NCBI RefSeq assembly: GCF_041821065.1
Contig: NZ_JBGUAX010000001.1
Location: 434,001-498,000, forward strand
Direction: 5' to 3'
DNA length: 64,000 nt
Origin: Egicoccus sp. AB-alg2
GTDB taxonomy: Bacteria > Actinomycetota > Nitriliruptoria > Nitriliruptorales > Nitriliruptoraceae
The notes under the pieces are model-generated. The model saw nothing but the letters and a program-made list of their open reading frames with translations. It searched no databases and was not told the DNA's origin. The position numbers and the translations under genes are program-made. Shown here in pieces: positions 1 through 64,000 of the stretch; the stretch's first letter is position 1; each line of letters begins with the position of its first letter.

Positions 1-266
1 ACCACGACCACCTCGGCGACGAACGCGAGCAGGATCCCGAAGCCCACGAGTTCGCCCAGCAGGCGCAGGGTGAGCCGGTCGCCGCCGATGCCGACGACCA
101 GCCAGGTCACGAGGACGAGCAGGCCGATGACGGCCAACTGCCAGCGCAGGCGCCGGGCCGTGCGTCCCCAGTCGACGATCGGGTGCTGCCCGGTGTCGCG
201 GGCCTCGACGCGCGGCGAATCGGACGAGGCCGGGGACGGCACGGGGCGCGGGTCGGTGGCGGTCAA
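1..266 (-). CDS. Partial membrane protein, unknown function
   Basis: The reverse strand is open from a TTG at 266 to the left edge, giving about 88 residues. It begins with a Pro/Ser/Asp-rich cytoplasmic-looking stretch, then an Arg-rich turn (RTARRLR), then two hydrophobic segments (QLAVIGLLVLVTWLVVGI and LLGELVGFGILLAFVAEVVV) typical of a small integral membrane protein. The C-terminus lies outside the window. No upstream ATG or GTG and no clear ribosome site was found, so the TTG start is tentative. No family is recognised. Confidence 0.5.
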   Translation of the reverse strand, partial: MTATDPRPVPSPASSDSPRVEARDTGQHPIVDWGRTARRLRWQLAVIGLLVLVTWLVVGIGGDRLTLRLLGELVGFGILLAFVAEVVV

Positions 267-372
267 ACGTGGCCTCGGGCGGGACGGGGATCGGCGTGGC
301 GGGACGGGGTCGGCGTGAGGGTACCCACGCCGGCGCCCCCGCCCCGTCCGGGCCGGGAAGGCGGCGCGCCGC

Positions 373-933
373 CTAGCCGCGTGCCTTCTCGATGAGCGCG
401 ATCGTCTCGCGGTCGAAGGCCTCGAGGTCGTCGGGCTTGCGGCTGGTCACGAGCGGGCCGGGGCCGTTGTCGTCCACGACGACCTCCTGGTCGACCCAGG
501 TGCCGCCGGCGTTACGGATGTCGGTCTGCAGGCTCGGCCACGAGGTGAGCGTGCGCCCGCGCACGCAGTCGGCCTCGACCAGCGACCACGGCGCGTGACA
601 GATCGCCGCGACGGGCTTGCCGGACTCGACGAAGTCGCGTACGAACGCCACGGCATTGCCGTGCATCCGCAGCTGGTCCGGGTTCGCGACCCCGCCAGGG
701 AGCACCAGCGCGTCGAAGTCGTCGATGCTGACGTCGTCGACCACCTCGTCGACCTCGAACGTGTCGGCCTTGTCGAGGTGCTCGAAGCCCTGGACGGTGC
801 CGTCCTGCGTGGACAGCAGGACCGGGGTGCCGCCGGCCTGCTTGACGTCGGCCCACGGCTGGGTCAGTTCGACCTGCTCGACGCCCTCGGTCGCCACGAG
901 GAAGGCGACCTTGGCTCCGTCGATGCTCGCCAT
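373..933 (-). CDS. DJ-1/PfpI family protein (protease I / general stress type)
   Basis: This is a 186-residue single-domain protein of the DJ-1/PfpI (class I glutamine amidotransferase-like) superfamily. The nucleophile elbow AICHAPW places the conserved cysteine at residue 112, and the early Glu (TEGVEQVEL, about residue 16) is the usual partner. Family members act as deglycases, chaperones or intracellular peptidases and are often stress-induced, so the exact activity cannot be read from sequence. The start was set at the ATG at 933 because an AGGAG lies 7-8 nt upstream. The frame is open further upstream, but that extension is low-complexity. The gene follows a small hypothetical gene on the same strand. 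Confidence 0.85.
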   Translation of the reverse strand: MASIDGAKVAFLVATEGVEQVELTQPWADVKQAGGTPVLLSTQDGTVQGFEHLDKADTFEVDEVVDDVSIDDFDALVLPGGVANPDQLRMHGNAVAFVRDFVESGKPVAAICHAPWSLVEADCVRGRTLTSWPSLQTDIRNAGGTWVDQEVVVDDNGPGPLVTSRKPDDLEAFDRETIALIEKARG

Positions 934-1092
934 CTGCTGCTCCTTCTGCGATTCGGTTGTGCCTGCGATGGTCGGCGTGGACGCGTCAGTGCGGGAGCGC
1001 CCCTCCTGCACGAACGGTCCAGTCAGGGGGACCACCCCCGTGCGGGCGGTCGGCGACCCATCCGGACCCGTCGTCACTTGCCGCGTCAGCCG

Positions 1093-1443
1093 CTACAGCG
1101 CGGGATCGCCCAGATCCAGGCGCAGCGTCGTGAGCACGCGGGTGATCTCCCCGTGGAGCGCGGTCACGTCCAGCGGTAGCCGCACGTCGTGCTGCGGGTA
1201 GAGCTCGGTCGTCGAGGTGTCCGTGGTGCTGACCTGCCAACCGCGTTCCAGCAGGTAGTCGCCGAGCGAGAAGGACCACGTCAGCACGATGGCGTCGTGG
1301 TAGTCGTGCAGCATGAAGGTGAGGAAGCGGTTGAACGGCAGCGTCCACATCCGCCCGCCGCGTCGGGACACGCCCTGTGGCCGGAACCCGAGCGCCTCCA
1401 GCTCGTCGTCGAACGTCTGCGGCCCCCCGCCGTTGCTGCCCAC
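1093..1443 (-). CDS. Conserved-looking hypothetical protein, about 116 aa
   Basis: No family is recognised. The product is small and soluble, with an aromatic core (MWTLPFNRFLTFMLHDYHDA, then LTWSFSLGDYLLERGWQ) and a helical C-terminus (LHGEITRVLTTLRLDL). The GTG at 1443 was chosen over the GTG at 1473 because AGGAG sits at 1450-1454 with a 6-nt spacer. In addition, a TAGCGT -10-like element (reverse complement of 1472-1477) would put the transcript start between the two GTGs. The gene is divergent from the lipoprotein gene at 1516, so their promoters share about 40 bp. Confidence 0.6.
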   Translation of the reverse strand: MGSNGGGPQTFDDELEALGFRPQGVSRRGGRMWTLPFNRFLTFMLHDYHDAIVLTWSFSLGDYLLERGWQVSTTDTSTTELYPQHDVRLPLDVTALHGEITRVLTTLRLDLGDPAL

Positions 1444-1501
1444 ACCCGGCTCCTGCTCGTCGTGACGGGGCACGCTACTGGGAGCTGCACGCCGGACTCC
1501 C

Positions 1502-1507
1502 TACGCT
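1502..1507 (+). promoter_or_regulatory. -10 box (TACGCT), leaderless transcript of the 1516 gene
   Basis: TACGCT matches the TANNNT -10 consensus and ends 8 nt before the ATG at 1516. With a start point 7-8 nt downstream, the mRNA would begin at or next to the ATG. No ribosome-binding site is present in the gap. Confidence 0.55.
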
Positions 1508-1515
1508 TCGGGCCC

Positions 1516-1974
1516 ATGTCCGCGCTCAGAAGGTCCGTCCTCGCCCTCGCCGTCGTGCTGGGCGCCGTCGCCTGTTCCGCCGATGCCGCCGAGCAGGACC
1601 CTGTCCTCGCGGAGATCCGGTCCGAGTTGGCTGCCCGCTCGCAGGCCGAGACCGCCCTGGTCGAGCGCGTCGAGGAACTGGAGGCCCGGCTCGAGCGGGT
1701 CACCAGCGACCGTTCTACGGCCCAACGCCTCGGCGACGTCGACGAGCAGCTGTCGTCGCTGTCGGATGCGGTCACCGCGCTCGACGAGCGGCTCGCCAGC
1801 GAGGCCGAGGCCCGCGACGCCGTGGCCGAGGAGGCCGCCGGCGCGTCCGCGGACCTGCGCCGCAGCCTGACGGACCTGCAGGGCCGCCTCGACCAACTGC
1901 AGGGCGAGACCGACGAACTGCGCACCCTGTACGGCACGCTGCGCGACCGCGTGGACCGCCAGCAGCGCGAATAG
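1516..1974 (+). CDS. Coiled-coil lipoprotein, unknown function
   Basis: This 152-residue protein has a lipoprotein signal peptide: Arg-Arg n-region, a hydrophobic h-region (SVLALAVVLGAVAC) and a lipobox cysteine near residue 20. Residues from about 30 to the end are Glu/Arg/Leu-rich heptads (VERVEELEARLERV, then LTDLQGRLDQLQGE), which predict a long coiled coil. It is probably anchored to the outer face of the membrane. Its partner is unknown. The next gene, the PASTA kinase, is also an envelope-associated sensor, but co-function is only inferred from position. A TACGCT element 8 nt before the ATG suggests a leaderless mRNA. Confidence 0.75.
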   Translation: MSALRRSVLALAVVLGAVACSADAAEQDPVLAEIRSELAARSQAETALVERVEELEARLERVTSDRSTAQRLGDVDEQLSSLSDAVTALDERLASEAEARDAVAEEAAGASADLRRSLTDLQGRLDQLQGETDELRTLYGTLRDRVDRQQRE

Positions 1975-2017
1975 CACGGGGAACATGGGGTACGCGGGCC
2001 TGCCCACCCGGCTGCCC

Positions 2018-2023
2018 TACCAT
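2018..2023 (+). promoter_or_regulatory. -10 box (TACCAT), leaderless transcript of the kinase gene
   Basis: TACCAT lies 7 nt before the GTG at 2031, with no Shine-Dalgarno sequence between them. This is the same arrangement as at 1502 and several other genes in the window. Confidence 0.5.
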
Positions 2024-2030
2024 CCCGGTC

Positions 2031-4031
2031 GTGTCGAACTCGTCCCCGTCGCCCGATGTGACCCCCACCCGCGTCGGTGGTCGCTACGTGCTGCGCGGGG
2101 AACTCGGCCGCGGTGGCATGGCCACGGTGCACCGGGCGGTCGACGAGGTGCTCGAACGCGAGGTGGCCGTCAAGCTGCTGCACGCCCACCTCGCGACGGA
2201 CCCGGCGTTCCTCGACCGTTTCCGCCGGGAGGCGCGCGCGGCAGCCGCGCTGGCGCATCCCAACGTCGTGGCCGTGCACGACTGGGGCGAGACCGCCGAC
2301 GGCGCCTACCTCGTGCTGCAGCTGGTCGACGGCCCGTCGCTGCGGGAGGTCCTGCGCCGGCACGGCCGTCTCACCCCGGAACAGACCCTTGGCGTGCTGG
2401 CGCCGGCCGCCGCGGGCCTGGGCAGCGCCCACCGGGCCGGGCTGGTGCACCGCGACGTCAAGCCCGAGAACCTGCTGCTGGGCGCCGACGGCCAGGTCCA
2501 CGTCACCGACTTCGGTCTGGCGCGGGCGGCGGCGAGCGCCACGTCGACGTTCGGGGCCGACGTACTGGTCGGCTCGCCGCACTACCTCTCCCCCGAGGCC
2601 GTGCGTGGCCGACCGCTGGACCCGCGCGCCGACGTGTACGCCCTGGGTGTCGTGCTGTTCGAGTGCCTGACCGGCCGGCCGCCCCACGAGGGCGAATCGC
2701 CGTTCGCCACCGCCGTCGCCCACACCTCGCAGCGGGTCCCCGCTCCCTCGACGCTCGTCGCGGGCGTCTCACCCGAGCTCGACGAGCTGGTCCTGGCGGC
2801 CACGGCCCACGACCCGGACGAGCGGCCCGAGGACGGCGCGGCGTTCGCCCGGGAGCTCTCGCTGGCCATCCCGGCGGGCATCGCCCCGCTCGACCTGGAC
2901 GAACTGGCCGGCGACACGCTGATCACCCGGCGTCCGCCACCGCCCAGCGGTTCGACCCGGGCCCTGGACGGCGCCGAACCCACCAGGGTCGTCGGCGCGC
3001 GCGGCACCACGCCGCCCGACGCGCCGCCACCGCGTCCGACGGCCGTCGTGCCGGCCGACGACGCGGAGGCCGACGACGCGGAGGCCTACGACGAGGGCGC
3101 CTACGACGACGTCGGCGACGGCCGTCGCCGCGGTCGCGGCTGGCTGGTGGCGCTGCTGGTGCTCGGGCTCCTGGCGGCGTCCGCGGCCGGCGGCTACCTC
3201 GTCTGGGACCGGTACCTGGCCCCGATCACGCCGATCCCGCAGGTGGAAGGCCGCGCCCACGGCGACGCCGTCGACGAACTGGAGAGCGCCGGGTTCGTGG
3301 TCGACGTGGACCGCGAGCGTCCGCACGACCTCGACGTGCCCGCCGATCACGTCCTGGTGCAGGACCTCACCGGGACGGCCCGCCGCGGCGCCAGCGTCAC
3401 GCTGACCCTGTCCGCCGGACCGCGGCAGGTGACCATCCCCGACGTGGCGGGCGACACCCGCGAGGTCGCCGAGGCACGCCTGACCTCCGCCGGCCTGAGC
3501 CCGGAGGTGACCGAGCGTCACCACGAGGAGGTCGAACGCGGGCTCGTCATCCGCACCGAGCCGGCGGCCGGCGAGGTGCTCGACGAGACCAGCCAGGTCG
3601 AGGTCCGCGTGAGCCTCGGCCCCACCCCGATCGCCGTGCCGGACGTACGCGGCAGTGCGGAGCAGGACGCGGCCGCCGCCCTCGAGGACGCCGGGCTGCG
3701 CATGCGCGTGTCCGGCCGCGAGCACGACGCCGAGGCCGCCGAGGGCACGGTCATCGGGCAGGACCCGGCCGACGGCGAACTCTTCCGGGGCGACACCGTC
3801 GACGTCGTCGTGTCGCTCGGACCGGCGCCGATCGAGGTCCCCAACGTCCGCAACATGCTCGTGGAGGAGGCCGTGTCCGTCCTCGAGGAGCAGGGGTTCG
3901 ACGTCGAGGTGGAGCGGCGCGGCGGCTTCGGTGCGTTCCTGCGTCCCAACCGGGTCTTCGAACAGGACCCCGGGCCCGGCGCCGAGCGGCTGCCCGGCGG
4001 CACCGTGACGATCTACGCCTACGAGGGCTGA
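2031..4031 (+). CDS. pknB: PASTA-domain Ser/Thr protein kinase (PknB type)
   Basis: This is a 666-residue transmembrane eukaryotic-like kinase. The N-terminal catalytic domain (about residues 13-275) shows a glycine loop (GELGRGGMATVHRA), the VAIK-type lysine (VAVKLL), the catalytic loop HRDVKPENLLL, DFGLA and a GSPHYLSPE activation segment. An acidic linker leads to one membrane helix near residues 370-392 (WLVALLVLGLLAASAAGGYLV). Four extracellular PASTA repeats follow, each about 68 residues, starting with PQVEG, IPDVAG, VPDVRG and VPNVRN. PASTA repeats bind muropeptides or lipid II, and such kinases control cell-wall synthesis and division. In many actinobacteria the gene sits with ftsW/pbpA. 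Here it stands apart, behind a lipoprotein gene. GTG 2031 is preceded by a TACCAT box. Confidence 0.93.
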   Translation: MSNSSPSPDVTPTRVGGRYVLRGELGRGGMATVHRAVDEVLEREVAVKLLHAHLATDPAFLDRFRREARAAAALAHPNVVAVHDWGETADGAYLVLQLVDGPSLREVLRRHGRLTPEQTLGVLAPAAAGLGSAHRAGLVHRDVKPENLLLGADGQVHVTDFGLARAAASATSTFGADVLVGSPHYLSPEAVRGRPLDPRADVYALGVVLFECLTGRPPHEGESPFATAVAHTSQRVPAPSTLVAGVSPELDELVLAATAHDPDERPEDGAAFARELSLAIPAGIAPLDLDELAGDTLITRRPPPPSGSTRALDGAEPTRVVGARGTTPPDAPPPRPTAVVPADDAEADDAEAYDEGAYDDVGDGRRRGRGWLVALLVLGLLAASAAGGYLVWDRYLAPITPIPQVEGRAHGDAVDELESAGFVVDVDRERPHDLDVPADHVLVQDLTGTARRGASVTLTLSAGPRQVTIPDVAGDTREVAEARLTSAGLSPEVTERHHEEVERGLVIRTEPAAGEVLDETSQVEVRVSLGPTPIAVPDVRGSAEQDAAAALEDAGLRMRVSGREHDAEAAEGTVIGQDPADGELFRGDTVDVVVSLGPAPIEVPNVRNMLVEEAVSVLEEQGFDVEVERRGGFGAFLRPNRVFEQDPGPGAERLPGGTVTIYAYEG

Positions 4032-4312
4032 CCGCTTCGCTCCGAGCCCGCTCCGGGGCCGTGGTGGCCGCCTGCGCGGGGGTCGCTTCGCTCGCTCTCG
4101 GTGCGCGCCCTGGGGGCGCTTCCGAGATAGCCCCTGCTGCGGCGCCCACCACACCCCTCCGCTCCCTCCGGCTCCCCCGGTGCGTCCCGTCGCGGGAGGC
4201 GGCAAGGGTCGCGGCTCGCTGCCTGCCCGGGGCGGTCAGGCGCGACCGTTGCGCGCAGACGCGACCGGACGACCTCGTCGCGCGGACCCGCGACCAGGCG
4301 CCGGGCGCGGCG
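4032..4312. other. Intergenic region with GC-rich CTTCGCTC-type repeats
   Basis: This 281-bp gap lies between two convergent genes and has no credible gene. It contains short low-complexity motifs such as GCTTCGCTCCGAGC and GTCGCTTCGCTCGCTCTCGG. They resemble the TCGCTCGCTGCGCTCGCTCG block inside the sufT coding region (60381-60398). A dispersed GC-rich repeat family is possible but not shown. No clear U-tailed terminator was found. Confidence 0.3.
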
Positions 4313-5371
4313 TCAGGAGGAGGGAGAGGCGGTCGCTGGTCGGCCTTGGGCGCGTTGGCGGGCGACCTGCACGTCGTCGCCCTGGGCGGCCCAGCCCTGC
4401 AGTTCGAGGTCGGACACGGCCAGGTCCGGGTGCGTGTCGCCCGGGAAGGTGTCGAGCACCTCGATGCTGACCCCGGTGGTGAGCACCGGCTCGGTCAGTT
4501 CCACGGCCTGCGGCGCCAGTCCCTCGTCGAGCAGGTTGATGAGCAGGACCACGCCGCCGTCCATGGTGACCTGGGCCCGTTGGATGCGGGCGTTGGCGGC
4601 GTAGGTCTCCGCGTCGCGCTGGTCACCGTTGCGCACGACGAAGCGGTCGACCCAGGCGGGCTCCTCGAGGAACAGCTCGATCCGCTCGCCGACACCGTCC
4701 TCGACCTCGTCGACACGACCGTCGGAGTTCCAGGCCGTACCCGGGTCGTCGTCGACCATCTGCGACGCCTCGTAGGAGATCCCGCCCTGCGGTTCGAGGG
4801 TGGTGCGGGTCGCGATCTCCGCGATGGGCAGCCGTTCCGGCGGCCCGGTGTAGGTCTGCTCGTCGAAGCGGGCGGACGGCACGGACGCCTCGGCGTTGCC
4901 GAACGGTCCGATGCCCGCCAGACCGAGCCCGGCGACGACCAGGACGACGAGCAGCAGCACCGCGAGGCCGGCACCCAGCCACGAGCGCGGTTCGTCGTCG
5001 TCCGACCCGGGCTGCCCGGGGAAGGCCAGCGCGCGGGCGTCGGCGCGCGGCGGCACGCTGCCGGTGTCGAGGTCCGCGCCGCAACGGCCGCACAGTTCCC
5101 GGCGGGGGCTGTTGGGGCCGCCACAGTTCGGGCACGACCGCAGGGCGAGCGCCCCGACCGGTGGCGAGACGTCGGCGCTGCCGCGGGTGATGCGGTCGAG
5201 TTCCCCCGTGGTCTCGTCGTCCTCGACCGGCGCGCGCGCCGGCGGCGGGGCCGGCTCCGGGTCCTGCAGGGCGACGCCGCAGGCCCGGCAGAAACGCGCA
5301 CCCGGGGTCGCCGGGGTCCCGCAGTCCTGGCAGGCGCGGGGCTGCGAAGTCGCGGCGGCGTCGCTGGTCAC
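4313..5371 (-). CDS. Double zinc-ribbon membrane protein with discoidin-like extracellular domain
   Basis: The product has 352 residues. Two zinc ribbons occupy the N-terminus: CQDCGTPATPGARFCRACG (about residues 14-33) and CPNCGGPNSPRRELCGRCG (about 83-101). One membrane helix follows (LGAGLAVLLLVVLVVAGLGL). The outside region of about 200 residues has the features of a galactose-binding/NADase-type glycan-binding fold (EASQMVDDDPGTAWNSDGR, RIELFLEEPAWVDRFVVRNG, SIEVLD), so binding of carbohydrate or an envelope ligand is likely. The start is a GTG. A TAGGCT element on this strand (reverse complement of 5450-5455) would give a leader of about 70 nt. The architecture is common in actinobacteria, but its role is not established. 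Confidence 0.75.
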   Translation of the reverse strand: MTSDAAATSQPRACQDCGTPATPGARFCRACGVALQDPEPAPPPARAPVEDDETTGELDRITRGSADVSPPVGALALRSCPNCGGPNSPRRELCGRCGADLDTGSVPPRADARALAFPGQPGSDDDEPRSWLGAGLAVLLLVVLVVAGLGLAGIGPFGNAEASVPSARFDEQTYTGPPERLPIAEIATRTTLEPQGGISYEASQMVDDDPGTAWNSDGRVDEVEDGVGERIELFLEEPAWVDRFVVRNGDQRDAETYAANARIQRAQVTMDGGVVLLINLLDEGLAPQAVELTEPVLTTGVSIEVLDTFPGDTHPDLAVSDLELQGWAAQGDDVQVARQRAQGRPATASPSS

Positions 5372-5520
5372 ACGGGTCTCGACGGGTCGGGCCTGACGGG
5401 CAACGAAGAGGTCGCGGGCGAACGCACGATCGCCCCGACACGGCGGCGCAGCCTAGGCGCCCCACGACCGGACGGCCGACACGTGCCCCGGTGCGGGCGC
5501 CGACGCACGGGACGGTCGGG

Positions 5521-5560
5521 GGTCTCCGCGGTGGGCGGTGCGGTCTCCGCGGTGGGCGGT
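5521..5560. repeat. Two direct copies of a 19-bp GC-rich motif (21-bp period)
   Basis: The motif GGTCTCCGCGGTGGGCGGT occurs at 5521-5539 and again at 5542-5560, separated by GC. It lies in the gap between the zinc-ribbon gene and the aroF leader, about 100 bp upstream of the leader promoter. The two-turn period would place both copies on one DNA face, so a protein-binding site is possible. Confidence 0.5.
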
Positions 5561-5661
5561 CGAGCGCGAACCTGGCGCGCGACGAGCGGTCAGCCCCTGC
5601 CCGGGTGCGCACGCCGGCTGCCGCAGCAGGGACACGATGGTGGTGGCCCCGAACACGCTGC

Positions 5662-5667
5662 TACCCT
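5662..5667 (+). promoter_or_regulatory. -10 box (TACCCT) for the aroF leader transcript
   Basis: TACCCT ends 8 nt before the ATG of the leader peptide at 5676. The mRNA would start at or beside the leader ATG, so the leader peptide itself would be translated from a leaderless end. No convincing -35 hexamer was found 17 bp upstream. Confidence 0.55.
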
Positions 5668-5675
5668 CCGCCGGT

Positions 5676-5759
5676 ATGCCGCACGCGACCTATTACTTCT
5701 GGTTCCAGGGCCGGTTCTTTGCCGGGCCCGGGACCGAGCGCGCTGCGGACAGGACCTAA
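5676..5759 (+). CDS. Aromatic-rich leader peptide of DAHP synthase (aroF), probable attenuator
   Basis: This 27-codon frame begins with ATG 8 nt after a TACCCT box and ends with TAA 109 nt before the aroF ATG. Residues 6-15 read YYFWFQGRFF, so seven of ten codons specify Tyr, Phe or Trp, the three end products of the pathway that DAHP synthase opens. Such clustering is the hallmark of amino-acid attenuator leader peptides. Scarcity of charged aromatic tRNAs would stall ribosomes here and change folding of the downstream RNA, which contains a strong hairpin at 5783-5809. I infer regulation of aroF by translation-coupled attenuation that senses all three aromatic amino acids at once. Confidence 0.75.
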   Translation: MPHATYYFWFQGRFFAGPGTERAADRT

Positions 5760-5782
5760 CACCACACCGCACCGAGACTCGA

Positions 5783-5809
5783 AGCCCCGGGGAAGCTGCC
5801 TCCGGGGCT
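5783..5809 (+). terminator. Hairpin in the aroF leader (attenuator arm)
   Basis: AGCCCCGG at 5783-5790 pairs perfectly with CCGGGGCT at 5802-5809. Two more inner pairs (one G-U) are possible, leaving a loop of about 7 nt. Downstream is AGACGTTTCC, a weak T-run. It starts 24 nt after the leader-peptide stop, where an intrinsic terminator or sequestering stem is expected. The competing antiterminator pairing was not identified with certainty. Confidence 0.6.
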
Positions 5810-5868
5810 CAGACGTTTCCGGGGGTCGTCGACCGGGGAGCGGGTCAGTGACCAGAGAGGACACCACG

Positions 5869-6936
5869 ATGGTCGTGGTCATGCGCTCCGGCGCCAGCGA
5901 CGCGGACGTCGACAAGGTCGTCAAGGCGATCGACGAGGTCGGGGGCGACGCGTTCGTCTCCCGCGGCAAGCACCAGACGATCATCGGACTCGTCGGCGAC
6001 CTGACCCAGTTCACCGAACTGCCGCTGCACGCCTTCCCGGGCGTCGAGGACGTCATCCGGGTCAGCAAGCCGTACAAGCTCGTCAGCGTGGAGACCCATC
6101 CGCGACCGTCGACCGTGTGGGTCGGTGACACCCCCATCGGCCGGGACACCGTCACGCTCATCGCCGGTCCCTGCGCCGTGGAGAGCCAGGAGCAGACCGA
6201 AGCGGCCTGCAAGATGGCCAAGGAGGCCGGCGCGTCGATCCTGCGCGGCGGCGCCTACAAGCCACGCACCTCGCCCTACGCCTTCCAGGGGCTCGGCGAG
6301 GCCGGTCTCGACATCCTCCACGGCGTGGCCCGCGACGTCGGTCTGCCGTTCGTCACCGAGGTGGTGACCCCCGCCGACGTGGAGACCGTGGCCGCCAAGG
6401 CCGACATGCTCCAGATCGGCGCCCGCAACATGCAGAACTTCCAGTTGCTCAAGGAAGTGGGCATGGCCGGCAAGCCGGTGCTGCTCAAGCGTGGGCTGAC
6501 CGCCACCATCGACGAGTGGATCATGGCGGCGGAGTACATCGCCCACACCGGCAACCTGCAGGTCGTGCTGTGCGAGCGGGGCATCCGCACGTACGAGCCG
6601 ATGACCCGCAACACCCTCGACGTCTCGGCCGTCCCGGTCGCGCAGTCGTTGACCCACCTGCCGGTCATCGTCGACCCGTCGCACTCGGGCGGCAAGCGCG
6701 ACCTGGTGCTGCCGCTGACCCGCGCCGCGATCGCTGCCGGCGCCGACGGGCTCATCGTCGACGTCCACCCGCGGCCGGAGATCGCGCTGTGCGACGGGCC
6801 CCAGGCGCTGGTGCGCGACGACCTGCTGCACCTGCGCGAGGCCGTGTCCAAGCTGTCGGCCACGATGGGCCGCGAGGTCGCCGCACCGTCCGAGGAGCAC
6901 CGCGTCGGCGCCTGGGGCCGCTCGGCCTCCGCCTGA
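5869..6936 (+). CDS. aroF: 3-deoxy-7-phosphoheptulonate (DAHP) synthase, type I beta with N-terminal regulatory domain
   Basis: The enzyme condenses phosphoenolpyruvate and erythrose 4-phosphate, the first step of the shikimate pathway. It has 355 residues. An N-terminal ferredoxin/ACT-like domain of about 65 residues (VVVMRSGASDADVDKVVKAI) is typical of the Thermotoga-type enzyme and binds Tyr/Phe for feedback control. The barrel shows GPCAVES, RGGAYKPRTSPYAFQGLG, EVVTP, QIGARNMQNF, LLKRG and VDPSHSGGKRDLV. The last two clusters include the metal-binding Cys/His/Glu/Asp set (LCERG, PSHSGG, DVHP). ATG 5869 is preceded by AGAGAGG at 8 nt. The gene probably has two control layers: allostery through the N-terminal domain and attenuation through the aromatic leader at 5676. 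Confidence 0.95.
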   Translation: MVVVMRSGASDADVDKVVKAIDEVGGDAFVSRGKHQTIIGLVGDLTQFTELPLHAFPGVEDVIRVSKPYKLVSVETHPRPSTVWVGDTPIGRDTVTLIAGPCAVESQEQTEAACKMAKEAGASILRGGAYKPRTSPYAFQGLGEAGLDILHGVARDVGLPFVTEVVTPADVETVAAKADMLQIGARNMQNFQLLKEVGMAGKPVLLKRGLTATIDEWIMAAEYIAHTGNLQVVLCERGIRTYEPMTRNTLDVSAVPVAQSLTHLPVIVDPSHSGGKRDLVLPLTRAAIAAGADGLIVDVHPRPEIALCDGPQALVRDDLLHLREAVSKLSATMGREVAAPSEEHRVGAWGRSASA

Positions 6937-6954
6937 CCGGTCCGGCCTCGCCGA

Positions 6955-7905
6955 TCACCCCGGTCCGGTCGGAGCGACCGCCAGCGCGTCGCGGATCGCC
7001 TGCCGGACCGGGGTGCCCAGCAGGTCGCCGTACCGTTCGCGACCACGCGGATCGCGCACGACCGTGTCCTCCTCGACCGACTGCAGCAGCCCGAGCGTGA
7101 GCACCGGGTCGACGCCGGCCCGCACGGCGGCTGCGACGGCGGTCACCTCGGGCGGCAGGTAGGGCACCCGCAGCCGCCGCGGGTCCGGCGCTCCGATCTC
7201 GTGGCGCACGAGGTCGACCAGCTCGCCATAGGCAACGACGTCGGGTCCGCCGATGTCGAGGACCTCATGGGCGGCAGCGGGGTCGGTCAGAGCGGCCCGC
7301 AGGACGGCGAGCAGGTCGTCGAGCGCCACCGGCTGCACCCGCGCCCCACTCCACGGCGTCTCCAGGGCGATGGGCGCCCGGGCGGCGGCGACCAACAGCT
7401 CGAAGGACGCGCTGCCGGCGCCCAGCACGATCCCGGCGCGCAGTTCGGTGACGGGGACGCGCCCGGCCCGCAGCTCCTCGCCGGCCTGCTGGCGCGCGTA
7501 GAGATGGTCGGAGACGCGGGCCAACCGGTCTTCGTCGACGAGACCGCCGAGATAGACGATGCGGCGCATGCCGGTCTCCTCCGCACCTGCCGCGAAGCCC
7601 GCCGCCATGGCGCGTTCCCGCTCGACCAGGCCCCGCAGCCGTTCCTCCATGCCGTGCACGAGGTAGAAGGCCGCGTCGCAGCCGTCGCCCGCCCGCCACA
7701 CCGCCTGACGGTCCTCGGCGCGGCCCTGCAGCACCTCGACGCGGTCGCGCCACGGCACGTCGAGACGGTCGGGGTCACGCACCAGGCAGCGCACGCGGTG
7801 ACCGTCGTCGAGCAGGGCCGGGACGAGAGCGGCGCCGACGAAGCCGGTCGCGCCGGTGACGAGCAGGTCCATGCGTGCGCCGCTGTCCTGTGGTGGCTGG
7901 GTCAC
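6955..7905 (-). CDS. NAD(P)-binding (atypical SDR, NmrA/YwnB-like) protein
   Basis: This 316-residue protein has an extended SDR / NAD(P)H-binding fold. The nucleotide motif LLVTGATGFVGAALVPALL lies near the N-terminus, followed by RCLVRDPDRL. The YxxxK active site of classical SDRs is absent, as in NmrA-like and epimerase-like regulators and oxidoreductases. The C-terminal part (QPVALDDLLAVLRAAL, DIGGPDVVAYGELVDLV) is typical of this subgroup. The substrate is unknown. The GTG at 7905 overlaps the stop of the upstream P-type ATPase gene in a GTGA arrangement, so the two are probably translationally coupled. An internal ATG at 7872 (MDLLVTGATG) is the alternative start. Confidence 0.8.
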   Translation of the reverse strand: MTQPPQDSGARMDLLVTGATGFVGAALVPALLDDGHRVRCLVRDPDRLDVPWRDRVEVLQGRAEDRQAVWRAGDGCDAAFYLVHGMEERLRGLVERERAMAAGFAAGAEETGMRRIVYLGGLVDEDRLARVSDHLYARQQAGEELRAGRVPVTELRAGIVLGAGSASFELLVAAARAPIALETPWSGARVQPVALDDLLAVLRAALTDPAAAHEVLDIGGPDVVAYGELVDLVRHEIGAPDPRRLRVPYLPPEVTAVAAAVRAGVDPVLTLGLLQSVEEDTVVRDPRGRERYGDLLGTPVRQAIRDALAVAPTGPG

Positions 7906-10900
7906 GGCGTCTCCGGAACCGCGGCGCCGTCCGGATGCAGGTCCGCCCGCTCGGCGATCCGCGACGCCAGCTGCGAGCCGGCGGTCGCGATCGCCGCCGC
8001 GGTGGTCGCCTGCGACCACCCCAGGGGCCCGAGCGGGCGGCAGCCGAAGAACTGGCTCACCCCGGGAGTCTGCACGATGGCGGCCAGGCCGGCGGCGGAC
8101 CCGAGCCCGGTCAGCAGCGTCGTCGGACGCTTCCAGCCGCCGGCCGCGACGGTCTGCCCCAGCTGCGTGCCGACCAGCGCCACCAGGCCGACCGTGCTGG
8201 CGTGCCTACGGGTGCCCGTCAGTCGTGCGGCGGTCCAGGCGGCGGTCGCACCCAAGGCGGTGGCCGTGCCGCGGATCGTCACGTCGCGGCGCAACGCGGT
8301 GCCCAACGACGCCTCCGGACCCTCTCGCAGCAGCGTCTCGGTCGACACGTCCTCGGGCGGGCGCACCGCGATCGCGACGGCCGGTGCCAGGTCGGTGAAC
8401 AGGTTCACCAGCAGGAACTGGCGCGGGTCCAGCGGCGCGGCGCGGCTGAACAGCGACGCCAGCGCCGTGAAGCCGATCTCGCCGAGGTTGCCGCCGACCA
8501 GCACGGCCAGGGCCTCGCGTACGGACCCCCACAGCGCGCGGCCCTCGGCGACCGCGTCGATCAGCGTCTCGATGCGGTCGTCGGTGACGACGATGTCGGC
8601 CGCGTCACGGGCCGCCGGGGAGGACCGCTCCCCGAGCGCGACACCCACCTCGGCGAGCCGTATCGCCGCGGCGTCGTTGGCGCCGTCCCCGGTCATCGCC
8701 ACGACGTGCCCGCGGGCCTGCAACGCCTTGACCACACGCAGCTTGTGGGCCGGGCTGACGCGCGCCACGACGGCGACGTCCTGCAGCGCGTCGGCCAGCT
8801 GCTCGTCGTCGAGGTCGTCGAGGTCCGTGCCGGTCAGCGCCCGTTCGCCGTCGAGCCCGAGCTCGCTCGCGATGTGCAGGGCCGTGTCGGGGTGGTCGCC
8901 GGTGACCATGATCGTGCGCACGCCGGCCTCGCCGATGCCGCGAACGGCCTCCGCGGCGGTCTCGCGGACCGGGTCGGACAGGGCGATGAGACCGATGAGT
9001 CGGAGCCGTTCGAGACGGTCCTCCTCGAGTTCGGGCCGCGACGACGCGTCGCGTTCGGCGACGGCCAGCAGCCGGTGGCCGCGACGGGCGAGCGTGCCGA
9101 TCTGCTCGAGCACCTGCGACCGGGAGGCCTCGTCGAGCTCGACGTCGTCGCCGCCCTCGTTGCGCCAGGTGGTGCACGCCTCCAGCACGACCTCGGGGGC
9201 ACCCTTGACGACGAGGTGGTGGCGGCGGCGGGCCCGTCCGAGGACGGCGTGGACGCCCCGGTTCGAGTCGAACGGCAGCTCGGTGACGACCGTCCAGCCC
9301 GGCAGGCCGTCGGCGGCGGTGACGTCCAGTGCCTCGGCCGCCCGGTGCAGGGCCTCGTCGGTCTCGTCGAGCCCGTTGCCGTTGGCCTCGGCGTCGGCGG
9401 GAGCGCTGGCGCGCAGGCCGGCGGCGAGCACCCGTCGCAGCAGCGGGTCGTCGTGTTCGCGGCGGTGGACGTTGCGGCGGCCGTCGGAGACGCCGGTGAG
9501 ACGTACGCGTCCCTCGGTGAGGGTCCCGGTCTTGTCGACGCACAGCACGTCGACGCGTCCGAGCGCCTCCACCGTGCGGGGGTTCCGCACGACGGCGTTG
9601 TTGGCGGCCAGCCGGCGGGCGCCGGCCAGTTGCCCCGCGGTCGCGACGAACGGCAGGCCCTCGGGCACGGAGGCGATCGCGAGGCTGACGGCGGTACTGG
9701 CCACGTCACGCAGCGGCCAGCGCCGCAGCAGCCCGACCCCTGCGGTGCCGCCGGCGGTCGCCAGCGCGGCCGGCAGCAGCCGCTTGGTCAGTTCTTCCAG
9801 CCGCAGCTCGACACCCGTCGGGGGCGGCGGGCCGGCCAGCGCGAGGCTGCGCGCCACCTCGGTGTGCTCGCCGGTGGCCACCACCACGGCGCGCACGGAA
9901 CCGCTGGAGATCGTCGTGTCCTCGTAGAGCATGCAGGCGCGGTCGCCGATGGCCGCCTCGGGGCAGGGGTCCGCCGTCTTCGCCACGGGCAGCGACTCGC
10001 CGGTCAGGCTGGACTCGTCGACCTCGCAGCCGTCGGACACCAGGATCCGCGCATCGGCGGGAACGGCGTCGCCGGCGTGCAGCACGATGACGTCGCCGCG
10101 GACCAGCCGGTCCTCACGAACCCGCTGTTCGCGGCCGTCACGGACGACCGTGACCTCCTCGACGTCGCGCTCGAGCAGGCCGCGGACCGTGCGGTCCGCA
10201 CGCAGCCGTTGCAGCCCGCCGACGAGGCTGTTGATCCCGATCAGGCCGAGCACCATGCCGGCGTCGGTCATGGAGCCCACGGCCGCCGACAGCCCGGCGC
10301 CGACACCGAGGATCGGGTTGAGCGGGTTGGCCAGCTCGGCCAGGAACGGCTCACCGGGCGACACCTCGGCGCCCCCGATCGTGGACACGGTCCGGCGCTG
10401 TCTCGCCTCGTCCACGGTCAGGCCACGCTGCGCGTCGGTGTCCAACAACTCGACGGCGCGATCGGCGCTCAGCACGTGCCAGCGCACGCGGTCCGGTACG
10501 TAGGGGCGCGGGCGGTGGGCCAGGCGCACGGCGGCCCAGGTCCCGGACGCGAGCGCCGCGGCGGCCGCGCCGTTGACCATCGCGAGCCCGCGCGAGCCGG
10601 CCGCCGCACGCGGCCCGGTGCCGGCGACCAGGGCACCCAGCGCCGAGCCGCCGACGGCGAAACGGGCCGAGCGGCGCGACACCTCGCGGGCCACGGCCGT
10701 GGCCTCGACGATGGTCGCGGCGTCGGCCAGCTCGCGACCCAGGATCAGGTCGGCGCCCCACGACGGACGGCCGGTCGGTGCGACGACCCCCAGTCCGACG
10801 TCGGCGGCCGCCAGCCCCCGGTGGCCCTGCCGGCCGATCAGCATCACGACCGCGCCGTCGGCCTGCAGGTCGCGGACCGCCTCGCCGAGCGCGCGACCGC

Positions 10901-12740
10901 CCGGCAGGGTGCCGTCGGCGCCGATGCGGTCGGCGACGCGCCCGGCGCGGCCGGCGACGAGCAATCGGTGCCCGCACGCACGCACGGCCGCGACGACGGC
11001 GTCGAGGCCCGGATCGAGTTGGTCGACGGCGTCGACGACGGCGGCGACCTGCCCGTCGTTCACGAGCGCGAGGGCGCGGCCGCCCCGGGCGGTGATCTCG
11101 CGGGCCCGGGCCCGGGTGCCGCGTGGCAGCGCGACCTGACCCCCGTCGGCCACGAGCTTCACCGGCGCCAGCCGCCAGCCGTCGGCGGTCCGGTCGGCGT
11201 CGACGTCGTCGGCGTCCAGCAGCCGCTCGGCGTGGTGGACCACGTCGGAGGGCGCGTCCCGCCCGTCGGGCGTGCAGGCGCCGCGGATCTCCCACCGGGG
11301 CGAGCGCACCACGTCGGCGTCCAGCACCACCGTGTCCACCCGGTCCAGCCGCCGGAGTGCGGAGGCGTCCAGGGGCACGATGCCGCGGTAGGCCAGCGTG
11401 CGCCCGAGGTGGGCCGCGAACCCCTCGCGCCCCAGTCGGGCCGCCTTCGGCGTGGACACGAGGAAGGCGTCGGCGGCGCGGCGCGGGTCGCGCGTCGCCA
11501 GGAGCGTCCCACCGAACCCGGCCAGGGAGAGCTGCCCGAGCCGCTTGCTGGCGAGCTCGACGGGACCGTCCGGCATGGGGACGGGCCGCGGGTCGAGGTC
11601 GGGCGGCTCGATCGGCTCGTCGCTGCGGATGGCGTAGAACTCGGGCTCACGCTGGCACCACACGCGACGGCGGGCCCGGACCTCACCCAGCACGGTGGCC
11701 TGGTGGGCGAGGTCGAGCATCGCCCCGAGCGGACCCTGCGCCAGCCCGCCGGCGGCGGCGCTGCCCAGCGGCAGGACCAGGGCCGCGACGCGGCGGCCGA
11801 GGATCTTCTCCGCCTGCAGGCGCAGCCACGGGTTGTTGTCGACGACGGTGACCAGCCCGCCGATCTCGATGGGCAGTTGCCGGAAGCGGGCGAGCTTGGC
11901 GCCGACGGCCCAGCCGATGCTCAGCAGGTCGCCCGCCATGATCGCGAGCACGCGGTGCACCGGTTCGTCGTCGGCCGGGTGCTCGGCACGGTCGCTGCAG
12001 TCCCAGCCCGGCCGCGGCGTCTCGCCGTGGCGCATGCCATGGGCGTCCTCCAGCGACTCGATCACGTCGAGCAGCGTGCCCAGGGTCGGCTGGCCGCCGT
12101 CGAAGGCCACGGCGACGCGGCCGGTGATGGCGTTGACCTCCGCCCAACGAACGTCGTCCAGGCGGCTGAGCGCCTGCGCGATGCGGCGACGGAAACCGAC
12201 CGCCGACGGGTCCTCGAGTCCGTGGACCTCGATCTGGGCGTGTTCGTGGTGCCCGTCCTCCCACACCCGCCGGTGCGAGCCGAAGGCGTCGCCGACCAGT
12301 TCGACGCCCTCATCGAAGGCGTCGCCGACCAGTTCGACGCCCTCCTCGACGAGGTCACCGACCCGCTCCGCGCCCTCCTCGAAGAACTGGCGCACGTCGT
12401 CGAGGTGGACGTCGGCGAACGGGTTGTCGAGGTGCAGGTCCGCCAGCGGGCCGCCCTCGAACAGCGTGCTCAGGTCGAGGTCGAGCGGGCCGACGTGCAG
12501 ACGGCCGTGCCCGTTACCGTCGACGTCGGCCCGGGTGCCGTTGGCGGACGTGAGGAGTGTCGTCGCGTGCTCCGCGGCCACCTCGCCGGTGGCCGCGTCA
12601 CCCGGGGGCGTCGCGCTGGTCGGGGCGGCGTCGTCGGGCGCCGAATCCTCGGCCGTGAATGCCTCGCTCGCGATGCGGGCGGGCATGGTCGCCACACTCC
12701 AGGTGAGCGCAGCAGCCTGCCGCAGCGGCCCGAGCACCAT
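7902..12740 (-). CDS. Very large CtpI-like cation-transporting P-type ATPase
   Basis: The product has 1612 residues, about twice the usual P-type ATPase length and close to mycobacterial CtpI. The C-terminal half carries TGES (SSLTGESLPVA, about residue 912), a membrane motif VPEGLPFVAT, DKTGT (about residue 1067) and GDGANDAAAIRLAEVG (about residue 1348). The N-terminal half has an HMA-like segment (RRIAQALSRLDDVRWAEVNAITGRVAVAF), extra membrane helices and a degenerate HAD-like region (TVVLDADVV, RRLLVAGRAGRVADRIG-like). An imperfect tandem repeat (VGDLVEEGVEL, VGDAFDEGVEL) sits near residues 130-155. The PEGLP motif suggests Ca/Mg/heavy-metal rather than copper transport, but the ion is unknown. 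The ATG at 12740 has AAGGAG 7 nt upstream. Confidence 0.88.
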   Translation of the reverse strand: MVLGPLRQAAALTWSVATMPARIASEAFTAEDSAPDDAAPTSATPPGDAATGEVAAEHATTLLTSANGTRADVDGNGHGRLHVGPLDLDLSTLFEGGPLADLHLDNPFADVHLDDVRQFFEEGAERVGDLVEEGVELVGDAFDEGVELVGDAFGSHRRVWEDGHHEHAQIEVHGLEDPSAVGFRRRIAQALSRLDDVRWAEVNAITGRVAVAFDGGQPTLGTLLDVIESLEDAHGMRHGETPRPGWDCSDRAEHPADDEPVHRVLAIMAGDLLSIGWAVGAKLARFRQLPIEIGGLVTVVDNNPWLRLQAEKILGRRVAALVLPLGSAAAGGLAQGPLGAMLDLAHQATVLGEVRARRRVWCQREPEFYAIRSDEPIEPPDLDPRPVPMPDGPVELASKRLGQLSLAGFGGTLLATRDPRRAADAFLVSTPKAARLGREGFAAHLGRTLAYRGIVPLDASALRRLDRVDTVVLDADVVRSPRWEIRGACTPDGRDAPSDVVHHAERLLDADDVDADRTADGWRLAPVKLVADGGQVALPRGTRARAREITARGGRALALVNDGQVAAVVDAVDQLDPGLDAVVAAVRACGHRLLVAGRAGRVADRIGADGTLPGGRALGEAVRDLQADGAVVMLIGRQGHRGLAAADVGLGVVAPTGRPSWGADLILGRELADAATIVEATAVAREVSRRSARFAVGGSALGALVAGTGPRAAAGSRGLAMVNGAAAAALASGTWAAVRLAHRPRPYVPDRVRWHVLSADRAVELLDTDAQRGLTVDEARQRRTVSTIGGAEVSPGEPFLAELANPLNPILGVGAGLSAAVGSMTDAGMVLGLIGINSLVGGLQRLRADRTVRGLLERDVEEVTVVRDGREQRVREDRLVRGDVIVLHAGDAVPADARILVSDGCEVDESSLTGESLPVAKTADPCPEAAIGDRACMLYEDTTISSGSVRAVVVATGEHTEVARSLALAGPPPPTGVELRLEELTKRLLPAALATAGGTAGVGLLRRWPLRDVASTAVSLAIASVPEGLPFVATAGQLAGARRLAANNAVVRNPRTVEALGRVDVLCVDKTGTLTEGRVRLTGVSDGRRNVHRREHDDPLLRRVLAAGLRASAPADAEANGNGLDETDEALHRAAEALDVTAADGLPGWTVVTELPFDSNRGVHAVLGRARRRHHLVVKGAPEVVLEACTTWRNEGGDDVELDEASRSQVLEQIGTLARRGHRLLAVAERDASSRPELEEDRLERLRLIGLIALSDPVRETAAEAVRGIGEAGVRTIMVTGDHPDTALHIASELGLDGERALTGTDLDDLDDEQLADALQDVAVVARVSPAHKLRVVKALQARGHVVAMTGDGANDAAAIRLAEVGVALGERSSPAARDAADIVVTDDRIETLIDAVAEGRALWGSVREALAVLVGGNLGEIGFTALASLFSRAAPLDPRQFLLVNLFTDLAPAVAIAVRPPEDVSTETLLREGPEASLGTALRRDVTIRGTATALGATAAWTAARLTGTRRHASTVGLVALVGTQLGQTVAAGGWKRPTTLLTGLGSAAGLAAIVQTPGVSQFFGCRPLGPLGWSQATTAAAIATAGSQLASRIAERADLHPDGAAVPETP

Positions 12741-12839
12741 CGACGGTCTCCTTGACCGGCCGCGGGAACGGGAGGCGGCCGACCGAGGAGTCTCCGAGGC
12801 CGGGACACCGTCGGGCAAGCGCCTACCGGGTCCGACCGG

Positions 12840-13865
12840 TCACCCGTCCGACAGCACCTTGGCCAGGACGTCGGCCGCACGGTCACAACCGGCCGCGTCT
12901 ACGTCGAGGTGCGTCACCAGTCGGACCAGGTCCTCGCCCATCGCCCCGGCCAGCACCCCGGCCTCGCGCAGCCGCTCGAGGACCGCCGCGGCCGGCACGG
13001 CACCGGTGTCGACGTAGACGATGTTGGTCTCCACCTCCGCGGGGTCGCAGCTACCCGGCACGGCGTCGGCCACCTTGCGGGCCATGGCGCGGGCGTTGGC
13101 GTGGTCCTCGGCGAGGCGCTCGACGTGATGGGCCAGCACGTGACGTCCGGCAGCCGCCAGCACGCCGACCTGGCGCATCGCGCCGCCCAGCCGGCGGCGC
13201 CACTCCCGCGCCGACGCCACGACGTCCGCGTCGCCGACGACCACGGAGCCGACCGGCGCGCCGAGCCCCTTCGACAGGCAGAAGCTGAACCCGGTGAACA
13301 GCGCGCCGTACTCGCGCGGCGCCACCCCGCTGGCGACGATGGCGTTGAACAGCCGTGCGCCGTCCCCGTGCAGCGGCACGCCACGCTCGTCGGCGAGCGC
13401 CCGCAGGGCCCGAAGCCGGTCCAGGCCGTGGATGGCGCCGCCGCCGCGGTTGGTGGTCTCCTCGACGCTGATCGCGCCGACCGCCGTGTAGGGGAACGTC
13501 GGGGGACGCAGCCGCGGCCTGACCAGGTCCACGTCGAGCCGGCCACGGTCGCCGTCGATCGTGCGGAACTGCACGCCCGCGTGCAGCGCGCCGGCACCTG
13601 CCTCGTAGGCGACGAGGTGGGCGTCGGACTCGCACACCACCTCGCTGCCGGGCGGTACCAGGGCCCGCAGCAGCACCAGCGTGCCCATCACCCCGGACGG
13701 AACGAACAGCGCGGCCTCGCGGCCGAAGCGGTCCGCGACCTCCTCCTGGAGCGCCTCGACCTCGGGGTCCTCGCGGTAGACGTCGTCGCCGACCTCCGCG
13801 GCAGCCATGGCGCGACGGACTGCCTCGGTCGGGCGGGTGACGGTGTCGGAACGCAGATCGATCAC
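12840..13865 (-). CDS. ltaE: Low-specificity L-threonine aldolase
   Basis: This PLP enzyme cleaves L-threonine or allo-threonine to glycine and acetaldehyde. The 341 residues show the family signature IDLRSDTVTRPTEAVRRAM at the N-terminus, the glycine/serine cofactor pocket (VPSGVMGTLVLLRAL), the aspartate in HGDGARLFNA, and the lysine segment FSFCLSKGLGAPVGSVV that carries the Schiff base. The GTG at 13865 was chosen because the product then begins exactly at the conserved IDLRSDTVT start and GAGG lies 6 nt upstream. An ATG 15 nt further upstream (13880) is possible. The gene lies 52 bp after the inositol-phosphatase-family gene and could share its transcript. Confidence 0.9.
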   Translation of the reverse strand: MIDLRSDTVTRPTEAVRRAMAAAEVGDDVYREDPEVEALQEEVADRFGREAALFVPSGVMGTLVLLRALVPPGSEVVCESDAHLVAYEAGAGALHAGVQFRTIDGDRGRLDVDLVRPRLRPPTFPYTAVGAISVEETTNRGGGAIHGLDRLRALRALADERGVPLHGDGARLFNAIVASGVAPREYGALFTGFSFCLSKGLGAPVGSVVVGDADVVASAREWRRRLGGAMRQVGVLAAAGRHVLAHHVERLAEDHANARAMARKVADAVPGSCDPAEVETNIVYVDTGAVPAAAVLERLREAGVLAGAMGEDLVRLVTHLDVDAAGCDRAADVLAKVLSDG

Positions 13866-13917
13866 GAGGTACCTCGGCATGTCGCGGTGGTCGGCGGTGG
13901 CGCGGACGCGGCGCCCG

Positions 13918-14733
13918 TCACCAGTCCGGGCGGCCGCCGAGCCAGGCGGCCAGCCCGTCGTGTGCCGCCCGGCCGCCGGCGAGGACCCCGACGCGGGGCT
14001 CGCCGCCGAGCCGGCGGGTGGGCCGACTGACGACCCCGCCGGCCTCGGTGACCAGGAGGCGGCCGGCCGCCCAGTCCCAGGGTGCCAGACCGAACTCCAG
14101 GTAGGCGTCGAAGCGCCCGGCCGCGGTCCATGCGAGATCCAGCGCCGCCGCGCCCACGCGCCGGACGTCCCGTACGGTGCCCAGCAGTTCCGCCACGTCC
14201 TCGGCCCAGTCGCGGCGGGTGTCGGCGGCGTAGGCGTAGCCGGTGGCGACCAGGGTGCGGTCGAGCGTCGCCGCGTCCGTCACCGCGAGCGGGGCACCGT
14301 CGCGCACCGCCCCACCGCCGCGCACGGCCACGAAGGTCTCCTCGCGGGTGGGATCGTGTACGACGCCGACCAGCGAGCCGTCGTCGTCCTCGCACGCGAT
14401 CGAGACGCACCAGGCCGGGATCCCGTACAGGAAGTTGACCGTGCCGTCGAGCGGGTCGACCACCCAGCGCAGGCCCGTGGTCCCGCGTCGCTGCGCCTGG
14501 CCCTCCTCGCCCAGCAGGCCGTCGTCGGGACGCGCCTGCGCCAAGCGGTCGGCAATGAGCCGTTCGGCGGCACGGTCGGCCTCGGAGACGGGATCGCTGA
14601 CCGTCGTCTTCGTGGCGAACCCCAGGTCGTCGCCTGCAGCGTGGCGGGACGCGAAGCCGGCCAGCGCGGCACCGGCCTCGCAGGCGGTGTCGACGGCGAG
14701 GTCGCGCAACAGGGACAGGTCCGGCTCAGCCAA
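13918..14733 (-). CDS. Inositol monophosphatase family protein
   Basis: This 271-residue member of the Li-sensitive, Mg-dependent phosphatase family shows the metal and phosphate motifs in order: GEEG (LLGEEGQAQRR), DPLDGTVNFLYGIP and, near the C-terminus, PWDWAAGRLLVTEAGG. Possible substrates include inositol 1-phosphate, histidinol phosphate, fructose 1,6-bisphosphate and PAP. The sequence does not choose between them. The start overlaps the phosphofructokinase stop by 8 nt. That overlap could hint at a sugar-phosphate role such as an FBPase-like activity, which remains inference. Confidence 0.88.
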   Translation of the reverse strand: MAEPDLSLLRDLAVDTACEAGAALAGFASRHAAGDDLGFATKTTVSDPVSEADRAAERLIADRLAQARPDDGLLGEEGQAQRRGTTGLRWVVDPLDGTVNFLYGIPAWCVSIACEDDDGSLVGVVHDPTREETFVAVRGGGAVRDGAPLAVTDAATLDRTLVATGYAYAADTRRDWAEDVAELLGTVRDVRRVGAAALDLAWTAAGRFDAYLEFGLAPWDWAAGRLLVTEAGGVVSRPTRRLGGEPRVGVLAGGRAAHDGLAAWLGGRPDW

Positions 14734-15757
14734 AGAACGTCTCCGCGACGTGGTACAGCGAGGCGGGCACGGTCTTCAGCCGAGCGGTCGCCTCGGCCAG
14801 CGGGACGGGCACGACCGCGTGGTTCTGGAACGCCGTCATCTGCCCCCATCGCGAGTCGATCGCGAGCTCGGCGGCCTTGACGCCCATCTGCGTGGCGAGG
14901 ACCCGGTCCATGGCGGTCGGCGAGCCACCGCGCTGGACGTGCCCCAGGATGGTCACGCGCGCCGGGAAGCCCGTGCGGGTCTCGATCTCGTGGGCGATGG
15001 CATGGCCGATGCCGCCCAGCCGTGGTCGCCCGAACTCGTCCTTGGGCGGCTCCTCGATCTCCAGCGTGCCGTCGAGCGGCAGCGCGCCCTCCGCCACGAC
15101 GACGATGGAGAAGTCACGGCCCGAGCCGGCACGGTGCTTGAGGTGGCGGCCGACGGCGTCGATGTCGAACGGCACCTCGGGGATGAGGATGGCGTCCGCC
15201 CCGCCGGCCATGCCGGAGTAGGTTGCGATCCACCCGGCGTGACGGCCCATCACCTCGAGCACCATCACCCGGTTGTGGGACTCCGCGGTGGAGTGCAGCC
15301 GGTCGACCGCCTCCGTGGCCGTACGCACGGCCGTGAGGAAGCCGATGGTCAGCTCCGTCGCGGCGACGTCGTTGTCGATCGTCTTCGGGATCCCGACGAT
15401 CGGGATGCCCTCCTCGGTCAGGCGGGTGGCGGCCGACAGGGTGCCCTCACCGCCGATCACGACCAGGCCGTCGAGGCGGTGCACCTCGAGTGCCTCGCGA
15501 ATGCGTTCGACGCCGTTGGGCTCGCGATAGGGGTCGACCCGGGACGTCCCCAGGATCGTCCCGCCGCGGTGGAGCAGCCCGCGGGTCGTGGACAGGGTGA
15601 GCTGGTCGACCTCGAGGTCGAGGACGCCCTTCCAGCCGGCGCGGAAACCGAACGTCAGCACGTTGGCCTGGTCGGCACGCCGGACGACGGCGCGGATGGC
15701 GGCGTTGAGACCCGGGCAGTCTCCACCGCCGGTCAGGATGCCGATGCGGGAGACCAT
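14726..15757 (-). CDS. pfkA: 6-phosphofructokinase
   Basis: This 343-residue enzyme phosphorylates fructose 6-phosphate, the committing step of glycolysis. Visible motifs are GILTGGGDCPGLNAAIR, the donor loop GGEGTLSAA, PKTIDNDV with the catalytic aspartate, VMGRHAGWIA and LGHVQRGGSP. Family knowledge links glycine at the second variable position of the GGEGT loop to ATP use and aspartate there to pyrophosphate use, so ATP is the more likely donor. The lysine in PKTIDND is more usual in PPi-type and actinobacterial group III enzymes. The gene overlaps the next gene by 8 nt. Confidence 0.93.
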   Translation of the reverse strand: MVSRIGILTGGGDCPGLNAAIRAVVRRADQANVLTFGFRAGWKGVLDLEVDQLTLSTTRGLLHRGGTILGTSRVDPYREPNGVERIREALEVHRLDGLVVIGGEGTLSAATRLTEEGIPIVGIPKTIDNDVAATELTIGFLTAVRTATEAVDRLHSTAESHNRVMVLEVMGRHAGWIATYSGMAGGADAILIPEVPFDIDAVGRHLKHRAGSGRDFSIVVVAEGALPLDGTLEIEEPPKDEFGRPRLGGIGHAIAHEIETRTGFPARVTILGHVQRGGSPTAMDRVLATQMGVKAAELAIDSRWGQMTAFQNHAVVPVPLAEATARLKTVPASLYHVAETFFG

Positions 15758-15859
15758 CAGTACGCGTCCAGGGAGGTGGGAGCGGGGGCGGCGGCGCGGG
15801 GCGGGAGCCGACGCGTCCGGCGGATCGTAGACAGCCGGCGGCGAGCGCGTGATCGGCGG

Positions 15860-16252
15860 TCAGCCGGTGAGCCACACCACCAGCGCCGCGACCCAGGTCG
15901 CGGCCATGGCCGCGACGCCGAGGGGCAGCGCCCGGAACCCGAGTCGGGCGGCACGGTCGCCGGCCGGGCGACCGCGGCGCACGGCGTACGCCGCCGTGGC
16001 GAGGGTGGCGGCACCGCAGGCGGCACCCAGCGCCGCGAGCGCCTGCACGAGGAGCGACCGGCTGACGAGCCCGGGCACGACGGCGAGGAACACCACCGCG
16101 ACGCCCGAGGCGACCAGTGTCTGGCGCGCTTCCGTGGCCCGATCCTCGCGGCCGTCAGAGCAGGCGACGGCACAGCCCAGCGAGCAGCCCGAGCAGCCGC
16201 CGAGATCGATCGTGTCGCCCGTGCGGTCCGGAGGGGGCGTGCGGTCCGTCAT
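15860..16252 (-). CDS. Small Cys-rich membrane protein coupled to HIT gene
   Basis: This 130-residue protein has a short cytoplasmic N-terminus containing C-x2-C-x3-C-x3-C (GGCSGCSLGCAVACSDG, about residues 19-35). At least three or four hydrophobic helices follow (LVASGVAVVFLAVVPGLVS, LLVQALAALGAACGAATLATAA, ALPLGVAAMAATWVAALVVWL). The closely spaced cysteines could bind a metal or Fe-S cluster, but no family is recognised. Its ATG overlaps the stop of the HIT gene as ATGA, so co-translation is likely. Confidence 0.7.
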   Translation of the reverse strand: MTDRTPPPDRTGDTIDLGGCSGCSLGCAVACSDGREDRATEARQTLVASGVAVVFLAVVPGLVSRSLLVQALAALGAACGAATLATAAYAVRRGRPAGDRAARLGFRALPLGVAAMAATWVAALVVWLTG

Positions 16253-16836
16253 GCGGACTCCGAGGCCGCCTCGTCGGCGAAGCCGGGGGCAAGCTCGTCC
16301 CACATCTCCTCGAGCGCCCGTGGCAGCACCCTGGCCGCGCCCACGACGGAGATGAAGTTGGTGTCCCCGACCCAGCGCGGCACGGCGTGCAGGTGCAGGT
16401 GCTCGGCGATGCCGGCGCCACCGGCAGCGCCGAGGTTCATGCCGAGGTTGACGCCCTGGGCGTTGACCTGCTGCTTCAGCACAGCGACCGAGCGGCGGGC
16501 CAGGTCCCACAACTCGTACGCGGCGTCGTCGGGCAGCTCCTCGAGTTCGGCGACGTGCTGGTAGGGCACGACCATCAGGTGCCCGGGGTTGTAGGGGTAG
16601 GCGTTGAAGATCACGAAGCAGTGCCGACCGCGGTGCAGGATGAGGCTCTCCCGGTCGCGGTCGGGACCCCGCTGCGGCAGGACGCAGAACGGGCAGCCCT
16701 CCAGTGGCTCCGCACCGGCCACGTACCCGAATCGCCAGGGCGCCCACAGGCGCTGCAGGTCGTCCACGCCGAGCCCGGCCTGGTCGTGCCGTGCGTCACG
16801 CCCGATCTGGCCGACCGAGTCGGTGTCGTCCTCCAC
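16249..16836 (-). CDS. HIT family nucleotide hydrolase/phosphorylase (Ap4A-type)
   Basis: This 195-residue HIT-superfamily protein carries the catalytic histidine triad HLHLHAVPRW about two-thirds along and the N-terminal signature LWAPWRFGYV...GCPFC, characteristic of actinobacterial Ap4A phosphorylase-like HIT proteins. The two cysteines in GCPFC may help bind zinc. Dinucleotide polyphosphate cleavage is therefore likely. The GTG at 16836 is preceded by AGGAG at 6 nt and is preferred over the ATG at 16872. The gene overlaps the downstream membrane-protein gene (ATGA). Confidence 0.85.
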   Translation of the reverse strand: MEDDTDSVGQIGRDARHDQAGLGVDDLQRLWAPWRFGYVAGAEPLEGCPFCVLPQRGPDRDRESLILHRGRHCFVIFNAYPYNPGHLMVVPYQHVAELEELPDDAAYELWDLARRSVAVLKQQVNAQGVNLGMNLGAAGGAGIAEHLHLHAVPRWVGDTNFISVVGAARVLPRALEEMWDELAPGFADEAASESA

Positions 16837-16938
16837 ACGTCGCTCCTGGCGGGTCGGCTGTCCACGTCTCACGTGGGATCACGTGGCCACGTCGCGGCGT
16901 GAGCGTACGCTGCCGCTCCCGGCCCGGGAGACCACGCC

Positions 16939-17472
16939 ATGCCGACCTACGCCGCCTTCCTGCGTGGCATGAACGTCGGCGGTCACCGCATCACCAACGC
17001 CGAGTTGGCCGCGGCGATGGCCGCGCTGGGGTTCGCCGAGGTCGGGACGTTCCTCGCCAGCGGCAACCTGCACTTCGCCGCCCCGCACGACGACGCCGGC
17101 GAACTGGAGGGACTGGTCGAGGCGCACCTCCAGACCCTCCTCGGGTACGCCGTCCCGACCTTCGTGCGGACCCGGGAGGAGGTGACGGCGATCGCCGCCG
17201 CGCAGCCGTTCCCTCCCGAGGCCGTCGCGGCGACCGCCGGCAAGGTGCAGGTGGTGTTCCTGCGTGACGAACCATCCGCGGCACAGCGCAACCGGCTGCT
17301 CGGGCTGGCCACCGACGACGACCGCCTCGCCATCGTCGGTCGGGAGCTGTACTGGCTGCCGCGCGGCGGCATCAGCGACGCCGGCATCGACCTGATGCAG
17401 CCGTCGCTCTACCCCGGCCCGGCGACGATGCGCACGAAGCGGACGGTCGAACGCCTCGCCACCCGCCTGTGA
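16939..17472 (+). CDS. DUF1697 family protein
   Basis: This 177-residue cytoplasmic protein matches the DUF1697 pattern: start MPTYAAFLRGMNVGGHR, central SGNLHFAAP, and C-terminal DLMQPSLYPGPATMRTKRTVERL. Family members are widespread single-domain proteins without an established function. A TACGCT -10 box about 30 nt upstream and GGGAGA ahead of the ATG suggest a short, conventional leader. Confidence 0.85.
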   Translation: MPTYAAFLRGMNVGGHRITNAELAAAMAALGFAEVGTFLASGNLHFAAPHDDAGELEGLVEAHLQTLLGYAVPTFVRTREEVTAIAAAQPFPPEAVAATAGKVQVVFLRDEPSAAQRNRLLGLATDDDRLAIVGRELYWLPRGGISDAGIDLMQPSLYPGPATMRTKRTVERLATRL

Positions 17473-17519
17473 CGGCACGGCGACACGCGGAAATGGCCGG
17501 GGCACGCGTGCGGTGGCGC

Positions 17520-17623
17520 GGTCGGGCGGTCGACGGATGTCACCGCAGTGCGCGGTCAGGCGGTGAGCGGATGTCGCCGCAGCGGCGAGGTCAGGCGGTG
17601 AGTGGATGTCGCCGTAGCGGCGG
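17520..17623. repeat. Three tandem copies of a 34-35 bp unit at the HNH gene 3' end
   Basis: Copies at 17520-17553, 17554-17588 and 17589-17623 share the core GTCAGGCGGTGAGNGGATGT. The right copy encodes the last residues of the HNH protein (PLRRHPLTA and stop). Read on the minus strand, the middle copy would encode the same residues and stop again. The left copy is more diverged (CGGGCGGTCGACGGATGTCA), suggesting stepwise tandem duplication and decay of the gene's 3' end. Confidence 0.8.
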
Positions 17624-19156
17624 GTCGGAGGTCGCGCGCCGGCGTCCGCGTTTGACGGTGACGGTCCCGTCGGCGGTCATGTCGAGTTGCCAGCGGCCTT
17701 CGGTGACGGCGGTGTGGTGGCGGCGGCAGAGCGCGACCAGGTTGTGCACCACCGTGTGGCCGCCGTGTTCGCGTGGGATCACGTGGTGCAGGTCGGTCCA
17801 GGCGGCCGGCATCCGGCAGCCCGGGAACCGGCAGCCCTGATCGCGGGCCAGCACCGCCTGACGCAGCCGGGCCGGGATCGACGCGGTCGGGGCGCTGATG
17901 CCCAGCACCTCGTGCCCGTCGGTCAGCACGAACTGCATCCGGCAGTCATCCGCCAGCCGCCGCAACGCCAACGGGGTCAGCGCCGGCGGTGCGCCTGGCA
18001 GCCGCCACAACAGCCGCGCCCGCCGGGCCTGCTCGGTGTCGCCGACCAGGGCGTGGATGTCGGTGACCACCGTCATCGACGGGCGGGCACGCACCATGGT
18101 GCCGTCGGCCCGGTGGCCGGACAGGAACACCTCGGCCAGCTTGACGAACGCATCCGCCAACTGCCGGCCCCGCGGCCGATCGAACCCCTCACCCAGCGGA
18201 TCCGACACGTCGCCGTCACCGGTCGCGGCGTCGGGGGCGTTGCCGTCACGGCTGGCGGCGCGGTCGCTTCCGCTCGCGGCGCCGTCGGTCGCGTCGTCCG
18301 GCATGGGGTCGAGGGCGTCGCGGGTCACGTCGCGGTCACCGGTGGGCGGTGCGGCGGCGGCTTCGAGCGCCTCGCGGATCAGCGCACCGTCGGTAGCCGG
18401 GAACGCGAAACCGCGTACGCCGCCTTCGAGGTCGGGTTGGACGTGCAGATAGCGCCGCTCGACCCGCCGGACACTGCGGGCCTGCTCCAAGTCTTCCCGT
18501 AGCCGGCCGGCCGCGACCCGCACGTGGTCGACCAGCTCGTCGGCCTGCAGCCGCCGTATCTCGTCGAGATCGGCGAACCGCTGGTCGAGCTCGGCCCGCA
18601 GCGCCACCGTCAACGGCCCGGCCTCGCACACGATCGCGCGGACCTGCCCCCACCCCAGCGCACCCGCATGGAACGCGGCCCTGACGTTGGGCATACAGGC
18701 CAGCACGTCCCGGACCGTGTGCAAGAACCGCCGGTCCCCGAACGTGGCCTTCGACTGCAACGCCAACAGCCCCTCCAACGGCAACCCCGCCCGACGCTCT
18801 GACAGCGAGCCGGCCTCGATCCGGTCGACCAGCTCCACCACCGCGGCCTGACAGGTGTCAGCGGTGGCGAGCAGTTCCAGCAGCCCGGCCAGCTCCCCGT
18901 TACCAGACACGGCCCGGTCGGCCGCCAACACCCGGACCCGCTCCACCGCGGCGGCCGCGTGCCGGATCGCCAGGCGCAGGTCGCCGCCGTCACCATCGGT
19001 GTGGCCGGGCACCGGAGCGGCGTCGGTCGTGTAGTCCGGGGCGTGTTCGCGGGCGACGCTGTGGTGTCGCCGGAGCGTTGCTCGATACCCCGCGCGAGAC
19101 GTGGTCGCGGGCACCGCGGTGCAGGTGCTGGGCGAGGTGGCGGGGGGTGTGGGCAT
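17591..19156 (-). CDS. DUF222 / HNH endonuclease domain protein (13E12-repeat type)
   Basis: The product has 521 residues. A DUF222 region spans roughly residues 60-400, with a low-complexity Asp/Ala/Gly insert (DDATDGAASGSDRAASRDG) in the middle. A C-terminal HNH nuclease domain shows CRFPGC, DLHHVIPREHGGHT, N in VVHNLVALCRRHH and the terminal histidine. These proteins occur in many paralogous copies in actinobacterial genomes. DNA binding and nicking is inferred from the HNH motif, and the biological role is unknown. TACACT lies 7 nt upstream of the ATG (leaderless pattern). The stop codon lies in a tandemly duplicated segment. Confidence 0.88.
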   Translation of the reverse strand: MPTPPATSPSTCTAVPATTSRAGYRATLRRHHSVAREHAPDYTTDAAPVPGHTDGDGGDLRLAIRHAAAAVERVRVLAADRAVSGNGELAGLLELLATADTCQAAVVELVDRIEAGSLSERRAGLPLEGLLALQSKATFGDRRFLHTVRDVLACMPNVRAAFHAGALGWGQVRAIVCEAGPLTVALRAELDQRFADLDEIRRLQADELVDHVRVAAGRLREDLEQARSVRRVERRYLHVQPDLEGGVRGFAFPATDGALIREALEAAAAPPTGDRDVTRDALDPMPDDATDGAASGSDRAASRDGNAPDAATGDGDVSDPLGEGFDRPRGRQLADAFVKLAEVFLSGHRADGTMVRARPSMTVVTDIHALVGDTEQARRARLLWRLPGAPPALTPLALRRLADDCRMQFVLTDGHEVLGISAPTASIPARLRQAVLARDQGCRFPGCRMPAAWTDLHHVIPREHGGHTVVHNLVALCRRHHTAVTEGRWQLDMTADGTVTVKRGRRRATSDPPLRRHPLTA

Positions 19157-19163
19157 GGTGGGT

Positions 19164-19169
19164 AGTGTA
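19164..19169 (-). promoter_or_regulatory. -10 box (TACACT), leaderless transcript of the HNH gene
   Basis: On the minus strand TACACT ends 7 nt before the ATG at 19156, with no ribosome-binding site in between. Confidence 0.5.
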
Positions 19170-19273
19170 CGCGGCGGAATGACGATTCAGCGGCTGGATC
19201 TGCCGTTCCTTGTGGATTCGGCGGTCAACGTTCCACAGCCTGCAGCACCGCACGACCAAGACACGCTGCACCG

Positions 19274-20035
19274 TTACTGCCGAGGATCCCGGCCAGACCG
19301 CACGTTCGTCCGTGTGGCAGCGGCCGGTGGGCCGCCCGCGTGCGCCTCATCGAGTTCGAAGCAGAATTGGCGGCCCATCTCGCGGTAGCCGAGACGTCGC
19401 GCCACCGTCCTGGAGGCGAGGTTCGAGGCCGCTGCTCGCCACTGTGGCGTCAGGCCCTGATCCAGCACACGCCGGGTCGCTGCCGCCGCCACCGCCGTCC
19501 CTACGCCGGCCCCACGGGCGTCGGGGGCGACTAGGACACCAACGTGGCCGATTCCGGCGGGCCAGCCGAGATGACCGGCGGCGCCGAGCACGATCCCTGC
19601 CCGACGGAGCACGAGGGCCTGCTCCATCTCCGCCACGGAACTCTCGTCCACGTCCTCGTCGGGAAGCGCGGCGAGCCAGTCACGAAGCGTCGAGACGGGG
19701 ACCTCCTCCACGTGGCTTCGGTCTTCGAGGTCGGGCACCCGAGCGCGGCCGGGGAGATAGGCCAACAGAGCCGGTCCCATGGTGCGGTCGGGCTGCAGCG
19801 CCGCCTCGACCTGGGCAGGGTCGCTGGGATCGTCGAGTGCCCGCAGGCGGGCGATCGACGCGTCATCGGCTTGACCTGCCTCGATCAGGCTGGCGTCACC
19901 GAACCGGACGACTCCGACCCATCCCGCGGGAGCGATACCTCGCGATCCGCGCACGACGGTGGTCGTGTGCGGATGCAGCGCTCGGTCGTCGGCGGCCAGC
20001 GTGCGCCAGAGCCGACGCGCCGGTTCAGGAACCAC
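19274..20035 (-). CDS. GNAT family N-acetyltransferase
   Basis: The product has about 253 residues. The C-terminal 90 residues form a GNAT domain: GHVGVLVAPDARGAGVGTAVAAA is the beta4/acetyl-CoA pyrophosphate loop (motif A, R-G-x-G-x-G/A type), and SNLASRTVARRLGYREMGRQFCFEL is the motif B region. The N-terminal 150 residues are unassigned and may carry substrate specificity. The GTG at 20035 overlaps the end of the methyltransferase gene by 11 nt, placing it last in a thrS-methyltransferase-acetyltransferase run. The acceptor is unknown, and small amines, antibiotics or proteins are all possible. Confidence 0.8.
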   Translation of the reverse strand: MVPEPARRLWRTLAADDRALHPHTTTVVRGSRGIAPAGWVGVVRFGDASLIEAGQADDASIARLRALDDPSDPAQVEAALQPDRTMGPALLAYLPGRARVPDLEDRSHVEEVPVSTLRDWLAALPDEDVDESSVAEMEQALVLRRAGIVLGAAGHLGWPAGIGHVGVLVAPDARGAGVGTAVAAAATRRVLDQGLTPQWRAAASNLASRTVARRLGYREMGRQFCFELDEAHAGGPPAAATRTNVRSGRDPRQ

Positions 20036-20804
20036 GCGCCGACCCCGAGTGGCGGCCGATGAGCAGACCGCGGCCCATGCCGAGGCCGTCGACCTGGTCG
20101 CGCCACTCCCCCGCCAGACCGGCGTGCTCGACGGCCGCGAGGTAGCGCTCGGCGGTGAACAGCGGCATGCGGTGGGTCTCCTCGGCGGTCGCAACACCGC
20201 CGGGCGTGGCCACGGCCCAGGCGAACTGCAGCACCAGGACGTCGTCCTCGCGATGGGAGCTGGCCGCCCGGGCCACGACTCCGTCGTCGTTCTGGGCCGT
20301 CACCAGGTCGCGGACGCCGCCGTCGCAGACCCGATCCGGCGTCAGCCACGGCTCGACCAGCAGCGTCCCGCCGGGTGCGACGTGGCGCGCCATGGCGGCC
20401 ACGGCCGCATCCAGTTCGTCGGCGTCGGCGACGTGGCCGATGGAGGAGAACAGGCACGTCACGATGTCGAACGTCCGGCCGAGATCGAAGTCGCGCAGGT
20501 CGCCCTCGGCCAGCGGCACGCCACGGTCGAGCCGGCAGCCGGCGATGGCCAGCATGTCCGACGACCGGTCGAGCCCGGCGACCTCGTCGAGGGCAGCCGC
20601 GAACCGCTGCAGGTGCCGGCCGGTGCCGCACGCGACATCGAGGAGGGAGCGCGGCTGGCGGCCGTCCTCGCGGGCGACCGCCAGCAGCGCGGCTGCCTCG
20701 GCGTCGTAGTCCTTGCCGCGCGCGTCGTAGAGCGCGTCGTACCAGGCGGCCAGGTCGTGGTAGCCGACCGCCTGGTCGAGGGGCTGGGCGGTTCCGCCGG
20801 TCAC
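20025..20804 (-). CDS. Class I SAM-dependent methyltransferase
   Basis: This 259-residue Rossmann-fold methyltransferase has motif I LLDVACGTGRHL (residues 54-65), an acidic ribose-binding position (VAGLDRSSDMLAIA) and a motif IV-like DIVTCLFSSIGHV. CGTGRH followed by a CLFSSIGH loop resembles small-molecule (amino-sugar N-methyl) enzymes, but the substrate cannot be assigned. The GTG start overlaps the thrS stop (GTGA), so expression is coupled to threonyl-tRNA synthetase. Confidence 0.85.
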   Translation of the reverse strand: MTGGTAQPLDQAVGYHDLAAWYDALYDARGKDYDAEAAALLAVAREDGRQPRSLLDVACGTGRHLQRFAAALDEVAGLDRSSDMLAIAGCRLDRGVPLAEGDLRDFDLGRTFDIVTCLFSSIGHVADADELDAAVAAMARHVAPGGTLLVEPWLTPDRVCDGGVRDLVTAQNDDGVVARAASSHREDDVLVLQFAWAVATPGGVATAEETHRMPLFTAERYLAAVEHAGLAGEWRDQVDGLGMGRGLLIGRHSGSARGS

Positions 20805-22825
20805 GCCTCGAGCGCGACGCGGCGCTCCCGCACCTCCTCGGCGACCTCGGCGACGAAGTCGTCCAGCGGCACGTCCTTGCGCTGGTCGCCGCGGTAGGGC
20901 CGGACCGCGACGGTGCGGGCGTCGCGTTCCGAGCCGCCGACCACCAGGGCGTAGGGCACCTTCGAGGTCTGGGCGCGGCGGATCTTGGCGCCGAGGGTGT
21001 CGTCGGAGTGGTCGACCTCGACCCGCAGGTGCTGTGAGCGCAGGGCTGCGGCGACCTCGTCGGCGTAGCCGTCGAATTCCGCGGCGACCGGGACGACGGT
21101 GGCCTGCACGGGTGCGAGCCAGGTCGGGAACGCGCCGTTGAACGACTCCACCATGACGGAGAAGAACCGCTCGATCGAGCCGAACAGGGCCCGGTGCACC
21201 ATGTAGGGCCGGTGCTTGGCGCCGTCGTCACCGACGTAGGTGATGTCGAAGCGCTCGGGCAGGTTGAAGTCGACCTGCACCGTGGTCAGCTGCCACTCGC
21301 GGCCGATCGCGTCGCGGGCGTGGATGTCGATCTTCGGCCCGTAGAAGGCGCCCTCGCCCGGGTCGATCTCGTAGTCCATGCCGGTCTGCTCGACGGCCTC
21401 GATCAGGGCCCGCTCGGCGGCCTCCCACTGCTCGTCGTGACCGGCGATCGACTTCTCCGGGCGGGTCGAGATGGCCACGCGGGAGGGTTCGCCCAGCCCG
21501 AAGGCCCGGTACAGGTCACGGGCGAACTCGACGCAGCCGGCGACCTCGTCGACGACCTGGTCGGGACGGCAGAAGATGTGCGAGTCGTCCTGGGTGAAGC
21601 CCCGGGCCCGCAGCATCCCGTTCACCACGCCCGAGCGCTCGTAGCGGTAGACGGTGCCGAGCTCGGAGATGCGGATCGGCAGCTCACGGTACGAACGGGT
21701 CCGCGAGGTGAACGCCAGGATGTGGAACGGGCAGTTCATCGGCTTGAGCCGGTAGGCCGCGTTGCCGGCGTCCTCGAGCTCCATGCCCGGGTACATCAGC
21801 TCGCCGTAGTTCTCCAGGTGCCCGGAGATCCGCCACAGGTCTTCCTTGGCGATGTGCGGGGTGTAGACGGGCAGGTAGCCGCGCTTCAGGGTCTCGTCGC
21901 GGATCCAGTCCTCCATCTGCTTGCGCACGATCGCACCGTTGGGCAGGAAGATGGACAGCCCGGGACCGAGCTCGTCGGGGAAGTGCACCAGCTCCAGCTC
22001 GCGACCGAGCTTGCGGTGGTCGCGCTTGCGAGCCTCCTCGAGCATCTCCAGGTGCTTGGCGAGCGCCTTGCGCGACTCCCAGGCGGTGCCGTAGATGCGC
22101 TGCAGCATCGGCTGGTCCTCACGCCCGCGCCAGTAGGCGCCGGCCGTCCGCAGCAGCTTGAACGCCGGGATGCGGTCGGTGGAGGGCACGTGCGGGCCAC
22201 GGCAGAGGTCGGACCAGGCGACGGAGTCGGTCCCGTCCCGGCCCACCCGCACGTTGCGGTAGACGGTGAAGGTGACCTCGCCGTCGGTGACGTCGGGCGC
22301 GTCGGGGGCGTCGACGGTCGAGGCGATGGTGCCGTCACCGACCAGTTCGATGATCTGGGTCTTGTAGGGCTGGTCGGCGAACTCGGTCAGCGCGTCGTCG
22401 CGTGCGACCTCCTCGCGGACGAACCGCTGCTTCTCGCGCAGCAGTTCGACCATGCGGGCCTCGATCTTCTCCAGGTCCTCGGGGGTGAACGGCCGCTCGA
22501 CGTCGAAGTCGTAGTAGAAGCCGTCCTCGATCGGCGGGCCGATGGCCCACTTCGCGTCCGGGAACAGGTCGGTGACGGCCTGTGCCATGACGTGGGCGGT
22601 GGAGTGGCGCAGGATGGCACGCCCCTCCTCGGTGTCGGCGGCGATGGCCTCGACCTCGGCGTCGTCGGGCACCTCGCGGTCGAGGTCCCACGGCTGGCCG
22701 TCCACGCGGGCGGCGACGATCTGCCCGCGGACGGCCTCGAGGGCCTTCAGGGCCTGGATGGCGGTGGCGCCGGCGTTCAGCTCGGCGGTCGCGTCGCCGT
22801 GGCGCACGGTGATGGTCGAACTCAC
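20801..22825 (-). CDS. thrS: Threonyl-tRNA synthetase
   Basis: This 674-residue class II aminoacyl-tRNA synthetase has the full bacterial layout: TGS domain (residues 1-60), editing domain with HSTAHVMAQAV, catalytic core with MNCPFHILAF (zinc cysteine), motif 2 RARGFTQDDSHIFC and FYGPKIDIHARDAIGREWQ, and the anticodon-binding domain. The GTG at 22825 has AGGAG 8 nt upstream and a TACGCT -10 box about 26 nt upstream. A T-box-like motif lies about 210 nt further up. The stop overlaps the methyltransferase start. Confidence 0.96.
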   Translation of the reverse strand: MSSTITVRHGDATAELNAGATAIQALKALEAVRGQIVAARVDGQPWDLDREVPDDAEVEAIAADTEEGRAILRHSTAHVMAQAVTDLFPDAKWAIGPPIEDGFYYDFDVERPFTPEDLEKIEARMVELLREKQRFVREEVARDDALTEFADQPYKTQIIELVGDGTIASTVDAPDAPDVTDGEVTFTVYRNVRVGRDGTDSVAWSDLCRGPHVPSTDRIPAFKLLRTAGAYWRGREDQPMLQRIYGTAWESRKALAKHLEMLEEARKRDHRKLGRELELVHFPDELGPGLSIFLPNGAIVRKQMEDWIRDETLKRGYLPVYTPHIAKEDLWRISGHLENYGELMYPGMELEDAGNAAYRLKPMNCPFHILAFTSRTRSYRELPIRISELGTVYRYERSGVVNGMLRARGFTQDDSHIFCRPDQVVDEVAGCVEFARDLYRAFGLGEPSRVAISTRPEKSIAGHDEQWEAAERALIEAVEQTGMDYEIDPGEGAFYGPKIDIHARDAIGREWQLTTVQVDFNLPERFDITYVGDDGAKHRPYMVHRALFGSIERFFSVMVESFNGAFPTWLAPVQATVVPVAAEFDGYADEVAAALRSQHLRVEVDHSDDTLGAKIRRAQTSKVPYALVVGGSERDARTVAVRPYRGDQRKDVPLDDFVAEVAEEVRERRVALEA

Positions 22826-22850
22826 TGCGAAGTCTCCTGTGCTCGCGCGG

Positions 22851-22856
22851 AGCGTA
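22851..22856 (-). promoter_or_regulatory. -10 box (TACGCT) proximal to thrS
   Basis: TACGCT on the minus strand precedes thrS by about 26 nt and would give a leader of roughly 18-20 nt that contains the AGGAG site. Confidence 0.45.
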
Positions 22857-23034
22857 CTCGGGTGGCCGGACGGTCCCCGGCCCGCCGAGGCTGGCGGGGA
22901 TGCGGGGCACGAGCTCGCCGGGCGGCGGCGTGTCAGGCCGTCGAGGGCCGCCCGGCGCGGAGCGTTCGCGTGCACGCCGCCGGACCCCGGTGGCGGGGGG
23001 CAGGCGCGACGTGCGACGTGGTCGACATGCTCGT

Positions 23035-23047
23035 CACGGTGCCACCC
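23035..23047 (-). promoter_or_regulatory. T-box-like motif upstream of thrS (weak candidate)
   Basis: The minus strand reads GGGTGGCACCGTG, close to the T-box consensus (GGGTGGNACCGCG) that contacts the 3' end of uncharged tRNA. It lies about 210 nt before thrS, a typical T-box target. A GCCACCGG segment about 45 nt downstream could compete for pairing. A full Stem I with an ACN specifier was not identified, and a separate promoter lies closer to thrS. Confidence 0.25.
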
Positions 23048-23191
23048 GGAGACGGCCGAGGCAACCCCGTGCGCCAGGCCGTCCCCGAGGCGCCGGTGGC
23101 AGCGGCCGCTGGTCCCCGCGCGCCGGTGGCGGTGCTCGCCGCTCCCCACGTAGGGTCGCCGTCCCCGCCGACGAACCGCTCCGGAGTCGAG

Positions 23192-23563
23192 ATGGACGTC
23201 CGCCTCGCCACCCGCTGCCTCGCCGCGACCCGGATCGGGTTGGGGCTGGCGCTTTTCCTCGCCCCTCGGCGCGTGGCCCGGGGGTGGATCGGCGACGACG
23301 CCGACCGGCCGGGGGCGGCGGCCGCGGTCCGCGGCCTGGGCGCCAGGGACGTCGCGCTGGGGGTCGGCATGTTGGCGGCCATCGACGACCGACAGGACGA
23401 CGCGGACCTGCACCGCTGGATCGAGGCCGGGATCGTCGCCGACCTCGCCGACGGTGCGGCCACACTGCTCGCCGGCCGGACCGACCACATGGGCCGACTG
23501 GTGGTCGCCATGGCGGCGTCGGGCGCCGTGTTCGGCGGTTGGCTGCGCTCGCGGCTGCGGTAG
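23192..23563 (+). CDS. Small membrane-associated hypothetical protein
   Basis: This 123-residue protein has three or four weakly hydrophobic segments (LAATRIGLGLALFLAP, AAAVRGLGARDVALGVGMLAAI, LVVAMAASGAVFGGWLRSRL). The layout (ATR-x-GLGLALFLAPRRVARGWIG and GLGARDVALGVG) resembles small DUF4267-like or cyclophilin-adjacent actinobacterial proteins, but I do not assign a family. GGAG precedes the ATG by 6 nt, and a TAGGGT -10 box lies at 23151-23156. Confidence 0.6.
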   Translation: MDVRLATRCLAATRIGLGLALFLAPRRVARGWIGDDADRPGAAAAVRGLGARDVALGVGMLAAIDDRQDDADLHRWIEAGIVADLADGAATLLAGRTDHMGRLVVAMAASGAVFGGWLRSRLR

Positions 23564-23686
23564 TCCCCGCCCGACCGGTCGCCGACGCCGACATCGAGCG
23601 TCCCTTCGGCCGGGGTCGCGGGCCCTGTTCGCGGCGCGGCGCCGCACCCTGACGCGCGACCGGGACGTCGTCAGCGAGGGACACCT

Positions 23687-25951
23687 GTGTCAGAGGAGCA
23701 GGAGCAGGCGTCGTCGGCGTCGTCGAATGGACGCGCGTGGGTGAAGCACGCCCTGCGCGCCGGTGCCGTGATCGGAGTGCTGGCCGTCATCGCCGCTGCC
23801 GGCGTGGCGCTGGCGTTCTGGCGCATCCACAGCACCACCGCCATCCCGGCGGCCGAGGAACTGCAGATCCCGGATCCGACGGTGGTCCTGGACCAGGACG
23901 GCGAGCTGATCCAGACGCTGGAGCCGGCGGCCGTACGCGCGAACGTGGCCCTGGACGACCTGCCCGACCACGTGCCGGCGGCGATCCTCGCTGCCGAGGA
24001 CCGCGGCTTCTACGAACACCAGGGCTTCTCCACCCGCGGGATCCTGCGCGCCTTGTGGGTCAACCTGACGGAGGGCGAGCGCCAGCAGGGCGCCTCGACG
24101 ATCACGCAGCAGTACGTCGCCATGGCCGTCGCGGACATCGACGACAGCTACACCGGCAAGTTCCGCGAGGTCGCCGTGGCGACCCGACTGGAGCGTGAGT
24201 TGTCGAAGGACGACATCCTCGAGATGTACCTGAACGCGGTGCCGTTCGGTCGGACCGCGTACGGGATCGAGGCAGCCGCGCAGACCTACTTCGCCGTCCC
24301 AGCGTCCGAGCTGGACGTCGAACAGGCAGCGGTGCTGGCCGGGATGATCGCGGCACCCACGGCGTACGACCCGGCCGACAACCCCGACGGTGCGGCGGCC
24401 CGCCGCGACTTCGTCCTCGACGGCATGGTGCAGACCGGGGCCGTGCCGGAGGAGAAGGCCGACGAACTGATCGGCTCCGAGCTGCCCGAGTTGCGCACCG
24501 AGCCGCTGTTCGAGTTCGGGCCGCACGCCTACTTCCTCGACGCCGTCCGCGACGCCGTACCGACACTGCTCGGCGAGGACCAGGACCTCGGCGCCGGCCT
24601 CGTGATCCACACCACGATGGACCGCCGCGGGCAGGATCTGGCGCACGAGACGCTGAACGACCAACTCGACGGCACCGAGCACACGGGCGCCGTCGTGACG
24701 GTCGAGGCGGAGACCGGCGCGGTCCGCACCCTGCTGGGTGGCCGCGACTACGAGCAGCAGCAGTTCAACGTCGCGCTGCATGGTGAGCGGTCGATCGGCT
24801 CGGCGTTCAAGACCTTCACCCTCGCGGAGCTGGTGGCGCAGGGCTATGACCCGGACCAGACCCGGATCGACGCCCCCGAGGAGTTGGTCGTCGAGCAGGA
24901 CGGCTCTCAGGACGATGCCACGATCGGCAATTACAGCGGGCACGGGCACGGCGAGGTCGACCTGCGACAGGCCACCGTGGAGTCCATCAACACCGCCTAC
25001 GTCCGCATCGCCGAGGAGCTCGGGTACGAGGCGGTGGCCGAGCGCGCCGAGGACCTGGGCATCGACCAGGACCTGCCTGCGTTCCCGAGCCTGACGCTCG
25101 GCAGCATCGGCGTCTCGCCGCTGCGGGTGGCGGCGGCGTATGCGACGCTGGCGAACGACGGCGTCCGGGCCCGTCCCTACGTGGTCGAACGGATCGAGAG
25201 CCACGACGGCGAGATCCTCTACGAGCACGAGCCCGAGACCGAGGAGGTGTTGGCGCCCGAGGAGACGGCGGTGGTGTCGGACGTGCTGCAGGACGTCGTG
25301 ATCCGGGGCACCGGCACGGCCGCGGCGATCGGGCGTCCGGTCGCGGGCAAGACGGGCACGACCAACGACAACGTCGACGCCTGGTTCGCCGGCTACACCC
25401 CACAGCACGCCACGGTGGTCTGGGTCGGCAACGAGGACAACTCGCCGATGGAGGGCGTCACGGGCGGGTCCCTGCCGGCGATCTCCTGGGGCGCCTACAT
25501 GGGGGCCTACGTCGAACCGTTCGACGTCGAGGAGTTCCCGGCCCCGGACACCTCGGGGCTGCAGGCGTGGCGGCCCGTCGAGGAGGAGAACCTGCCGCCG
25601 CCGCCCGAGCCGGAACCCGAGCCCGAGCCGGAACCCGCGCCGGAGCCCGAGGAGACCGAGGAGCCGGAGCCGGAGGAGACGGAGGAACCGGACGAGCCCG
25701 AACCGGAGGAGACCGAGGAGCCGGACGAGCCCGAGGAGACCGAGGAGCCGGAGGAACCGGACCCCGGTGAGGGCGACGGCAACGGCAACGGGAACGGCGA
25801 CGGCAACGGCGACGGCGGCGGGAACGGCAACGGCAACGGCAACGGCGGCGGGAACGGCAACGGCGACGACGACGGCGAGGACGCGAACACCGACGCGGCC
25901 GGGGGCGGAGACGACGACACCGAGGACGACGGCGAGGACGCGAACGCCTGA
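23687..25951 (+). CDS. Bifunctional class A penicillin-binding protein (PBP1-type)
   Basis: This 754-residue murein synthase has one N-terminal membrane helix (residues 22-46). The glycosyltransferase domain shows AAEDRGFYEHQGFS, GASTITQQYVA and LEMYLNAVPFG. The transpeptidase domain has the SxxK motif GSAFK (Ser372/Lys375), SxN in ESINTAY and KTGT (about residue 553). The C-terminal ~115 residues are low complexity: a Pro/Glu/Thr tract built on EPEETEEP, then a Gly/Asn tract (GNGNGDGNGDGG), then an acidic tail. Such tails often span or contact the wall. GTG 23687 follows GAGGGA. It polymerises and cross-links peptidoglycan, a likely process target of PknB signalling. Confidence 0.93.
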   Translation: MSEEQEQASSASSNGRAWVKHALRAGAVIGVLAVIAAAGVALAFWRIHSTTAIPAAEELQIPDPTVVLDQDGELIQTLEPAAVRANVALDDLPDHVPAAILAAEDRGFYEHQGFSTRGILRALWVNLTEGERQQGASTITQQYVAMAVADIDDSYTGKFREVAVATRLERELSKDDILEMYLNAVPFGRTAYGIEAAAQTYFAVPASELDVEQAAVLAGMIAAPTAYDPADNPDGAAARRDFVLDGMVQTGAVPEEKADELIGSELPELRTEPLFEFGPHAYFLDAVRDAVPTLLGEDQDLGAGLVIHTTMDRRGQDLAHETLNDQLDGTEHTGAVVTVEAETGAVRTLLGGRDYEQQQFNVALHGERSIGSAFKTFTLAELVAQGYDPDQTRIDAPEELVVEQDGSQDDATIGNYSGHGHGEVDLRQATVESINTAYVRIAEELGYEAVAERAEDLGIDQDLPAFPSLTLGSIGVSPLRVAAAYATLANDGVRARPYVVERIESHDGEILYEHEPETEEVLAPEETAVVSDVLQDVVIRGTGTAAAIGRPVAGKTGTTNDNVDAWFAGYTPQHATVVWVGNEDNSPMEGVTGGSLPAISWGAYMGAYVEPFDVEEFPAPDTSGLQAWRPVEEENLPPPPEPEPEPEPEPAPEPEETEEPEPEETEEPDEPEPEETEEPDEPEETEEPEEPDPGEGDGNGNGNGDGNGDGGGNGNGNGNGGGNGNGDDDGEDANTDAAGGGDDDTEDDGEDANA

Positions 25952-25982
25952 CCGGCCCGATCCGCGAGGTCGCCGGCCGCCC

Positions 25983-27068
25983 TCAGCGGGTACGGGCGTC
26001 GTCGTCGCGGTCAGGGCGACGCCGCTCCCCCGCCGCTGGCTGGCGCTTCGGCCGACCGATGAACGCGGTCGAGAGCAGCTGCGGTTCCTCGTGCTCGAGT
26101 TCCTCGGCGCGCAAGGAAGTGACGATGGCGACGCCGAGGATCGCGGCGATGACCCCGAGGCTGACGTAGATCGGCACGTGGTAGACCTCCACGAGCAGCA
26201 TCTTGACGCCGACGAACGTGAGGATCGCCGCGAGGCCGCGGTCGAGGTAGCGGAACCGCCCATGCATCCCGGCGAGCGCGAAGTAGAGCGCGCGAAGTCC
26301 CAGGATGGCGAAGGCGTTGGCCGAGAACACGATGAACGGCTCCCGGCTGACGGCCAGGATCGCCGGAACGGAATCGACCGCGAAGACGACGTCGGTGAAC
26401 TCGATCAGCACCAGGACGGCGAAGAGTGGTGTCGCCATCAGAACGCCGTCGCGGCGTGTGAAGAGCTTCTGGCCGTCGAGTTCCTTCGAGACGGGCAGGA
26501 AGCGACGGACGGCACGAAGCGCCGGGTTGCGATCCGGATCGACCTCCTTGCCGGCGGCCCGCAGCATCCGGTAGGCGGTGTAGATCAGGAGCGCGCCGAA
26601 GACGTACAGCAGCCAGTCGAACCGGTCGAGCAGTGCGACGCCGGCGAAGATGAACACCGCCCGCAGCACCAGCGCCCCGAACACACCCCAGAACAGCACC
26701 CGGAACTGGTAGCGGTTGGGGACGGCGAAGAACGAGAAGATCACCGCCCACACGAAGACGTTGTCGATCGAGAGGCTCTTCTCGATCAGGTAGCCGCCGA
26801 AGTACTCGCCGGCGGCCTGCCAGCCGACCGCCCGGGCGACGACGAGCCCGAACACGAGGCCGATCGCGATCCACACCCCGCTCTCCACGAACGCCTCGCG
26901 CAGCGGGATCTCGTGCGGGACGCGGTGGACGAGCAGCAGATCGGCCAACAGCAGCGCGACGATGACGGCGACCAGCGCCAGCCAGGCCCAGACCGGCACG
27001 TCGATCGACACGAAGCGGCCGGGTCCGGCGGTCTCGGCCGCCGTCGAGACCAGCGCGTGCAGCGCCAT
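25983..27068 (-). CDS. TerC/Alx family integral membrane protein
   Basis: This 361-residue protein has about nine membrane helices and the TerC signatures: LSIDNVFVWAVIFSFFAVP near residue 100 and EFTDVVFAVDSVPAILAVS near residue 215, with conserved acidic residues inside helices. Family members include Alx and MeeY, which export Mn or load metal onto exported enzymes, and TerC proteins linked to tellurite resistance. The C-terminus is a charged cytoplasmic tail. The leader (27069 onward on the minus strand) holds a strong hairpin at about 27115-27150, but no recognisable yybP-ykoY core. Confidence 0.88.
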   Translation of the reverse strand: MALHALVSTAAETAGPGRFVSIDVPVWAWLALVAVIVALLLADLLLVHRVPHEIPLREAFVESGVWIAIGLVFGLVVARAVGWQAAGEYFGGYLIEKSLSIDNVFVWAVIFSFFAVPNRYQFRVLFWGVFGALVLRAVFIFAGVALLDRFDWLLYVFGALLIYTAYRMLRAAGKEVDPDRNPALRAVRRFLPVSKELDGQKLFTRRDGVLMATPLFAVLVLIEFTDVVFAVDSVPAILAVSREPFIVFSANAFAILGLRALYFALAGMHGRFRYLDRGLAAILTFVGVKMLLVEVYHVPIYVSLGVIAAILGVAIVTSLRAEELEHEEPQLLSTAFIGRPKRQPAAGERRRPDRDDDARTR

Positions 27069-27208
27069 GATCGGTCCACCGGTGGGGCCAGCCCCCGACG
27101 GGCCGGCGCAATCGGCAGCGTGACGCTCGCGGCCGGCCCCGAGGTCACGCCCGCCGTCGCCGAACGGTCATGCTCCTCACCCGGCCGGCCAGGACCGGCC
27201 CGACACCA

Positions 27209-27253
27209 CGAAACCCCGCCGAGCTGCGTCGTCGCAGGTCAGGCGGGGGTTCG
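27209..27253 (-). terminator. Rho-independent-type terminator after tRNA-Val
   Basis: CGAACCCCCGCC (27253-27242 on the minus strand) pairs with GGCGGGGTTTCG (27220-27209) with one mismatch. A second inner stem CTGCG/CGCAG extends it. It is followed by TGGTGTC and lies just beyond the tRNA 3' end. Confidence 0.75.
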
Positions 27254-27259
27254 TCGGGG

Positions 27260-27331
27260 TGGGCACGAGAGGTATCGAACCTCTGACCTCTGCCGTGTGA
27301 AGGCAGCGCTCTCCCACTGAGCTACGTGCCC
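27260..27331 (-). tRNA. tRNA-Val(CAC)
   Basis: The minus strand folds as a complete tRNA: acceptor GGGCACG/CGTGCCC, D-arm AGCTCAGTGGGAGAGC, anticodon stem CTGCC/GGCAG with loop TTCACAC (anticodon CAC, valine GUG codons), T-arm AGAGG-TTCGATA-CCTCT and discriminator A. CCA is not encoded. A TACGGT -10-like element lies about 15 nt upstream of the 5' end, and a terminator hairpin follows. Confidence 0.95.
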
Positions 27332-27365
27332 CTGGGCGGCGCGCACCGTACCGCCGCCGGGCCGC

Positions 27366-28628
27366 TCAGGCCAACCCGGCCGGCCCGGCGCGCACGGTCA
27401 CCTCGAAGGCGCCGTCGCGCCACACCACGTCCCCGCCGTGGGCCCGGGCGACCCCACGGGCGATCGCGAGCCCGAGGCCGGAACCACCACGGTCGTCCAG
27501 CGACACGAAGCGGTCGAACACGGCCTCTTCGGTTCCGGGGGCCAGGCCCGGCCCGTCGTCGCGGATGCGGATCCGTGCGCCGTCGTCCAGTGCGGCGAGG
27601 TCCACCTCGATGGCCTCGTCGGCGTGCCGCCTGCCGTTGTCCAGCAGGTTGGCCACCGCCTCGCGCAGGCCGTCACCGTCGACGTCCACGACCAGGCGCG
27701 CCGGCGCCTGCAGCGTCATGCGCAGCGACGGGGCAAGGGCCTGCTGCCGCTCGATCTCCTCGCCGAGCAGCGGCACCAGGTCGGTCGGGTGCCGCGTCGG
27801 CTCGTCGCCGCGGTCGAGTTGCGCGACCCGCAGCAGCGAGTCCAGCAGCCGTCCCGTGCGCACCGACTCGCGGGCGAGGTTGCCGACCAGGCGATCCTGC
27901 TGCGCCGGGTCGGGGCTGCGCAGCAGCGCCTCGCTGGCCGCCCGCAGGCCGGCCACGGGCGTTCGCAGTTGATGGGCGGCGTCGGCGAGGAACCGTCTCG
28001 ATCGCCGCTCGGCCTCGCGGGCGGCCTGCAGTGCCTGCTCCTGTGCGTCGAGCATCTCGTCGAACGCGGTCGCCAACCGCCCGATCTCCGTGCGGGTGTC
28101 GGCCGGTCCCAGCCGCGCGCCGGTGGAGCCCCGGGCGATGGCGCGCGCCGTCTCCACCATGTCGTCCAGCGGCCGCAGCACCCGGTGCGAGAAACTGCCC
28201 AGCAGGACGACGGCCACGAGGACGGCCACGAGCGAACCGGCCACGATGGCGACCCGGACCCGCTGCATCACCGCGTCGCCGCCGGTGCCACTCACCAGCA
28301 CGAGCACGCGGGAGCCGTCGTCGCGCACGACCTCCTGTGCCAGCGAGCGGTCCGGGTCCACGTCGGCGCGGCTCACCAGTTCGTCGCCGTCCGGCGTGAT
28401 CACGATCGCCGGGACGTCGCGGCGTTCCAGCACCTCGTACAGCGCCTCGGGCGGCAGGTCGCCGAGCTCCTCGACCAGCGCCACGCGGGCGGCCAGGGAC
28501 CGTTCCCGCTGGCCTTCGATCTCCTCGCGCAGCGTCCACGTCGCGGCGAGGTCGCTGGCCAGCACGACCATCGCGACGACCGCGAGCGTGAACAGGACCA
28601 GGCGGTACCGCAGCGAGCGGAACAGCAT
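27366..28628 (-). CDS. Sensor histidine kinase (EnvZ/MtrB-like, HAMP-HisKA-HATPase)
   Basis: The product has 420 residues: N-terminal membrane helix (LVLFTLAVVAMVVLASDLA), an extracytoplasmic sensor of about 100 residues, a second helix (VAIVAGSLVAVLVAVVLLGSF), HAMP linker, HisKA with phospho-acceptor histidine in FLADAAHQLRTPVAGLRAA, and HATPase with N box ANLLDNGRRHA, G1 RDDGPGLAPG and G2 GSGLGLAIARG. The ATG shares one base with the stop of the regulator gene (TGATG), so both proteins are made from one transcript. The stimulus is unknown. Confidence 0.93.
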   Translation of the reverse strand: MLFRSLRYRLVLFTLAVVAMVVLASDLAATWTLREEIEGQRERSLAARVALVEELGDLPPEALYEVLERRDVPAIVITPDGDELVSRADVDPDRSLAQEVVRDDGSRVLVLVSGTGGDAVMQRVRVAIVAGSLVAVLVAVVLLGSFSHRVLRPLDDMVETARAIARGSTGARLGPADTRTEIGRLATAFDEMLDAQEQALQAAREAERRSRRFLADAAHQLRTPVAGLRAASEALLRSPDPAQQDRLVGNLARESVRTGRLLDSLLRVAQLDRGDEPTRHPTDLVPLLGEEIERQQALAPSLRMTLQAPARLVVDVDGDGLREAVANLLDNGRRHADEAIEVDLAALDDGARIRIRDDGPGLAPGTEEAVFDRFVSLDDRGGSGLGLAIARGVARAHGGDVVWRDGAFEVTVRAGPAGLA

Positions 28629-29302
28629 CAGCCGCGCAGGACGTAGCCGACGCCGCGGACGGTGTGGATGAGGCGGTCGCCCTGCGCCTCGAGCTTGCGT
28701 CGCAGGGCACTGATGTGGACCTCGACCAGGTTCTCGTCGTAGCTCTCGAAGCCCCACACCAGCGCCAGCAGCCGGCTCTTCGACACCACGGTGCCGATGT
28801 TGCGCCCGAGGGTGATCAGCAGGTCGAACTCCGTGCGGGTGAGCTCGAGCGGCGTGCCGCCGCGGACGGCCGTCCGGGCGGCCTCGTCCACGACCAGGTC
28901 GTCGACCTGCCAGGCCTGCGACTCCAGCCGCCCGGCGCGGCGCAGCAGGGCCTGTACGCGCGCCAGCAGCTCGACCGTGGAGAAGGGTTTGGTCACGTAG
29001 TCGTCGCCACCCGCCTCGAAGCCCGCCAGGCGGTCGTCGAGGTCGCCGAGGGCGGTGACGAAGATGATCGGGACGTCGCCGCGCGCCCGGATGGTGCGGG
29101 CCAGGTCGAACCCGTCGGGTCCGTCGGGCAGGCGCACGTCCAGGATCGCCAGGTCCGGGCGGAAGGCATCGACCTGGTCGGTGCCGTCCGTGCCGTCGGC
29201 CGAGGTGACGACTTCGTAGCCCTCGCCACGGAGGGCCACCGCGACCGATTCGCGCAGGGTGGTGTCGTCTTCGACCAGGAGGATGCGGGGTGCTGAGCTC
29301 AT
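28628..29302 (-). CDS. OmpR/PhoB-family response regulator
   Basis: This 224-residue protein has a receiver domain with acidic pair VEDD, phospho-acceptor Asp in LAILDVRLPDGPDG, conserved Thr in FVTALG and Lys in DYVTKPFS. A C-terminal winged helix carries LTRTEFDLLITLGRNIGTVV and HISALRRKLE...HTVRGVGYVL. It is the cognate regulator of the kinase that follows. TACGAT 8 nt before the ATG fits a leaderless transcript. A phosphate transporter gene lies just across the divergent gap, so PhoP-like control is possible but unproven. Confidence 0.93.
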   Translation of the reverse strand: MSSAPRILLVEDDTTLRESVAVALRGEGYEVVTSADGTDGTDQVDAFRPDLAILDVRLPDGPDGFDLARTIRARGDVPIIFVTALGDLDDRLAGFEAGGDDYVTKPFSTVELLARVQALLRRAGRLESQAWQVDDLVVDEAARTAVRGGTPLELTRTEFDLLITLGRNIGTVVSKSRLLALVWGFESYDENLVEVHISALRRKLEAQGDRLIHTVRGVGYVLRG

Positions 29303-29310
29303 GGTGCCGC

Positions 29311-29316
29311 ATCGTA
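29311..29316 (-). promoter_or_regulatory. -10 box (TACGAT), leaderless transcript of the two-component operon
   Basis: TACGAT on the minus strand ends 8 nt before the ATG at 29302, and no Shine-Dalgarno sequence intervenes. Confidence 0.5.
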
Positions 29317-29399
29317 GGTGCCCGAGCCGCGTCCATCGCCTTTTCGGCGCGGATGCCGGCGGATCCTCGGGGTCGACCGGCCGGCGGCACCTACTTGAC

Positions 29400-29657
29400 G
29401 GGTATGGCACAGTGGTGCCACCAGAGAAGGGAGGTGGTCCGTATTGGATAGCAGTCATCACGGGACCCTGGAGGTGCACGGCCGCTAGGCCGTCGCTGGT
29501 ATGCCCGGCGGAATCCAACCGATGCACCGCCACTGCGCGCCGGTCGGGAATTCGTCCCGCCTGACGTTCCGGGGGTGGTCCGCCACCTGCGGAGCGGTGC
29601 CAGAGGTTCCACCAGCAGTCACAACGCGAGGGGCGCGGCCACCGGCCGCGCCCCTCG
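29400..29657 (+). ncRNA. Candidate structured RNA / small-ORF transcript ending at a strong hairpin
   Basis: Several nested pairings can be drawn on the plus strand: GGTGCA (29473-29478) with TGCACC (29523-29528) closing a domain that contains hairpin CGGCC/GGCCG (29479-29492), and CGGGA/TCCCG at 29545-29559. A 14-bp terminator stem ends it at 29627-29657. Inside is a short frame from TTG 29444 to TAG 29488, preceded by GGAGG at a 9-nt spacing, with product (M)DSSHHGTLEVHGR. No known RNA family was recognised. The promoter is unclear (TTGACG at 29395-29400 lacks a good partner). This could be an sRNA, a leader or a tiny gene. Confidence 0.3.
29628..29656 (+). terminator. Strong hairpin terminator upstream of the Na/Pi gene
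   Basis: GAGGGGCGCGGCC (29628-29640) pairs perfectly with GGCCGCGCCCCTC (29644-29656) around the loop ACC. An extra C-G pair closes the stem. There is no U-run after it. It separates the structured segment from the Na/Pi cotransporter promoter. Confidence 0.7.
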
Positions 29658-29718
29658 TCGTCGTCCTCCCCCGTCGACCGGTCGTCCACCGTCGCGTCAC
29701 GGGACGTTCAACCCTCGC

Positions 29719-29724
29719 TAGGCT
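29719..29724 (+). promoter_or_regulatory. -10 box (TAGGCT) of the Na/Pi-phoU operon
   Basis: TAGGCT lies about 43 nt before the GTG at 29767 and downstream of the terminator hairpin, so the transporter operon has its own promoter. No clear -35 was seen. Confidence 0.4.
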
Positions 29725-29766
29725 CCGCGCGCCCCCACGTCTTCGCGAGCGCGAGGCCCACCCGTC

Positions 29767-30912
29767 GTGGTCGAGTCGTCTGCCCGCGCCGCCGCCCGTC
29801 GCGAACTGCCGACGCCGCTGCGTGCGCTCCTCGTCCTGGTCCTGCTGTACGCCTTCCTCGTGGGCGTCGGGTTGCTGGAGACCGGGATCGCGGCCCTGGG
29901 CGAGGGGTTCGAGGAAGGACTGCTGACCAACGTCGCCAACCCGATCTCCGGGTTGTTCGCCGGCATCCTGTTCACCGTGCTGGTGCAGTCGTCGTCGGTG
30001 TCGACGTCGGCCATCGTGGGGCTGGTCGGGGCCGGCACGCTGTCGGTGCCGCTGGCCGTGCCGATGATCATGGGCGCCAACATCGGCACGACGGTCACCA
30101 ACACGCTCGCCTCCCTGGGCAACATCCGTCGCTCCGACGAGTTCCGTCGCGGCTTCGCCGGCGCGACGATGCACGACTTCTTCAACGTGCTCGCGGTGGC
30201 CGTCCTGCTGCCGATCGAGTTGATGACCGGCTTCCTCGCCAACATCGCCGAGGCGCTGACCGAGCGCCTGCGCGGGGCCGAGGTCTCCGAGGTCGGCACC
30301 AGCCCGATCCGCACGGCGGTGAAGGCGCCGATCGGGTTGGTCGAAGCCTTCTTCGACGGTGATCCGTTCGGCGGCCGGTTCGCCGGCGTGGTCTTCCTCG
30401 CACTCGGCCTGGGGCTGATCTTCCTGGCGCTGGGGCTCATCACGCGCAACATGCGCGAGCTGGTGGCCGGCGGCGTGGAGCGCGCCATGAACAAGCTCGT
30501 CGGGCGCGGGGGTGGCGCCATGGGCATCCTGGTCGGCATCGCCGTGACGGTGTCCGTCCAGTCCTCGACCATCACCACCTCGATCCTGGTGCCGCTGGTG
30601 GCGGCGGGCATCCTGACGTTGCCCAACGCCTACCCCATCACCCTGGGCGCCAACGTCGGCACCACCATCACGGCACTGCTCGCGTCGCTGGCCGTTCTGC
30701 GGCCCGAGGGGCTGACCATCGCCCTCGTCCACACGCTGTTCAACGTGATCGCACTGGCGGTGCTCTATCCCGTGCCGCGCCTGCGGCTGCTGCCCGTCCG
30801 CCTCGCCGAGGGGTTGGCCGGACTCGCCGTGCGGCGGAGATCCGTCGTGTTCGGCTACGTCCTGGGACTCTTCCTGGTCGTACCGCTCCTGGGCGTCTTC
30901 CTCATCCCGTGA
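29767..30912 (+). CDS. Na/Pi cotransporter family protein (NptA/YjbB-like)
   Basis: This 381-residue membrane protein has two inverted PNaS repeats. Each holds the family hallmark: VLVQSSSVSTSAIVGLVGAG with MIMGANIGTTVTN, then VSVQSSTITTSILVPLVAAG with ITLGANVGTTITA. About eight to ten membrane helices are visible. It imports, or in some bacteria exports, phosphate with sodium. The PhoU-like gene 15 bp downstream supports a role in phosphate homeostasis. The GTG start has GAGG about 10 nt upstream. Confidence 0.92.
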   Translation: MVESSARAAARRELPTPLRALLVLVLLYAFLVGVGLLETGIAALGEGFEEGLLTNVANPISGLFAGILFTVLVQSSSVSTSAIVGLVGAGTLSVPLAVPMIMGANIGTTVTNTLASLGNIRRSDEFRRGFAGATMHDFFNVLAVAVLLPIELMTGFLANIAEALTERLRGAEVSEVGTSPIRTAVKAPIGLVEAFFDGDPFGGRFAGVVFLALGLGLIFLALGLITRNMRELVAGGVERAMNKLVGRGGGAMGILVGIAVTVSVQSSTITTSILVPLVAAGILTLPNAYPITLGANVGTTITALLASLAVLRPEGLTIALVHTLFNVIALAVLYPVPRLRLLPVRLAEGLAGLAVRRRSVVFGYVLGLFLVVPLLGVFLIP

Positions 30913-30927
30913 CCAAAGGGGTCAACC

Positions 30928-31599
30928 ATGCCGTTCGGGTTCCTGCGTGACGACGGCAGCGATCGGCTCGACCGGATCGAGGCGACGCTGCAGCGGATGT
31001 TCGCCGACGACCGCCACGCGTTCGATCTGGCGATGTCGACGCTGCTCGGCGGCGCCGCCCCCCACAGCGTCGGCGCCGAGCTGCGGGCCACGGACCACCG
31101 GGTCAACGAGGCCGAGCGCGAGATCCGCCGCGAGCTGGTGGTCCACGCCAGCGTGCACGGCGGCATCGACACCCCGGCGATCCTCATCTACATGTCGATC
31201 GTGAAGGACGTGGAGCGGATCGGCGACTACTCGAAGAACCTCTACGACCTCGCTGCCGACGGCGCCCGACTGGACGCGTCACCGGACGTCGAGCAGCTCA
31301 ACGAGATCCGATTCGAGGTGTCGGGGCTGATCTCGGACGCCGGCGACGTGTTCGGCGCCCGCGACCCGGAGCGGGCGCGCGACGTGCTGATGCGTGGTGA
31401 CCAGCTGCTCGACGACTTCGACGGGCGGGTGTCGGCGCTGGTGCGCGGCGACGACCAGAGTCCCAACGCCGTGGCCCGCGCGCTGCTGTTCCGCTACCTC
31501 AAGCGGATCGTCGCCCACCTCATGAACGTGCTGTCCGCCGTGGTCGTGCCGATCGACCGGCTCGACTACTTCGACGAGGACCCCGAGGACCGCAACTGA
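30928..31599 (+). CDS. PhoU-domain protein
   Basis: This 223-residue, mostly helical protein has two PhoU-type three-helix bundles. The metal-binding E/D-xxxD motifs are visible in LRATDHRVNEAEREIRREL and SIVKDVERIGDYSKNLYDLA, and the second bundle contains YLKRIVAHLMNVLSAVV. PhoU proteins modulate phosphate transporters and PhoR-type kinases. Here the partner is most likely the Na/Pi transporter encoded 15 bp upstream. GGGGT precedes the ATG. Confidence 0.88.
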   Translation: MPFGFLRDDGSDRLDRIEATLQRMFADDRHAFDLAMSTLLGGAAPHSVGAELRATDHRVNEAEREIRRELVVHASVHGGIDTPAILIYMSIVKDVERIGDYSKNLYDLAADGARLDASPDVEQLNEIRFEVSGLISDAGDVFGARDPERARDVLMRGDQLLDDFDGRVSALVRGDDQSPNAVARALLFRYLKRIVAHLMNVLSAVVVPIDRLDYFDEDPEDRN

Positions 31600-31601
31600 C
31601 C

Positions 31602-32321
31602 TCAGGCGGGCGCGCCCAACTCAACCCGTACCAGTTCGGTGCCGCCCGGCTCGGGATTCAGCGGGCCACGCTCGCGGGTGATCACCAACAGGTCGGCGTC
31701 ACGGTCGTCGACGTGCCCTGCCAGGGCACCGTCGGCGACCGACGCCGCCGCGACCGGGGGTCCCGCCCGGATGGCCCGCTCCTCGTCGAGGAGCCACACC
31801 TCCAGACGCTCGCCGGCAGCCAGCTCCGGCAGACCGCTGACCGTGAAGGCGACCTCGTCGCCGTCGATGACGACGAACGCGCTGACGCCCTCCGCAGCCT
31901 CGGCCACGACCGGGAGACCGCTGGACAGCTGCCGCAGCGTCTCGCCCCGGTAGCCGGCCGCCTGTGAGTAGCTCGCGGCGGCCGTGCGCAGGTGCAGGTT
32001 CCAGAACGCCATCGCGCTGGCCAGCAGGATCACGACGATGGACGCGATCGTCACGTGCCGTACGCCGATGCGGCCACCCGTCGGCGGTGGCTCGTGTGTG
32101 TCGTGGCGACGCGCCACCTCGGTCTGCACCTGGGAACGCGCGCGCTCGTCGCGCTCCGCGGCGGCGAGGTCCGCGGCCAGGTCGCGCAGTTCGGCGACAC
32201 GGAGCCGACAGTCGCGGCAGCCGAGCAGGTGCGTGCGGAAGTCGGCGGCCTCGCCCGCGTCCAGACCGCCGAGGACGTGCCCGACGGCCAGCTGCTCGTA
32301 TCGCTCGTGCTCACCCCGCAT
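31602..32321 (-). CDS. Anti-sigma factor with zinc finger and RskA-type domain
   Basis: The product has 239 residues. The N-terminal zinc-binding anti-sigma motif H-x3-C-x2-C is seen at FRTHLLGCRDCR (His31, Cys35, Cys38). It is followed by a helical linker, one membrane helix (VTIASIVVILLASAMAFWNL) and a C-terminal extracytoplasmic domain of the anti-sigma-K/RskA type (LPELAAGERLEVWLLDE). Such proteins hold an ECF sigma factor at the membrane until proteolysis. No sigma-factor gene is adjacent, which is unusual. The partner must be encoded elsewhere, or the gene has been separated. The ATG at 32321 follows a TACGCT box (leaderless). Confidence 0.82.
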   Translation of the reverse strand: MRGEHERYEQLAVGHVLGGLDAGEAADFRTHLLGCRDCRLRVAELRDLAADLAAAERDERARSQVQTEVARRHDTHEPPPTGGRIGVRHVTIASIVVILLASAMAFWNLHLRTAAASYSQAAGYRGETLRQLSSGLPVVAEAAEGVSAFVVIDGDEVAFTVSGLPELAAGERLEVWLLDEERAIRAGPPVAAASVADGALAGHVDDRDADLLVITRERGPLNPEPGGTELVRVELGAPA

Positions 32322-32328
32322 GAGCCGG

Positions 32329-32334
32329 AGCGTA
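32329..32334 (-). promoter_or_regulatory. -10 box (TACGCT), leaderless transcript of the anti-sigma gene
   Basis: TACGCT on the minus strand ends 7 nt before the ATG at 32321, and no ribosome-binding site is present. Confidence 0.5.
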
Positions 32335-32387
32335 CGCCCTGCCGACGTCACGGGACAGCCGGATGGTCCCGGCCGCACGCATCGGGT

Positions 32388-33617
32388 TCAGCAGGGGCTG
32401 CCGGACAGGTACTGCCGGGGGTTGACGGCCGAGCCGTTGACGCGGGTCTCGAAGTGCAGGTGGGGTCCGGTGGAGTTGCCGGTGTTGCCGACGTAGCCGA
32501 TGGTCTGGCCCTGCGAGACGGACTGGCCGCTGCCGACCGACATGGAGCTCTGGTGCGCGTAGGCGGTCACCACACCGTCGTGGTGGTCGATCAGGACGAG
32601 GTTGCCGTAGCCGCCCTGCCAGCCGGCGAAGATCACCGTGCCGGCCTTGCTGGCGCCGATGGGGGTGCCCGTCGGCGCCCCCTGGTCGATACCGCGGTGC
32701 ATGCGTCCCCAGCGGGGGCCGTACTCGGAGGTGACCGGCGCGCACAGGGGCCAGGCGAAACCGGACGACGATGGCGCCGACACGTTGGCGCTGCCGCCAC
32801 CGCCACCACCGCCGCCACCGCCGCCGCCGGAGCTGGCAGCGCGCTGCTGTTCGGCCTCGCGGGCGGCGGCCCGCTCCGCCGCCCGGCGGGCGGCCTGCTT
32901 CTCGCGGATGAGGTCCTCGAGCTGGGACGACTCGGCTTCCAGGTCGTCCTGCTCGGACTCCAGACGTTCGAGGTCGTCGCGGGCGGCCGCGGCGGCCAGG
33001 GCGCGCGTCTGGCGCAATTCCTCGACCTCGGCGAGCAGTTCCTCCTGCTCGGCGAGCATGGCCTCGAGCCGGTCCTGCTCGGCCCGGAGCCGTTCGCGCT
33101 CGGCCTCGACCGCCACCTCGGCGGCCTCCAGACTCTCGATCGTGACCCGGTCGGCCTGCGTGATCACCCGCAGGTACGACGTGCGCGTCATCGCGTCCTC
33201 GGCCCCGTCCGAGTCCAGGAGCAGCTGGAACGGGACGCTGGGGCCCTCCTTGAACATGCGGGCCGCGCGATCGGCGAAGGCCTCCGCCACCGCGGCCGCC
33301 TCGGCCTCGACCTCGGCGAGGCGCTGCTCGGCCTCACGCACGGCGCCGCGCTGGCGCTCGACCGCGGCAGCGACCTCGTTGACGACCGCCTCGACCTCGG
33401 CGAGCCGCTCGTCGGCGTCGGCGAGGGCCTCGTCGGCGTCTTCCGCGCGGGCCTCGGCCTGGCGGATCTCGCGCCCCAGCGCGTCCAGGCGCGACTGCGC
33501 CTCGGCGAGCTGGCGCTGCTCGGCCTGCTGGGCGCCCGCGACGGTCGGCAGCAGTCCTGCCGTCAGCACGATCGCCGCGGCCAGGGCCACGACGCGCACG
33601 ATCCGAGAACGCAACAT
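32388..33617 (-). CDS. Secreted coiled-coil M23 (LytM/EnvC-like) peptidoglycan hydrolase
   Basis: The product has about 409 residues. A signal peptide (VALAAAIVLTAGLLPTVAGAQQ) is followed by about 220 residues of heptad coiled coil (EREIRQAEARAEDADEAL-like), a run of about a dozen glycines, and a C-terminal M23 domain with zinc motifs GRMHRGIDQGAP and GPHLHFETR. This layout matches EnvC/NlpD-like or RipA-partner factors that cut or activate cutting of septal peptidoglycan. The start is uncertain: GGAGG sits only 2 nt before ATG 33617 but 5 nt before the adjacent TTG at 33614. A TACCTT -10 box lies at 33733-33738. Confidence 0.87.
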   Translation of the reverse strand: MLRSRIVRVVALAAAIVLTAGLLPTVAGAQQAEQRQLAEAQSRLDALGREIRQAEARAEDADEALADADERLAEVEAVVNEVAAAVERQRGAVREAEQRLAEVEAEAAAVAEAFADRAARMFKEGPSVPFQLLLDSDGAEDAMTRTSYLRVITQADRVTIESLEAAEVAVEAERERLRAEQDRLEAMLAEQEELLAEVEELRQTRALAAAAARDDLERLESEQDDLEAESSQLEDLIREKQAARRAAERAAAREAEQQRAASSGGGGGGGGGGGGSANVSAPSSSGFAWPLCAPVTSEYGPRWGRMHRGIDQGAPTGTPIGASKAGTVIFAGWQGGYGNLVLIDHHDGVVTAYAHQSSMSVGSGQSVSQGQTIGYVGNTGNSTGPHLHFETRVNGSAVNPRQYLSGSPC

Positions 33618-33901
33618 TTCCTCCGGAGCCGGCAACAGGCCGTCCATCGGGCCCGCGGTTGCGGGTGGTGCCGGCAACGGGGAGGACGGGAGCGATGACC
33701 CCGTCCGACCGGGCAGCGGCAAACGGCGCGAAAAGGTAGCCGACGAATCCGGGATGTGCACCTTCGAACACGTACCCCGGTGGACGACTGCCTCTATCGC
33801 CCGGTGTCCGAGCCGGTCCGGAACCGGCCGGTACGCTCCCCGACCGGTTGCCCGGGGCCGCGTCGGGAACCTCGTCCGACGTTGGGGGACGCGAAGTCGC
33901 G

Positions 33902-35686
33902 ATGGGTGCACGCAAGCTTGCCATCTCCCTCGGCGCCGTCGTCGCCGTGGCCCTGGCCGTCGTCCTGCTGCTGGCCGCGCTGCTCTGGTTCGTCCAGCGC
34001 GGCGAGATCCTGCCCAACACCGTCGTCGCCGGTGTCGAGGTGGGTGGGCTCACGCCGCCCGAGGCCGCCGACGCCCTCCGCGGCGTCGCCGACGCCCGCC
34101 GCGAGGACGCCGTGATCTTCTCGTTCGAGGACGAGGAGTACGTCATCGCCCCCGAGGACGTCGGGTTCGAGGTGGCCCTGGACGAGACGGTGGCGACCGC
34201 GGCCGCCCGAGGCCGCGAGGGCCTGCCGGGGGACGTCGCCGAGCGGGTGCGCAGCCTCTGGACCGCACGCGAGTACGCGCTGCAGGAACGACACGACGAC
34301 GCGCTGCTCGCCGCACGGGTCGACGAGATCGCCGGCGAGGTCGACCGTGAGCCCTTCGCCGGGACCGTCGAGGCCGACCCCGACTCGCTGGAGGTCCGTG
34401 TCGAGCGGCCGCGCGGCGGCGCGAGCGTCCAGCGCGACGAGCTCACCGAGGTGCTGACGCGCGCGATGCTCGATCCGGGGCCGGACGAGGTGGACCTGCC
34501 GGTGGAGACCACGCCGCAGCCGGTGTCCGACGAGGACGTCGACCGTGTGGCCGACCAGGTCGAGGGCGCGGTGGCCGCCCCGCTGACGCTGCAGGCCGCG
34601 GACACCAGCCTCACCCTCGAGCCCGCGACGATCGCCCGGCTCATCGACGTCGTCGAATCCGGCGACGGGGAGGACGCCACGCTGGCCATCGAGGTCACGC
34701 CCGAGCGGATCGAGGAGGTCCTCGGCGACGCGGTGCGCCGCTTCGACGTCGAGCCGGAGAACGCCCGCTTCGTCGTCGACCGCTCGCCACCGTCGCGCTT
34801 CGACGACGCCGGCTCGACGACGTTCACGCCGATCGAGGCACCGGCGACGGTCGAGGGTGGCAGCGACGGCACGCGCTTCGAGCCCGAGGCGGCGGCCGAG
34901 CAGCTGACGACGCTGTTCGCGGAGAACGTCCGTGAGGCCGACCTCGAGGTCGAGGTCGTGGAGCCAGAGCTGCCGGCGGAGCGCGCCGAGGACCTGCGCC
35001 CGACGCACGTGATCGGCACCTTCACGACCTATTACACCGCCGGTCAGCCGCGCACCCAGAACATCCAGCGACTGGCCGACGTCATCGACGACACGGTCGT
35101 GCTGCCCGGCGAGCAGTTCTCCATCAACGAGATCTCCGGGGAGCGCCGCTGCGACAAGGGGTACGTCGAGGCCGGCACGATCGTGCAGGGCGAGCTGGTC
35201 GACACCTGCGGTGGCGGGGTGTCGCAGTTCGGGACCACGACCTTCAACGCGGCCTTCTTCGCCGGCGTGCAGCTCGACCAGTGGAAGGCCCACTCCTGGT
35301 ACATCTCCCGGTACCCGATGGGACGGGAGGCGACCCTCTCCTACCCGGTGCTGGACGTGGTCTTCACCAACACGACCGACGCCGCGATCGTCGTCCGGGC
35401 CTCGTACACGTCCGAGTCGGTGACGGTGACCCTCTACGGGCAGCCGATCGCCGACGCCGTGCGCGCCGAGCACGGCCAGCCCACGAACCGGACGACCCCG
35501 CAGACCCAGACCCGCACCACCAGCGAGCTGTCCTGCGGCCAGGAGCGCGAGGTCCAGGGGCAGACCGAGGGGTTCACCGTCGAGGTCGTGCGCACGGTCG
35601 AGCGCACCGGCGGCGACCGCGACCAGCAGACGATCCGAACGGTCTACTCGCCGCAGAACCGCATCGTCGAACGCGGGGCCTGCTGA
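33902..35686 (+). CDS. VanW family protein with peptidoglycan-binding-like repeats
   Basis: The product has 594 residues. A membrane anchor (LGAVVAVALAVVLLLAALLWFV) is followed by two YoaR/PG-binding-4-like modules (VAGVEVGGLTPPEAADALRG, repeated in weaker form) and a VanW domain with FTTYYTAG, LPGEQFSINE, CGGGVSQFGTTTFNAAFFAG and HSWYISRYPMGREATL. A short G5-like tail closes the protein. VanW domains accompany glycopeptide-resistance and wall genes, with unknown chemistry. A TACGCT box at 33832-33837 would give a leader of about 58 nt. Confidence 0.87.
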   Translation: MGARKLAISLGAVVAVALAVVLLLAALLWFVQRGEILPNTVVAGVEVGGLTPPEAADALRGVADARREDAVIFSFEDEEYVIAPEDVGFEVALDETVATAAARGREGLPGDVAERVRSLWTAREYALQERHDDALLAARVDEIAGEVDREPFAGTVEADPDSLEVRVERPRGGASVQRDELTEVLTRAMLDPGPDEVDLPVETTPQPVSDEDVDRVADQVEGAVAAPLTLQAADTSLTLEPATIARLIDVVESGDGEDATLAIEVTPERIEEVLGDAVRRFDVEPENARFVVDRSPPSRFDDAGSTTFTPIEAPATVEGGSDGTRFEPEAAAEQLTTLFAENVREADLEVEVVEPELPAERAEDLRPTHVIGTFTTYYTAGQPRTQNIQRLADVIDDTVVLPGEQFSINEISGERRCDKGYVEAGTIVQGELVDTCGGGVSQFGTTTFNAAFFAGVQLDQWKAHSWYISRYPMGREATLSYPVLDVVFTNTTDAAIVVRASYTSESVTVTLYGQPIADAVRAEHGQPTNRTTPQTQTRTTSELSCGQEREVQGQTEGFTVEVVRTVERTGGDRDQQTIRTVYSPQNRIVERGAC

Positions 35687-35699
35687 GGGCCTGTCCCGC

Positions 35700-36296
35700 T
35701 CAGCGCACCGGTCGGACGCGAACGCCCGGCGGGCGGCCCCACAGACCCGGGCCGTCACCGCGGGGCGGCCGGACACGGGCAGGCGGCGCCGGTGCGGGCG
35801 CCAATGGCGGAGGCAGGTCCGCCGTGCCGGGGCGCAGCAGCACCACGGGGCGACGCCACCGGCCCTGTGGCTCCGCGATCCACCCGTCGATGCGGGCCTC
35901 GACCTGCATCCCCGCATCGAGCCGCGGTGCCAACCGGGCGGCCACCTGTCGGTCGAGGTAGCCGATGCGCCAGCTCGTCGCCGTGTCCGTCGCCCCGTCC
36001 GCCATCGCCCCGGACGGGGCCGTCGCTCCCCCGGTCGGGTCCGCCGCTAGCCCGGCCGGGTCCGACGTTCCCCCGGCCGCCGCCGTCCCCCCGGCCGGCA
36101 CCGTCCACACGGCGACCGCGTACGGGTCGGCCGGGTTGGCCGGTTCCCGGCGCAGTTGCAACGGCTGGCCCGGATGCGGGGCCGGCGCACCGGCGGGACG
36201 GGCGGCGAACGCGTGGCCCCGCACCGGCGTCCGGAACGCGCGGAGCGCGGCACCGATGGGCGGGGCCGAGGGCGAGTGGTGGCGGAGGTCGGTCAC
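35700..36296 (-). CDS. HIRAN-domain protein
   Basis: The product has 198 residues. The HIRAN pattern is visible: HAFAARPAG, then LQLRREPANPADPYAVAVW, then IGYLDRQVAARLAPRLDAG. HIRAN domains bind damaged or 3'-ended single-stranded DNA and are found fused or linked to helicases and nucleases. An Ala/Gly/Thr-rich insertion splits the domain, and the tail is Pro/Arg-rich. The GTG start overlaps the stop of the RecB-like nuclease gene (GTGA), which supports a shared DNA-repair role. Confidence 0.75.
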   Translation of the reverse strand: MTDLRHHSPSAPPIGAALRAFRTPVRGHAFAARPAGAPAPHPGQPLQLRREPANPADPYAVAVWTVPAGGTAAAGGTSDPAGLAADPTGGATAPSGAMADGATDTATSWRIGYLDRQVAARLAPRLDAGMQVEARIDGWIAEPQGRWRRPVVLLRPGTADLPPPLAPAPAPPARVRPPRGDGPGLWGRPPGVRVRPVR

Positions 36297-37339
36297 GGCC
36301 CGAGCATCCCGGACGGCTGTGACAGGGCCTGTTGCCGGCGGGCCTCGGCCGCCGTCTCGCAGGTGTCCTCGCGGGCGCAGTAGTGGCACCAGGCGCCGCC
36401 GCGCAGGCGCAGGTCCTCCTCGGGCGCGTCGGCGAGACGCACGAGCTGCGCGACCCCGTCGAGCACTCGTCGCACGGTGACGAGCAGCGTCTCCGCACGC
36501 AGGGACTCCACCTCCGCCCGGCCCTCGGTGACGTAGAAGGTCGCCCAGCGAAACGGCAGACGACCGGCCGCCAGCGCGACCAGCAGCGCGTAGAACCGCA
36601 GCTCGTGGCGGTCGTGCTGGGCGCGCGGCCGACCCGTCTTGAGATCGACGACGAGCGTGCGGGCGCGATCGTCGCGGCGGGGGCTGACCAGCACCAGGTC
36701 CGGCACGCCCCGCAGCACCACGCGCCCGCCCGCCAGCCGCACTTCCACGGGACGTTCGACGTGGGCCTGCACGCTGCCCGGCGGCAGCGGTGGCCACACC
36801 TCGCGGAAGCCGACGAGGAGTCCGGTCACCTCGTCGCGCAGGCACTGCGCGTCCGCAGCGGGCAGGTCGTTGAGCCAGCGGGACAACGACGCCGGGTCGC
36901 CCGGCCGGCGCGACGCCTCGGCCTGCCAGACGCGCCCGACGACGGCCGCGGGCGTGTCGGCGCGGGCCTCGTGCCAGTCCTGCTCGACGGCGAGGTGGGT
37001 GAGCGTGCCCCGTGCGTTGGCCCAGGAGTGCGCATAGGGCTTCGGGTCGCGTTGCCAGCCGTCACAGGCCAGGCGCTCCAGCGCGCTCTTCGTCACGAGC
37101 AGCCGACCGCCGCGCGCCGCCGACGCGGCCTCGCTCAGCGCACCGTCCACCTCCGCGAGGCCCGCCTCCAGGCGCGCCCGCAGGTCACCTACCAGCGCCG
37201 GGTCGTCGGCCGGCCGCGGCAGGCCCCAGCCCAGCAGGTCCTCGGCCAGACGCCGGCGGGCCGGCAGGTCGAGGGCCAGTGCCCCCGTCGCCAGTGCCGC
37301 CGTCGCCACCGTGTCCTTCGACACCCCCGGCTCCTCCAC
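36293..37339 (-). CDS. PD-(D/E)XK nuclease superfamily protein (RecB/Cas4/AddB-like, Fe-S type)
   Basis: The product has 348 residues. The nuclease core shows VVDLKTGRP (the D-xK of motif III), an upstream acidic residue in LRGVPDLVLVSP (motif II), and RFYALLVALAAG following. Four cysteines match the Cas4/AddB iron-sulfur pattern: one N-terminal (KSALERLACDGWQR) and three C-terminal (WCHYCAREDTC). No helicase gene is adjacent. A free-standing 5'-3' exonuclease in repair is the likeliest role. The GTG at 37339 has AAGGGG close by. The GTG at 37324 has a better-spaced AGGAG and may be the real start. Confidence 0.83.
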   Translation of the reverse strand: MEEPGVSKDTVATAALATGALALDLPARRRLAEDLLGWGLPRPADDPALVGDLRARLEAGLAEVDGALSEAASAARGGRLLVTKSALERLACDGWQRDPKPYAHSWANARGTLTHLAVEQDWHEARADTPAAVVGRVWQAEASRRPGDPASLSRWLNDLPAADAQCLRDEVTGLLVGFREVWPPLPPGSVQAHVERPVEVRLAGGRVVLRGVPDLVLVSPRRDDRARTLVVDLKTGRPRAQHDRHELRFYALLVALAAGRLPFRWATFYVTEGRAEVESLRAETLLVTVRRVLDGVAQLVRLADAPEEDLRLRGGAWCHYCAREDTCETAAEARRQQALSQPSGMLGP

Positions 37340-37472
37340 GTTCCCCTTGCCCGCCTCGCGACCGGTTGCAGGCTAGGACCCCGGTGTGACGCCGCCGTGG
37401 AGGCGTCCACAGCGGCCCCCGTGACGGTGCCCGCCCACCGCGGACCCCGCCGCACCCGAGGCGACGACCGGC

Positions 37473-38030
37473 TCACAGCCGGGCGAGCGCCCGGAGGTCG
37501 TCGTCGGACAGCTCCGGCGACACCAGCGTGCCCCCGGCCACCTCCAGCACGGGCACCCCGCCGATCCCCCGGCCGCGCAACATCAGCATGCGCTGACGCA
37601 ACTGCAGACGGGCGTCGCGGTCGTCGAGCGCCGCCCGTGCGGCGTCGAGGTCGAGACCGGCCCGGCCCGCCAGCGTCAGCAGCACCTCGGGGTCGCCGAG
37701 GTCGGCGTCGTCGTGCCAGTAGGCGCGCAGGCAGGTGGCCCGCCACGAGGCGCCCAGCCCGGCACGGCCCGCGACGCCGCCGATCACGTGGGCGCCCAGC
37801 GTCGGCGGTCGGCGGGTCGGGCGCCGCAGGTCGAGCCCCAGCTCCGCCGCGCGTGCCGCATGCCGCTCGAGCTCCTCGTACTGGTCGAGGGTGACGGGCA
37901 GCGCCGTGTCGAGCCCGAGCGGGTCGAAGCCCTCGAACGCCACCGCCACGCCGGCGTCGGCGAGCCGCTGCAGGCGCAGCAGTGCCACGACGCTGGCGGC
38001 GGAGGGGTAGTCGAAGTAGAGCGTGAGCAT
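37473..38030 (-). CDS. DsbA-fold thioredoxin-like protein (FrnE/HCCA-isomerase type)
   Basis: The product has 185 residues. The fold is suggested by an N-terminal beta strand YFDYPSAASVVALLRLQRLA, a helical insert, and the cis-proline region GIGGVPVLEVAGG. The CxxC of true DsbA is replaced by PSAAS, as in 2-hydroxychromene-2-carboxylate isomerase-like relatives, so disulfide exchange through two cysteines is unlikely. The substrate is unknown. It is divergent from the MOSC gene, with a TAGGCT -10-like element on this strand about 40 nt upstream. Confidence 0.72.
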   Translation of the reverse strand: MLTLYFDYPSAASVVALLRLQRLADAGVAVAFEGFDPLGLDTALPVTLDQYEELERHAARAAELGLDLRRPTRRPPTLGAHVIGGVAGRAGLGASWRATCLRAYWHDDADLGDPEVLLTLAGRAGLDLDAARAALDDRDARLQLRQRMLMLRGRGIGGVPVLEVAGGTLVSPELSDDDLRALARL

Positions 38031-38080
38031 GCGTGGCCGTCGGGCGCGCGCGTCGGCGGAGCGCGGCCGCGGCGGCAGCC

Positions 38081-38086
38081 TACGCT
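38081..38086 (+). promoter_or_regulatory. -10 box (TACGCT), leaderless transcript of the MOSC gene
   Basis: TACGCT ends 8 nt before ATG 38095, without a Shine-Dalgarno sequence. Confidence 0.5.
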
Positions 38087-38094
38087 CGCGCCCC

Positions 38095-38619
38095 ATGGAC
38101 GTCCGGACCCTGCTCGCCACCGTGCCGCGGCCCGGTCGCCTGGCCTGGATCGGTCTGCGCACCCGGCGCCGCGGACCGATGACCACGCCGGCGCTGGCCG
38201 AGGCCGTACCCGGCCTGGGCCTGCTCGGGGACCGCCGGGCCGAACGCGCACGCCCGGACCCGGCGGGCCGCCGTCAGGTCACCCTCGTGCAGGCCGAGCA
38301 CCTGCCGGTCCTGGCGACGCTGCTCGCGCGCGACGAGCCCGTGGACCCGGTCGCCCTCCGTCGCAACCTCGTCGTCGGCGGCGTGAACCTGCACGCCCTG
38401 GGCAAGCGCCGGTTCACCATCGGCGACGTGACCTTCGAGGCCACCGGCCCCTGCCACCCCTGCTCGCGGATGGAGGAGGAGCTCGGTCCCGGTGGCTACC
38501 AGGCGATGCGCGGCCACGGCGGCATCACCGCCCGCGTCCTGACGCACGGCACGATCCACCTCGGCGACCCGGTCGCCCTGTGTCCGCCCGGTGACGGACC
38601 GCTGGGCACCGCCACGTGA
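38095..38619 (+). CDS. MOSC-domain protein
   Basis: This 174-residue stand-alone MOSC (MoCo sulfurase C-terminal) domain shows LGLLGDRRAERAR near the N-terminus, RRNLVVGGVNLHAL in the middle and GPCHPCSRMEEELG near residue 125, where the conserved cysteine is expected. MOSC proteins handle molybdenum cofactor or reduce N-hydroxylated compounds (YiiM/mARC-like). MoeZ (48482) and a sulfurtransferase (38626) nearby fit a sulfur/Moco theme, but no molybdoenzyme lies in the window. Confidence 0.85.
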   Translation: MDVRTLLATVPRPGRLAWIGLRTRRRGPMTTPALAEAVPGLGLLGDRRAERARPDPAGRRQVTLVQAEHLPVLATLLARDEPVDPVALRRNLVVGGVNLHALGKRRFTIGDVTFEATGPCHPCSRMEEELGPGGYQAMRGHGGITARVLTHGTIHLGDPVALCPPGDGPLGTAT

Positions 38620-38625
38620 GTCGGC

Positions 38626-39471
38626 TCAGCCGGGCGCGTCGCCCATGGCGGCCGGGCGGTCCGGGTCGGCCGCCCATCCCGACCAGGACCCGACGTAGAG
38701 CCGGCCCGGGCGGCCGAGCCGCTCCAGCACCAGCAGGTCGAGCGTGGCGCTGACGCCGGAGCCGCAGTAGGCGACCACGTCGTCGGCGTCGAACACGCCG
38801 GCCGCCTCCCACCGCGCCCGCAGTTCCTCGTCGCCACGCAGCCGCCCGTCGTCGCCGAGGTTCTCGCCGACCGGCACGTTGACGGCGCCGGGCACGTGTC
38901 CGGGTCGCGGGTCGACCGGTTCGAACTCCCCCCGGTAGCGGGCTGCGGCGCGGGCATCGACGACCACGCTCGCCGGGTCCTTCGCCAGGCGGGCCACGGC
39001 GACCGCGTCGGCGAAGCGCTCCACGGGCCACGGCACGACGCGGCGGGTCACGGGCGTGCGCCGGACCGGGCCGGTCTCCAGCGGCCCGTCCCAGGCCGCC
39101 AGCCCCCCGTCGAGCAGGGCCGCCGGCTGCCCGATCACCCGCAGCAGCCACACCAGCCGGGCGGCGCTCGCCCCGCCACCCTGGTCGTAGGCGACGACCA
39201 GGACGTCGTCGGCGATGCCGAGCGCGCCGAGACCGGCGGCGAACGCCTCGGCGCTCGGCAACGGGTGCCGCCCGTCGGTCGGCTCGCCCGGGCCCGACAG
39301 CACGCCGCCGAGGTCGACGTACACCGCCCCGGGCAGGTGTCCGCGCAGATAGGTGTCCTCGCCCTCGCTGCCGTCCAGCGCCCAGCGGACGTCCGCCAGC
39401 ACCACCTCACGCTGGGCCTGCAGCCGTACCAGCGCCCGGGCAGCGATCACCGGCGGCACCTGCTCGCTCAT
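38626..39471 (-). CDS. Two-domain rhodanese: thiosulfate / 3-mercaptopyruvate sulfurtransferase
   Basis: The product has 281 residues. It has an N-terminal inactive rhodanese fold (VLADVRWALDG...GHLPGAVYVDL) and a C-terminal active fold with VVDARAAARYRGE, GHVPGAVNVP and the loop YCGSGVSATLDLL carrying the persulfide cysteine. A CGSGV(S/T)A loop is characteristic of 3-mercaptopyruvate sulfurtransferases, whereas rhodaneses usually have CRKGVTA. The ATG is preceded by AGGGAGG, and a TAGCGT -10 lies at 39524-39529 (minus). It is convergent with the MOSC gene. Confidence 0.88.
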   Translation of the reverse strand: MSEQVPPVIAARALVRLQAQREVVLADVRWALDGSEGEDTYLRGHLPGAVYVDLGGVLSGPGEPTDGRHPLPSAEAFAAGLGALGIADDVLVVAYDQGGGASAARLVWLLRVIGQPAALLDGGLAAWDGPLETGPVRRTPVTRRVVPWPVERFADAVAVARLAKDPASVVVDARAAARYRGEFEPVDPRPGHVPGAVNVPVGENLGDDGRLRGDEELRARWEAAGVFDADDVVAYCGSGVSATLDLLVLERLGRPGRLYVGSWSGWAADPDRPAAMGDAPG

Positions 39472-39542
39472 GGCGTGTCCTCCCTACGACGCACGACGGT
39501 GGTCGACGCCGACCGCCGGAGCGACGCTAGTCGTCCGATCAG

Positions 39543-39548
39543 TAGCCT
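39543..39548 (+). promoter_or_regulatory. -10 box (TAGCCT) of ppc
   Basis: TAGCCT lies 36 nt before the ATG. GGAG is found in the short leader. Confidence 0.4.
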
Positions 39549-39584
39549 CACGTCGAACCTGTCCCCCGTCCCGTTCGGAGACCC

Positions 39585-42323
39585 ATGGACCGCGAGGCCA
39601 CCAGCGCGCAGGTACGGCTGCTGGGCGACCTGCTCGGCCGGACCATCGCGCACATCGAAGGCGACGACCGACTCGACCTCGTCGAGCAGGTCCGTGCCCT
39701 GTCGGTCGCGGGCCGGCGCGGCGACGACGCGGCCGGCCCGGAGCTGACGAAGCTGCTCACCAACATCAGCGTCGACGACGCGTTCGTCGTGGTCAGCGCC
39801 TTCGCCGCCTGGTTCCGGCTCATCAACCTCACCGAGGACCAGGCCATGGTCCGCCAACTGACGGCCGACCGGATCCGCGCCGGTGAGGCGGGCCGGCCGC
39901 ACACCGAGACGCTGCTGGCCGCCGTACACACGCTGGCCGACTGGGGCCTGTCGGCGCAGCAGGCGGCCACCGCGATCGGCGAGGTGCAGGTCCGGCCCGT
40001 GCTGACCGCCCATCCGACGGAGTCGAAGCGCCGCACGACGCTGACGAAGCTGGCGCGGATCGCGGGCGCGTTGCGCGACCTGGACTCGCCGCTCGTGACC
40101 CCCGAGCACCGGGCCCACCTCGAGCGCTACCTCGCCGAGGAGATCGCCTCGCTGTGGCTGACCGACGAGACCCGGATCCGGCCGCCGTCGGTCATCGAGG
40201 AGGTCCGAAACGGGCTGTACTGGATCGAGTCGGTGCTGTTCGACCTCGTCCCCAAGCTGCATCGCGACCTGCGTGACGCGTTCGCGGCCGTCTACCCGGA
40301 CGAGCCGGTGGACGTGGGCGGCTTCCTGCGGATCGGCTCGTGGATCGGCGGCGACCGCGACGGCAACCCCAACGTCACCCCCGACGTCACCGAGCAGACC
40401 CTGCGCGAGCACCAGTTGCTCTCGCTCCGCCTGCTGCGCCGCAGCATCGACCGCCTGCACGCCCACCTGTCGGTCAGCGAGCGACGCGGCACCAGCACCG
40501 CGCTGGCCAACCGCGTCGCCGAACTGCGCGAGTTGCTGCCCGAGGAGGCGGCCGAGGTCGAGCGCAAGTACCCCTCGCAGCCGCACCGGCAGTTCCTCGC
40601 GCTGGTCTACCAGGTGCTGCTGGCCACCGAACGGCTCGCGCGCCGCCCCTGGCGCCACCGCGAGAGCGATCCCCGGGCCTACGCGCACGCCACCGAGCTG
40701 ATCGCCGACCTCGAGGTGCTGCGCGACAGCCTGCGCTCGGTGGGTGCGGGCCTCATCGCCGACGGCCGGCTGCGTTCGCTGCAGATCCAGGCCGAGGTGT
40801 TCGGGTTCCACCTCGTCACACTCGACGTCCGCCAGCACGCACGCCGCCACACGGCGGCACTGAAGACCGTGTTCGCCCGCTACGGCGAGTCGGATGCGTA
40901 CGACGAACTGGCCGAGGACGACCGGGTCGCGCTGCTGACCCGCGAGCTTCGCTCGCCGCGGCCGCTGGCGCCGGCGGTACTCGACTTCGACGAGCAGACC
41001 AACGAGACCCTCGAGGTGTTCCGGGTCATCCGCCGTGCCCACCAACGGCTGGGCGACAACGCGATCGACACCTACATCATCTCCATGACCGAGCAGGTCT
41101 CGGACGTGCTGGGCGTGCTGGTCATGGCCCGGGACGCCCGCTGCGACCACGGCCTGGACGTCGTGCCGCTGTTCGAGACGGTCGACGACCTCGTCCGCGC
41201 ACCCAAGGTGCTGGAGGCGCTGCTGACCTGCGAGCCCTACCGGCAGCACCTGCGCGACCGCGGCGACCACCAGCAGGTCATGATCGGCTACAGCGACTCC
41301 AACAAGGACGCGGGCTACCTCGCCGCGACCTGGCAGCTGCACCGGGCCCAGCGGGCGCTGGTCCGGGTCGCCGACGCGCACGGCGTGAAGCTGACCGTCT
41401 TCCACGGCCGCGGCGGCAGCATCGGCCGCGGCGGCGGGCCGGCAAACGCCGCGATCCGGGCCCAGCCGCCGGAGGCCGTCCGCGGACGGCTGAAGCTGAC
41501 CGAGCAGGGCGAGGTCATCGCCGCCCGCTACCGCGACCCCGTCCTCGCGCACCGCCACCTCGAGCAGATCCTGCACGCCGTGCTGCTGACCGCCGCGCCG
41601 GACCGCCCGCCGACCACGACGCAACGTGCCGACGAGGTGCTCGACGAGATGGCCGCGCTGGCCCGGAAGGCCTACCGCGACCTGGTCCACGACACCCCGC
41701 AACTGGTCGACTACCTGCACGAGGCCACGCCGCTGGACGCGATCGGGGAACTCAACATCGCCTCCCGGCCGGCCCGCCGTCAGGCCGGCCGCGGCATCGA
41801 GGACCTGCGCGCGATCCCGTGGGTGTTCGCCTGGACGCAGTGCCGGGTGCACCTGCCGGCCTGGTACGGACTCGGCTCCGCGATCCAGCAGTGGGCGGGC
41901 GACGACGACGCGCGCTGGCAGGAACTGCGCGAACTGGTCGAGGCCAGTCCCCTGCTGCAGACGATCCTCGACAACGTGGAGATGGCCCTGGCCAAGGCGG
42001 ACCTGCGCATCGCCAACGCGTACGCCGGCCTCGCGCGGGCGGAGGTCCGCGATGCCGTGTTCCCCCGCCTCCAGGAGGAGCACGAGCGCACCGTGGCCGC
42101 GCTGTTGCGCATGCGCGGCCACGACCGGCTGATCGAGGACCAGCCGGACCTCGTCGACGTGCTGCGGCTGCGCGACCCGTACCTCGATCCGTTGCACGGC
42201 GTCCAGGTGGCGCTGCTGCACCGGCTGCGCAACGAGGAGGATCCCGATCGTGTGCAGGCGCTGCGCGAGGCGGTGCTCGTGGCCACCAACGGCATCGCCT
42301 CGGGACAACGCAACACGGGCTGA
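39585..42323 (+). CDS. ppc: Phosphoenolpyruvate carboxylase
   Basis: This 912-residue enzyme carboxylates PEP to oxaloacetate, an anaplerotic step. All catalytic motifs are visible: VLTAHPTESKRRT with the catalytic histidine (about residue 140), GSWIGGDRDGNPNVT, MIGYSDSNKDAGYLAATW, FHGRGGSIGRGGGP, and the invariant C-terminus QRNTG. The length and the C-terminal motif fit the intact tetrameric enzyme. It competes with DAHP synthase (aroF, 5869) for PEP, although the genes are far apart. Confidence 0.96.
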   Translation: MDREATSAQVRLLGDLLGRTIAHIEGDDRLDLVEQVRALSVAGRRGDDAAGPELTKLLTNISVDDAFVVVSAFAAWFRLINLTEDQAMVRQLTADRIRAGEAGRPHTETLLAAVHTLADWGLSAQQAATAIGEVQVRPVLTAHPTESKRRTTLTKLARIAGALRDLDSPLVTPEHRAHLERYLAEEIASLWLTDETRIRPPSVIEEVRNGLYWIESVLFDLVPKLHRDLRDAFAAVYPDEPVDVGGFLRIGSWIGGDRDGNPNVTPDVTEQTLREHQLLSLRLLRRSIDRLHAHLSVSERRGTSTALANRVAELRELLPEEAAEVERKYPSQPHRQFLALVYQVLLATERLARRPWRHRESDPRAYAHATELIADLEVLRDSLRSVGAGLIADGRLRSLQIQAEVFGFHLVTLDVRQHARRHTAALKTVFARYGESDAYDELAEDDRVALLTRELRSPRPLAPAVLDFDEQTNETLEVFRVIRRAHQRLGDNAIDTYIISMTEQVSDVLGVLVMARDARCDHGLDVVPLFETVDDLVRAPKVLEALLTCEPYRQHLRDRGDHQQVMIGYSDSNKDAGYLAATWQLHRAQRALVRVADAHGVKLTVFHGRGGSIGRGGGPANAAIRAQPPEAVRGRLKLTEQGEVIAARYRDPVLAHRHLEQILHAVLLTAAPDRPPTTTQRADEVLDEMAALARKAYRDLVHDTPQLVDYLHEATPLDAIGELNIASRPARRQAGRGIEDLRAIPWVFAWTQCRVHLPAWYGLGSAIQQWAGDDDARWQELRELVEASPLLQTILDNVEMALAKADLRIANAYAGLARAEVRDAVFPRLQEEHERTVAALLRMRGHDRLIEDQPDLVDVLRLRDPYLDPLHGVQVALLHRLRNEEDPDRVQALREAVLVATNGIASGQRNTG

Positions 42324-42440
42324 GCCGGGCACCCGGCCGGGGTGGTGACCCGGCCGGAGGTCCCACATCTGAGGACCTTCCGCCCTGCTCCGCGTCGAGG
42401 AACCACTCGTACCGTGGGGCCCACGAGGAGGTGGTGCCCC
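42324..42440. other. Intergenic region with repeat and hairpin after ppc
   Basis: CACCCGGCCGG and GACCCGGCCGG are near-identical direct copies around 42330-42356. GGTCC/GGACC around CACATCTGA (about 42359-42377) could form a ppc terminator. A TACCGT -10 box for the next gene lies at 42410-42415. Confidence 0.4.
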
Positions 42441-42932
42441 GTGGAACGCACCGTTCGGGTCTTCCTGCCCATCCAGGGCGAGGCACGGTCACTGTTGGCC
42501 GTGTTCGTCGACGCGCCCGTCCGCTGGCTGCCCGAGGGGCACTACGGCGAGGGCAGCGGCATCGAGGCGACCGTGCGCGCCGGCGCGCTGTCGCGGACGG
42601 TGGTGGCCCGCGTGGGCGCCCCGTGGGTGGTGGGCTCGACGCACTGGCGCTCGCTGCAGTGGGACCCGCTGCACGACGACGGGCCGGCGCGGACCGACCG
42701 GTTCCTGCCCGCCTTCGACGGCGAGCTCGGGATGCACGTCGCCGGTGACGGGCGGATGACGCTGATCCTCGACGGTCGCTACGTGCCACCGGGCGGTGCC
42801 GTCGGTGCCGCCCTGGACGGTGTGGCGCTCGGACGGCTGGCCCAGCGCAGCCTCGAGCGCTTCCTCGAGGACGTCGCCGAGCGGCTGCAGGACGCCGCGC
42901 TGTCCGACGCCGCCCGCAGCGTCGCGACCTGA
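42441..42932 (+). CDS. Hypothetical protein, SRPBCC-like fold suspected
   Basis: The product has 163 residues. Alternating beta strands (RTVRVFLPIQGEARSLLAVFV, SRTVVARVGAPWVVGSTHWRSLQW, GRMTLILDGRYVPPGG) are followed by a long C-terminal helix (RLAQRSLERFLEDVAERLQ), the usual layout of START/SRPBCC ligand-binding proteins. There is no direct family match, so this is a fold guess. The GTG at 42441 has AGGAGG 9 nt upstream. Confidence 0.6.
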   Translation: MERTVRVFLPIQGEARSLLAVFVDAPVRWLPEGHYGEGSGIEATVRAGALSRTVVARVGAPWVVGSTHWRSLQWDPLHDDGPARTDRFLPAFDGELGMHVAGDGRMTLILDGRYVPPGGAVGAALDGVALGRLAQRSLERFLEDVAERLQDAALSDAARSVAT

Positions 42933-42969
42933 GCCCTCCGGAGGTCGGCGCGTCCTCGTGCGTGCCCGT

Positions 42970-44623
<1,654 letters not shown>

Positions 44624-44655
44624 TCCCTACGCCTGCCGATCCGAAAGTGCACGCC

Positions 44656-45303
44656 GTGGCCGACGCCGTCCGTGTCTTCCTCGTCGACGACCACGAGGTC
44701 GTCCGCCGAGGGCTCCGGGACATGATCGATGCCGAGGACGACCTCGAGGTCGTGGGTGACGCGGCCACGGCCGGCATGGCGCTGGCCGGCATCGCGCAGA
44801 CCAAGCCCGACGTCGCGGTGCTCGACGTGCGCCTGCCCGACGGCAACGGCGTCGAGGTCTGCCGCGAGGTCCGCGCCCGCGACCCCCGCATCGCGTGCCT
44901 GATGCTGACCTCGTTCGGCGACGACGAGGCCCTGTTCGACGCCATCATGGCGGGCGCCGCCGGCTACCTGCTCAAGGACGTGCGCGGCAACGACCTGCTC
45001 GACGCCATCCGGCGGGTGGCGGCGGGCGACTCCCTGCTCGACCCGGCCGTGACCGGCAAGGTGCTCGAGCGCCTCCGCCGCGGCGACGAGGAGGACCCGC
45101 GGCTGACCTCGCTGTCGGAACAGGAGCGCCGCATCCTCGCGCTGATCGCCGAGGGGCTCACCAACCGGCAGATCGCCGAGCGGATGCACCTCGCCGAGAA
45201 GACGGTGAAGAACTACGTCTCCAACCTCCTGGCGAAGCTCGGCATGCAGCGCCGCACCGAGGCGGCCGTGTTCTACACGCAGGTCGAACGCGGCGAGGCC
45301 TGA
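44656..45303 (+). CDS. NarL/DevR-family response regulator
   Basis: The product has 215 residues. The receiver domain shows VFLVDDHEVVRRGLRDMI, phospho-acceptor in VAVLDVRLPDGNGVEVC, MLTSF and GYLLKDVRGNDLLDAIR. The C-terminal LuxR helix-turn-helix is LSEQERRILALIAEGLTNRQIAERM followed by KTVKNYVSNLLAKLGMQRRTEA. The close likeness to DevR/DosR (KTVKNYVSNLL, LGMQRRTQA-type tail) suggests a hypoxia/NO-type regulator. GTG 44656 was chosen. GTG 44647 in the same frame is possible. No clear SD was seen. Confidence 0.92.
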   Translation: MADAVRVFLVDDHEVVRRGLRDMIDAEDDLEVVGDAATAGMALAGIAQTKPDVAVLDVRLPDGNGVEVCREVRARDPRIACLMLTSFGDDEALFDAIMAGAAGYLLKDVRGNDLLDAIRRVAAGDSLLDPAVTGKVLERLRRGDEEDPRLTSLSEQERRILALIAEGLTNRQIAERMHLAEKTVKNYVSNLLAKLGMQRRTEAAVFYTQVERGEA

Positions 45304-45487
45304 CGGCCACCCATCCACGCCCCACCCGCGGGCACGGGCGGACGCCGCCGGCGTCGGCGACGCATCGGGCGAGGGTCGACCGTCCCCGGTCGAGAGGGTC
45401 GGCGGTCCCTTGCCCCGGGCCGGCCGCCAGGGCACGTTGACCGTGGTGCCGACCCCCACCGCACCCGTCGGCACCGAGGGGGCCGCC

Positions 45488-45904
45488 ATGGACACCGCGA
45501 CCGACCGTCACGACCTCGAGGTCCTGTCACTGCAGGAGTGTCTCAGCCTGCTGGGCAGCCGGCCCCTCGGCCGGCTCGCGTACGTCGATCGGGGTTCGCC
45601 CAGCATCGTGCCCGTCAACCACATCGTCGACGGGCGCACGATCGTCTTCCGTGCCCTGCACGGCGCGAAGACCGACGCCCTGATCATGGGCCGGCCGGTC
45701 GCCTTCGAAGTCGACGACCACGACCCGGCCCGCGCGGTCGGCTGGAGCGTGCTCGTGCGTGGCCGCGCCGAACCGGTCGACGACGAGGAGGCCCGCCGCT
45801 TCGCCGCGGAGCTCGACAGTTGGGCCGCCACGACGGCGATGCGCCACGTCATCGTGCGCATCCATCCCGAGGAGATCACGGGTCGGCGCCTGCGCCGGTC
45901 CTGA
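45488..45904 (+). CDS. Pyridoxamine 5'-phosphate oxidase-family flavin-binding split-barrel protein
   Basis: This 138-residue PNPOx-like split barrel has LLGSRPLGRLAYVDRGSPSIVPVNHIVDGRTIVFRA, typical of the Rv3129/Rv1155 group, and RHVIVRIHPEEITGRRL at the end. Members bind FMN, F420 or haem and act in redox or stress responses. In mycobacteria such genes belong to the DosR regulon, and here the gene follows the devR-like regulator by 184 bp. GAGGGGG precedes the ATG. Confidence 0.85.
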   Translation: MDTATDRHDLEVLSLQECLSLLGSRPLGRLAYVDRGSPSIVPVNHIVDGRTIVFRALHGAKTDALIMGRPVAFEVDDHDPARAVGWSVLVRGRAEPVDDEEARRFAAELDSWAATTAMRHVIVRIHPEEITGRRLRRS

Positions 45905-45919
45905 CGTCCCGGCCCGCGG

Positions 45920-45933
45920 GGGACCAAGGTCCC
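45920..45933. promoter_or_regulatory. DosR-box-like palindrome (GGGACCAAGGTCCC)
   Basis: This perfect 14-bp palindrome lies 140 bp upstream of the multicopper oxidase gene. Its shape (GGGAC-N4-GTCCC) matches the DevR/DosR consensus core in half-sites and spacing. The devR-like gene lies under 1 kb away. Confidence 0.45.
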
Positions 45934-46073
45934 GCCGCACCGGTGACGCTCCGCCCTGCCACCTCGATCCTCGAACCGACACGCTCTCGACCGAGCGAGG
46001 ACCGGCGGACGTACCGCCGGCCTTCCACGGGGTCGGGCTCGCACGCGTGGCCCCTACGTCGAGGAGAGTCGAG

Positions 46074-47501
46074 ATGTCCGAGGAACGAACGGTCGGCGCC
46101 ATCGCCGTCGCGGTGATCGCCCTGATCGCCCTGGTGCTCAGCGCCGGGGCCCTGATCACGTCCGCGTCACGTGGTGGTGACGCCCCCGCGGTCGCGGTCG
46201 CCGCCGCGAGCAGTGGCAGCGAGGCGCCGGCGGAGGTCGCCGTCGAGCTCAGTGAGTTCGCGATCAGCCCGAGCAGCATCGAGGTGGCTGCCGGTGGCGT
46301 GCTCGAGGTGAGCAACGTCGGCGTCGCCGACCACGACCTCGCGGTGATCGACACCGACCTGGCGACGCCGATGCTGAAGGGCGGCGAATCGGCCACGCTC
46401 GACCTCGCTGGGCTCGAGCCGGGCACCTACGAGATCCACTGCTCGGTTCCCGGCCACGAGTCGGGTGGCATGAAGGGCACGCTGACGATCGTCGGTGCGG
46501 ATGACGCGGCTGCCGAGCCCGCCGCGGCCGCCGGCGAGGGCGGCGACGGTCACGGTGCCCACGGGGCCCACGGTGCCCACGGCGCCGACGCCGACTGGGC
46601 CGTGCTCGACGCCGCCATGCACGACACGATCCTCGAGTTCCCCGCGGAGACGCAGGGCCTCGGCAACCAGCCGCTGGAGCCGACCGTCCTCGAGGACGGC
46701 ACCAAGCGCTTCGAGCTGACCGCCGAGATCATCGAGTGGGAGGTCGAGCCGGGCAAGGTCGTGGAAGGCTGGGCCTACAACGGTCAGATTCCCGGTCCGA
46801 TGATCCACACGGAGATCGGTGACCGGGTGGAGATCGCCGTCACGAACGACCTGCCGATGGGCACGGACGTCCACTGGCACGGGATCATCCTGCCCAACGA
46901 CCAGGACGGCGTCGCACCGCTCACCCAGGACCTGATCGAACCGGGCGAGACGTTCACGTACCGCTTCACCACCGAGGAAGCGGCCGTCAACATGTACCAC
47001 CCCCACCACCACGGGCAGATGAAGGTGCCGAACGGCATGTGGGGCGTGTTCCTGGTCGGCGACCTCCCGCTGCCGGAGGGTGGCACCACGATCGGCGGCA
47101 AGACCCTGCCCGACGACATGACGGTCGACCAGATCGTCCCGATGGTCGTCAACGACGCCGGCAACATCGGCATGAGCATCAACGGCAAGTCGTTCCCTGC
47201 CACCTCGCCGATCGTCGCGAAGCAGGGCGACAACATCCTGATCCACTACTACAACGAGGGCCTGCAGATCCACCCGATGCACCTGCACGGCATGCCGCAG
47301 TTGGTGGTCGCGAAGGACGGCTACCCGCTCGACCAGCCCTACTGGGCCGACACCGTCAACGTGGCGCCGGGCGAGCGCTACTCGGTGCTGGTCCCGGCCG
47401 AGCACGCCGGCGTGTGGGCCTTCCACTGCCACATCCTGACCCACGCCGAGCGCGACGAGGGCATGTACGGGATGGTGACGGCGCTGATCGTCGAGGAGTG
47501 A
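46074..47501 (+). CDS. Multicopper oxidase with extra N-terminal plastocyanin-like domain
   Basis: The product has 475 residues. A membrane anchor/signal (AIAVAVIALIALVLSAGALITS) is followed by a single cupredoxin domain with a full type 1 copper set (His87, Cys123, His128, Met133), a Gly/His-rich linker (HGAHGAHGAHGAD), and a two-domain multicopper oxidase. The copper ligands of the latter are HWHG (267-270), HPHHHG (309-314), HPMHLHG (400-406) and HCHILTH (451-457). The extra type 1 site could pass electrons into the oxidase. The substrate is unknown: Cu(I), phenols and nitrite reduction are options. GGAG lies upstream of the ATG. Confidence 0.9.
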   Translation: MSEERTVGAIAVAVIALIALVLSAGALITSASRGGDAPAVAVAAASSGSEAPAEVAVELSEFAISPSSIEVAAGGVLEVSNVGVADHDLAVIDTDLATPMLKGGESATLDLAGLEPGTYEIHCSVPGHESGGMKGTLTIVGADDAAAEPAAAAGEGGDGHGAHGAHGAHGADADWAVLDAAMHDTILEFPAETQGLGNQPLEPTVLEDGTKRFELTAEIIEWEVEPGKVVEGWAYNGQIPGPMIHTEIGDRVEIAVTNDLPMGTDVHWHGIILPNDQDGVAPLTQDLIEPGETFTYRFTTEEAAVNMYHPHHHGQMKVPNGMWGVFLVGDLPLPEGGTTIGGKTLPDDMTVDQIVPMVVNDAGNIGMSINGKSFPATSPIVAKQGDNILIHYYNEGLQIHPMHLHGMPQLVVAKDGYPLDQPYWADTVNVAPGERYSVLVPAEHAGVWAFHCHILTHAERDEGMYGMVTALIVEE

Positions 47502-47526
47502 CCGGCCGGCCTTCGTGCCAGCACGG

Positions 47527-47556
47527 CGGGATCCTGCCCCAACGGGCAGGGTCCCG
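47527..47556 (+). terminator. Intrinsic terminator of the multicopper oxidase gene
   Basis: CGGGATCCTGCCC (47527-47539) pairs with GGGCAGGGTCCCG (47544-47556) with one T-G wobble around the loop CAAC, followed by TTTG. It lies 25 bp after the stop codon. Confidence 0.85.
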
Positions 47557-47607
47557 TTTGGTCACGCGACCTACGATCCGACGAAAACGGCGAGAACGGG
47601 GGGCGTC

Positions 47608-48477
47608 ATGCTGGTCAGTGGCGCGGAGACACTGCAGGGCGTGGACGGCGAGCGGCACGTGGCCAGCTGGTCGGGCCCCGACGTCGATCGCGTCGTGCTG
47701 GTGTGCCACAGCCTGCGGGAGCACGTCGGGCTCTACGAGGAACTCGCCGAGGCCCTGGTCCGCAGCGGCGCCCACGTCTACGGCCTCGACCAGGCCGGCC
47801 ACGGCCGCTCCGAGGGCAGCCCGGCCCTGCTGAGCGACCTGGAGAACGCCGTCGCGGAACAGCGACTGTTGCTGCAGTTGGCGCGTGCTCGCCACCCCGG
47901 GCTGCCGATCGTCCTGCTCGGGCACGGCACGGGCGCCACGCTGGCCGTCCGGCTGGGCCAGCAGCTCGGCGAGCTGGTCGCCGCGCTCGTGCTCGCGGCG
48001 CCCCTGCTCGGGGCCCGGCCCGGCAACCACCTCGAGGATCCGCGGCTGAGCGTCGAGCCGTACGCAGCCCGGGACCTGTCGCGCGACCCGGCGGTCGGCG
48101 GCCGGTTCGCCGCGGATCCCCTGGTCTGGCGGGGTCAGCTGCCGCTGGCCACGGCCGCGGCGCTGCACCGGGGCCTGCGGCTCGTCGACCGGGGACCGCG
48201 CCTGCGTCAGCCGGTGCTGTGGCTGCACGGCACCGCCGACCGCATCGTCCCGGTCGAGCCCACCCGTGATGCGCTGCGCCGGCTGGTGCCCGCCGACCGG
48301 CTCACGGAGCACCTCGTCGAAGGTGCCCGCCATCAGCTGTTCACCCCGGTGGACCGCGACGACACGGTCGCCGCCGTCACCGGCTTCCTCGCCGGCGCCC
48401 TGCGCCAGCCGCAGGCCGCCGGGGCCGCCGCCCCGCGCGCCGGATCGGTGGCCGCGGCCTCGCGTCAGCCGGCGTGA
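47608..48477 (+). CDS. Alpha/beta-hydrolase (monoacylglycerol-lipase-like) lacking the nucleophile serine
   Basis: The product has 289 residues. The fold and most lipase motifs are visible: oxyanion-region VLVCHSLREHVGLYEELAEAL, YGLDQAGHGRSEG, acid LWLHGTADRIVP and the histidine GARHQLF. The nucleophile elbow, normally GHSMG, reads GHGTG (residues 105-109), so the serine is glycine. The usual oxyanion HG in HGxxEH is also altered (CHSLREH). The protein may be catalytically dead and act by binding, or use a different chemistry. TACGAT at 47572-47577 and GGGGG before the ATG are present. Confidence 0.82.
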   Translation: MLVSGAETLQGVDGERHVASWSGPDVDRVVLVCHSLREHVGLYEELAEALVRSGAHVYGLDQAGHGRSEGSPALLSDLENAVAEQRLLLQLARARHPGLPIVLLGHGTGATLAVRLGQQLGELVAALVLAAPLLGARPGNHLEDPRLSVEPYAARDLSRDPAVGGRFAADPLVWRGQLPLATAAALHRGLRLVDRGPRLRQPVLWLHGTADRIVPVEPTRDALRRLVPADRLTEHLVEGARHQLFTPVDRDDTVAAVTGFLAGALRQPQAAGAAAPRAGSVAAASRQPA

Positions 48478-48481
48478 GCCG

Positions 48482-49654
48482 TCAGTAGACGGGGATGCTG
48501 GGGTCGACCTGGCGCGCGTAGGCGTTGATGCCACCGCGCATCGAGCGGGCCTTGAACCCGGCGCCGCGCAGCAGCTGGGTCGACTCCATCGACCGCACGC
48601 CCGACTTGCAGTGGACGACGTACTCCTTGGTCTCGTCCAGCTCGGCGAGCTTGCCGGGCAGCGAGTCCTTGGGAATCAGGACGGCGTCCGGGATGCGGTT
48701 GATCTCGTACTCGTGGGGTTCGCGCACGTCGAGCAGGACGACGTCGGGCTTCTCCGCGATCTCGGCGTACTCGGTCGGGAGGATCTCCAGCTCGGCGAGG
48801 GTCTCGAACTCCTCGACGCGGTCGTGTGCGGGGACGCCGCAGAACTCCTCGTAGTCGATGAGTTCGGTGACCGTCGGGTGCTCACCGCAGACGGGGCAGT
48901 CGGGGTCCTTGTTGACCTTGACGTACATCCAGTTCTGGTCGAGCGCGTCGTACAGGCCGAGCCGCCCGATCATCGGGTCGCCGATGCCGGTCAGCAGCTT
49001 GATGCCCTCGATGGCCTGCGACGAGCCGATGATGCCCGGGATGACGCCCAGCACGCCACCCTCGGCACAGTTGGGGACCATGCCCGGGGGCGGCGGCTCG
49101 GGGAACATGCAGCGGTAGCACGGGCCTTCCTCGGCCCAGAACACGCTGAGTTGGCCCTCGAACCGGAAGATCGAGCCGTAGACGTTCGGCTTGCCCAGCA
49201 GCACGCACGCGTCGTTGACGAGGTAGCGCGTCGGGAAGTTGTCGGTCCCGTCGATGACCAGGTCGTAGGGCGCGATGACGTCCAGCGCGTTCTCGCTGGT
49301 CAGGAACGTCTCGTGCACCTCGACGGTGACGTTGGGATTGATCTCCAGGATCGCGTGCTTGGCCGACTCGGTCTTCGGTCGGCCGATCATGGAGGTGGTG
49401 TGGATGATCTGACGCTGCAGGTTGGAGGCGTCGACGACGTCGTTGTCCACGATCCCGATGGTGCCGACGCCGGCTGCGGCGAGGTACAGCGCGAGCGGCG
49501 ATCCGAGGCCCCCCGTACCGACGAGCAGGACCTTCGACGCCTTGAGCCGCTCCTGACCCTCGATCCCCACGTCGGGGATGATCAGGTGGCGGCTGTAGCG
49601 CGCGATCTCGTCATTGGTGAGGGGCTCACGCCGGTCGACGACAGGGCGGACCAC
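48482..49654 (-). CDS. moeZ: MoeZ/MoeB-type adenylyltransferase-sulfurtransferase
   Basis: The product has 390 residues. The N-terminal ThiF/MoeB/E1-like domain has the ATP loop LLVGTGGLGSPLALYLAAAG, the R/Q-rich SNLQRQI segment, and zinc cysteines in CYRCMFPEP and CPVC. The C-terminal rhodanese domain has the persulfide cysteine in VVHCKSGVRSM. It activates the C-terminal glycine of small sulfur carriers (MoaD, CysO, ThiS) and sulfurates it, feeding molybdopterin or cysteine synthesis. GGAAGGA precedes the GTG. TTGACA lies further upstream. Confidence 0.93.
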   Translation of the reverse strand: MVRPVVDRREPLTNDEIARYSRHLIIPDVGIEGQERLKASKVLLVGTGGLGSPLALYLAAAGVGTIGIVDNDVVDASNLQRQIIHTTSMIGRPKTESAKHAILEINPNVTVEVHETFLTSENALDVIAPYDLVIDGTDNFPTRYLVNDACVLLGKPNVYGSIFRFEGQLSVFWAEEGPCYRCMFPEPPPPGMVPNCAEGGVLGVIPGIIGSSQAIEGIKLLTGIGDPMIGRLGLYDALDQNWMYVKVNKDPDCPVCGEHPTVTELIDYEEFCGVPAHDRVEEFETLAELEILPTEYAEIAEKPDVVLLDVREPHEYEINRIPDAVLIPKDSLPGKLAELDETKEYVVHCKSGVRSMESTQLLRGAGFKARSMRGGINAYARQVDPSIPVY

Positions 49655-49990
49655 GAACGGATCCTTCCGAAACGGGTGGCAGGGCGGTCTGGGAGTGTCA
49701 ACGCGCCGCAGGCGGGCACGCTTCCCCGACGAGGAAAACCGTGCGAACCACCCACCGGCATGGACCCCCGGCCAGACATGGCAGGTGACGCAGGGTGGCC
49801 GTTCGGCCGCTGACGCTGATCACACCGCACCCGCTCCCCCGGCAGGCGCATCGCGCCGCCCGCGGCCGCCGGGCGCTACTTGGCTCGTGCGCACCCCGGG
49901 AGAGGGGTGCACGGCGCGGTGCCGGGCCCGACTGTGCGGGAGATCCCCGCGGCCGGCACCGCCGGGCCGTGCCGAACGGGAGCAGGGAAC
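49655..49990. other. Divergent intergenic region with hairpins upstream of moeZ and the M14 gene
   Basis: No gene is supported in these 336 bp. GCACCCC/GGGGTGC (49891-49897 and 49904-49910, loop GGGAGA) forms a perfect 7-bp hairpin in the presumed leader of the peptidase gene. GCACG...TTCC/GGAA...CGTGC (about 49708-49736) forms another. No known riboswitch core was recognised. TACTTG at about 49877 is a weak -10 candidate. Confidence 0.35.
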
Positions 49991-51598
49991 ATGGAAGTCG
50001 CATCGGTCGACGCGCGGCGCACGCCGCGCCTGGCCGTGCTGGTGGCGGCGGTGGTCGCACTGGTGGCGGGGATGGCGCCACTGGCGACGCCACCCGCCGA
50101 GGCATGGCCTTTCGATTCGTTCTGCAGCAACCAACAGGGCGGACCGCCCTACGACGGGTTCCTCAGCCACGAGCAGGTGATCCAGCGGTTGCACCAGATC
50201 GCACGGAGCAGCCAGGGCACGGTCGCGGTCGAGGCGGCCGGTACCACGACGGGCGGCCGCGAGATCCACGTGGCCCGCGTCGGCCACGGGGACACCGTGA
50301 TGCTGGTCCAGAGCGAGATCCACGGCAACGAGAAGCACGGCACGACGGCGCTGCTCAACCTGTTGGCCACTCTCGGGAACAACTCGAAGGCGTCGCGCGA
50401 GATCCGCGAGGCGATCACCTTCGTCGCGATTCCGATGCTCAACGCCGACGGCGGGGCGGTCCCGCGCCGACAGAACGTGATGTCGTGGGCGCAGATCCAG
50501 GCCCGGCATCCGCAGTTGGCCGGGGTGCCTGCCAACCCGGGCGCCTGGTACCACAACAACAACCTGGGCGGGATGGACCTCAACCGCGACTTCAACCCGG
50601 ATCTGGACTACGAGCCGGTCGCCGCCGATCTGCCCGGCAACAGCGCCGGCGTCGGCTTCTACCTGAGTCCCGAGTCGCGCACGGTGCGCGACGTCTACCG
50701 GTCGCTGGAGCAGGAGTTCGGTCGCGTCGACATCTTCGTCGACCTGCACAACCAGGCCGCCTGCTACGGCAACGGGCTGCCGGACCTGGTGGAGATCGAC
50801 GCGCCGTCGCCCGCGGCCGGCACCTACGACGCGGCCGGTGCGAACTTCGGTCCGGAGGCCGACGCGGTCGGTATCCGCGGTGACATCGTGCTGGTCGACG
50901 GCGGCGGCCCGAACCCCACGGAGGGTTGTGGGGCGCTGTCGGACTTCCCGGCGGGCGCGATCGCGTTGATCGACCGGGGCACGTGCCCGTTCACGCAGAA
51001 GGTCGCCAACGCCCAGGCCGCCGGTGCGGTCGCCGTGGTCATCGCCAACAACACGGCGGCCACGCCGACCACGATGGGCGGGACGGACGCGAGCATCACC
51101 ATCCCGGCCGTGCAGATCACGCAGGCGGCGGGTCAGACGATCCGGGCCGGGTTGCCGGCGACGGGTCGCGTGGCGGACAACCCGGACAGCGACTTCTACA
51201 CGCCGCTGTCGATCTCCGCCCGCTTCATCGACGATCCGGCCGCGCACGGTGACTGGCCGAACTTCGACTACGACGCGTCTCGACGCGTCAACGTGGCGGT
51301 GTTCGACGCCCTGCAGCGCGGCAACTCGCCGTTCGGCAAGGTGACGCTGTATCCGCAGAACACGAACCTGCCGGGCACCGCGCTGGGCTCGTTCGCGCTC
51401 CGTGGCAGCGCGGTGATCCTGTTCGAGACGAGCGGACAGACCCAGCAGCTTGGGCAGAAGCGGATGGGCATGCTGGTCAAGCAGGTCGAGGTCGGTGTCC
51501 GCGGCATCGTCGACGCGGCCGCCGACGGGTCGTTGCACGAGATCGATCCGGGTCGCTACGACCAGATCCCGTTGCGTGTGAGCGCGCCGATCGGCTGA
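49991..51598 (+). CDS. Secreted M14 zinc carboxypeptidase with PA domain inserted in the catalytic domain
   Basis: The product has 535 residues. A signal peptide (LAVLVAAVVALVAGMAPLATPPAEA) precedes the M14 catalytic fold: zinc ligands H-x2-E in HGNEKHG (His111, Glu114), substrate motif LNRDFNP, third ligand in DLHNQ (His253) and catalytic glutamate in ILFETSG (Glu479). Between His253 and Glu479, residues about 295-395 form a protease-associated (PA) domain (AIALIDRGTCPFTQKVANAQAAGAV-type core, IPAVQIT). The PA insert may gate substrate access. SD is weak (GGGA). A terminator follows the gene. Confidence 0.85.
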   Translation: MEVASVDARRTPRLAVLVAAVVALVAGMAPLATPPAEAWPFDSFCSNQQGGPPYDGFLSHEQVIQRLHQIARSSQGTVAVEAAGTTTGGREIHVARVGHGDTVMLVQSEIHGNEKHGTTALLNLLATLGNNSKASREIREAITFVAIPMLNADGGAVPRRQNVMSWAQIQARHPQLAGVPANPGAWYHNNNLGGMDLNRDFNPDLDYEPVAADLPGNSAGVGFYLSPESRTVRDVYRSLEQEFGRVDIFVDLHNQAACYGNGLPDLVEIDAPSPAAGTYDAAGANFGPEADAVGIRGDIVLVDGGGPNPTEGCGALSDFPAGAIALIDRGTCPFTQKVANAQAAGAVAVVIANNTAATPTTMGGTDASITIPAVQITQAAGQTIRAGLPATGRVADNPDSDFYTPLSISARFIDDPAAHGDWPNFDYDASRRVNVAVFDALQRGNSPFGKVTLYPQNTNLPGTALGSFALRGSAVILFETSGQTQQLGQKRMGMLVKQVEVGVRGIVDAAADGSLHEIDPGRYDQIPLRVSAPIG

Positions 51599-51616
51599 GG
51601 GGAGGTCGACCGCGAG

Positions 51617-51646
51617 CCGTGGCCCCCGCCCGGTGCGGGGCCACGG
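51617..51646. terminator. Bidirectional hairpin terminator
   Basis: CCGTGGCCCC (51617-51626) pairs with GGGGCCACGG (51637-51646). Two more C-G pairs are possible with a bulge. It lies between the convergent peptidase and XRE genes. Confidence 0.7.
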
Positions 51647-51681
51647 CGTGTTCGGGACCGCGGTCCGGCCGATCTCGGCGG

Positions 51682-51933
51682 TCAGGCCGAGGCCCGGTCC
51701 TCACCGATCCGCGGGAAGGGCTCGAGGGAGAACACCACCTCGACGGGGACCTCGAAGAACGCGGCGATCTTGAGGGCGAGGTGCAGGCTCGGGCTGTACT
51801 CGCCGCGCTCGAGGTAGCCGACGGTCTGGTAGTGGACCCCCAACGCCTCGGCGAACTCGCGTCGTGAGACACGCCGCTCGGTGCGCAACATTGCGATCCG
51901 GTTGTGCACGGTCTCGGTGGGTCGCTCGGCCAT
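51682..51933 (-). CDS. XRE-family helix-turn-helix regulator
   Basis: This 83-residue Cro/CI-type DNA-binding protein has the HTH in RVSRREFAEALGVHYQTVGYLERGEYSPSLHLALKIAAFF, closely matching the YozG/Cro-like stand-alone regulators that often accompany ABC-2 or membrane genes. GGGGAGA precedes the ATG. It is the last gene of the run ATPase-permease-regulator and is a candidate to bind the AT-rich operator at 53861-53900. Confidence 0.88.
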   Translation of the reverse strand: MAERPTETVHNRIAMLRTERRVSRREFAEALGVHYQTVGYLERGEYSPSLHLALKIAAFFEVPVEVVFSLEPFPRIGEDRASA

Positions 51934-52002
51934 GTCGTGTCTCCCCTCGCTACCGGTGTGGTGTCCGTCGTTCCCGCTCCGGCGGCGCGGTCGTGGCGCG
52001 TG

Positions 52003-52863
52003 TCAGTACGTGCGCTGCAGAGCCCGTTCCCGCCGCTCGGCGATCGCCGAGCCGGACTCGCGCGCCGCCATGCGCTTGAGGATCGGCACGGCGACGAGCA
52101 CGCCGGCCACGGCCCAGGCGACGAGCACGGCGACGGTCCAGCCGGGCCGCCAGGACCCACCGATCTCCAGGGCGGCCGCCTCGTCGGGCAGCAGGACGGC
52201 CCGGGTACCGAGACCGAGCCAGTAGACCGGGAAGAGCTGGCCGACGACCCGCGCCCACTGCGGCAGCGCGATCGTGGGCACGAAGATGCCGGAGGCCCAG
52301 ATGAGTGCGAACAGGGGGAGGGAACCCCAGGTGTTGACCTGCCGGACGGAGCGGACGACGGCCCCGATGACCACGCCGATCGGCAGCGTGGCCAGCAGAC
52401 CGAGGACCAGGATCGCCGGCAGCCACACCAGCCCGCCGACGCCGTCCACCAGGATCCCGTCGATGAACAGCATCGCCGGCACGAGCGCCAGCGTCAGACC
52501 GGCGATGGTCTCCAGCGTGGTGCGCAGTACCTGTCCGACCACGTAGCCGGTCATGCCGTGCGGCAGCGACTTCGCCCGCAGCAGCGTGCCGTCCTCTCGC
52601 TCCATCGCCAGCGCGTAGGCCACGCCCAGAACGGACAGGAAGGCGATCAGCCCGCCGACGAAGCTCGGCAACGCATAGGTGGCCGAGGGGAGCTCGTAGC
52701 CGGGGACCTGCACGACCGTGTCACGGTTGAACCACAGGATCGCGAACACGACCACCGACATCACGACGTAGAACCCGAGGTCGGTGGCGTTCGTGAACCC
52801 CCGGCGGAACTCGATCCAGGCCCGTTCCGTTCCGGCGGTGACGGCGGTTCCCAGCGGTGTCAT
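52003..52863 (-). CDS. ABC-2 type transporter permease
   Basis: This 286-residue protein has six hydrophobic segments, including the typical ABC-2 stretch LRAKSLPHGMTGYVVGQVLRTTLET and the C-terminal FPVYWLGLGTRAVLLPDEA. The N-terminus contains a coupling-like helix. Its ATG overlaps the ATPase stop (ATGA). With the upstream ATPase it forms a drug- or lipid-exporter. The substrate is unknown. Confidence 0.88.
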   Translation of the reverse strand: MTPLGTAVTAGTERAWIEFRRGFTNATDLGFYVVMSVVVFAILWFNRDTVVQVPGYELPSATYALPSFVGGLIAFLSVLGVAYALAMEREDGTLLRAKSLPHGMTGYVVGQVLRTTLETIAGLTLALVPAMLFIDGILVDGVGGLVWLPAILVLGLLATLPIGVVIGAVVRSVRQVNTWGSLPLFALIWASGIFVPTIALPQWARVVGQLFPVYWLGLGTRAVLLPDEAAALEIGGSWRPGWTVAVLVAWAVAGVLVAVPILKRMAARESGSAIAERRERALQRTY

Positions 52864-53825
52864 CGCTCTTCCTCCGCGTCGGGCACGCGCACCAGCGGCG
52901 GTCGGGCCTCGCTGCGGCGCACCATCTCCACGTAGGTGTCCTCCAGCGTGGCGCGACGGATGTCGAGGTCACCGATCCGCTCGCCGCCACGTGCGAACAA
53001 CTCGCGCACGAACGCGGTCACGTCGGCCGTGGCGTGCACCTGCAGCGTGCCGTCCTCGCGCCAGCGGACCTCGGAGTTGCGTTCGACCTGGCGCGCCAAC
53101 GCCTCGGCACTGCCGTCGGCGACGATCCGCCCCTGATTGAGGATGACGATGCGGTCGGCGAGCTTCTCCGCCTCCGCGAGGTCGTGGGTCGTCAGCAGCA
53201 CGGTCGTGCCTTCGAGGTCGGTCAACTCGTGCACGAGGTCGTGGAACTCGCGCCGGGACTGCGGGTCGAAGCCGGCGGTGGGCTCGTCGAGGAACAGCAC
53301 CTCGGGACGGCCGACGATCCCGATGGCGACGTCGAGGCGGCGGCGCTGCCCACCCGACAGCGACGAGAGCCGCTGATGGGCGTGGGCGGCGAGACCGACC
53401 CGCCCGAGCAGGTCGTCCACCGGAATCGGGCGCGGCCGTTGCGGGGTCGTGTACGGCGCGTAGTAACGGCCGAGGTGAGCCAACAGCTCGCGCACCCGCC
53501 ACTTGCCGTGGTCGCGCCAGGACTGCAGCACGATGCCGACCCGGGCGCGCCACTCGTCGCCGGCGTTCCGGGGATCCTTTCCGAGCACGCGCACGTGACC
53601 GGCCGAGGGCCGACGGAATCCCTCCAGGATCTCGATCGTGGTGGTCTTGCCGGCCCCGTTGGGTCCGAGCAGGGCGACGACCTCCCCGACCGCGGCGGTG
53701 AAACCGACACCGTCGAGGACGTCCACGTCCCCGTAGCGCATGCGCAGGTCGCGGACCTCGATGGCCGCCGGTACGGCGGCGCCGGCACCGTCTGACACCG
53801 GGGCGCCGGCCGGGGTCGTGTGCAT
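52860..53825 (-). CDS. ABC-2 transporter ATP-binding protein
   Basis: The product has 321 residues. Walker A GPNGAGKTTT, Q-loop VLQSW, signature LSSLSGGQRRRLDVAIG, Walker B VLFLDEPTAGFD and switch histidine TTHDL are all present. A C-terminal domain of about 80 residues (LQVHATADVTAFVRELFARG) is typical of DrrA-like drug-export ATPases. The ATG at 53825 has GGAGG 4 nt upstream. The promoter region contains a striking AT-rich operator. It is the first gene of the ATPase-permease-XRE operon. Confidence 0.92.
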   Translation of the reverse strand: MHTTPAGAPVSDGAGAAVPAAIEVRDLRMRYGDVDVLDGVGFTAAVGEVVALLGPNGAGKTTTIEILEGFRRPSAGHVRVLGKDPRNAGDEWRARVGIVLQSWRDHGKWRVRELLAHLGRYYAPYTTPQRPRPIPVDDLLGRVGLAAHAHQRLSSLSGGQRRRLDVAIGIVGRPEVLFLDEPTAGFDPQSRREFHDLVHELTDLEGTTVLLTTHDLAEAEKLADRIVILNQGRIVADGSAEALARQVERNSEVRWREDGTLQVHATADVTAFVRELFARGGERIGDLDIRRATLEDTYVEMVRRSEARPPLVRVPDAEEER

Positions 53826-53860
53826 GCTGCCTCCATGGTCGGTCACGCGCCGGGGATCGC

Positions 53861-53900
53861 ATGTAGTACTTCTACTACATCCAGAGCACGAGTACTACAT
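53861..53900 (-). promoter_or_regulatory. AT-rich operator: three ATGTAGTA half-sites upstream of the ABC-2/XRE operon
   Basis: ATGTAGTA (53861-53868) and TACTACAT (53873-53880) form a perfect inverted repeat around CTTC. A third half-site TACTACAT follows at 53893-53900, exactly 20 bp after the second. In this very GC-rich DNA such a TA-rich cluster stands out. It covers the likely promoter of the ABC operon. Confidence 0.7.
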
Positions 53901-54085
53901 AGTCTGCTGCCGCGTGCGCCGGAGGGCTTGGCGCGTGCGCTCGCGTGCGTTCCGGCTGTCGCCATGACGCCGTCCCGCGCCGGCTCGGCCCTTGATCGCC
54001 CCCTCGATCGGACGGTGCTGCGGCCGACCCGCCACAGCACGAACCAGCATGGTGGTCGCTCGCGATCCATGGGGGCGACGACCGC

Positions 54086-54802
54086 ATGCGAACGGTGTTC
54101 GGACGGGTGTCCGCCGGTGCCGTGGCCACGATGCTGGGGCTCACGGCCTGCGACGGCGGGACGGAGGTGGAACGGCCGGACGTGGAGCAGCCCGCGCCGC
54201 CCGACGACGAGGCCGCGGAATCGGAGCCGTCGCCCGAGCCCGGTGAGGACCCGCCCGGTGAGGACCCGACCGGCGAGGACCCGGCCGGCGAGGGCGCGAC
54301 CGACGAGCCCGTCGAGCAGCCGGCGGACGACGCCGAGGCCGGTCCGGAGCCGATGCCCGGGGAACCGGGTACCGAACTCGTGGAGGACGAGGGTGCACCG
54401 GGTGACGTCCTGGCCGTCACGGACGTGCGGGTCGGCGCCCACGACGGGTTCGACCGGGTCGTGATCGAACTCGACGGCGACGGCCAGGCCGGCTGGTTCG
54501 TGCAGTACGACGAGCCACGGTCGCAGGGCTCGGGCGAACCGGTGGCCGTGGCCGGCGGGGCCTCCCTCAGCGTCGCCCTGAGCCACCTGACGCTGCCGCC
54601 CGAGTTGCCCGACGACATGGACCACTGGTTCCAGCAGTCGGTCGACGGCCCTGCGGGCGGCGTCGTCCTGGAGGTCCGTGACGACACCATCTTCGAGGGC
54701 ATGCACTTGTTCTTCGTCGGTGTGGACGAGGAGCGGCCCTTCGTCGTCGCCCGGCTGGACGAACCGCAACGCGTGGTCGTCGACCTGTTCCACGAGGGAT
54801 GA
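54086..54802 (+). CDS. Acidic lipoprotein with AMIN-like C-terminal domain
   Basis: The product has 238 residues. A signal peptide with lipobox (GAVATMLGLTAC) is followed by a very acidic Pro/Glu/Asp/Gly-rich spacer with repeats of GEDP (PPGEDPTGEDPAGEG), then a C-terminal globular domain of about 130 residues (VTDVRVGAHDGFDRVVIELDG...GWFVQYDEP...RVVVDLFH) that resembles the AMIN-like/DUF beta-sandwich of actinobacterial lipoproteins. Binding to wall polymers is plausible. No clear SD lies before the ATG. Confidence 0.7.
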   Translation: MRTVFGRVSAGAVATMLGLTACDGGTEVERPDVEQPAPPDDEAAESEPSPEPGEDPPGEDPTGEDPAGEGATDEPVEQPADDAEAGPEPMPGEPGTELVEDEGAPGDVLAVTDVRVGAHDGFDRVVIELDGDGQAGWFVQYDEPRSQGSGEPVAVAGGASLSVALSHLTLPPELPDDMDHWFQQSVDGPAGGVVLEVRDDTIFEGMHLFFVGVDEERPFVVARLDEPQRVVVDLFHEG

Positions 54803-54864
54803 CCGCCGCGCCCGGCCGCCCGGCAGGATCGCGTGCGGTCGGTGCGCAGCGGCTCGTCGGCGCG

Positions 54865-54895
54865 TTGCACCTGACGTTACGTCAGGTCGTAGCGT
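54865..54895 (+). promoter_or_regulatory. MerR-type promoter: TTGCAC-19 bp-TAGCGT with palindromic operator
   Basis: The -35 TTGCAC (54865-54870) and -10 TAGCGT (54890-54895) are 19 bp apart, the overlong spacer that MerR activators require. The spacer holds a perfect palindrome CCTGACGT-T-ACGTCAGG (54870-54886). This predicts autoregulation by the TipA-like gene that follows. Confidence 0.8.
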
Positions 54896-54940
54896 CGGAC
54901 GCGTCGCCAGAGCGGCGACCAACCACAGGACCCCCGAGAG

Positions 54941-55711
54941 GTGAGCTACTCGATCGGCGAGGTGGCCCGGTACGCCGGTGTGACCGTCCGGACCCTGCAC
55001 CACTACGACGCGATCGGGTTGCTGCAGCCCAGCCACCGCTCGACGTCGGGCCGGCGCAGCTACGTGACGGCCGACCTCGAACGCCTGCAGCGCATCCTGT
55101 TCTATCGCGAGCTCGAGCTGCCGCTCGACGCGATCGGCCGGCTGCTCGACGGCGGGGACGACCCGCTCGTGCAGTTGGCACGACAGCGGGAACAGTTGCA
55201 GGCACGGATCGACCGGCTCACTCGACTGGTGGACGTCCTGGAGCGCACGATGGAGGCACGCAGGATGGGCATCGATCTGGACCCGGACGAGCTGTTCGAG
55301 GTCTTCGGCGAGGACGACCCGACCCAGTACGCCGAGGAGGCCGAGCAGCGCTGGGGCGACACGGACGCCTGGCGCGAGTCGCAGCGGCGCACCGCCCGCT
55401 ACACCAAGGACGACTGGCTGCGCTTCAAGGCCGAGACCGAACGACTCAACGCGGACATGGTCGCGGCGATGGACGAAGGGATGGCGCCGACCGACGAGCC
55501 GGCCATGGACCTCGCCGAGCGCGCCCGCCGCCAGATCGACGAGTGGTTCTACGCCTGTCCCCACGAGATGCACCTGTACCTCGGGCAGATGTACGTCGAC
55601 GATCCCCGGTTCATGGCGACCTACGAGCGACAGCGCGAAGGCCTGGCCCGTTGGCTCCGGGACGCGATCGTCGCGAACGCGCGGCGCCACGGCGTCGAGG
55701 TCGCGACCTGA
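54941..55711 (+). CDS. TipA-type MerR-family regulator (MerR + TipAS-like domain)
   Basis: The product has 256 residues. The N-terminal MerR winged helix reads SYSIGEVARYAGVTVRTLHHYDAIGLL and GRRSYVTADLERLQRILFYRELELPL. A coiled-coil dimer helix and a C-terminal domain of about 140 residues (WGDTDAWRESQRRTARYTKDDW, ...FYACPHEMHLYLGQMYVDDPRFMATYE) match TipAS, which in TipAL binds thiopeptide antibiotics and other cyclic peptides. The ligand here is unknown. It is probably autoactivating through the 19-bp-spacer promoter. The 3' end lies in tandem repeats and faces a heterodimeric ABC exporter. Confidence 0.9.
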   Translation: MSYSIGEVARYAGVTVRTLHHYDAIGLLQPSHRSTSGRRSYVTADLERLQRILFYRELELPLDAIGRLLDGGDDPLVQLARQREQLQARIDRLTRLVDVLERTMEARRMGIDLDPDELFEVFGEDDPTQYAEEAEQRWGDTDAWRESQRRTARYTKDDWLRFKAETERLNADMVAAMDEGMAPTDEPAMDLAERARRQIDEWFYACPHEMHLYLGQMYVDDPRFMATYERQREGLARWLRDAIVANARRHGVEVAT

Positions 55712-55757
55712 CCGCCGGACCGGACGTCGGGACCTGACGTCGGGACCTGACGTCAGG
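55705..55757. repeat. Four tandem 13-14 bp repeats overlapping the tipA-like stop codon
   Basis: Units are GACCTGACCGCCG (55705), GACCGGACGTCGG (55718), GACCTGACGTCGG (55731) and GACCTGACGTCAGG (55744). The last contains CCTGACGTCAGG (55746-55757), built from the same half-sites as the TipA-like operator. The repeats sit between convergent genes. Confidence 0.75.
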
Positions 55758-55773
55758 GCCTGCCGCGTGGCCG

Positions 55774-57471
55774 TCAGTCGGCCGGGCCGTCGAGGTGGAG
55801 CACCACGTCGGCCCGGTCGAGCACCGCCGGTCGGTGCGAGACGACCAGCATCGTGCGGTCCCGGTCAGCCAGCAGCCGGTCGAGCAGCGCCGCCTCCGTC
55901 CCCGCGTCCAGCGCGGCCGACAGGTCGTCGGCGATGATCAGCGCCGAGCCGGCGACCAGCGCTCGGGCCGCCGCAACGCGGTGCGCCTGCCCGCCGGACA
56001 ACCGGATCCCTCGCGGCCCGAGGCGGGTGTCCAGGCCGTCTTCGAGCGTCGTCACGATCTCGCGTGCCGCGGCCGCCTCCAGCGCGTACTCGAGGTCGGC
56101 GTCGGCCACGTCCCAGCCCAGCCGCAGGTTGTCGTCCAGCGCCTCGCTGAACAGCGTGGGGACCTGCGCGACGTACGCGGCCCGTGGCGGCGTCATCCAG
56201 TGAGCCGGGTCGACGGCCCGTCCGTCCCACCGGATCTCGCCCGTCACCAGCGGCGCGAGCCCCAGGACCGCGCGGACCAACGTCGTCTTGCCGACGCCGA
56301 CGCGACCGGTGACGACGGCGAACCCACCGGCCGGGATCGTCAGATCGACGGGACCGATGCGGCGGCCGTCCGGGGTCCGCGCGACGACACCGACGAGCTC
56401 CAGCCGTGGTGCGGGCGGCGCGGCCGGAAGCGGGTGGCGGCCGACCGGCGGTGGCGAGAACGGCACCGGGCCGACGGGCTCGATCAGCCGGGACACGTCG
56501 CCGTCGGCGACCGCGGCGCGCAGGCGTTCCACGGCGACGTCGGCGTGGCGTCGGATCGCCAGCCACGCGGCCCAGTTGCGTGGGACACCGGCCAGCAGTT
56601 GCGCGTAGTACGCCAGCAGCGCGACCTGCCCCGTGGTCAGGTCGTCCGCGACGAGCAGCGCGGCGGCCAACAACCCGCCGGCCAGGGCGAGGTCACCGGT
56701 CGTGGCACCCACCGCCGGCAGCAGCTGGGTCGCCACCCGGCTGCGCACCGCCGTCACCCGACGGCGGTCGCACAGGCGCGCGAGGTGGCGCACCAGCGCC
56801 GGCGCGGCACCGGCGGTCGTGACGGTCGTGACGGTGTTGAACACCTCGCCCATGAACCCGGTGACCTCGCCCGTCACCGCGCGGTCGGCCGCGCGCCGGT
56901 CCCGGACCATCGGGGCCAGCAGGTGACCGGCGGCGGAGGCCAGCAGCAGCGGCACGGCGACGGCGACGGCGACCAGCGGATCGATCCGGGCGATCACCGC
57001 GAGCGCGCCCAGTGCGATGGCACCGATGGCCACCAGCGTCAGCCACATGTCGGTGGCGCGTGCGAGATGCTCCGGGTCGTCGCGGAACAGCGGCATGGCG
57101 GCCGCGGCGTCGGTGATGGCCGGCCCGCGTCGCGCCGGATCGGGGTGCAACTGGGCGCGCAGGACGTTGGTGCGCAGCACCGTCTCCGCGTGGCCCCAGA
57201 ACGGCTCGAACACCCAACCCACGAGTGGCAGCCCCAACGCTCGGCCGACCTCGATGCCGGCGATCACGGCCAGCAGCGCCAACGCCGGCCCGCCGTCGCG
57301 GAGTGCGTCGAAGAGCCGTTCCAGGAGCAGCCCGACGCCCAGAGGCGCGAGCATGAACAGCCACCACATGGCGCCGCCGCCCCAGTAGGCCGGCTTGCGC
57401 ACGCCCATCAGGTGACGGACCACCCGCCAGGAGGCACGCCGGTCGGTCAGGTCCCGCCCCCGGCCGGTCAC
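55774..57471 (-). CDS. Heterodimeric ABC exporter subunit with degenerate Walker B
   Basis: This 565-residue fusion has a six-helix membrane domain and a nucleotide-binding domain. Walker A is GRVGVGKTT, the signature is canonical (IRLSGGQAHRVAAARAL), but the Walker B end reads LIIADDLSAALD, with Asp where the catalytic Glu belongs. This is the pattern of the degenerate-site subunit in heterodimeric exporters (TM287, BmrC type). Its partner is the upstream gene, whose stop it overlaps (GTGA). Drug or lipid export is likely. Confidence 0.9.
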   Translation of the reverse strand: MTGRGRDLTDRRASWRVVRHLMGVRKPAYWGGGAMWWLFMLAPLGVGLLLERLFDALRDGGPALALLAVIAGIEVGRALGLPLVGWVFEPFWGHAETVLRTNVLRAQLHPDPARRGPAITDAAAAMPLFRDDPEHLARATDMWLTLVAIGAIALGALAVIARIDPLVAVAVAVPLLLASAAGHLLAPMVRDRRAADRAVTGEVTGFMGEVFNTVTTVTTAGAAPALVRHLARLCDRRRVTAVRSRVATQLLPAVGATTGDLALAGGLLAAALLVADDLTTGQVALLAYYAQLLAGVPRNWAAWLAIRRHADVAVERLRAAVADGDVSRLIEPVGPVPFSPPPVGRHPLPAAPPAPRLELVGVVARTPDGRRIGPVDLTIPAGGFAVVTGRVGVGKTTLVRAVLGLAPLVTGEIRWDGRAVDPAHWMTPPRAAYVAQVPTLFSEALDDNLRLGWDVADADLEYALEAAAAREIVTTLEDGLDTRLGPRGIRLSGGQAHRVAAARALVAGSALIIADDLSAALDAGTEAALLDRLLADRDRTMLVVSHRPAVLDRADVVLHLDGPAD

Positions 57472-59249
57472 CTCGCCGCTCCCAGCTCAGCGGCGACCAG
57501 CCGCGCGAAGCGCGTGTCCCCGGCGGCGAGGTCCTCACGGGGTCCCTGCTCGACGACGCGTCCGTCGCGGATCACGGCGATGCGGTCCACACGCTCCAGC
57601 GTCGCGAGCCGGTGCGCCACCACGACGGCGGTCCGTCCCTGCAGGAGCGTCTCCAGCGCTCGGGTGACGGCCAGTGCACTGGCGGTGTCGAGGCGGGCGG
57701 TGGGCTCGTCGAGGATCACGAGGCCGGGGTCGCGCAGCAACACGCGGGCCAGTGCGAGCAGCTGCGCCTCTCCTGCCGAGGTGCCGGCGTCCTCCCCCAG
57801 CTGTGCGTCCAGCCCCTGCTCGAGGCGCTCGAACCACGGTCCGAGCCCGACGGCGTGCAACGCCGCGACCAGCTGTCCGTCGTCGGCGGCGACGCTGCCC
57901 AGGAGCGTGAGGTTGTCACGGATGGAGGCGGACAGCAGCTGCACCTCCTGCGTGACCACGGCGACGCGGCGGCGCAGCGACGTCTCGGCGACCTCCCGCA
58001 GGTCGACGCCGCCGAGCCGGACGTGCCCCGCACCCGGATCGAGGGCGCGGTGCAGTAGCCGCGTGAGCGTGGTTTTCCCGCCGCCGCTCGGCCCGACGAC
58101 GCCCAGGTGATCCCCCGGCGCGAGCTGCAGGTTCACACCGGCCAGCGCGTCCGTGTCGCTGGCCGGGTAGGCGGCCCGGACCTCGGCGACGTCGACGCTG
58201 AGCGGTCCGTCGGGCAGCGGCCGGTCGCCGGTGAAGCGGATGAGCGGCCGCTCGGCGAGCAGGGTGGCGAGCCGCACCGCGCCGGCACCGGCCTGCTGGA
58301 TCTGCTGGATGTTCTCCGCCAGCTGTTCGAGCGGTCGGCGGGTCAGCTGGGTCGCGGTGAAGGCGGCCAGGACCTGCCCGATCGTGAGCACGCCGGCACG
58401 CTGCAGCAGGATGCCGCCGAGCAACGCCACCGCACCTCCGCCGACCACGACCAGCATCGATGCCGACCAGATCGCCGTGGCGTAGGTCTCCTGGGTTCGC
58501 CACGGAGCGAGCGTGAGCGCCGAGCGGCGGTGGAGGTCCGCCACCGCGTAGCGCCCGCCACCGAGCGCCCGCAATTCCTCGGCGCCGCGCAGCCGTTCCT
58601 CGGCGGCCCCGAACACCTCGCCGGAGCGCTGCCGGGCGATCACGCCGGAGGGCACGGCCAGATCGCGCAGACGGACCAGCACCCAGCCACCACCGACCAG
58701 CAGCAGCGCCAGCGCGAGACCGAGGCGCCAGTCCTGGACGGCGAGCAGCGCCACGACCCCGGCGAGCGTGACGACGGCGGCGGCGAGTCGGACCACGACC
58801 TCGGCCAGCAACTCCCCCACCCGGGTGGCGTCGCCGTCGACGCGGTCGACGATCTCGCCCGGCGTGGTGCGCGCGTGCCAGGTGGGGCCGAGCGACAGCG
58901 CATGACGGGCCGCCTCGACCCGGAGTTCGTTGGCCGCGAGCCACGCCAACCGGGCACCCAGCCACGTCACGAGCACGTCCGCGCCATTGGCCAGCAGGCC
59001 CACCAACCCGAACGCGGCCGCCAACAGCGCGAGCCGCGTCGCGCCGGTGTCCGCGACGGCCCCGTCGGCGATCGCGCCCAGCAGCACCGGTCCGGCCAAC
59101 GGCAACGTGCCGGCCACCAGCACCAGGGCGCTGAAGCCGAGCAGCGCGCGGCGGTGCGGCGCCAGGAACGACCCGATCAGGCGCCAGTGCGCGCCGTCGG
59201 CGGTCGCGTCTCGGGCCGCCGTGGCGGCGGTAGGCACGACGGTGGACAC
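57468..59249 (-). CDS. Heterodimeric ABC exporter subunit with canonical Walker B
   Basis: This 593-residue fusion has a six-helix membrane domain and an NBD with Walker A GPSGGGKTT, Q-loop VVTQEVQLL, canonical Walker B LVILDEPTARLD and switch VVAHRLATL. Its signature motif is altered to TSAGEAQLLALAR instead of LSGGQ. Paired with the LSGGQ of the next gene's product, one composite site is fully active and the other degenerate. It is the first gene of the two-gene exporter operon. No ribosome site is evident before the GTG. Confidence 0.9.
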   Translation of the reverse strand: MSTVVPTAATAARDATADGAHWRLIGSFLAPHRRALLGFSALVLVAGTLPLAGPVLLGAIADGAVADTGATRLALLAAAFGLVGLLANGADVLVTWLGARLAWLAANELRVEAARHALSLGPTWHARTTPGEIVDRVDGDATRVGELLAEVVVRLAAAVVTLAGVVALLAVQDWRLGLALALLLVGGGWVLVRLRDLAVPSGVIARQRSGEVFGAAEERLRGAEELRALGGGRYAVADLHRRSALTLAPWRTQETYATAIWSASMLVVVGGGAVALLGGILLQRAGVLTIGQVLAAFTATQLTRRPLEQLAENIQQIQQAGAGAVRLATLLAERPLIRFTGDRPLPDGPLSVDVAEVRAAYPASDTDALAGVNLQLAPGDHLGVVGPSGGGKTTLTRLLHRALDPGAGHVRLGGVDLREVAETSLRRRVAVVTQEVQLLSASIRDNLTLLGSVAADDGQLVAALHAVGLGPWFERLEQGLDAQLGEDAGTSAGEAQLLALARVLLRDPGLVILDEPTARLDTASALAVTRALETLLQGRTAVVVAHRLATLERVDRIAVIRDGRVVEQGPREDLAAGDTRFARLVAAELGAAR

Positions 59250-59359
59250 GGCGGGACCCCCACACCCGCCATCGTCGAGGCCACTGGCGAGCCGGCCATC
59301 AAAGCCCCCGCGGCCGGCCAGGTCAACCCCCGGTCAAGCGACCGGCGCACCGCACGCGG

Positions 59360-59893
59360 TCAGCGGCGCAGACGCTCCAGCCGCAGCTCGAGCGCGCGCC
59401 GCGAGCGGCCGTGCTCGCGGGCCAGCTCGTCGAGGCTGCGGCCCTCCTCGACCTCGCGGAGCAGCCGCTGCTCTTCCTCCCGGGTCCAGGCGGCGAAGGC
59501 GTTGCCCTGACCGCGCTGACGTGCGCGCGCGATGGCGGCCTCGCGGTCGTCGCCGTCGGCACCACCCGGCGGAGGCGGCGTCGGCTGCTCGCGCCCGCGG
59601 CCGCCGGCGGGCCCGGCGCCCACGGCCGGCGGTGCGGGCGCGGCGCCACCGCTCTCCTCGCGGCGGGCGTCCAGGACCCGTCCGCCGTCGTCCACGCCCA
59701 GCGCGCGGCGCATGCCGTCGAGGAAGCCGCGCAGCTCCTCGCGGTCGGCGATCGTCAGCGCGCAGACCTCGCTGCGCTCCTCGCCGCGTTCCTCGTGGAT
59801 GACCAGACGCCCGTCGTCGGGCTCGGCGACGAAGACGAACGTCGCCTCGTCACCGCGCACGCGCACCTCGCGCCGCTCGCTGATCTCGACCAA
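59360..59893 (-). CDS. Small protein with SANT/Myb-like C-terminal helices
   Basis: The product has about 177 residues. The N-terminal 70 residues form a beta-rich domain (REVRVRGDEATFVFVAEPDDGRLVIHEERG). A Pro/Gly-rich linker follows. The last 45 residues (AFAAWTREEEQRLLREVEEG, then SLDELAREHGRSRRALELRL) fit the tri-helical W-x-EEE module found at the end of bacterial helicases and other DNA-binding proteins. AGGAGG 9 nt upstream favours a TTG start at 59893. A GTG at 59911 is also open. Confidence 0.65.
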   Translation of the reverse strand: MVEISERREVRVRGDEATFVFVAEPDDGRLVIHEERGEERSEVCALTIADREELRGFLDGMRRALGVDDGGRVLDARREESGGAAPAPPAVGAGPAGGRGREQPTPPPPGGADGDDREAAIARARQRGQGNAFAAWTREEEQRLLREVEEGRSLDELAREHGRSRRALELRLERLRR

Positions 59894-59969
59894 ACGACGA
59901 ACCCTCCTCACCGCCGGTGCGATGAGGAGGGTTGCGGACTTCGCCGTCCGGCGCGCGCCGGACGGATGG

Positions 59970-60518
59970 TCACACGTTCATGCCCATGGCGCGCAGTTCC
60001 TCGCGGACGTAGTCGGCCATGGCGTGCGGACCCCACGGCGGCGTGAAGGTGAACTCCACCTCGACCCGCTCGACGCCCGGCATCGCGCCGAGGATCACCG
60101 AGCACTGCTGGTGGATCACCTCGGTGAGCGGGCAGCCCATCGTGGTGAGCGTCATCAGGACGTGGGCGTAGCCGGGCTCGGGCTTCGTGACGTCGTAGAC
60201 CAGGCCGAGGTCGACGATGTTGTAGCCGATCTCCGGGTCGACGACGGCGCGCAGACCGTTGGTGAGATCCTGCGTGGACGGCATGCCGTCCGCTTCCAGC
60301 GGCAGGTCCTCGAACGGGTGCCTGGGCTTGTCTCGAGCCGGGTCCCCCGTCTCTTGGCTGGAGGCCGGGTCCCCCGTCTCGCTCGCTGCGCTCGCTCGTC
60401 GCCCCCCGGCCCCACTCGCGGGTTCGGGCTCGGCGAAGCCGCTGGGCGTGTCGGCCTCCGGGATGAAGTCGTCGTCGTCCGCAGTCGGGATGGCGGTGTT
60501 GACGTCGTGTTGCGTCAT
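59970..60518 (-). CDS. sufT: SufT-type DUF59 Fe-S assembly factor with repeat-expanded N-terminus
   Basis: The product has 182 residues. The C-terminal DUF59/MIP18 domain of about 100 residues shows DPEIGYNIVDLGLVYDV, TLTTMGCPLTEVIHQQC and FTPPWGPHAM. It assists Fe-S cluster maturation and closes the suf operon. The N-terminal 75 residues are atypical: acidic, then a segment (RRASAASETGDPASSQETGD) encoded by direct repeats at 60337-60398. The ATG at 60518 has GGGGGA upstream. An ATG at 60536 overlaps sufU. Confidence 0.88.
   Translation of the reverse strand: MTQHDVNTAIPTADDDDFIPEADTPSGFAEPEPASGAGGRRASAASETGDPASSQETGDPARDKPRHPFEDLPLEADGMPSTQDLTNGLRAVVDPEIGYNIVDLGLVYDVTKPEPGYAHVLMTLTTMGCPLTEVIHQQCSVILGAMPGVERVEVEFTFTPPWGPHAMADYVREELRAMGMNV
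60337..60398. repeat. Repeat cluster inside the sufT coding sequence
   Basis: GCCGGGTCCCCCGTCTC occurs at 60337-60353 and 60364-60380 (27-bp period, in frame), followed by GCTCGCTGCGCTCGCTCG (60381-60398). The latter resembles GC-rich repeats in the intergenic gap at 4032-4312. Confidence 0.7.
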
Positions 60519-60528
60519 GGGTCCCCCG

Positions 60529-60993
60529 TTACTCATCGTGGGTGACGGTGTGGGCGGTGGCGCCGCGCTGGTAGGTCTCGATCGCGTCGCGGACGGCCAT
60601 CCATCCCAGCAGGGCGCACTTCACCCGAACCGGGAACTTCGCCACGCCTTGGAAGGCGATGCCGTCGAGCAGGTCGTCGGCGCGCGCGGGCTCGTCGCCG
60701 TGCATCATGCGCCGGAAGTCCTCGGTCAGGTCGAGGGCGTCCTTGAGGTCGCGTCCCAGCACGGCCTGGGTCATGGCCGACGCGGACGCCTGGCTGATCG
60801 AGCAGCCCTCGCCGTCGAAGACCAGCCCGTCGACACGGTCGTCGGCCACGCGCAACCGCAGGTCCATCTCGTCGCCGCACAGCGGGTTGGAGTGGTGGAC
60901 GTGCACGTCCTCGTTCTCCAGCGACGCGTTGCGGTTCTTCGGGCTGCGGTAGTGGTCCAGGATGATCTCCTGGTACAGGTCGTCCATGCTCAC
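60529..60993 (-). CDS. sufU: SufU Fe-S scaffold / zinc-dependent sulfurtransferase
   Basis: This 154-residue protein shows LYQEIILDHYRSPKNR, then cysteines in NPLCGDEMDL, GEGCSISQASASAMTQAV and KCALLGWMAV, the zinc/persulfide site of SufU. It takes persulfide sulfur from SufS in the Gram-positive-type Suf pathway. The GTG at 60993 follows AGGAGG at 6 nt. The gene lies 37 bp after sufS. Confidence 0.92.
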   Translation of the reverse strand: MSMDDLYQEIILDHYRSPKNRNASLENEDVHVHHSNPLCGDEMDLRLRVADDRVDGLVFDGEGCSISQASASAMTQAVLGRDLKDALDLTEDFRRMMHGDEPARADDLLDGIAFQGVAKFPVRVKCALLGWMAVRDAIETYQRGATAHTVTHDE

Positions 60994-61030
60994 GGCGCGC
61001 CTCCTTGCAGGTGTCGCATCGAAGATGCGC

Positions 61031-62296
61031 TCATCGGCGGAAGAACGAGCGGGCCGCCTCGATGCCCTCGACGAGCGGATCGAGGTCGTCCACGTCGTTG
61101 TAGAGGTACAGGCTCGCACGCGCGGTCGCCACGACCCCCAGCTGCTTCATCAGCGGCTTGGCGCAGTGGTGGCCGACGCGGACGCACACGCCCTTGGAGT
61201 CGAGCATCGCCCCGACGTCGTGCGGGTGCACGCCCTCGATGGCGAAGGAGATCGCGCCGCCGCGCAGCGTCGCGTCGGCAGGCCCGTGCACGGTCACACC
61301 GTCGAGCTGCCGGAGGCGGTCGATGAACGCCTGTGCGACCACGGCCTCGTGGGCCCGGATGCGTTCCATCCCGATGCCGCTGAGGTAGTCGACGGCCGCG
61401 CCGAGGCCCGCCGCCTCGGCGATCATCGGGGTGCCGGCCTCGAACTTGGCGGGCACGTCGTTCCAGGTGACCGCCTCGATGGAGACGTCGCGGATCATCT
61501 CGCCACCCGTGAGGAACGGGTCCATCGCCTCCAGCCGCTCGGGCTTGGCGAGCAGCGCGCCGATGCCGGTCGGGCCGCACATCTTGTGACCCGTCAGCGC
61601 GTAGAAGTCGACGTCGAGGTCGCGGAAGCTGACCGGCATCTGCGGCACGGCCTGCGTGCCGTCGACGAGTACGACGCAGTCCTCGTTGGCGTCACGCACC
61701 AGCGCCGTCATCGCCGCGACGTCGTTGCGCGTCCCCAGAACGTTGGACACGTGCACCATCGCCAGGAAGCGCACCCGGCCGTCGGCGACCAGTTCGCGGG
61801 CGGCGTCGAGGTCGAGGCGGCCGTCCTCGGTCAGCGGCACGTGGCGCACCTCGAAGCCGACGTCCTTGGCCGCGTACAGCAGCGGGACGTGGTTGGCGTG
61901 GTGCTCCATCATGGTGGTCAGGACGACGTCGCCCGGGCCGAGGTTGCGCCGCACCCAGGAGTAGGCCACGAGGTTCATGGCCTCGGTGGCGTTCTTCGTG
62001 AACACCACGCCGCGCGGGTCGGCGTCCACGAACGTGGCGAGCTTGGTCCGCGCGCCCTCGTAGAGGTCGGTGGCCTCCTCGGCGAGGCGGTAGACCCCGC
62101 GGTGGACGTTGGAGCGCGACCAGCGGTAGTAGCGGTCCATCGCCTCGAGCACGGGCGTGGGCGTCTGCGAGGACGCGGCCGAGTCGAGGTACACCAGCCG
62201 CCGGGTCTCCTCCTCACCCCCGAGCAGATGACGACCGTGAACCTCCCGGGACAGGACCGGGAAGTCCTTGCGGAGGGTCTGGACGTCGAGGGTCAT
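61031..62296 (-). CDS. sufS: Cysteine desulfurase SufS
   Basis: This 421-residue class II PLP cysteine desulfurase has YLDSAASSQTP at the N-terminus, MMEHHANHVPL, the Schiff-base lysine in ALTGHKMCGPTGIG, and the persulfide cysteine in RVGHHCAKPLM. A short insert (HLLGGEEETRR) lies in the N-terminal arm. It supplies sulfur to SufU and SufBCD. GAGGA lies 5 nt before the ATG. Confidence 0.95.
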   Translation of the reverse strand: MTLDVQTLRKDFPVLSREVHGRHLLGGEEETRRLVYLDSAASSQTPTPVLEAMDRYYRWSRSNVHRGVYRLAEEATDLYEGARTKLATFVDADPRGVVFTKNATEAMNLVAYSWVRRNLGPGDVVLTTMMEHHANHVPLLYAAKDVGFEVRHVPLTEDGRLDLDAARELVADGRVRFLAMVHVSNVLGTRNDVAAMTALVRDANEDCVVLVDGTQAVPQMPVSFRDLDVDFYALTGHKMCGPTGIGALLAKPERLEAMDPFLTGGEMIRDVSIEAVTWNDVPAKFEAGTPMIAEAAGLGAAVDYLSGIGMERIRAHEAVVAQAFIDRLRQLDGVTVHGPADATLRGGAISFAIEGVHPHDVGAMLDSKGVCVRVGHHCAKPLMKQLGVVATARASLYLYNDVDDLDPLVEGIEAARSFFRR

Positions 62297-62441
62297 GGTC
62301 GTCCTCGCTGGTTCGTGGAGTGGACCGACAGGGTGCCGCGGTCCCAGTCTGGACACCCGGGCCGACCGTGACAACGGTGGCTCGCGTGTCCGGGCATCAC
62401 GTGGTGGGGGCGCCCGGCCGGAGCCGGGCCCGGGCGAGGGC

Positions 62442-63182
62442 TCAGGCGCTGGCCTTGAGGTGGTCGTACCCGCGCTCCTCGAGCTCGTCGGCGAGCTCGG
62501 GGCCGCCGCTGGCGACGATGCGGCCCTCGAACATCACGTGGACCTCGTCGGGGCGGATGTAGCGCAGGATGCGGGTGTAGTGGGTGATGATCAGCACGCC
62601 GAGGTCGGGTCCGGTGAGGCGGTTGACGCCTTCGGACACGATCTTGAGCGCGTCGACGTCCAAGCCGGAGTCGGTCTCGTCGAGCACCGCCAGCTGCGGG
62701 CGCAGCAGGGCCATCTGCAGGATCTCGAAGCGCTTCTTCTCGCCGCCGGAGAAGCCCTCGTTGACCGAGCGCTGCAGGAACGACTCGTCGATCGCCAGCT
62801 CGGCCATCTCGGTGCGCAGCCGCTGCATGAACTCGCGGACCGGGACGTCCTCCTCGTTCACGGCGTTGAGGGCCGTGCGCAGGAAGTTGGTCAGCGAGAC
62901 GCCGGGCACCTCGACCGGGTACTGCATGGCGAGGAAGACGCCCAGGCGGGCGCGCTCGTCGGGCGTGAGCTCGACGAGGTCGGTGCCCTGCCAGCGGATC
63001 GAGCCGCCCGTGATGTCGTAGGCCGGGTGGCCGGCGATCGCGTAGGCGAGGGTCGACTTGCCGGAGCCGTTGGGACCCATCAGCGCGAGGGTCTTGCCCT
63101 TCTCGAGGTCGAGGTTGACACCGCGGAGGATGTCGGAACCGTCCACCTCGACCGTCAGGTCGCGGATCTCGAGGTCAGCCAT
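62442..63182 (-). CDS. sufC: SufC Fe-S assembly ATPase
   Basis: This 246-residue ABC-type ATPase has Walker A GPNGSGKSTLAYAIAG, FLAMQYPVEVPGV, signature NEGFSGGEKKRFEILQMALL, Walker B LAVLDETDSGLD and IITHYTRIL. These are SufC-specific variants. It drives the SufBCD scaffold complex. No clear SD was found before the ATG, and the gap to the Rieske gene is 64 bp. Confidence 0.95.
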   Translation of the reverse strand: MADLEIRDLTVEVDGSDILRGVNLDLEKGKTLALMGPNGSGKSTLAYAIAGHPAYDITGGSIRWQGTDLVELTPDERARLGVFLAMQYPVEVPGVSLTNFLRTALNAVNEEDVPVREFMQRLRTEMAELAIDESFLQRSVNEGFSGGEKKRFEILQMALLRPQLAVLDETDSGLDVDALKIVSEGVNRLTGPDLGVLIITHYTRILRYIRPDEVHVMFEGRIVASGGPELADELEERGYDHLKASA

Positions 63183-63246
63183 CGTGAAGGAGCTTTCGGT
63201 TCGGGGCCGGCCGCGGCGGGGAGCCTTCCGGGCCGGACGGGTGCGT

Positions 63247-63591
63247 CTAGTGGTCGGGGAACGGAGCGTCGTTCGTGGGGTTCGCCACGTCGAGCAGGAC
63301 GGCGTCGCCATCCAACTCGACCGCGAAGGTCGGGATCGGCTTGATCGCCGGCAGCGAGGACGGCCGGCCGTCGTCGAGGTCGAACGAACTGCCGTGCAGG
63401 CTGCACTCCACCTCGTTGTCGTAGATGGTCCCGCCGTCGGCGAGCGACCACTCCTGGTGCGAGCAGGTGTCGTGGACGGCCTTGACGGTGTCCCCGAACC
63501 GCACGAGGCAGACGGGCACGCCGTCGACCTCGACGCGGTACGGGACCGCGTCCTGGAGCTCGTCCAGGGCGGCGACCTGCTTGGAAACCAT
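63247..63591 (-). CDS. Rieske-type ferredoxin in the suf operon
   Basis: This 114-residue non-haem dioxygenase-type ferredoxin has 2Fe-2S ligands in TCSHQEW and ECSLHGSSFDL, and family end SLPAIKPIPTFAVELDGD. The ATG shares one base with the sufD stop (TGATG). Genes like this sit between sufD and sufC in many actinobacteria and may supply electrons for cluster assembly. Confidence 0.92.
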   Translation of the reverse strand: MVSKQVAALDELQDAVPYRVEVDGVPVCLVRFGDTVKAVHDTCSHQEWSLADGGTIYDNEVECSLHGSSFDLDDGRPSSLPAIKPIPTFAVELDGDAVLLDVANPTNDAPFPDH

Positions 63592-64000
63592 CAGTCGTCG
63601 CCCTTGAGCTCGTCGCGCAGGGCGGCGTCGTTGATGCCGAGGTGGTCGAGGTCGGTGGCCTCGAGCTCGGCCTCGATGTGGGCCAGGGCCCGCGCCTCGA
63701 TGCCGGGCAGGTCGACCTCGGTCAGGATCTCGCGGAAGAAGCCGTGGACCAGCATCCGCAGCGCCTGCGGGCGCGGGATGCCGCGCGACTCCAGGTAGAA
63801 CAGGTGCCGGGCGTCGAGCTGGCCGGTCGCCGAGCCGTGGCCGGCGGTGATGTCGGCGCACTCGATCTCCAGGAACGGCGTCGCGTCGGCGCGGGCGCCC
63901 TCCGTGAGGATCAGGCTGCGGTTGTTCTCGTCCGTGGAGGTGCCGACCGCGTCCTTGTGCACGAAGACGTTGCCGCGGAACACGGTCCGGGACCGGCCCT
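63591..64000 (-). CDS. sufD: SufD (C-terminal part, cut by window edge)
   Basis: The last about 136 residues of a SufB/SufD-family protein read off the right edge: FRGNVFVHKDAVGTSTDENN, LEIECADITAGHGSATGQLD, FYLESRGIPRPQALRMLVHGF. The position before Rieske-sufC-sufS and the C-terminal pattern favour SufD over SufB. The start lies outside the window. Confidence 0.9.
   Translation of the reverse strand, partial: GRSRTVFRGNVFVHKDAVGTSTDENNRSLILTEGARADATPFLEIECADITAGHGSATGQLDARHLFYLESRGIPRPQALRMLVHGFFREILTEVDLPGIEARALAHIEAELEATDLDHLGINDAALRDELKGDD

What the first reader, a model, noticed from the sequence alone, without database searches (positions are those of the whole stretch)
29400..29657. 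Structured intergenic unit with tiny SD-led ORF and strong terminator, next to phosphate genes
Seen: nested stems (GGTGCA/TGCACC, CGGCC/GGCCG, CGGGA/TCCCG), a GGAGG-preceded short frame (TTG 29444 to TAG 29488), and a 14-bp perfect terminator stem. The downstream Na/Pi gene has its own -10 box, so this unit looks transcriptionally separate. The part around 29505-29540 loosely recalls riboswitch cores (GGAATCC, GCCACTG) without matching one. It may be a new small RNA or a small-protein gene.
Basis: partly seen in the sequence, partly recalled or inferred. Interest (0 to 1): 0.62.

Follow-up and report, generated by a model that had tools for sequence, protein, structure and literature searches.

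The report
Small RNA woven around micro-ORF
The stretch encodes a free-standing structured small RNA, a divergent relative of the little-studied Actinobacteria RNA Ms_IGR-5, that begins with an exceptionally long ribosome-binding sequence and a 12-15-codon reading frame kept open across the phylum although its peptide is not, so being read by a ribosome is probably part of how the RNA works.

Summary
Window 29420-29657 is a conserved structured RNA with its own promoter-like signal and terminator stem. It is found in 28 of 61 relatives, nearly all of them members of its own family. It is a homologue of Rfam Ms_IGR-5 (RF02471), although the Rfam model itself misses it. A covariance model built only from RF02471-found loci has one significant hit in the 64-kb window, this element (E 1.4e-14). 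The reverse model finds the RF02471 loci.

Across 160-184 homologues (Nitriliruptoria, Acidimicrobiia, Thermoleophilia and Mycobacterium/Streptomyces-type genomes) three features stand out. (1) The 5' end can pair over about 17 contiguous nt with the 16S rRNA 3' tail; in this genome only this RNA and the strand opposite the 16S gene do so. (2) A 12-15-codon ORF has an in-frame, mostly weak start in 182/184 and a stop (TAG/TGA/TAA) at one fixed place in 182/184, yet shows no amino-acid selection. (3) Two core helices, one a covarying pseudoknot, have their 5' strands inside the ORF, so translation and folding exclude each other.

Best reading: a ribosome-gated small RNA. Homology and ORF are well supported; the mechanism is inferred. 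The riboswitch hint and a dedicated role for the phosphate gene are not supported.

The parts
29405..29413 (+). Promoter-like signal: TGG plus degenerate -10 (CACAGT)
   Evidence: Position matches the conserved -10 in homologues (TANNNT at -22 or -23 from GGAGG in 73% of non-family copies). In this family the -10 is degenerate with a conserved TGTGG before it. Inferred.
29420..29420 (+). Probable transcription start (A of ACCAGAG)
   Evidence: Sequence conservation jumps to about 1.8 bits at this position in 139 non-family copies. Inferred, not measured.
29425..29441 (+). Extended Shine-Dalgarno: 17 contiguous pairs (G-U allowed) to the 16S rRNA 3' tail, largely in the loop of hairpin ACCA 29420-29423 / TGGT 29435-29438
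   Evidence: Median 17 pairs in 160 copies, dG about -30, versus median 6 and maximum 10 pairs for window genes. Only this site and the strand opposite the 16S gene match in the whole genome.
29444..29488 (+). Micro-ORF TTG...TAG, (M)DSSHHGTLEVHGR
   Evidence: In-frame start 182/184 versus 21-22/184 in the other frames; stop exactly 15 nt after GAG in 182/184.
29462..29466 (+). Pseudoknot 5' strand GGGAC (inside the ORF)
   Evidence: Pairs with GTCCC 29554-29558. In copies where it varies, all four Watson-Crick pairs occur (49/53 paired, shuffled mean 24, max 34).
29471..29476 (+). GAGGTG (Glu-Val codons): contains the start of the helix C 5' strand; SD-like motif 6 nt before the last sense codon
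   Evidence: GAG in 184/184, GTG 180 and GTA 4.
29473..29528 (+). Helix C (29473-29478 / 29523-29528) enclosing hairpins 29479-29492 and 29494-29510
   Evidence: Covaries in 91 copies (column 93/210: six pair types). The first hairpin holds the stop codon.
29543..29565 (+). Hairpin GTCGGG/CCTGAC whose loop carries GTCCC (pseudoknot 3' strand)
   Evidence: homologous hairpin in the other clades read.
29600..29610 (+). CCAGAGGTTCC, family-only partner of GGGACCCTGG 29462-29471 (helix A)
   Evidence: 96% of cells paired within the family, no two-sided changes; not supported outside the family. Competes with the pseudoknot.
29627..29657 (+). Terminator-like 14-bp stem, loop ACC, no T-run
   Evidence: Stem kept with changing sequence in relatives.
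29719..29724 (+). TAGGCT, -10-like box of the downstream Na/Pi gene
   Evidence: Similar box in two other species of the genus. Inferred.
29767..30912 (+). Na+/Pi cotransporter gene (context, not part of the RNA)
   Evidence: PF02690, E 3.8e-36.

Best explanation
The element is a free-standing small RNA, homologous to Ms_IGR-5, whose fold is gated by ribosomes. Shown by comparison: (a) homology; (b) a 5' end complementary to the whole single-stranded 16S tail; (c) a short frame whose start position, frame and stop are kept but whose peptide is not; (d) two core pairings, the ORF-loop pseudoknot and helix C, that use ORF nucleotides. Inferred: the 30S subunit is captured by the extended SD. Whether it then initiates at the usually weak start codon and reads 12-15 codons decides whether the pseudoknot and helix C form. 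The start lies 12-21 nt before the pseudoknot strand, so an initiating ribosome would abut it. The GAGGTG motif sits 6 nt before the last sense codon and could hold a terminating ribosome. The RNA's stability or the activity of its 3' half would thus report ribosome availability or initiation state. Targets are unknown.
For: Homology both ways: R2, built only from RF02471-found loci, hits window 29420-29579 at E 1.4e-14, next hit 3.6; R1, built only from this family, hits RF02471-found loci down to 2.2e-22 at the same places and 71 non-family copies at 1e-12 to 1e-28. ORF: 182/184 in-frame starts against 21-22/184 in the other frames, although the SD-to-GAG distance takes all values modulo 3; stop at +15 in 182/184, TAG 137, TGA 35, TAA 10. 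Weak starts: ATG in only 26/160. No amino-acid selection in the variable part: 32 synonymous to 144 nonsynonymous. 16S pairing. Pseudoknot covariation and helix covariation. Standalone: different neighbours in different classes. Ms_IGR-5 carries ribosome footprints in M. abscessus and M. smegmatis (PMC4974804) and is transcribed in Streptomyces (PMC8079986, PMC8780764). Precedents: extended SDs with non-canonical, IF3-modulated starts in S. aureus (PMC13009471); rpsU with an extended SD sensing ribosome composition (PMC9976891).
Against: No transcript, footprint or mutant from this organism. The footprints of PMC4974804 may reflect bound RNPs; its authors note that many non-coding RNAs show them. 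The regulated outcome is unknown. In this family the pseudoknot strands do not vary, and a family-only helix A competes for GGGAC. The Rfam model itself does not score the window copy. The broad search patterns required the SD core, GAC and GAGGTR, so those invariances are partly built in (the family copies were found without a pattern).
Confidence: 0.52

Rival explanations
1. Ribosome decoy: the RNA mainly captures free 30S subunits through the 17-nt pairing with the 16S tail (or protects itself by such binding), and the ORF only clears or positions the ribosome.
For: Unique 17-nt complementarity; weak start codons would prolong initiation complexes.
Against: Does not explain the exact frame, stop and covarying ORF pseudoknot. 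One chromosomal copy would need very high expression to titrate ribosomes.
Confidence: 0.2
2. A micro-protein gene: the 12-15-residue peptide is the product and the RNA fold only regulates it.
For: Conserved frame, start and stop; Thr-x-Glu-Val motif in nearly all copies.
Against: The conserved residues coincide with nucleotides used in pseudoknot and helix C; the rest shows no synonymous excess, and the residue before the stop changes freely (Arg, Cys, Ser, His, Gly).
Confidence: 0.17
3. Cis-acting leader (riboswitch or attenuator) of the downstream Na/Pi cotransporter and PhoU genes.
For: In this family it almost always lies just upstream of nptA-phoU on the same strand.
Against: In Salsipaludibacter it faces an aldehyde dehydrogenase gene; in Solirubrobacterales it follows gyrA; the whole downstream block is syntenic anyway; paralogous nptA-phoU pairs lack it; a terminator stem and a -10 box lie between.
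Confidence: 0.07
4. Chance structure in GC-rich intergenic DNA.
For: Strong stems are common at such GC content.
Against: Phylum-wide conservation and covariation.
Confidence: 0.01

Closest known systems
Ms_IGR-5 sRNA (Rfam RF02471)
   Same: Significant homology in both directions; same 5' SD, same ORF frame ending Glu-Val-x-x-x-stop, loop GUCC facing ORF GGAC; intergenic stand-alone unit.
   Different: Below the Rfam cut-off and not found by its model; longer family-specific 3' arm. The micro-ORF, 16S complementarity and pseudoknot were not described in the passages I could read.
Extended-SD mRNAs with non-canonical starts (infC, ccpN, cvfC1 in S. aureus; PMC13009471) and rpsU of Flavobacteriales (PMC9976891)
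   Same: Extended SD at a conserved regulatory initiation site; in the S. aureus cases also a weak start codon.
   Different: Those encode functional proteins; here the frame is 12-15 codons without peptide selection, inside a stand-alone structured RNA.
Leader-peptide attenuators
   Same: Short frame overlapping alternative RNA pairings.
   Different: No conserved downstream gene; no run of regulatory codons.
Dual-function sRNAs (SgrS, RNAIII type; from own knowledge)
   Same: Small RNA with an SD-led short frame.
   Different: There the peptide is functional; here peptide selection is not seen.
STAB-SD stabilisers of Bacillus cry mRNAs (from own knowledge)
   Same: Strong SD-like sequence thought to bind 30S.
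   Different: No conserved frame or pseudoknot there.

Membership tests
Ms_IGR-5 (RF02471) | Score at or above the Rfam gathering cut-off (45 bits) | tested here: not met
   No RF02471 hit on the window copy at gathering, E<=5 or E<=10 in the whole genome.
Ms_IGR-5 (RF02471) | Statistically significant homology to accepted members | tested here: met
   R2 to window E 1.4e-14. R1 hits copies above the Rfam cut-off: L173 2e-9, L174 1.8e-6, L171 1.4e-4, Streptomyces-like L166 0.0022, Mycobacterium-like L162 0.019.
Ms_IGR-5 (RF02471) | Same anatomy: 5' SD, short frame with Glu-Val and fixed stop, ORF-loop pseudoknot | tested here: met
Ms_IGR-5 (RF02471) | Expressed small RNA | not testable with these tools
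   Reported for Streptomyces and mycobacteria, not for this organism.
Known riboswitch classes | Match to a riboswitch covariance model | tested here: not met
   Rfam release 15, gathering and permissive searches.
Known riboswitch classes | Located in the leader of a metabolically coherent gene set | tested here: not met
   Neighbours differ between classes; often no same-strand gene directly downstream.
Small-protein gene | Conserved frame, start and stop | tested here: met
Small-protein gene | Excess of synonymous changes | tested here: not met
   32 synonymous to 144 nonsynonymous between close pairs, expectation about 1:3.
Intrinsic terminator | GC stem followed by a T-run | tested here: inconclusive
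   Perfect 14-bp stem, no T-run in the window copy; T-rich tails in many relatives.

The most novel reading that the evidence does not exclude
A phylum-wide, stand-alone RNA sensor of the translation machinery. It captures 30S subunits by pairing with the entire 16S tail and tests initiation at a deliberately weak start codon (a readout of initiation-factor or ribosome state). The outcome switches its fold through a frame that is translated for its act, not its product.
Probability: 0.3. Interest if true: 0.88.

Novelty: new variant of a known kind. Interest (0 to 1): 0.7.

Why it matters
An annotated but functionally blank RNA family turns out to reach from Mycobacterium- and Streptomyces-type genomes to deep-branching Actinomycetota, with a micro-ORF conserved in frame but not in peptide, and a ribosomal-tail complementarity with no equal elsewhere in this genome. 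That gives a concrete, testable hypothesis (ribosome-gated folding) for a widely conserved Actinobacteria small RNA. It also warns that Rfam's RF02471 model sees only part of the family: 30 of 149 phylum genomes in one draw, none in this family.

Tried and rejected
Riboswitch core or B12-box reading: no Rfam support, letters not conserved. Dedicated nptA leader: rejected by context in other lineages. Internal anti-SD mimic as universal off-switch: present in some clades (exact GGATCACCTCC or GGACCACCTCC in L189, L191, L170) but only 27% of copies beat shuffles and the window copy does not. Helix A as general core: holds only within the family. Sigma-70 promoter and terminator scan: nothing. 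Covariance-model searches of whole genomes failed on the server, so I used a pattern search, RF02471 and locus-level model searches. First alignment mixed strands and A1 had wrong 3' ends; redone. The response-regulator reference given to Pfam was out of frame, so its lack of a hit means nothing. Literature: no paper found on function, ORF or 16S pairing of Ms_IGR-5; most subscription papers and all preprints were not searchable.

Full report
OBSERVATION. The element folds better than shuffles (z -3.5). No T-run follows the last stem, so the terminator scan is silent.

CONSERVATION. A DNA search found it in 28 of 61 relatives, nearly all in its own family (the two hits outside it are short matches to the terminator stem only). 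Alignment shows near-invariant blocks: ACCAGAG(G/A)AAGGAGGTGGTCC, a TTG frame ending in ...GGGACCCTGGAGGTGxxCGGCCGCT-stop, a GTCGGG...GTCCC...CCCGAC hairpin, CGGTGCCAGAGGTTCC and a terminator stem. Pairs hold in 94.5% of cells and beat all shuffles on covariation score.

SCOPE. A scan of species genomes for GGAGGTGG-gap-GGGACCCTGGAGGT returned 120+ stretches, almost all in Acidimicrobiia, Thermoleophilia and Nitriliruptoria. One of ten loci tested, L076, passes Rfam's cut-off for Ms_IGR-5, RF02471 (46.4 bits). RF02471 itself finds 30 of 149 phylum genomes, none in the window's family, and nothing at the window element even at E<=10. A broader pattern matched 104 of 396 phylum genomes, against a handful with the reversed control pattern; a few of the 104 are chance matches by inspection.

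HOMOLOGY TEST. Model R1 (only this family) hits RF02471-found loci at the same places, E 2.2e-22 at best, weakening to 0.019 for a Mycobacterium-like copy, and all 71 non-family copies tested at 1e-12 to 1e-28. Model R2 (only RF02471-found loci) has one significant hit in the 64-kb window: 29420-29579, E 1.4e-14, and finds other family copies too. So the window element is a divergent homologue of Ms_IGR-5 that falls below the Rfam cut-off. By Rfam's own rule it is not a member; by homology it belongs to the same, larger family.

THE FRAME. In 184 distinct copies an in-frame start-like codon lies at SD distance in 182, against 21-22 in the two other frames, although the SD-to-GAG distance takes all values modulo 3. 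A stop lies exactly 15 nt after GAG in 182, as TAG (137), TGA (35) or TAA (10). Start codons in 160 copies: TTG 57, CTG 43, ATG 26, ATC 11, GTG 10, ACG 8, ATT 3, ATA 2; the non-NTG assignments are the best candidates in frame and remain inferred. The variable residues show no synonymous excess (32:144), and the residues that look conserved coincide with paired nucleotides. The frame is kept; the peptide is not.

THE 5' END. The SD region can pair with a median of 17 contiguous nt of the 16S tail (dG about -30), against a median of 6 and maximum of 10 for window genes. Part of this is built into the search pattern, but the 5' extension is not, and the family copies were found without a pattern. 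In the whole 4.84-Mb genome only this site and the strand opposite the 16S gene match the 16-nt pattern. Conservation begins abruptly at the A of ACCAGAG, about 12 nt after the start of a -10 box in homologues, which suggests the transcript starts there (29420).

THE FOLD. Helix C covaries strongly over 91 copies (that alignment was fitted to the model, which leans towards it). The hairpin loop GTCC(C) pairs with GGGAC inside the ORF: in copies where the neighbouring base varies, G-C, C-G, T-A and A-T all occur and 49 of 53 are paired, against a shuffled mean of 24 and maximum of 34. The loop was chosen by stem stability and the presence of GTC, not by complementarity to the ORF. The sequences show it by eye as well (GTGACC/GGTCAC, GCGACC/GGTCGC, CGGAC/GTCCG). 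Both pairings use ORF nucleotides, so a translating ribosome must open them. In the window family these strands are invariant, and a family-only helix A competes.

CONTEXT. In this family the element nearly always precedes nptA-phoU, but the downstream block is syntenic as a whole, and in Salsipaludibacter the element faces an aldehyde dehydrogenase gene. In Solirubrobacterales it follows gyrA (gene named from its sequence). It is therefore a unit of its own.

MECHANISM. Shown: homology, frame, 16S complementarity, covarying folds. Inferred: 30S capture, weak-start initiation, and ORF passage or parking that switches the fold. The distance from start codon to pseudoknot is 12, 15, 18 or 21 nt, near the leading edge of an initiating ribosome (own knowledge). 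GAGGTG lies 6 nt before the last sense codon, a normal SD spacing for a terminating ribosome. Literature offers ribosome footprints on Ms_IGR-5 in two mycobacteria, with the authors' caveat about RNPs (PMC4974804), and precedents for extended SDs with weak starts (PMC13009471) and for extended SDs as sensors of ribosome composition (PMC9976891). No function for Ms_IGR-5 was found in the searchable library.

VERDICT. Confirmed observation; interpretation partly right. It is a divergent Ms_IGR-5 homologue with newly recognised anatomy. Function remains open, with a specific testable model.

Noticed in passing
L189, L191, L170, L172, L224 (after the stop codon): Some Actinomycetota copies carry an exact or near-exact anti-SD mimic (GGATCACCTCC, GGACCACCTCC) that could pair with the RNA's own SD; absent from the window copy.
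   Followed up: partly
L030 and L033: Two nptA-phoU pairs lie within about 4 kb of each other; only one is preceded by the RNA.
   Followed up: no
Solirubrobacterales gyrA upstream of the RNA (cluster 0): The longest GyrA in the cluster has a Cys-led insert after 'AMRY' that looks like an intein.
   Followed up: no
L059 and L054: Copies with extra inserts of tens of bases after the stop-codon hairpin, so the arm between hairpins tolerates insertions.
   Followed up: no
window 27258-27331: tRNA-Val (CAC) lies two genes upstream on the opposite strand; in several family genomes a tRNA-like sequence with a CAC anticodon lies directly upstream of the RNA on the opposite strand.
   Followed up: no
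L221 (16S 3' end of this genome): The 16S tail reads GGATCACCTCCTTTCT, the reference for the complementarity.
   Followed up: yes
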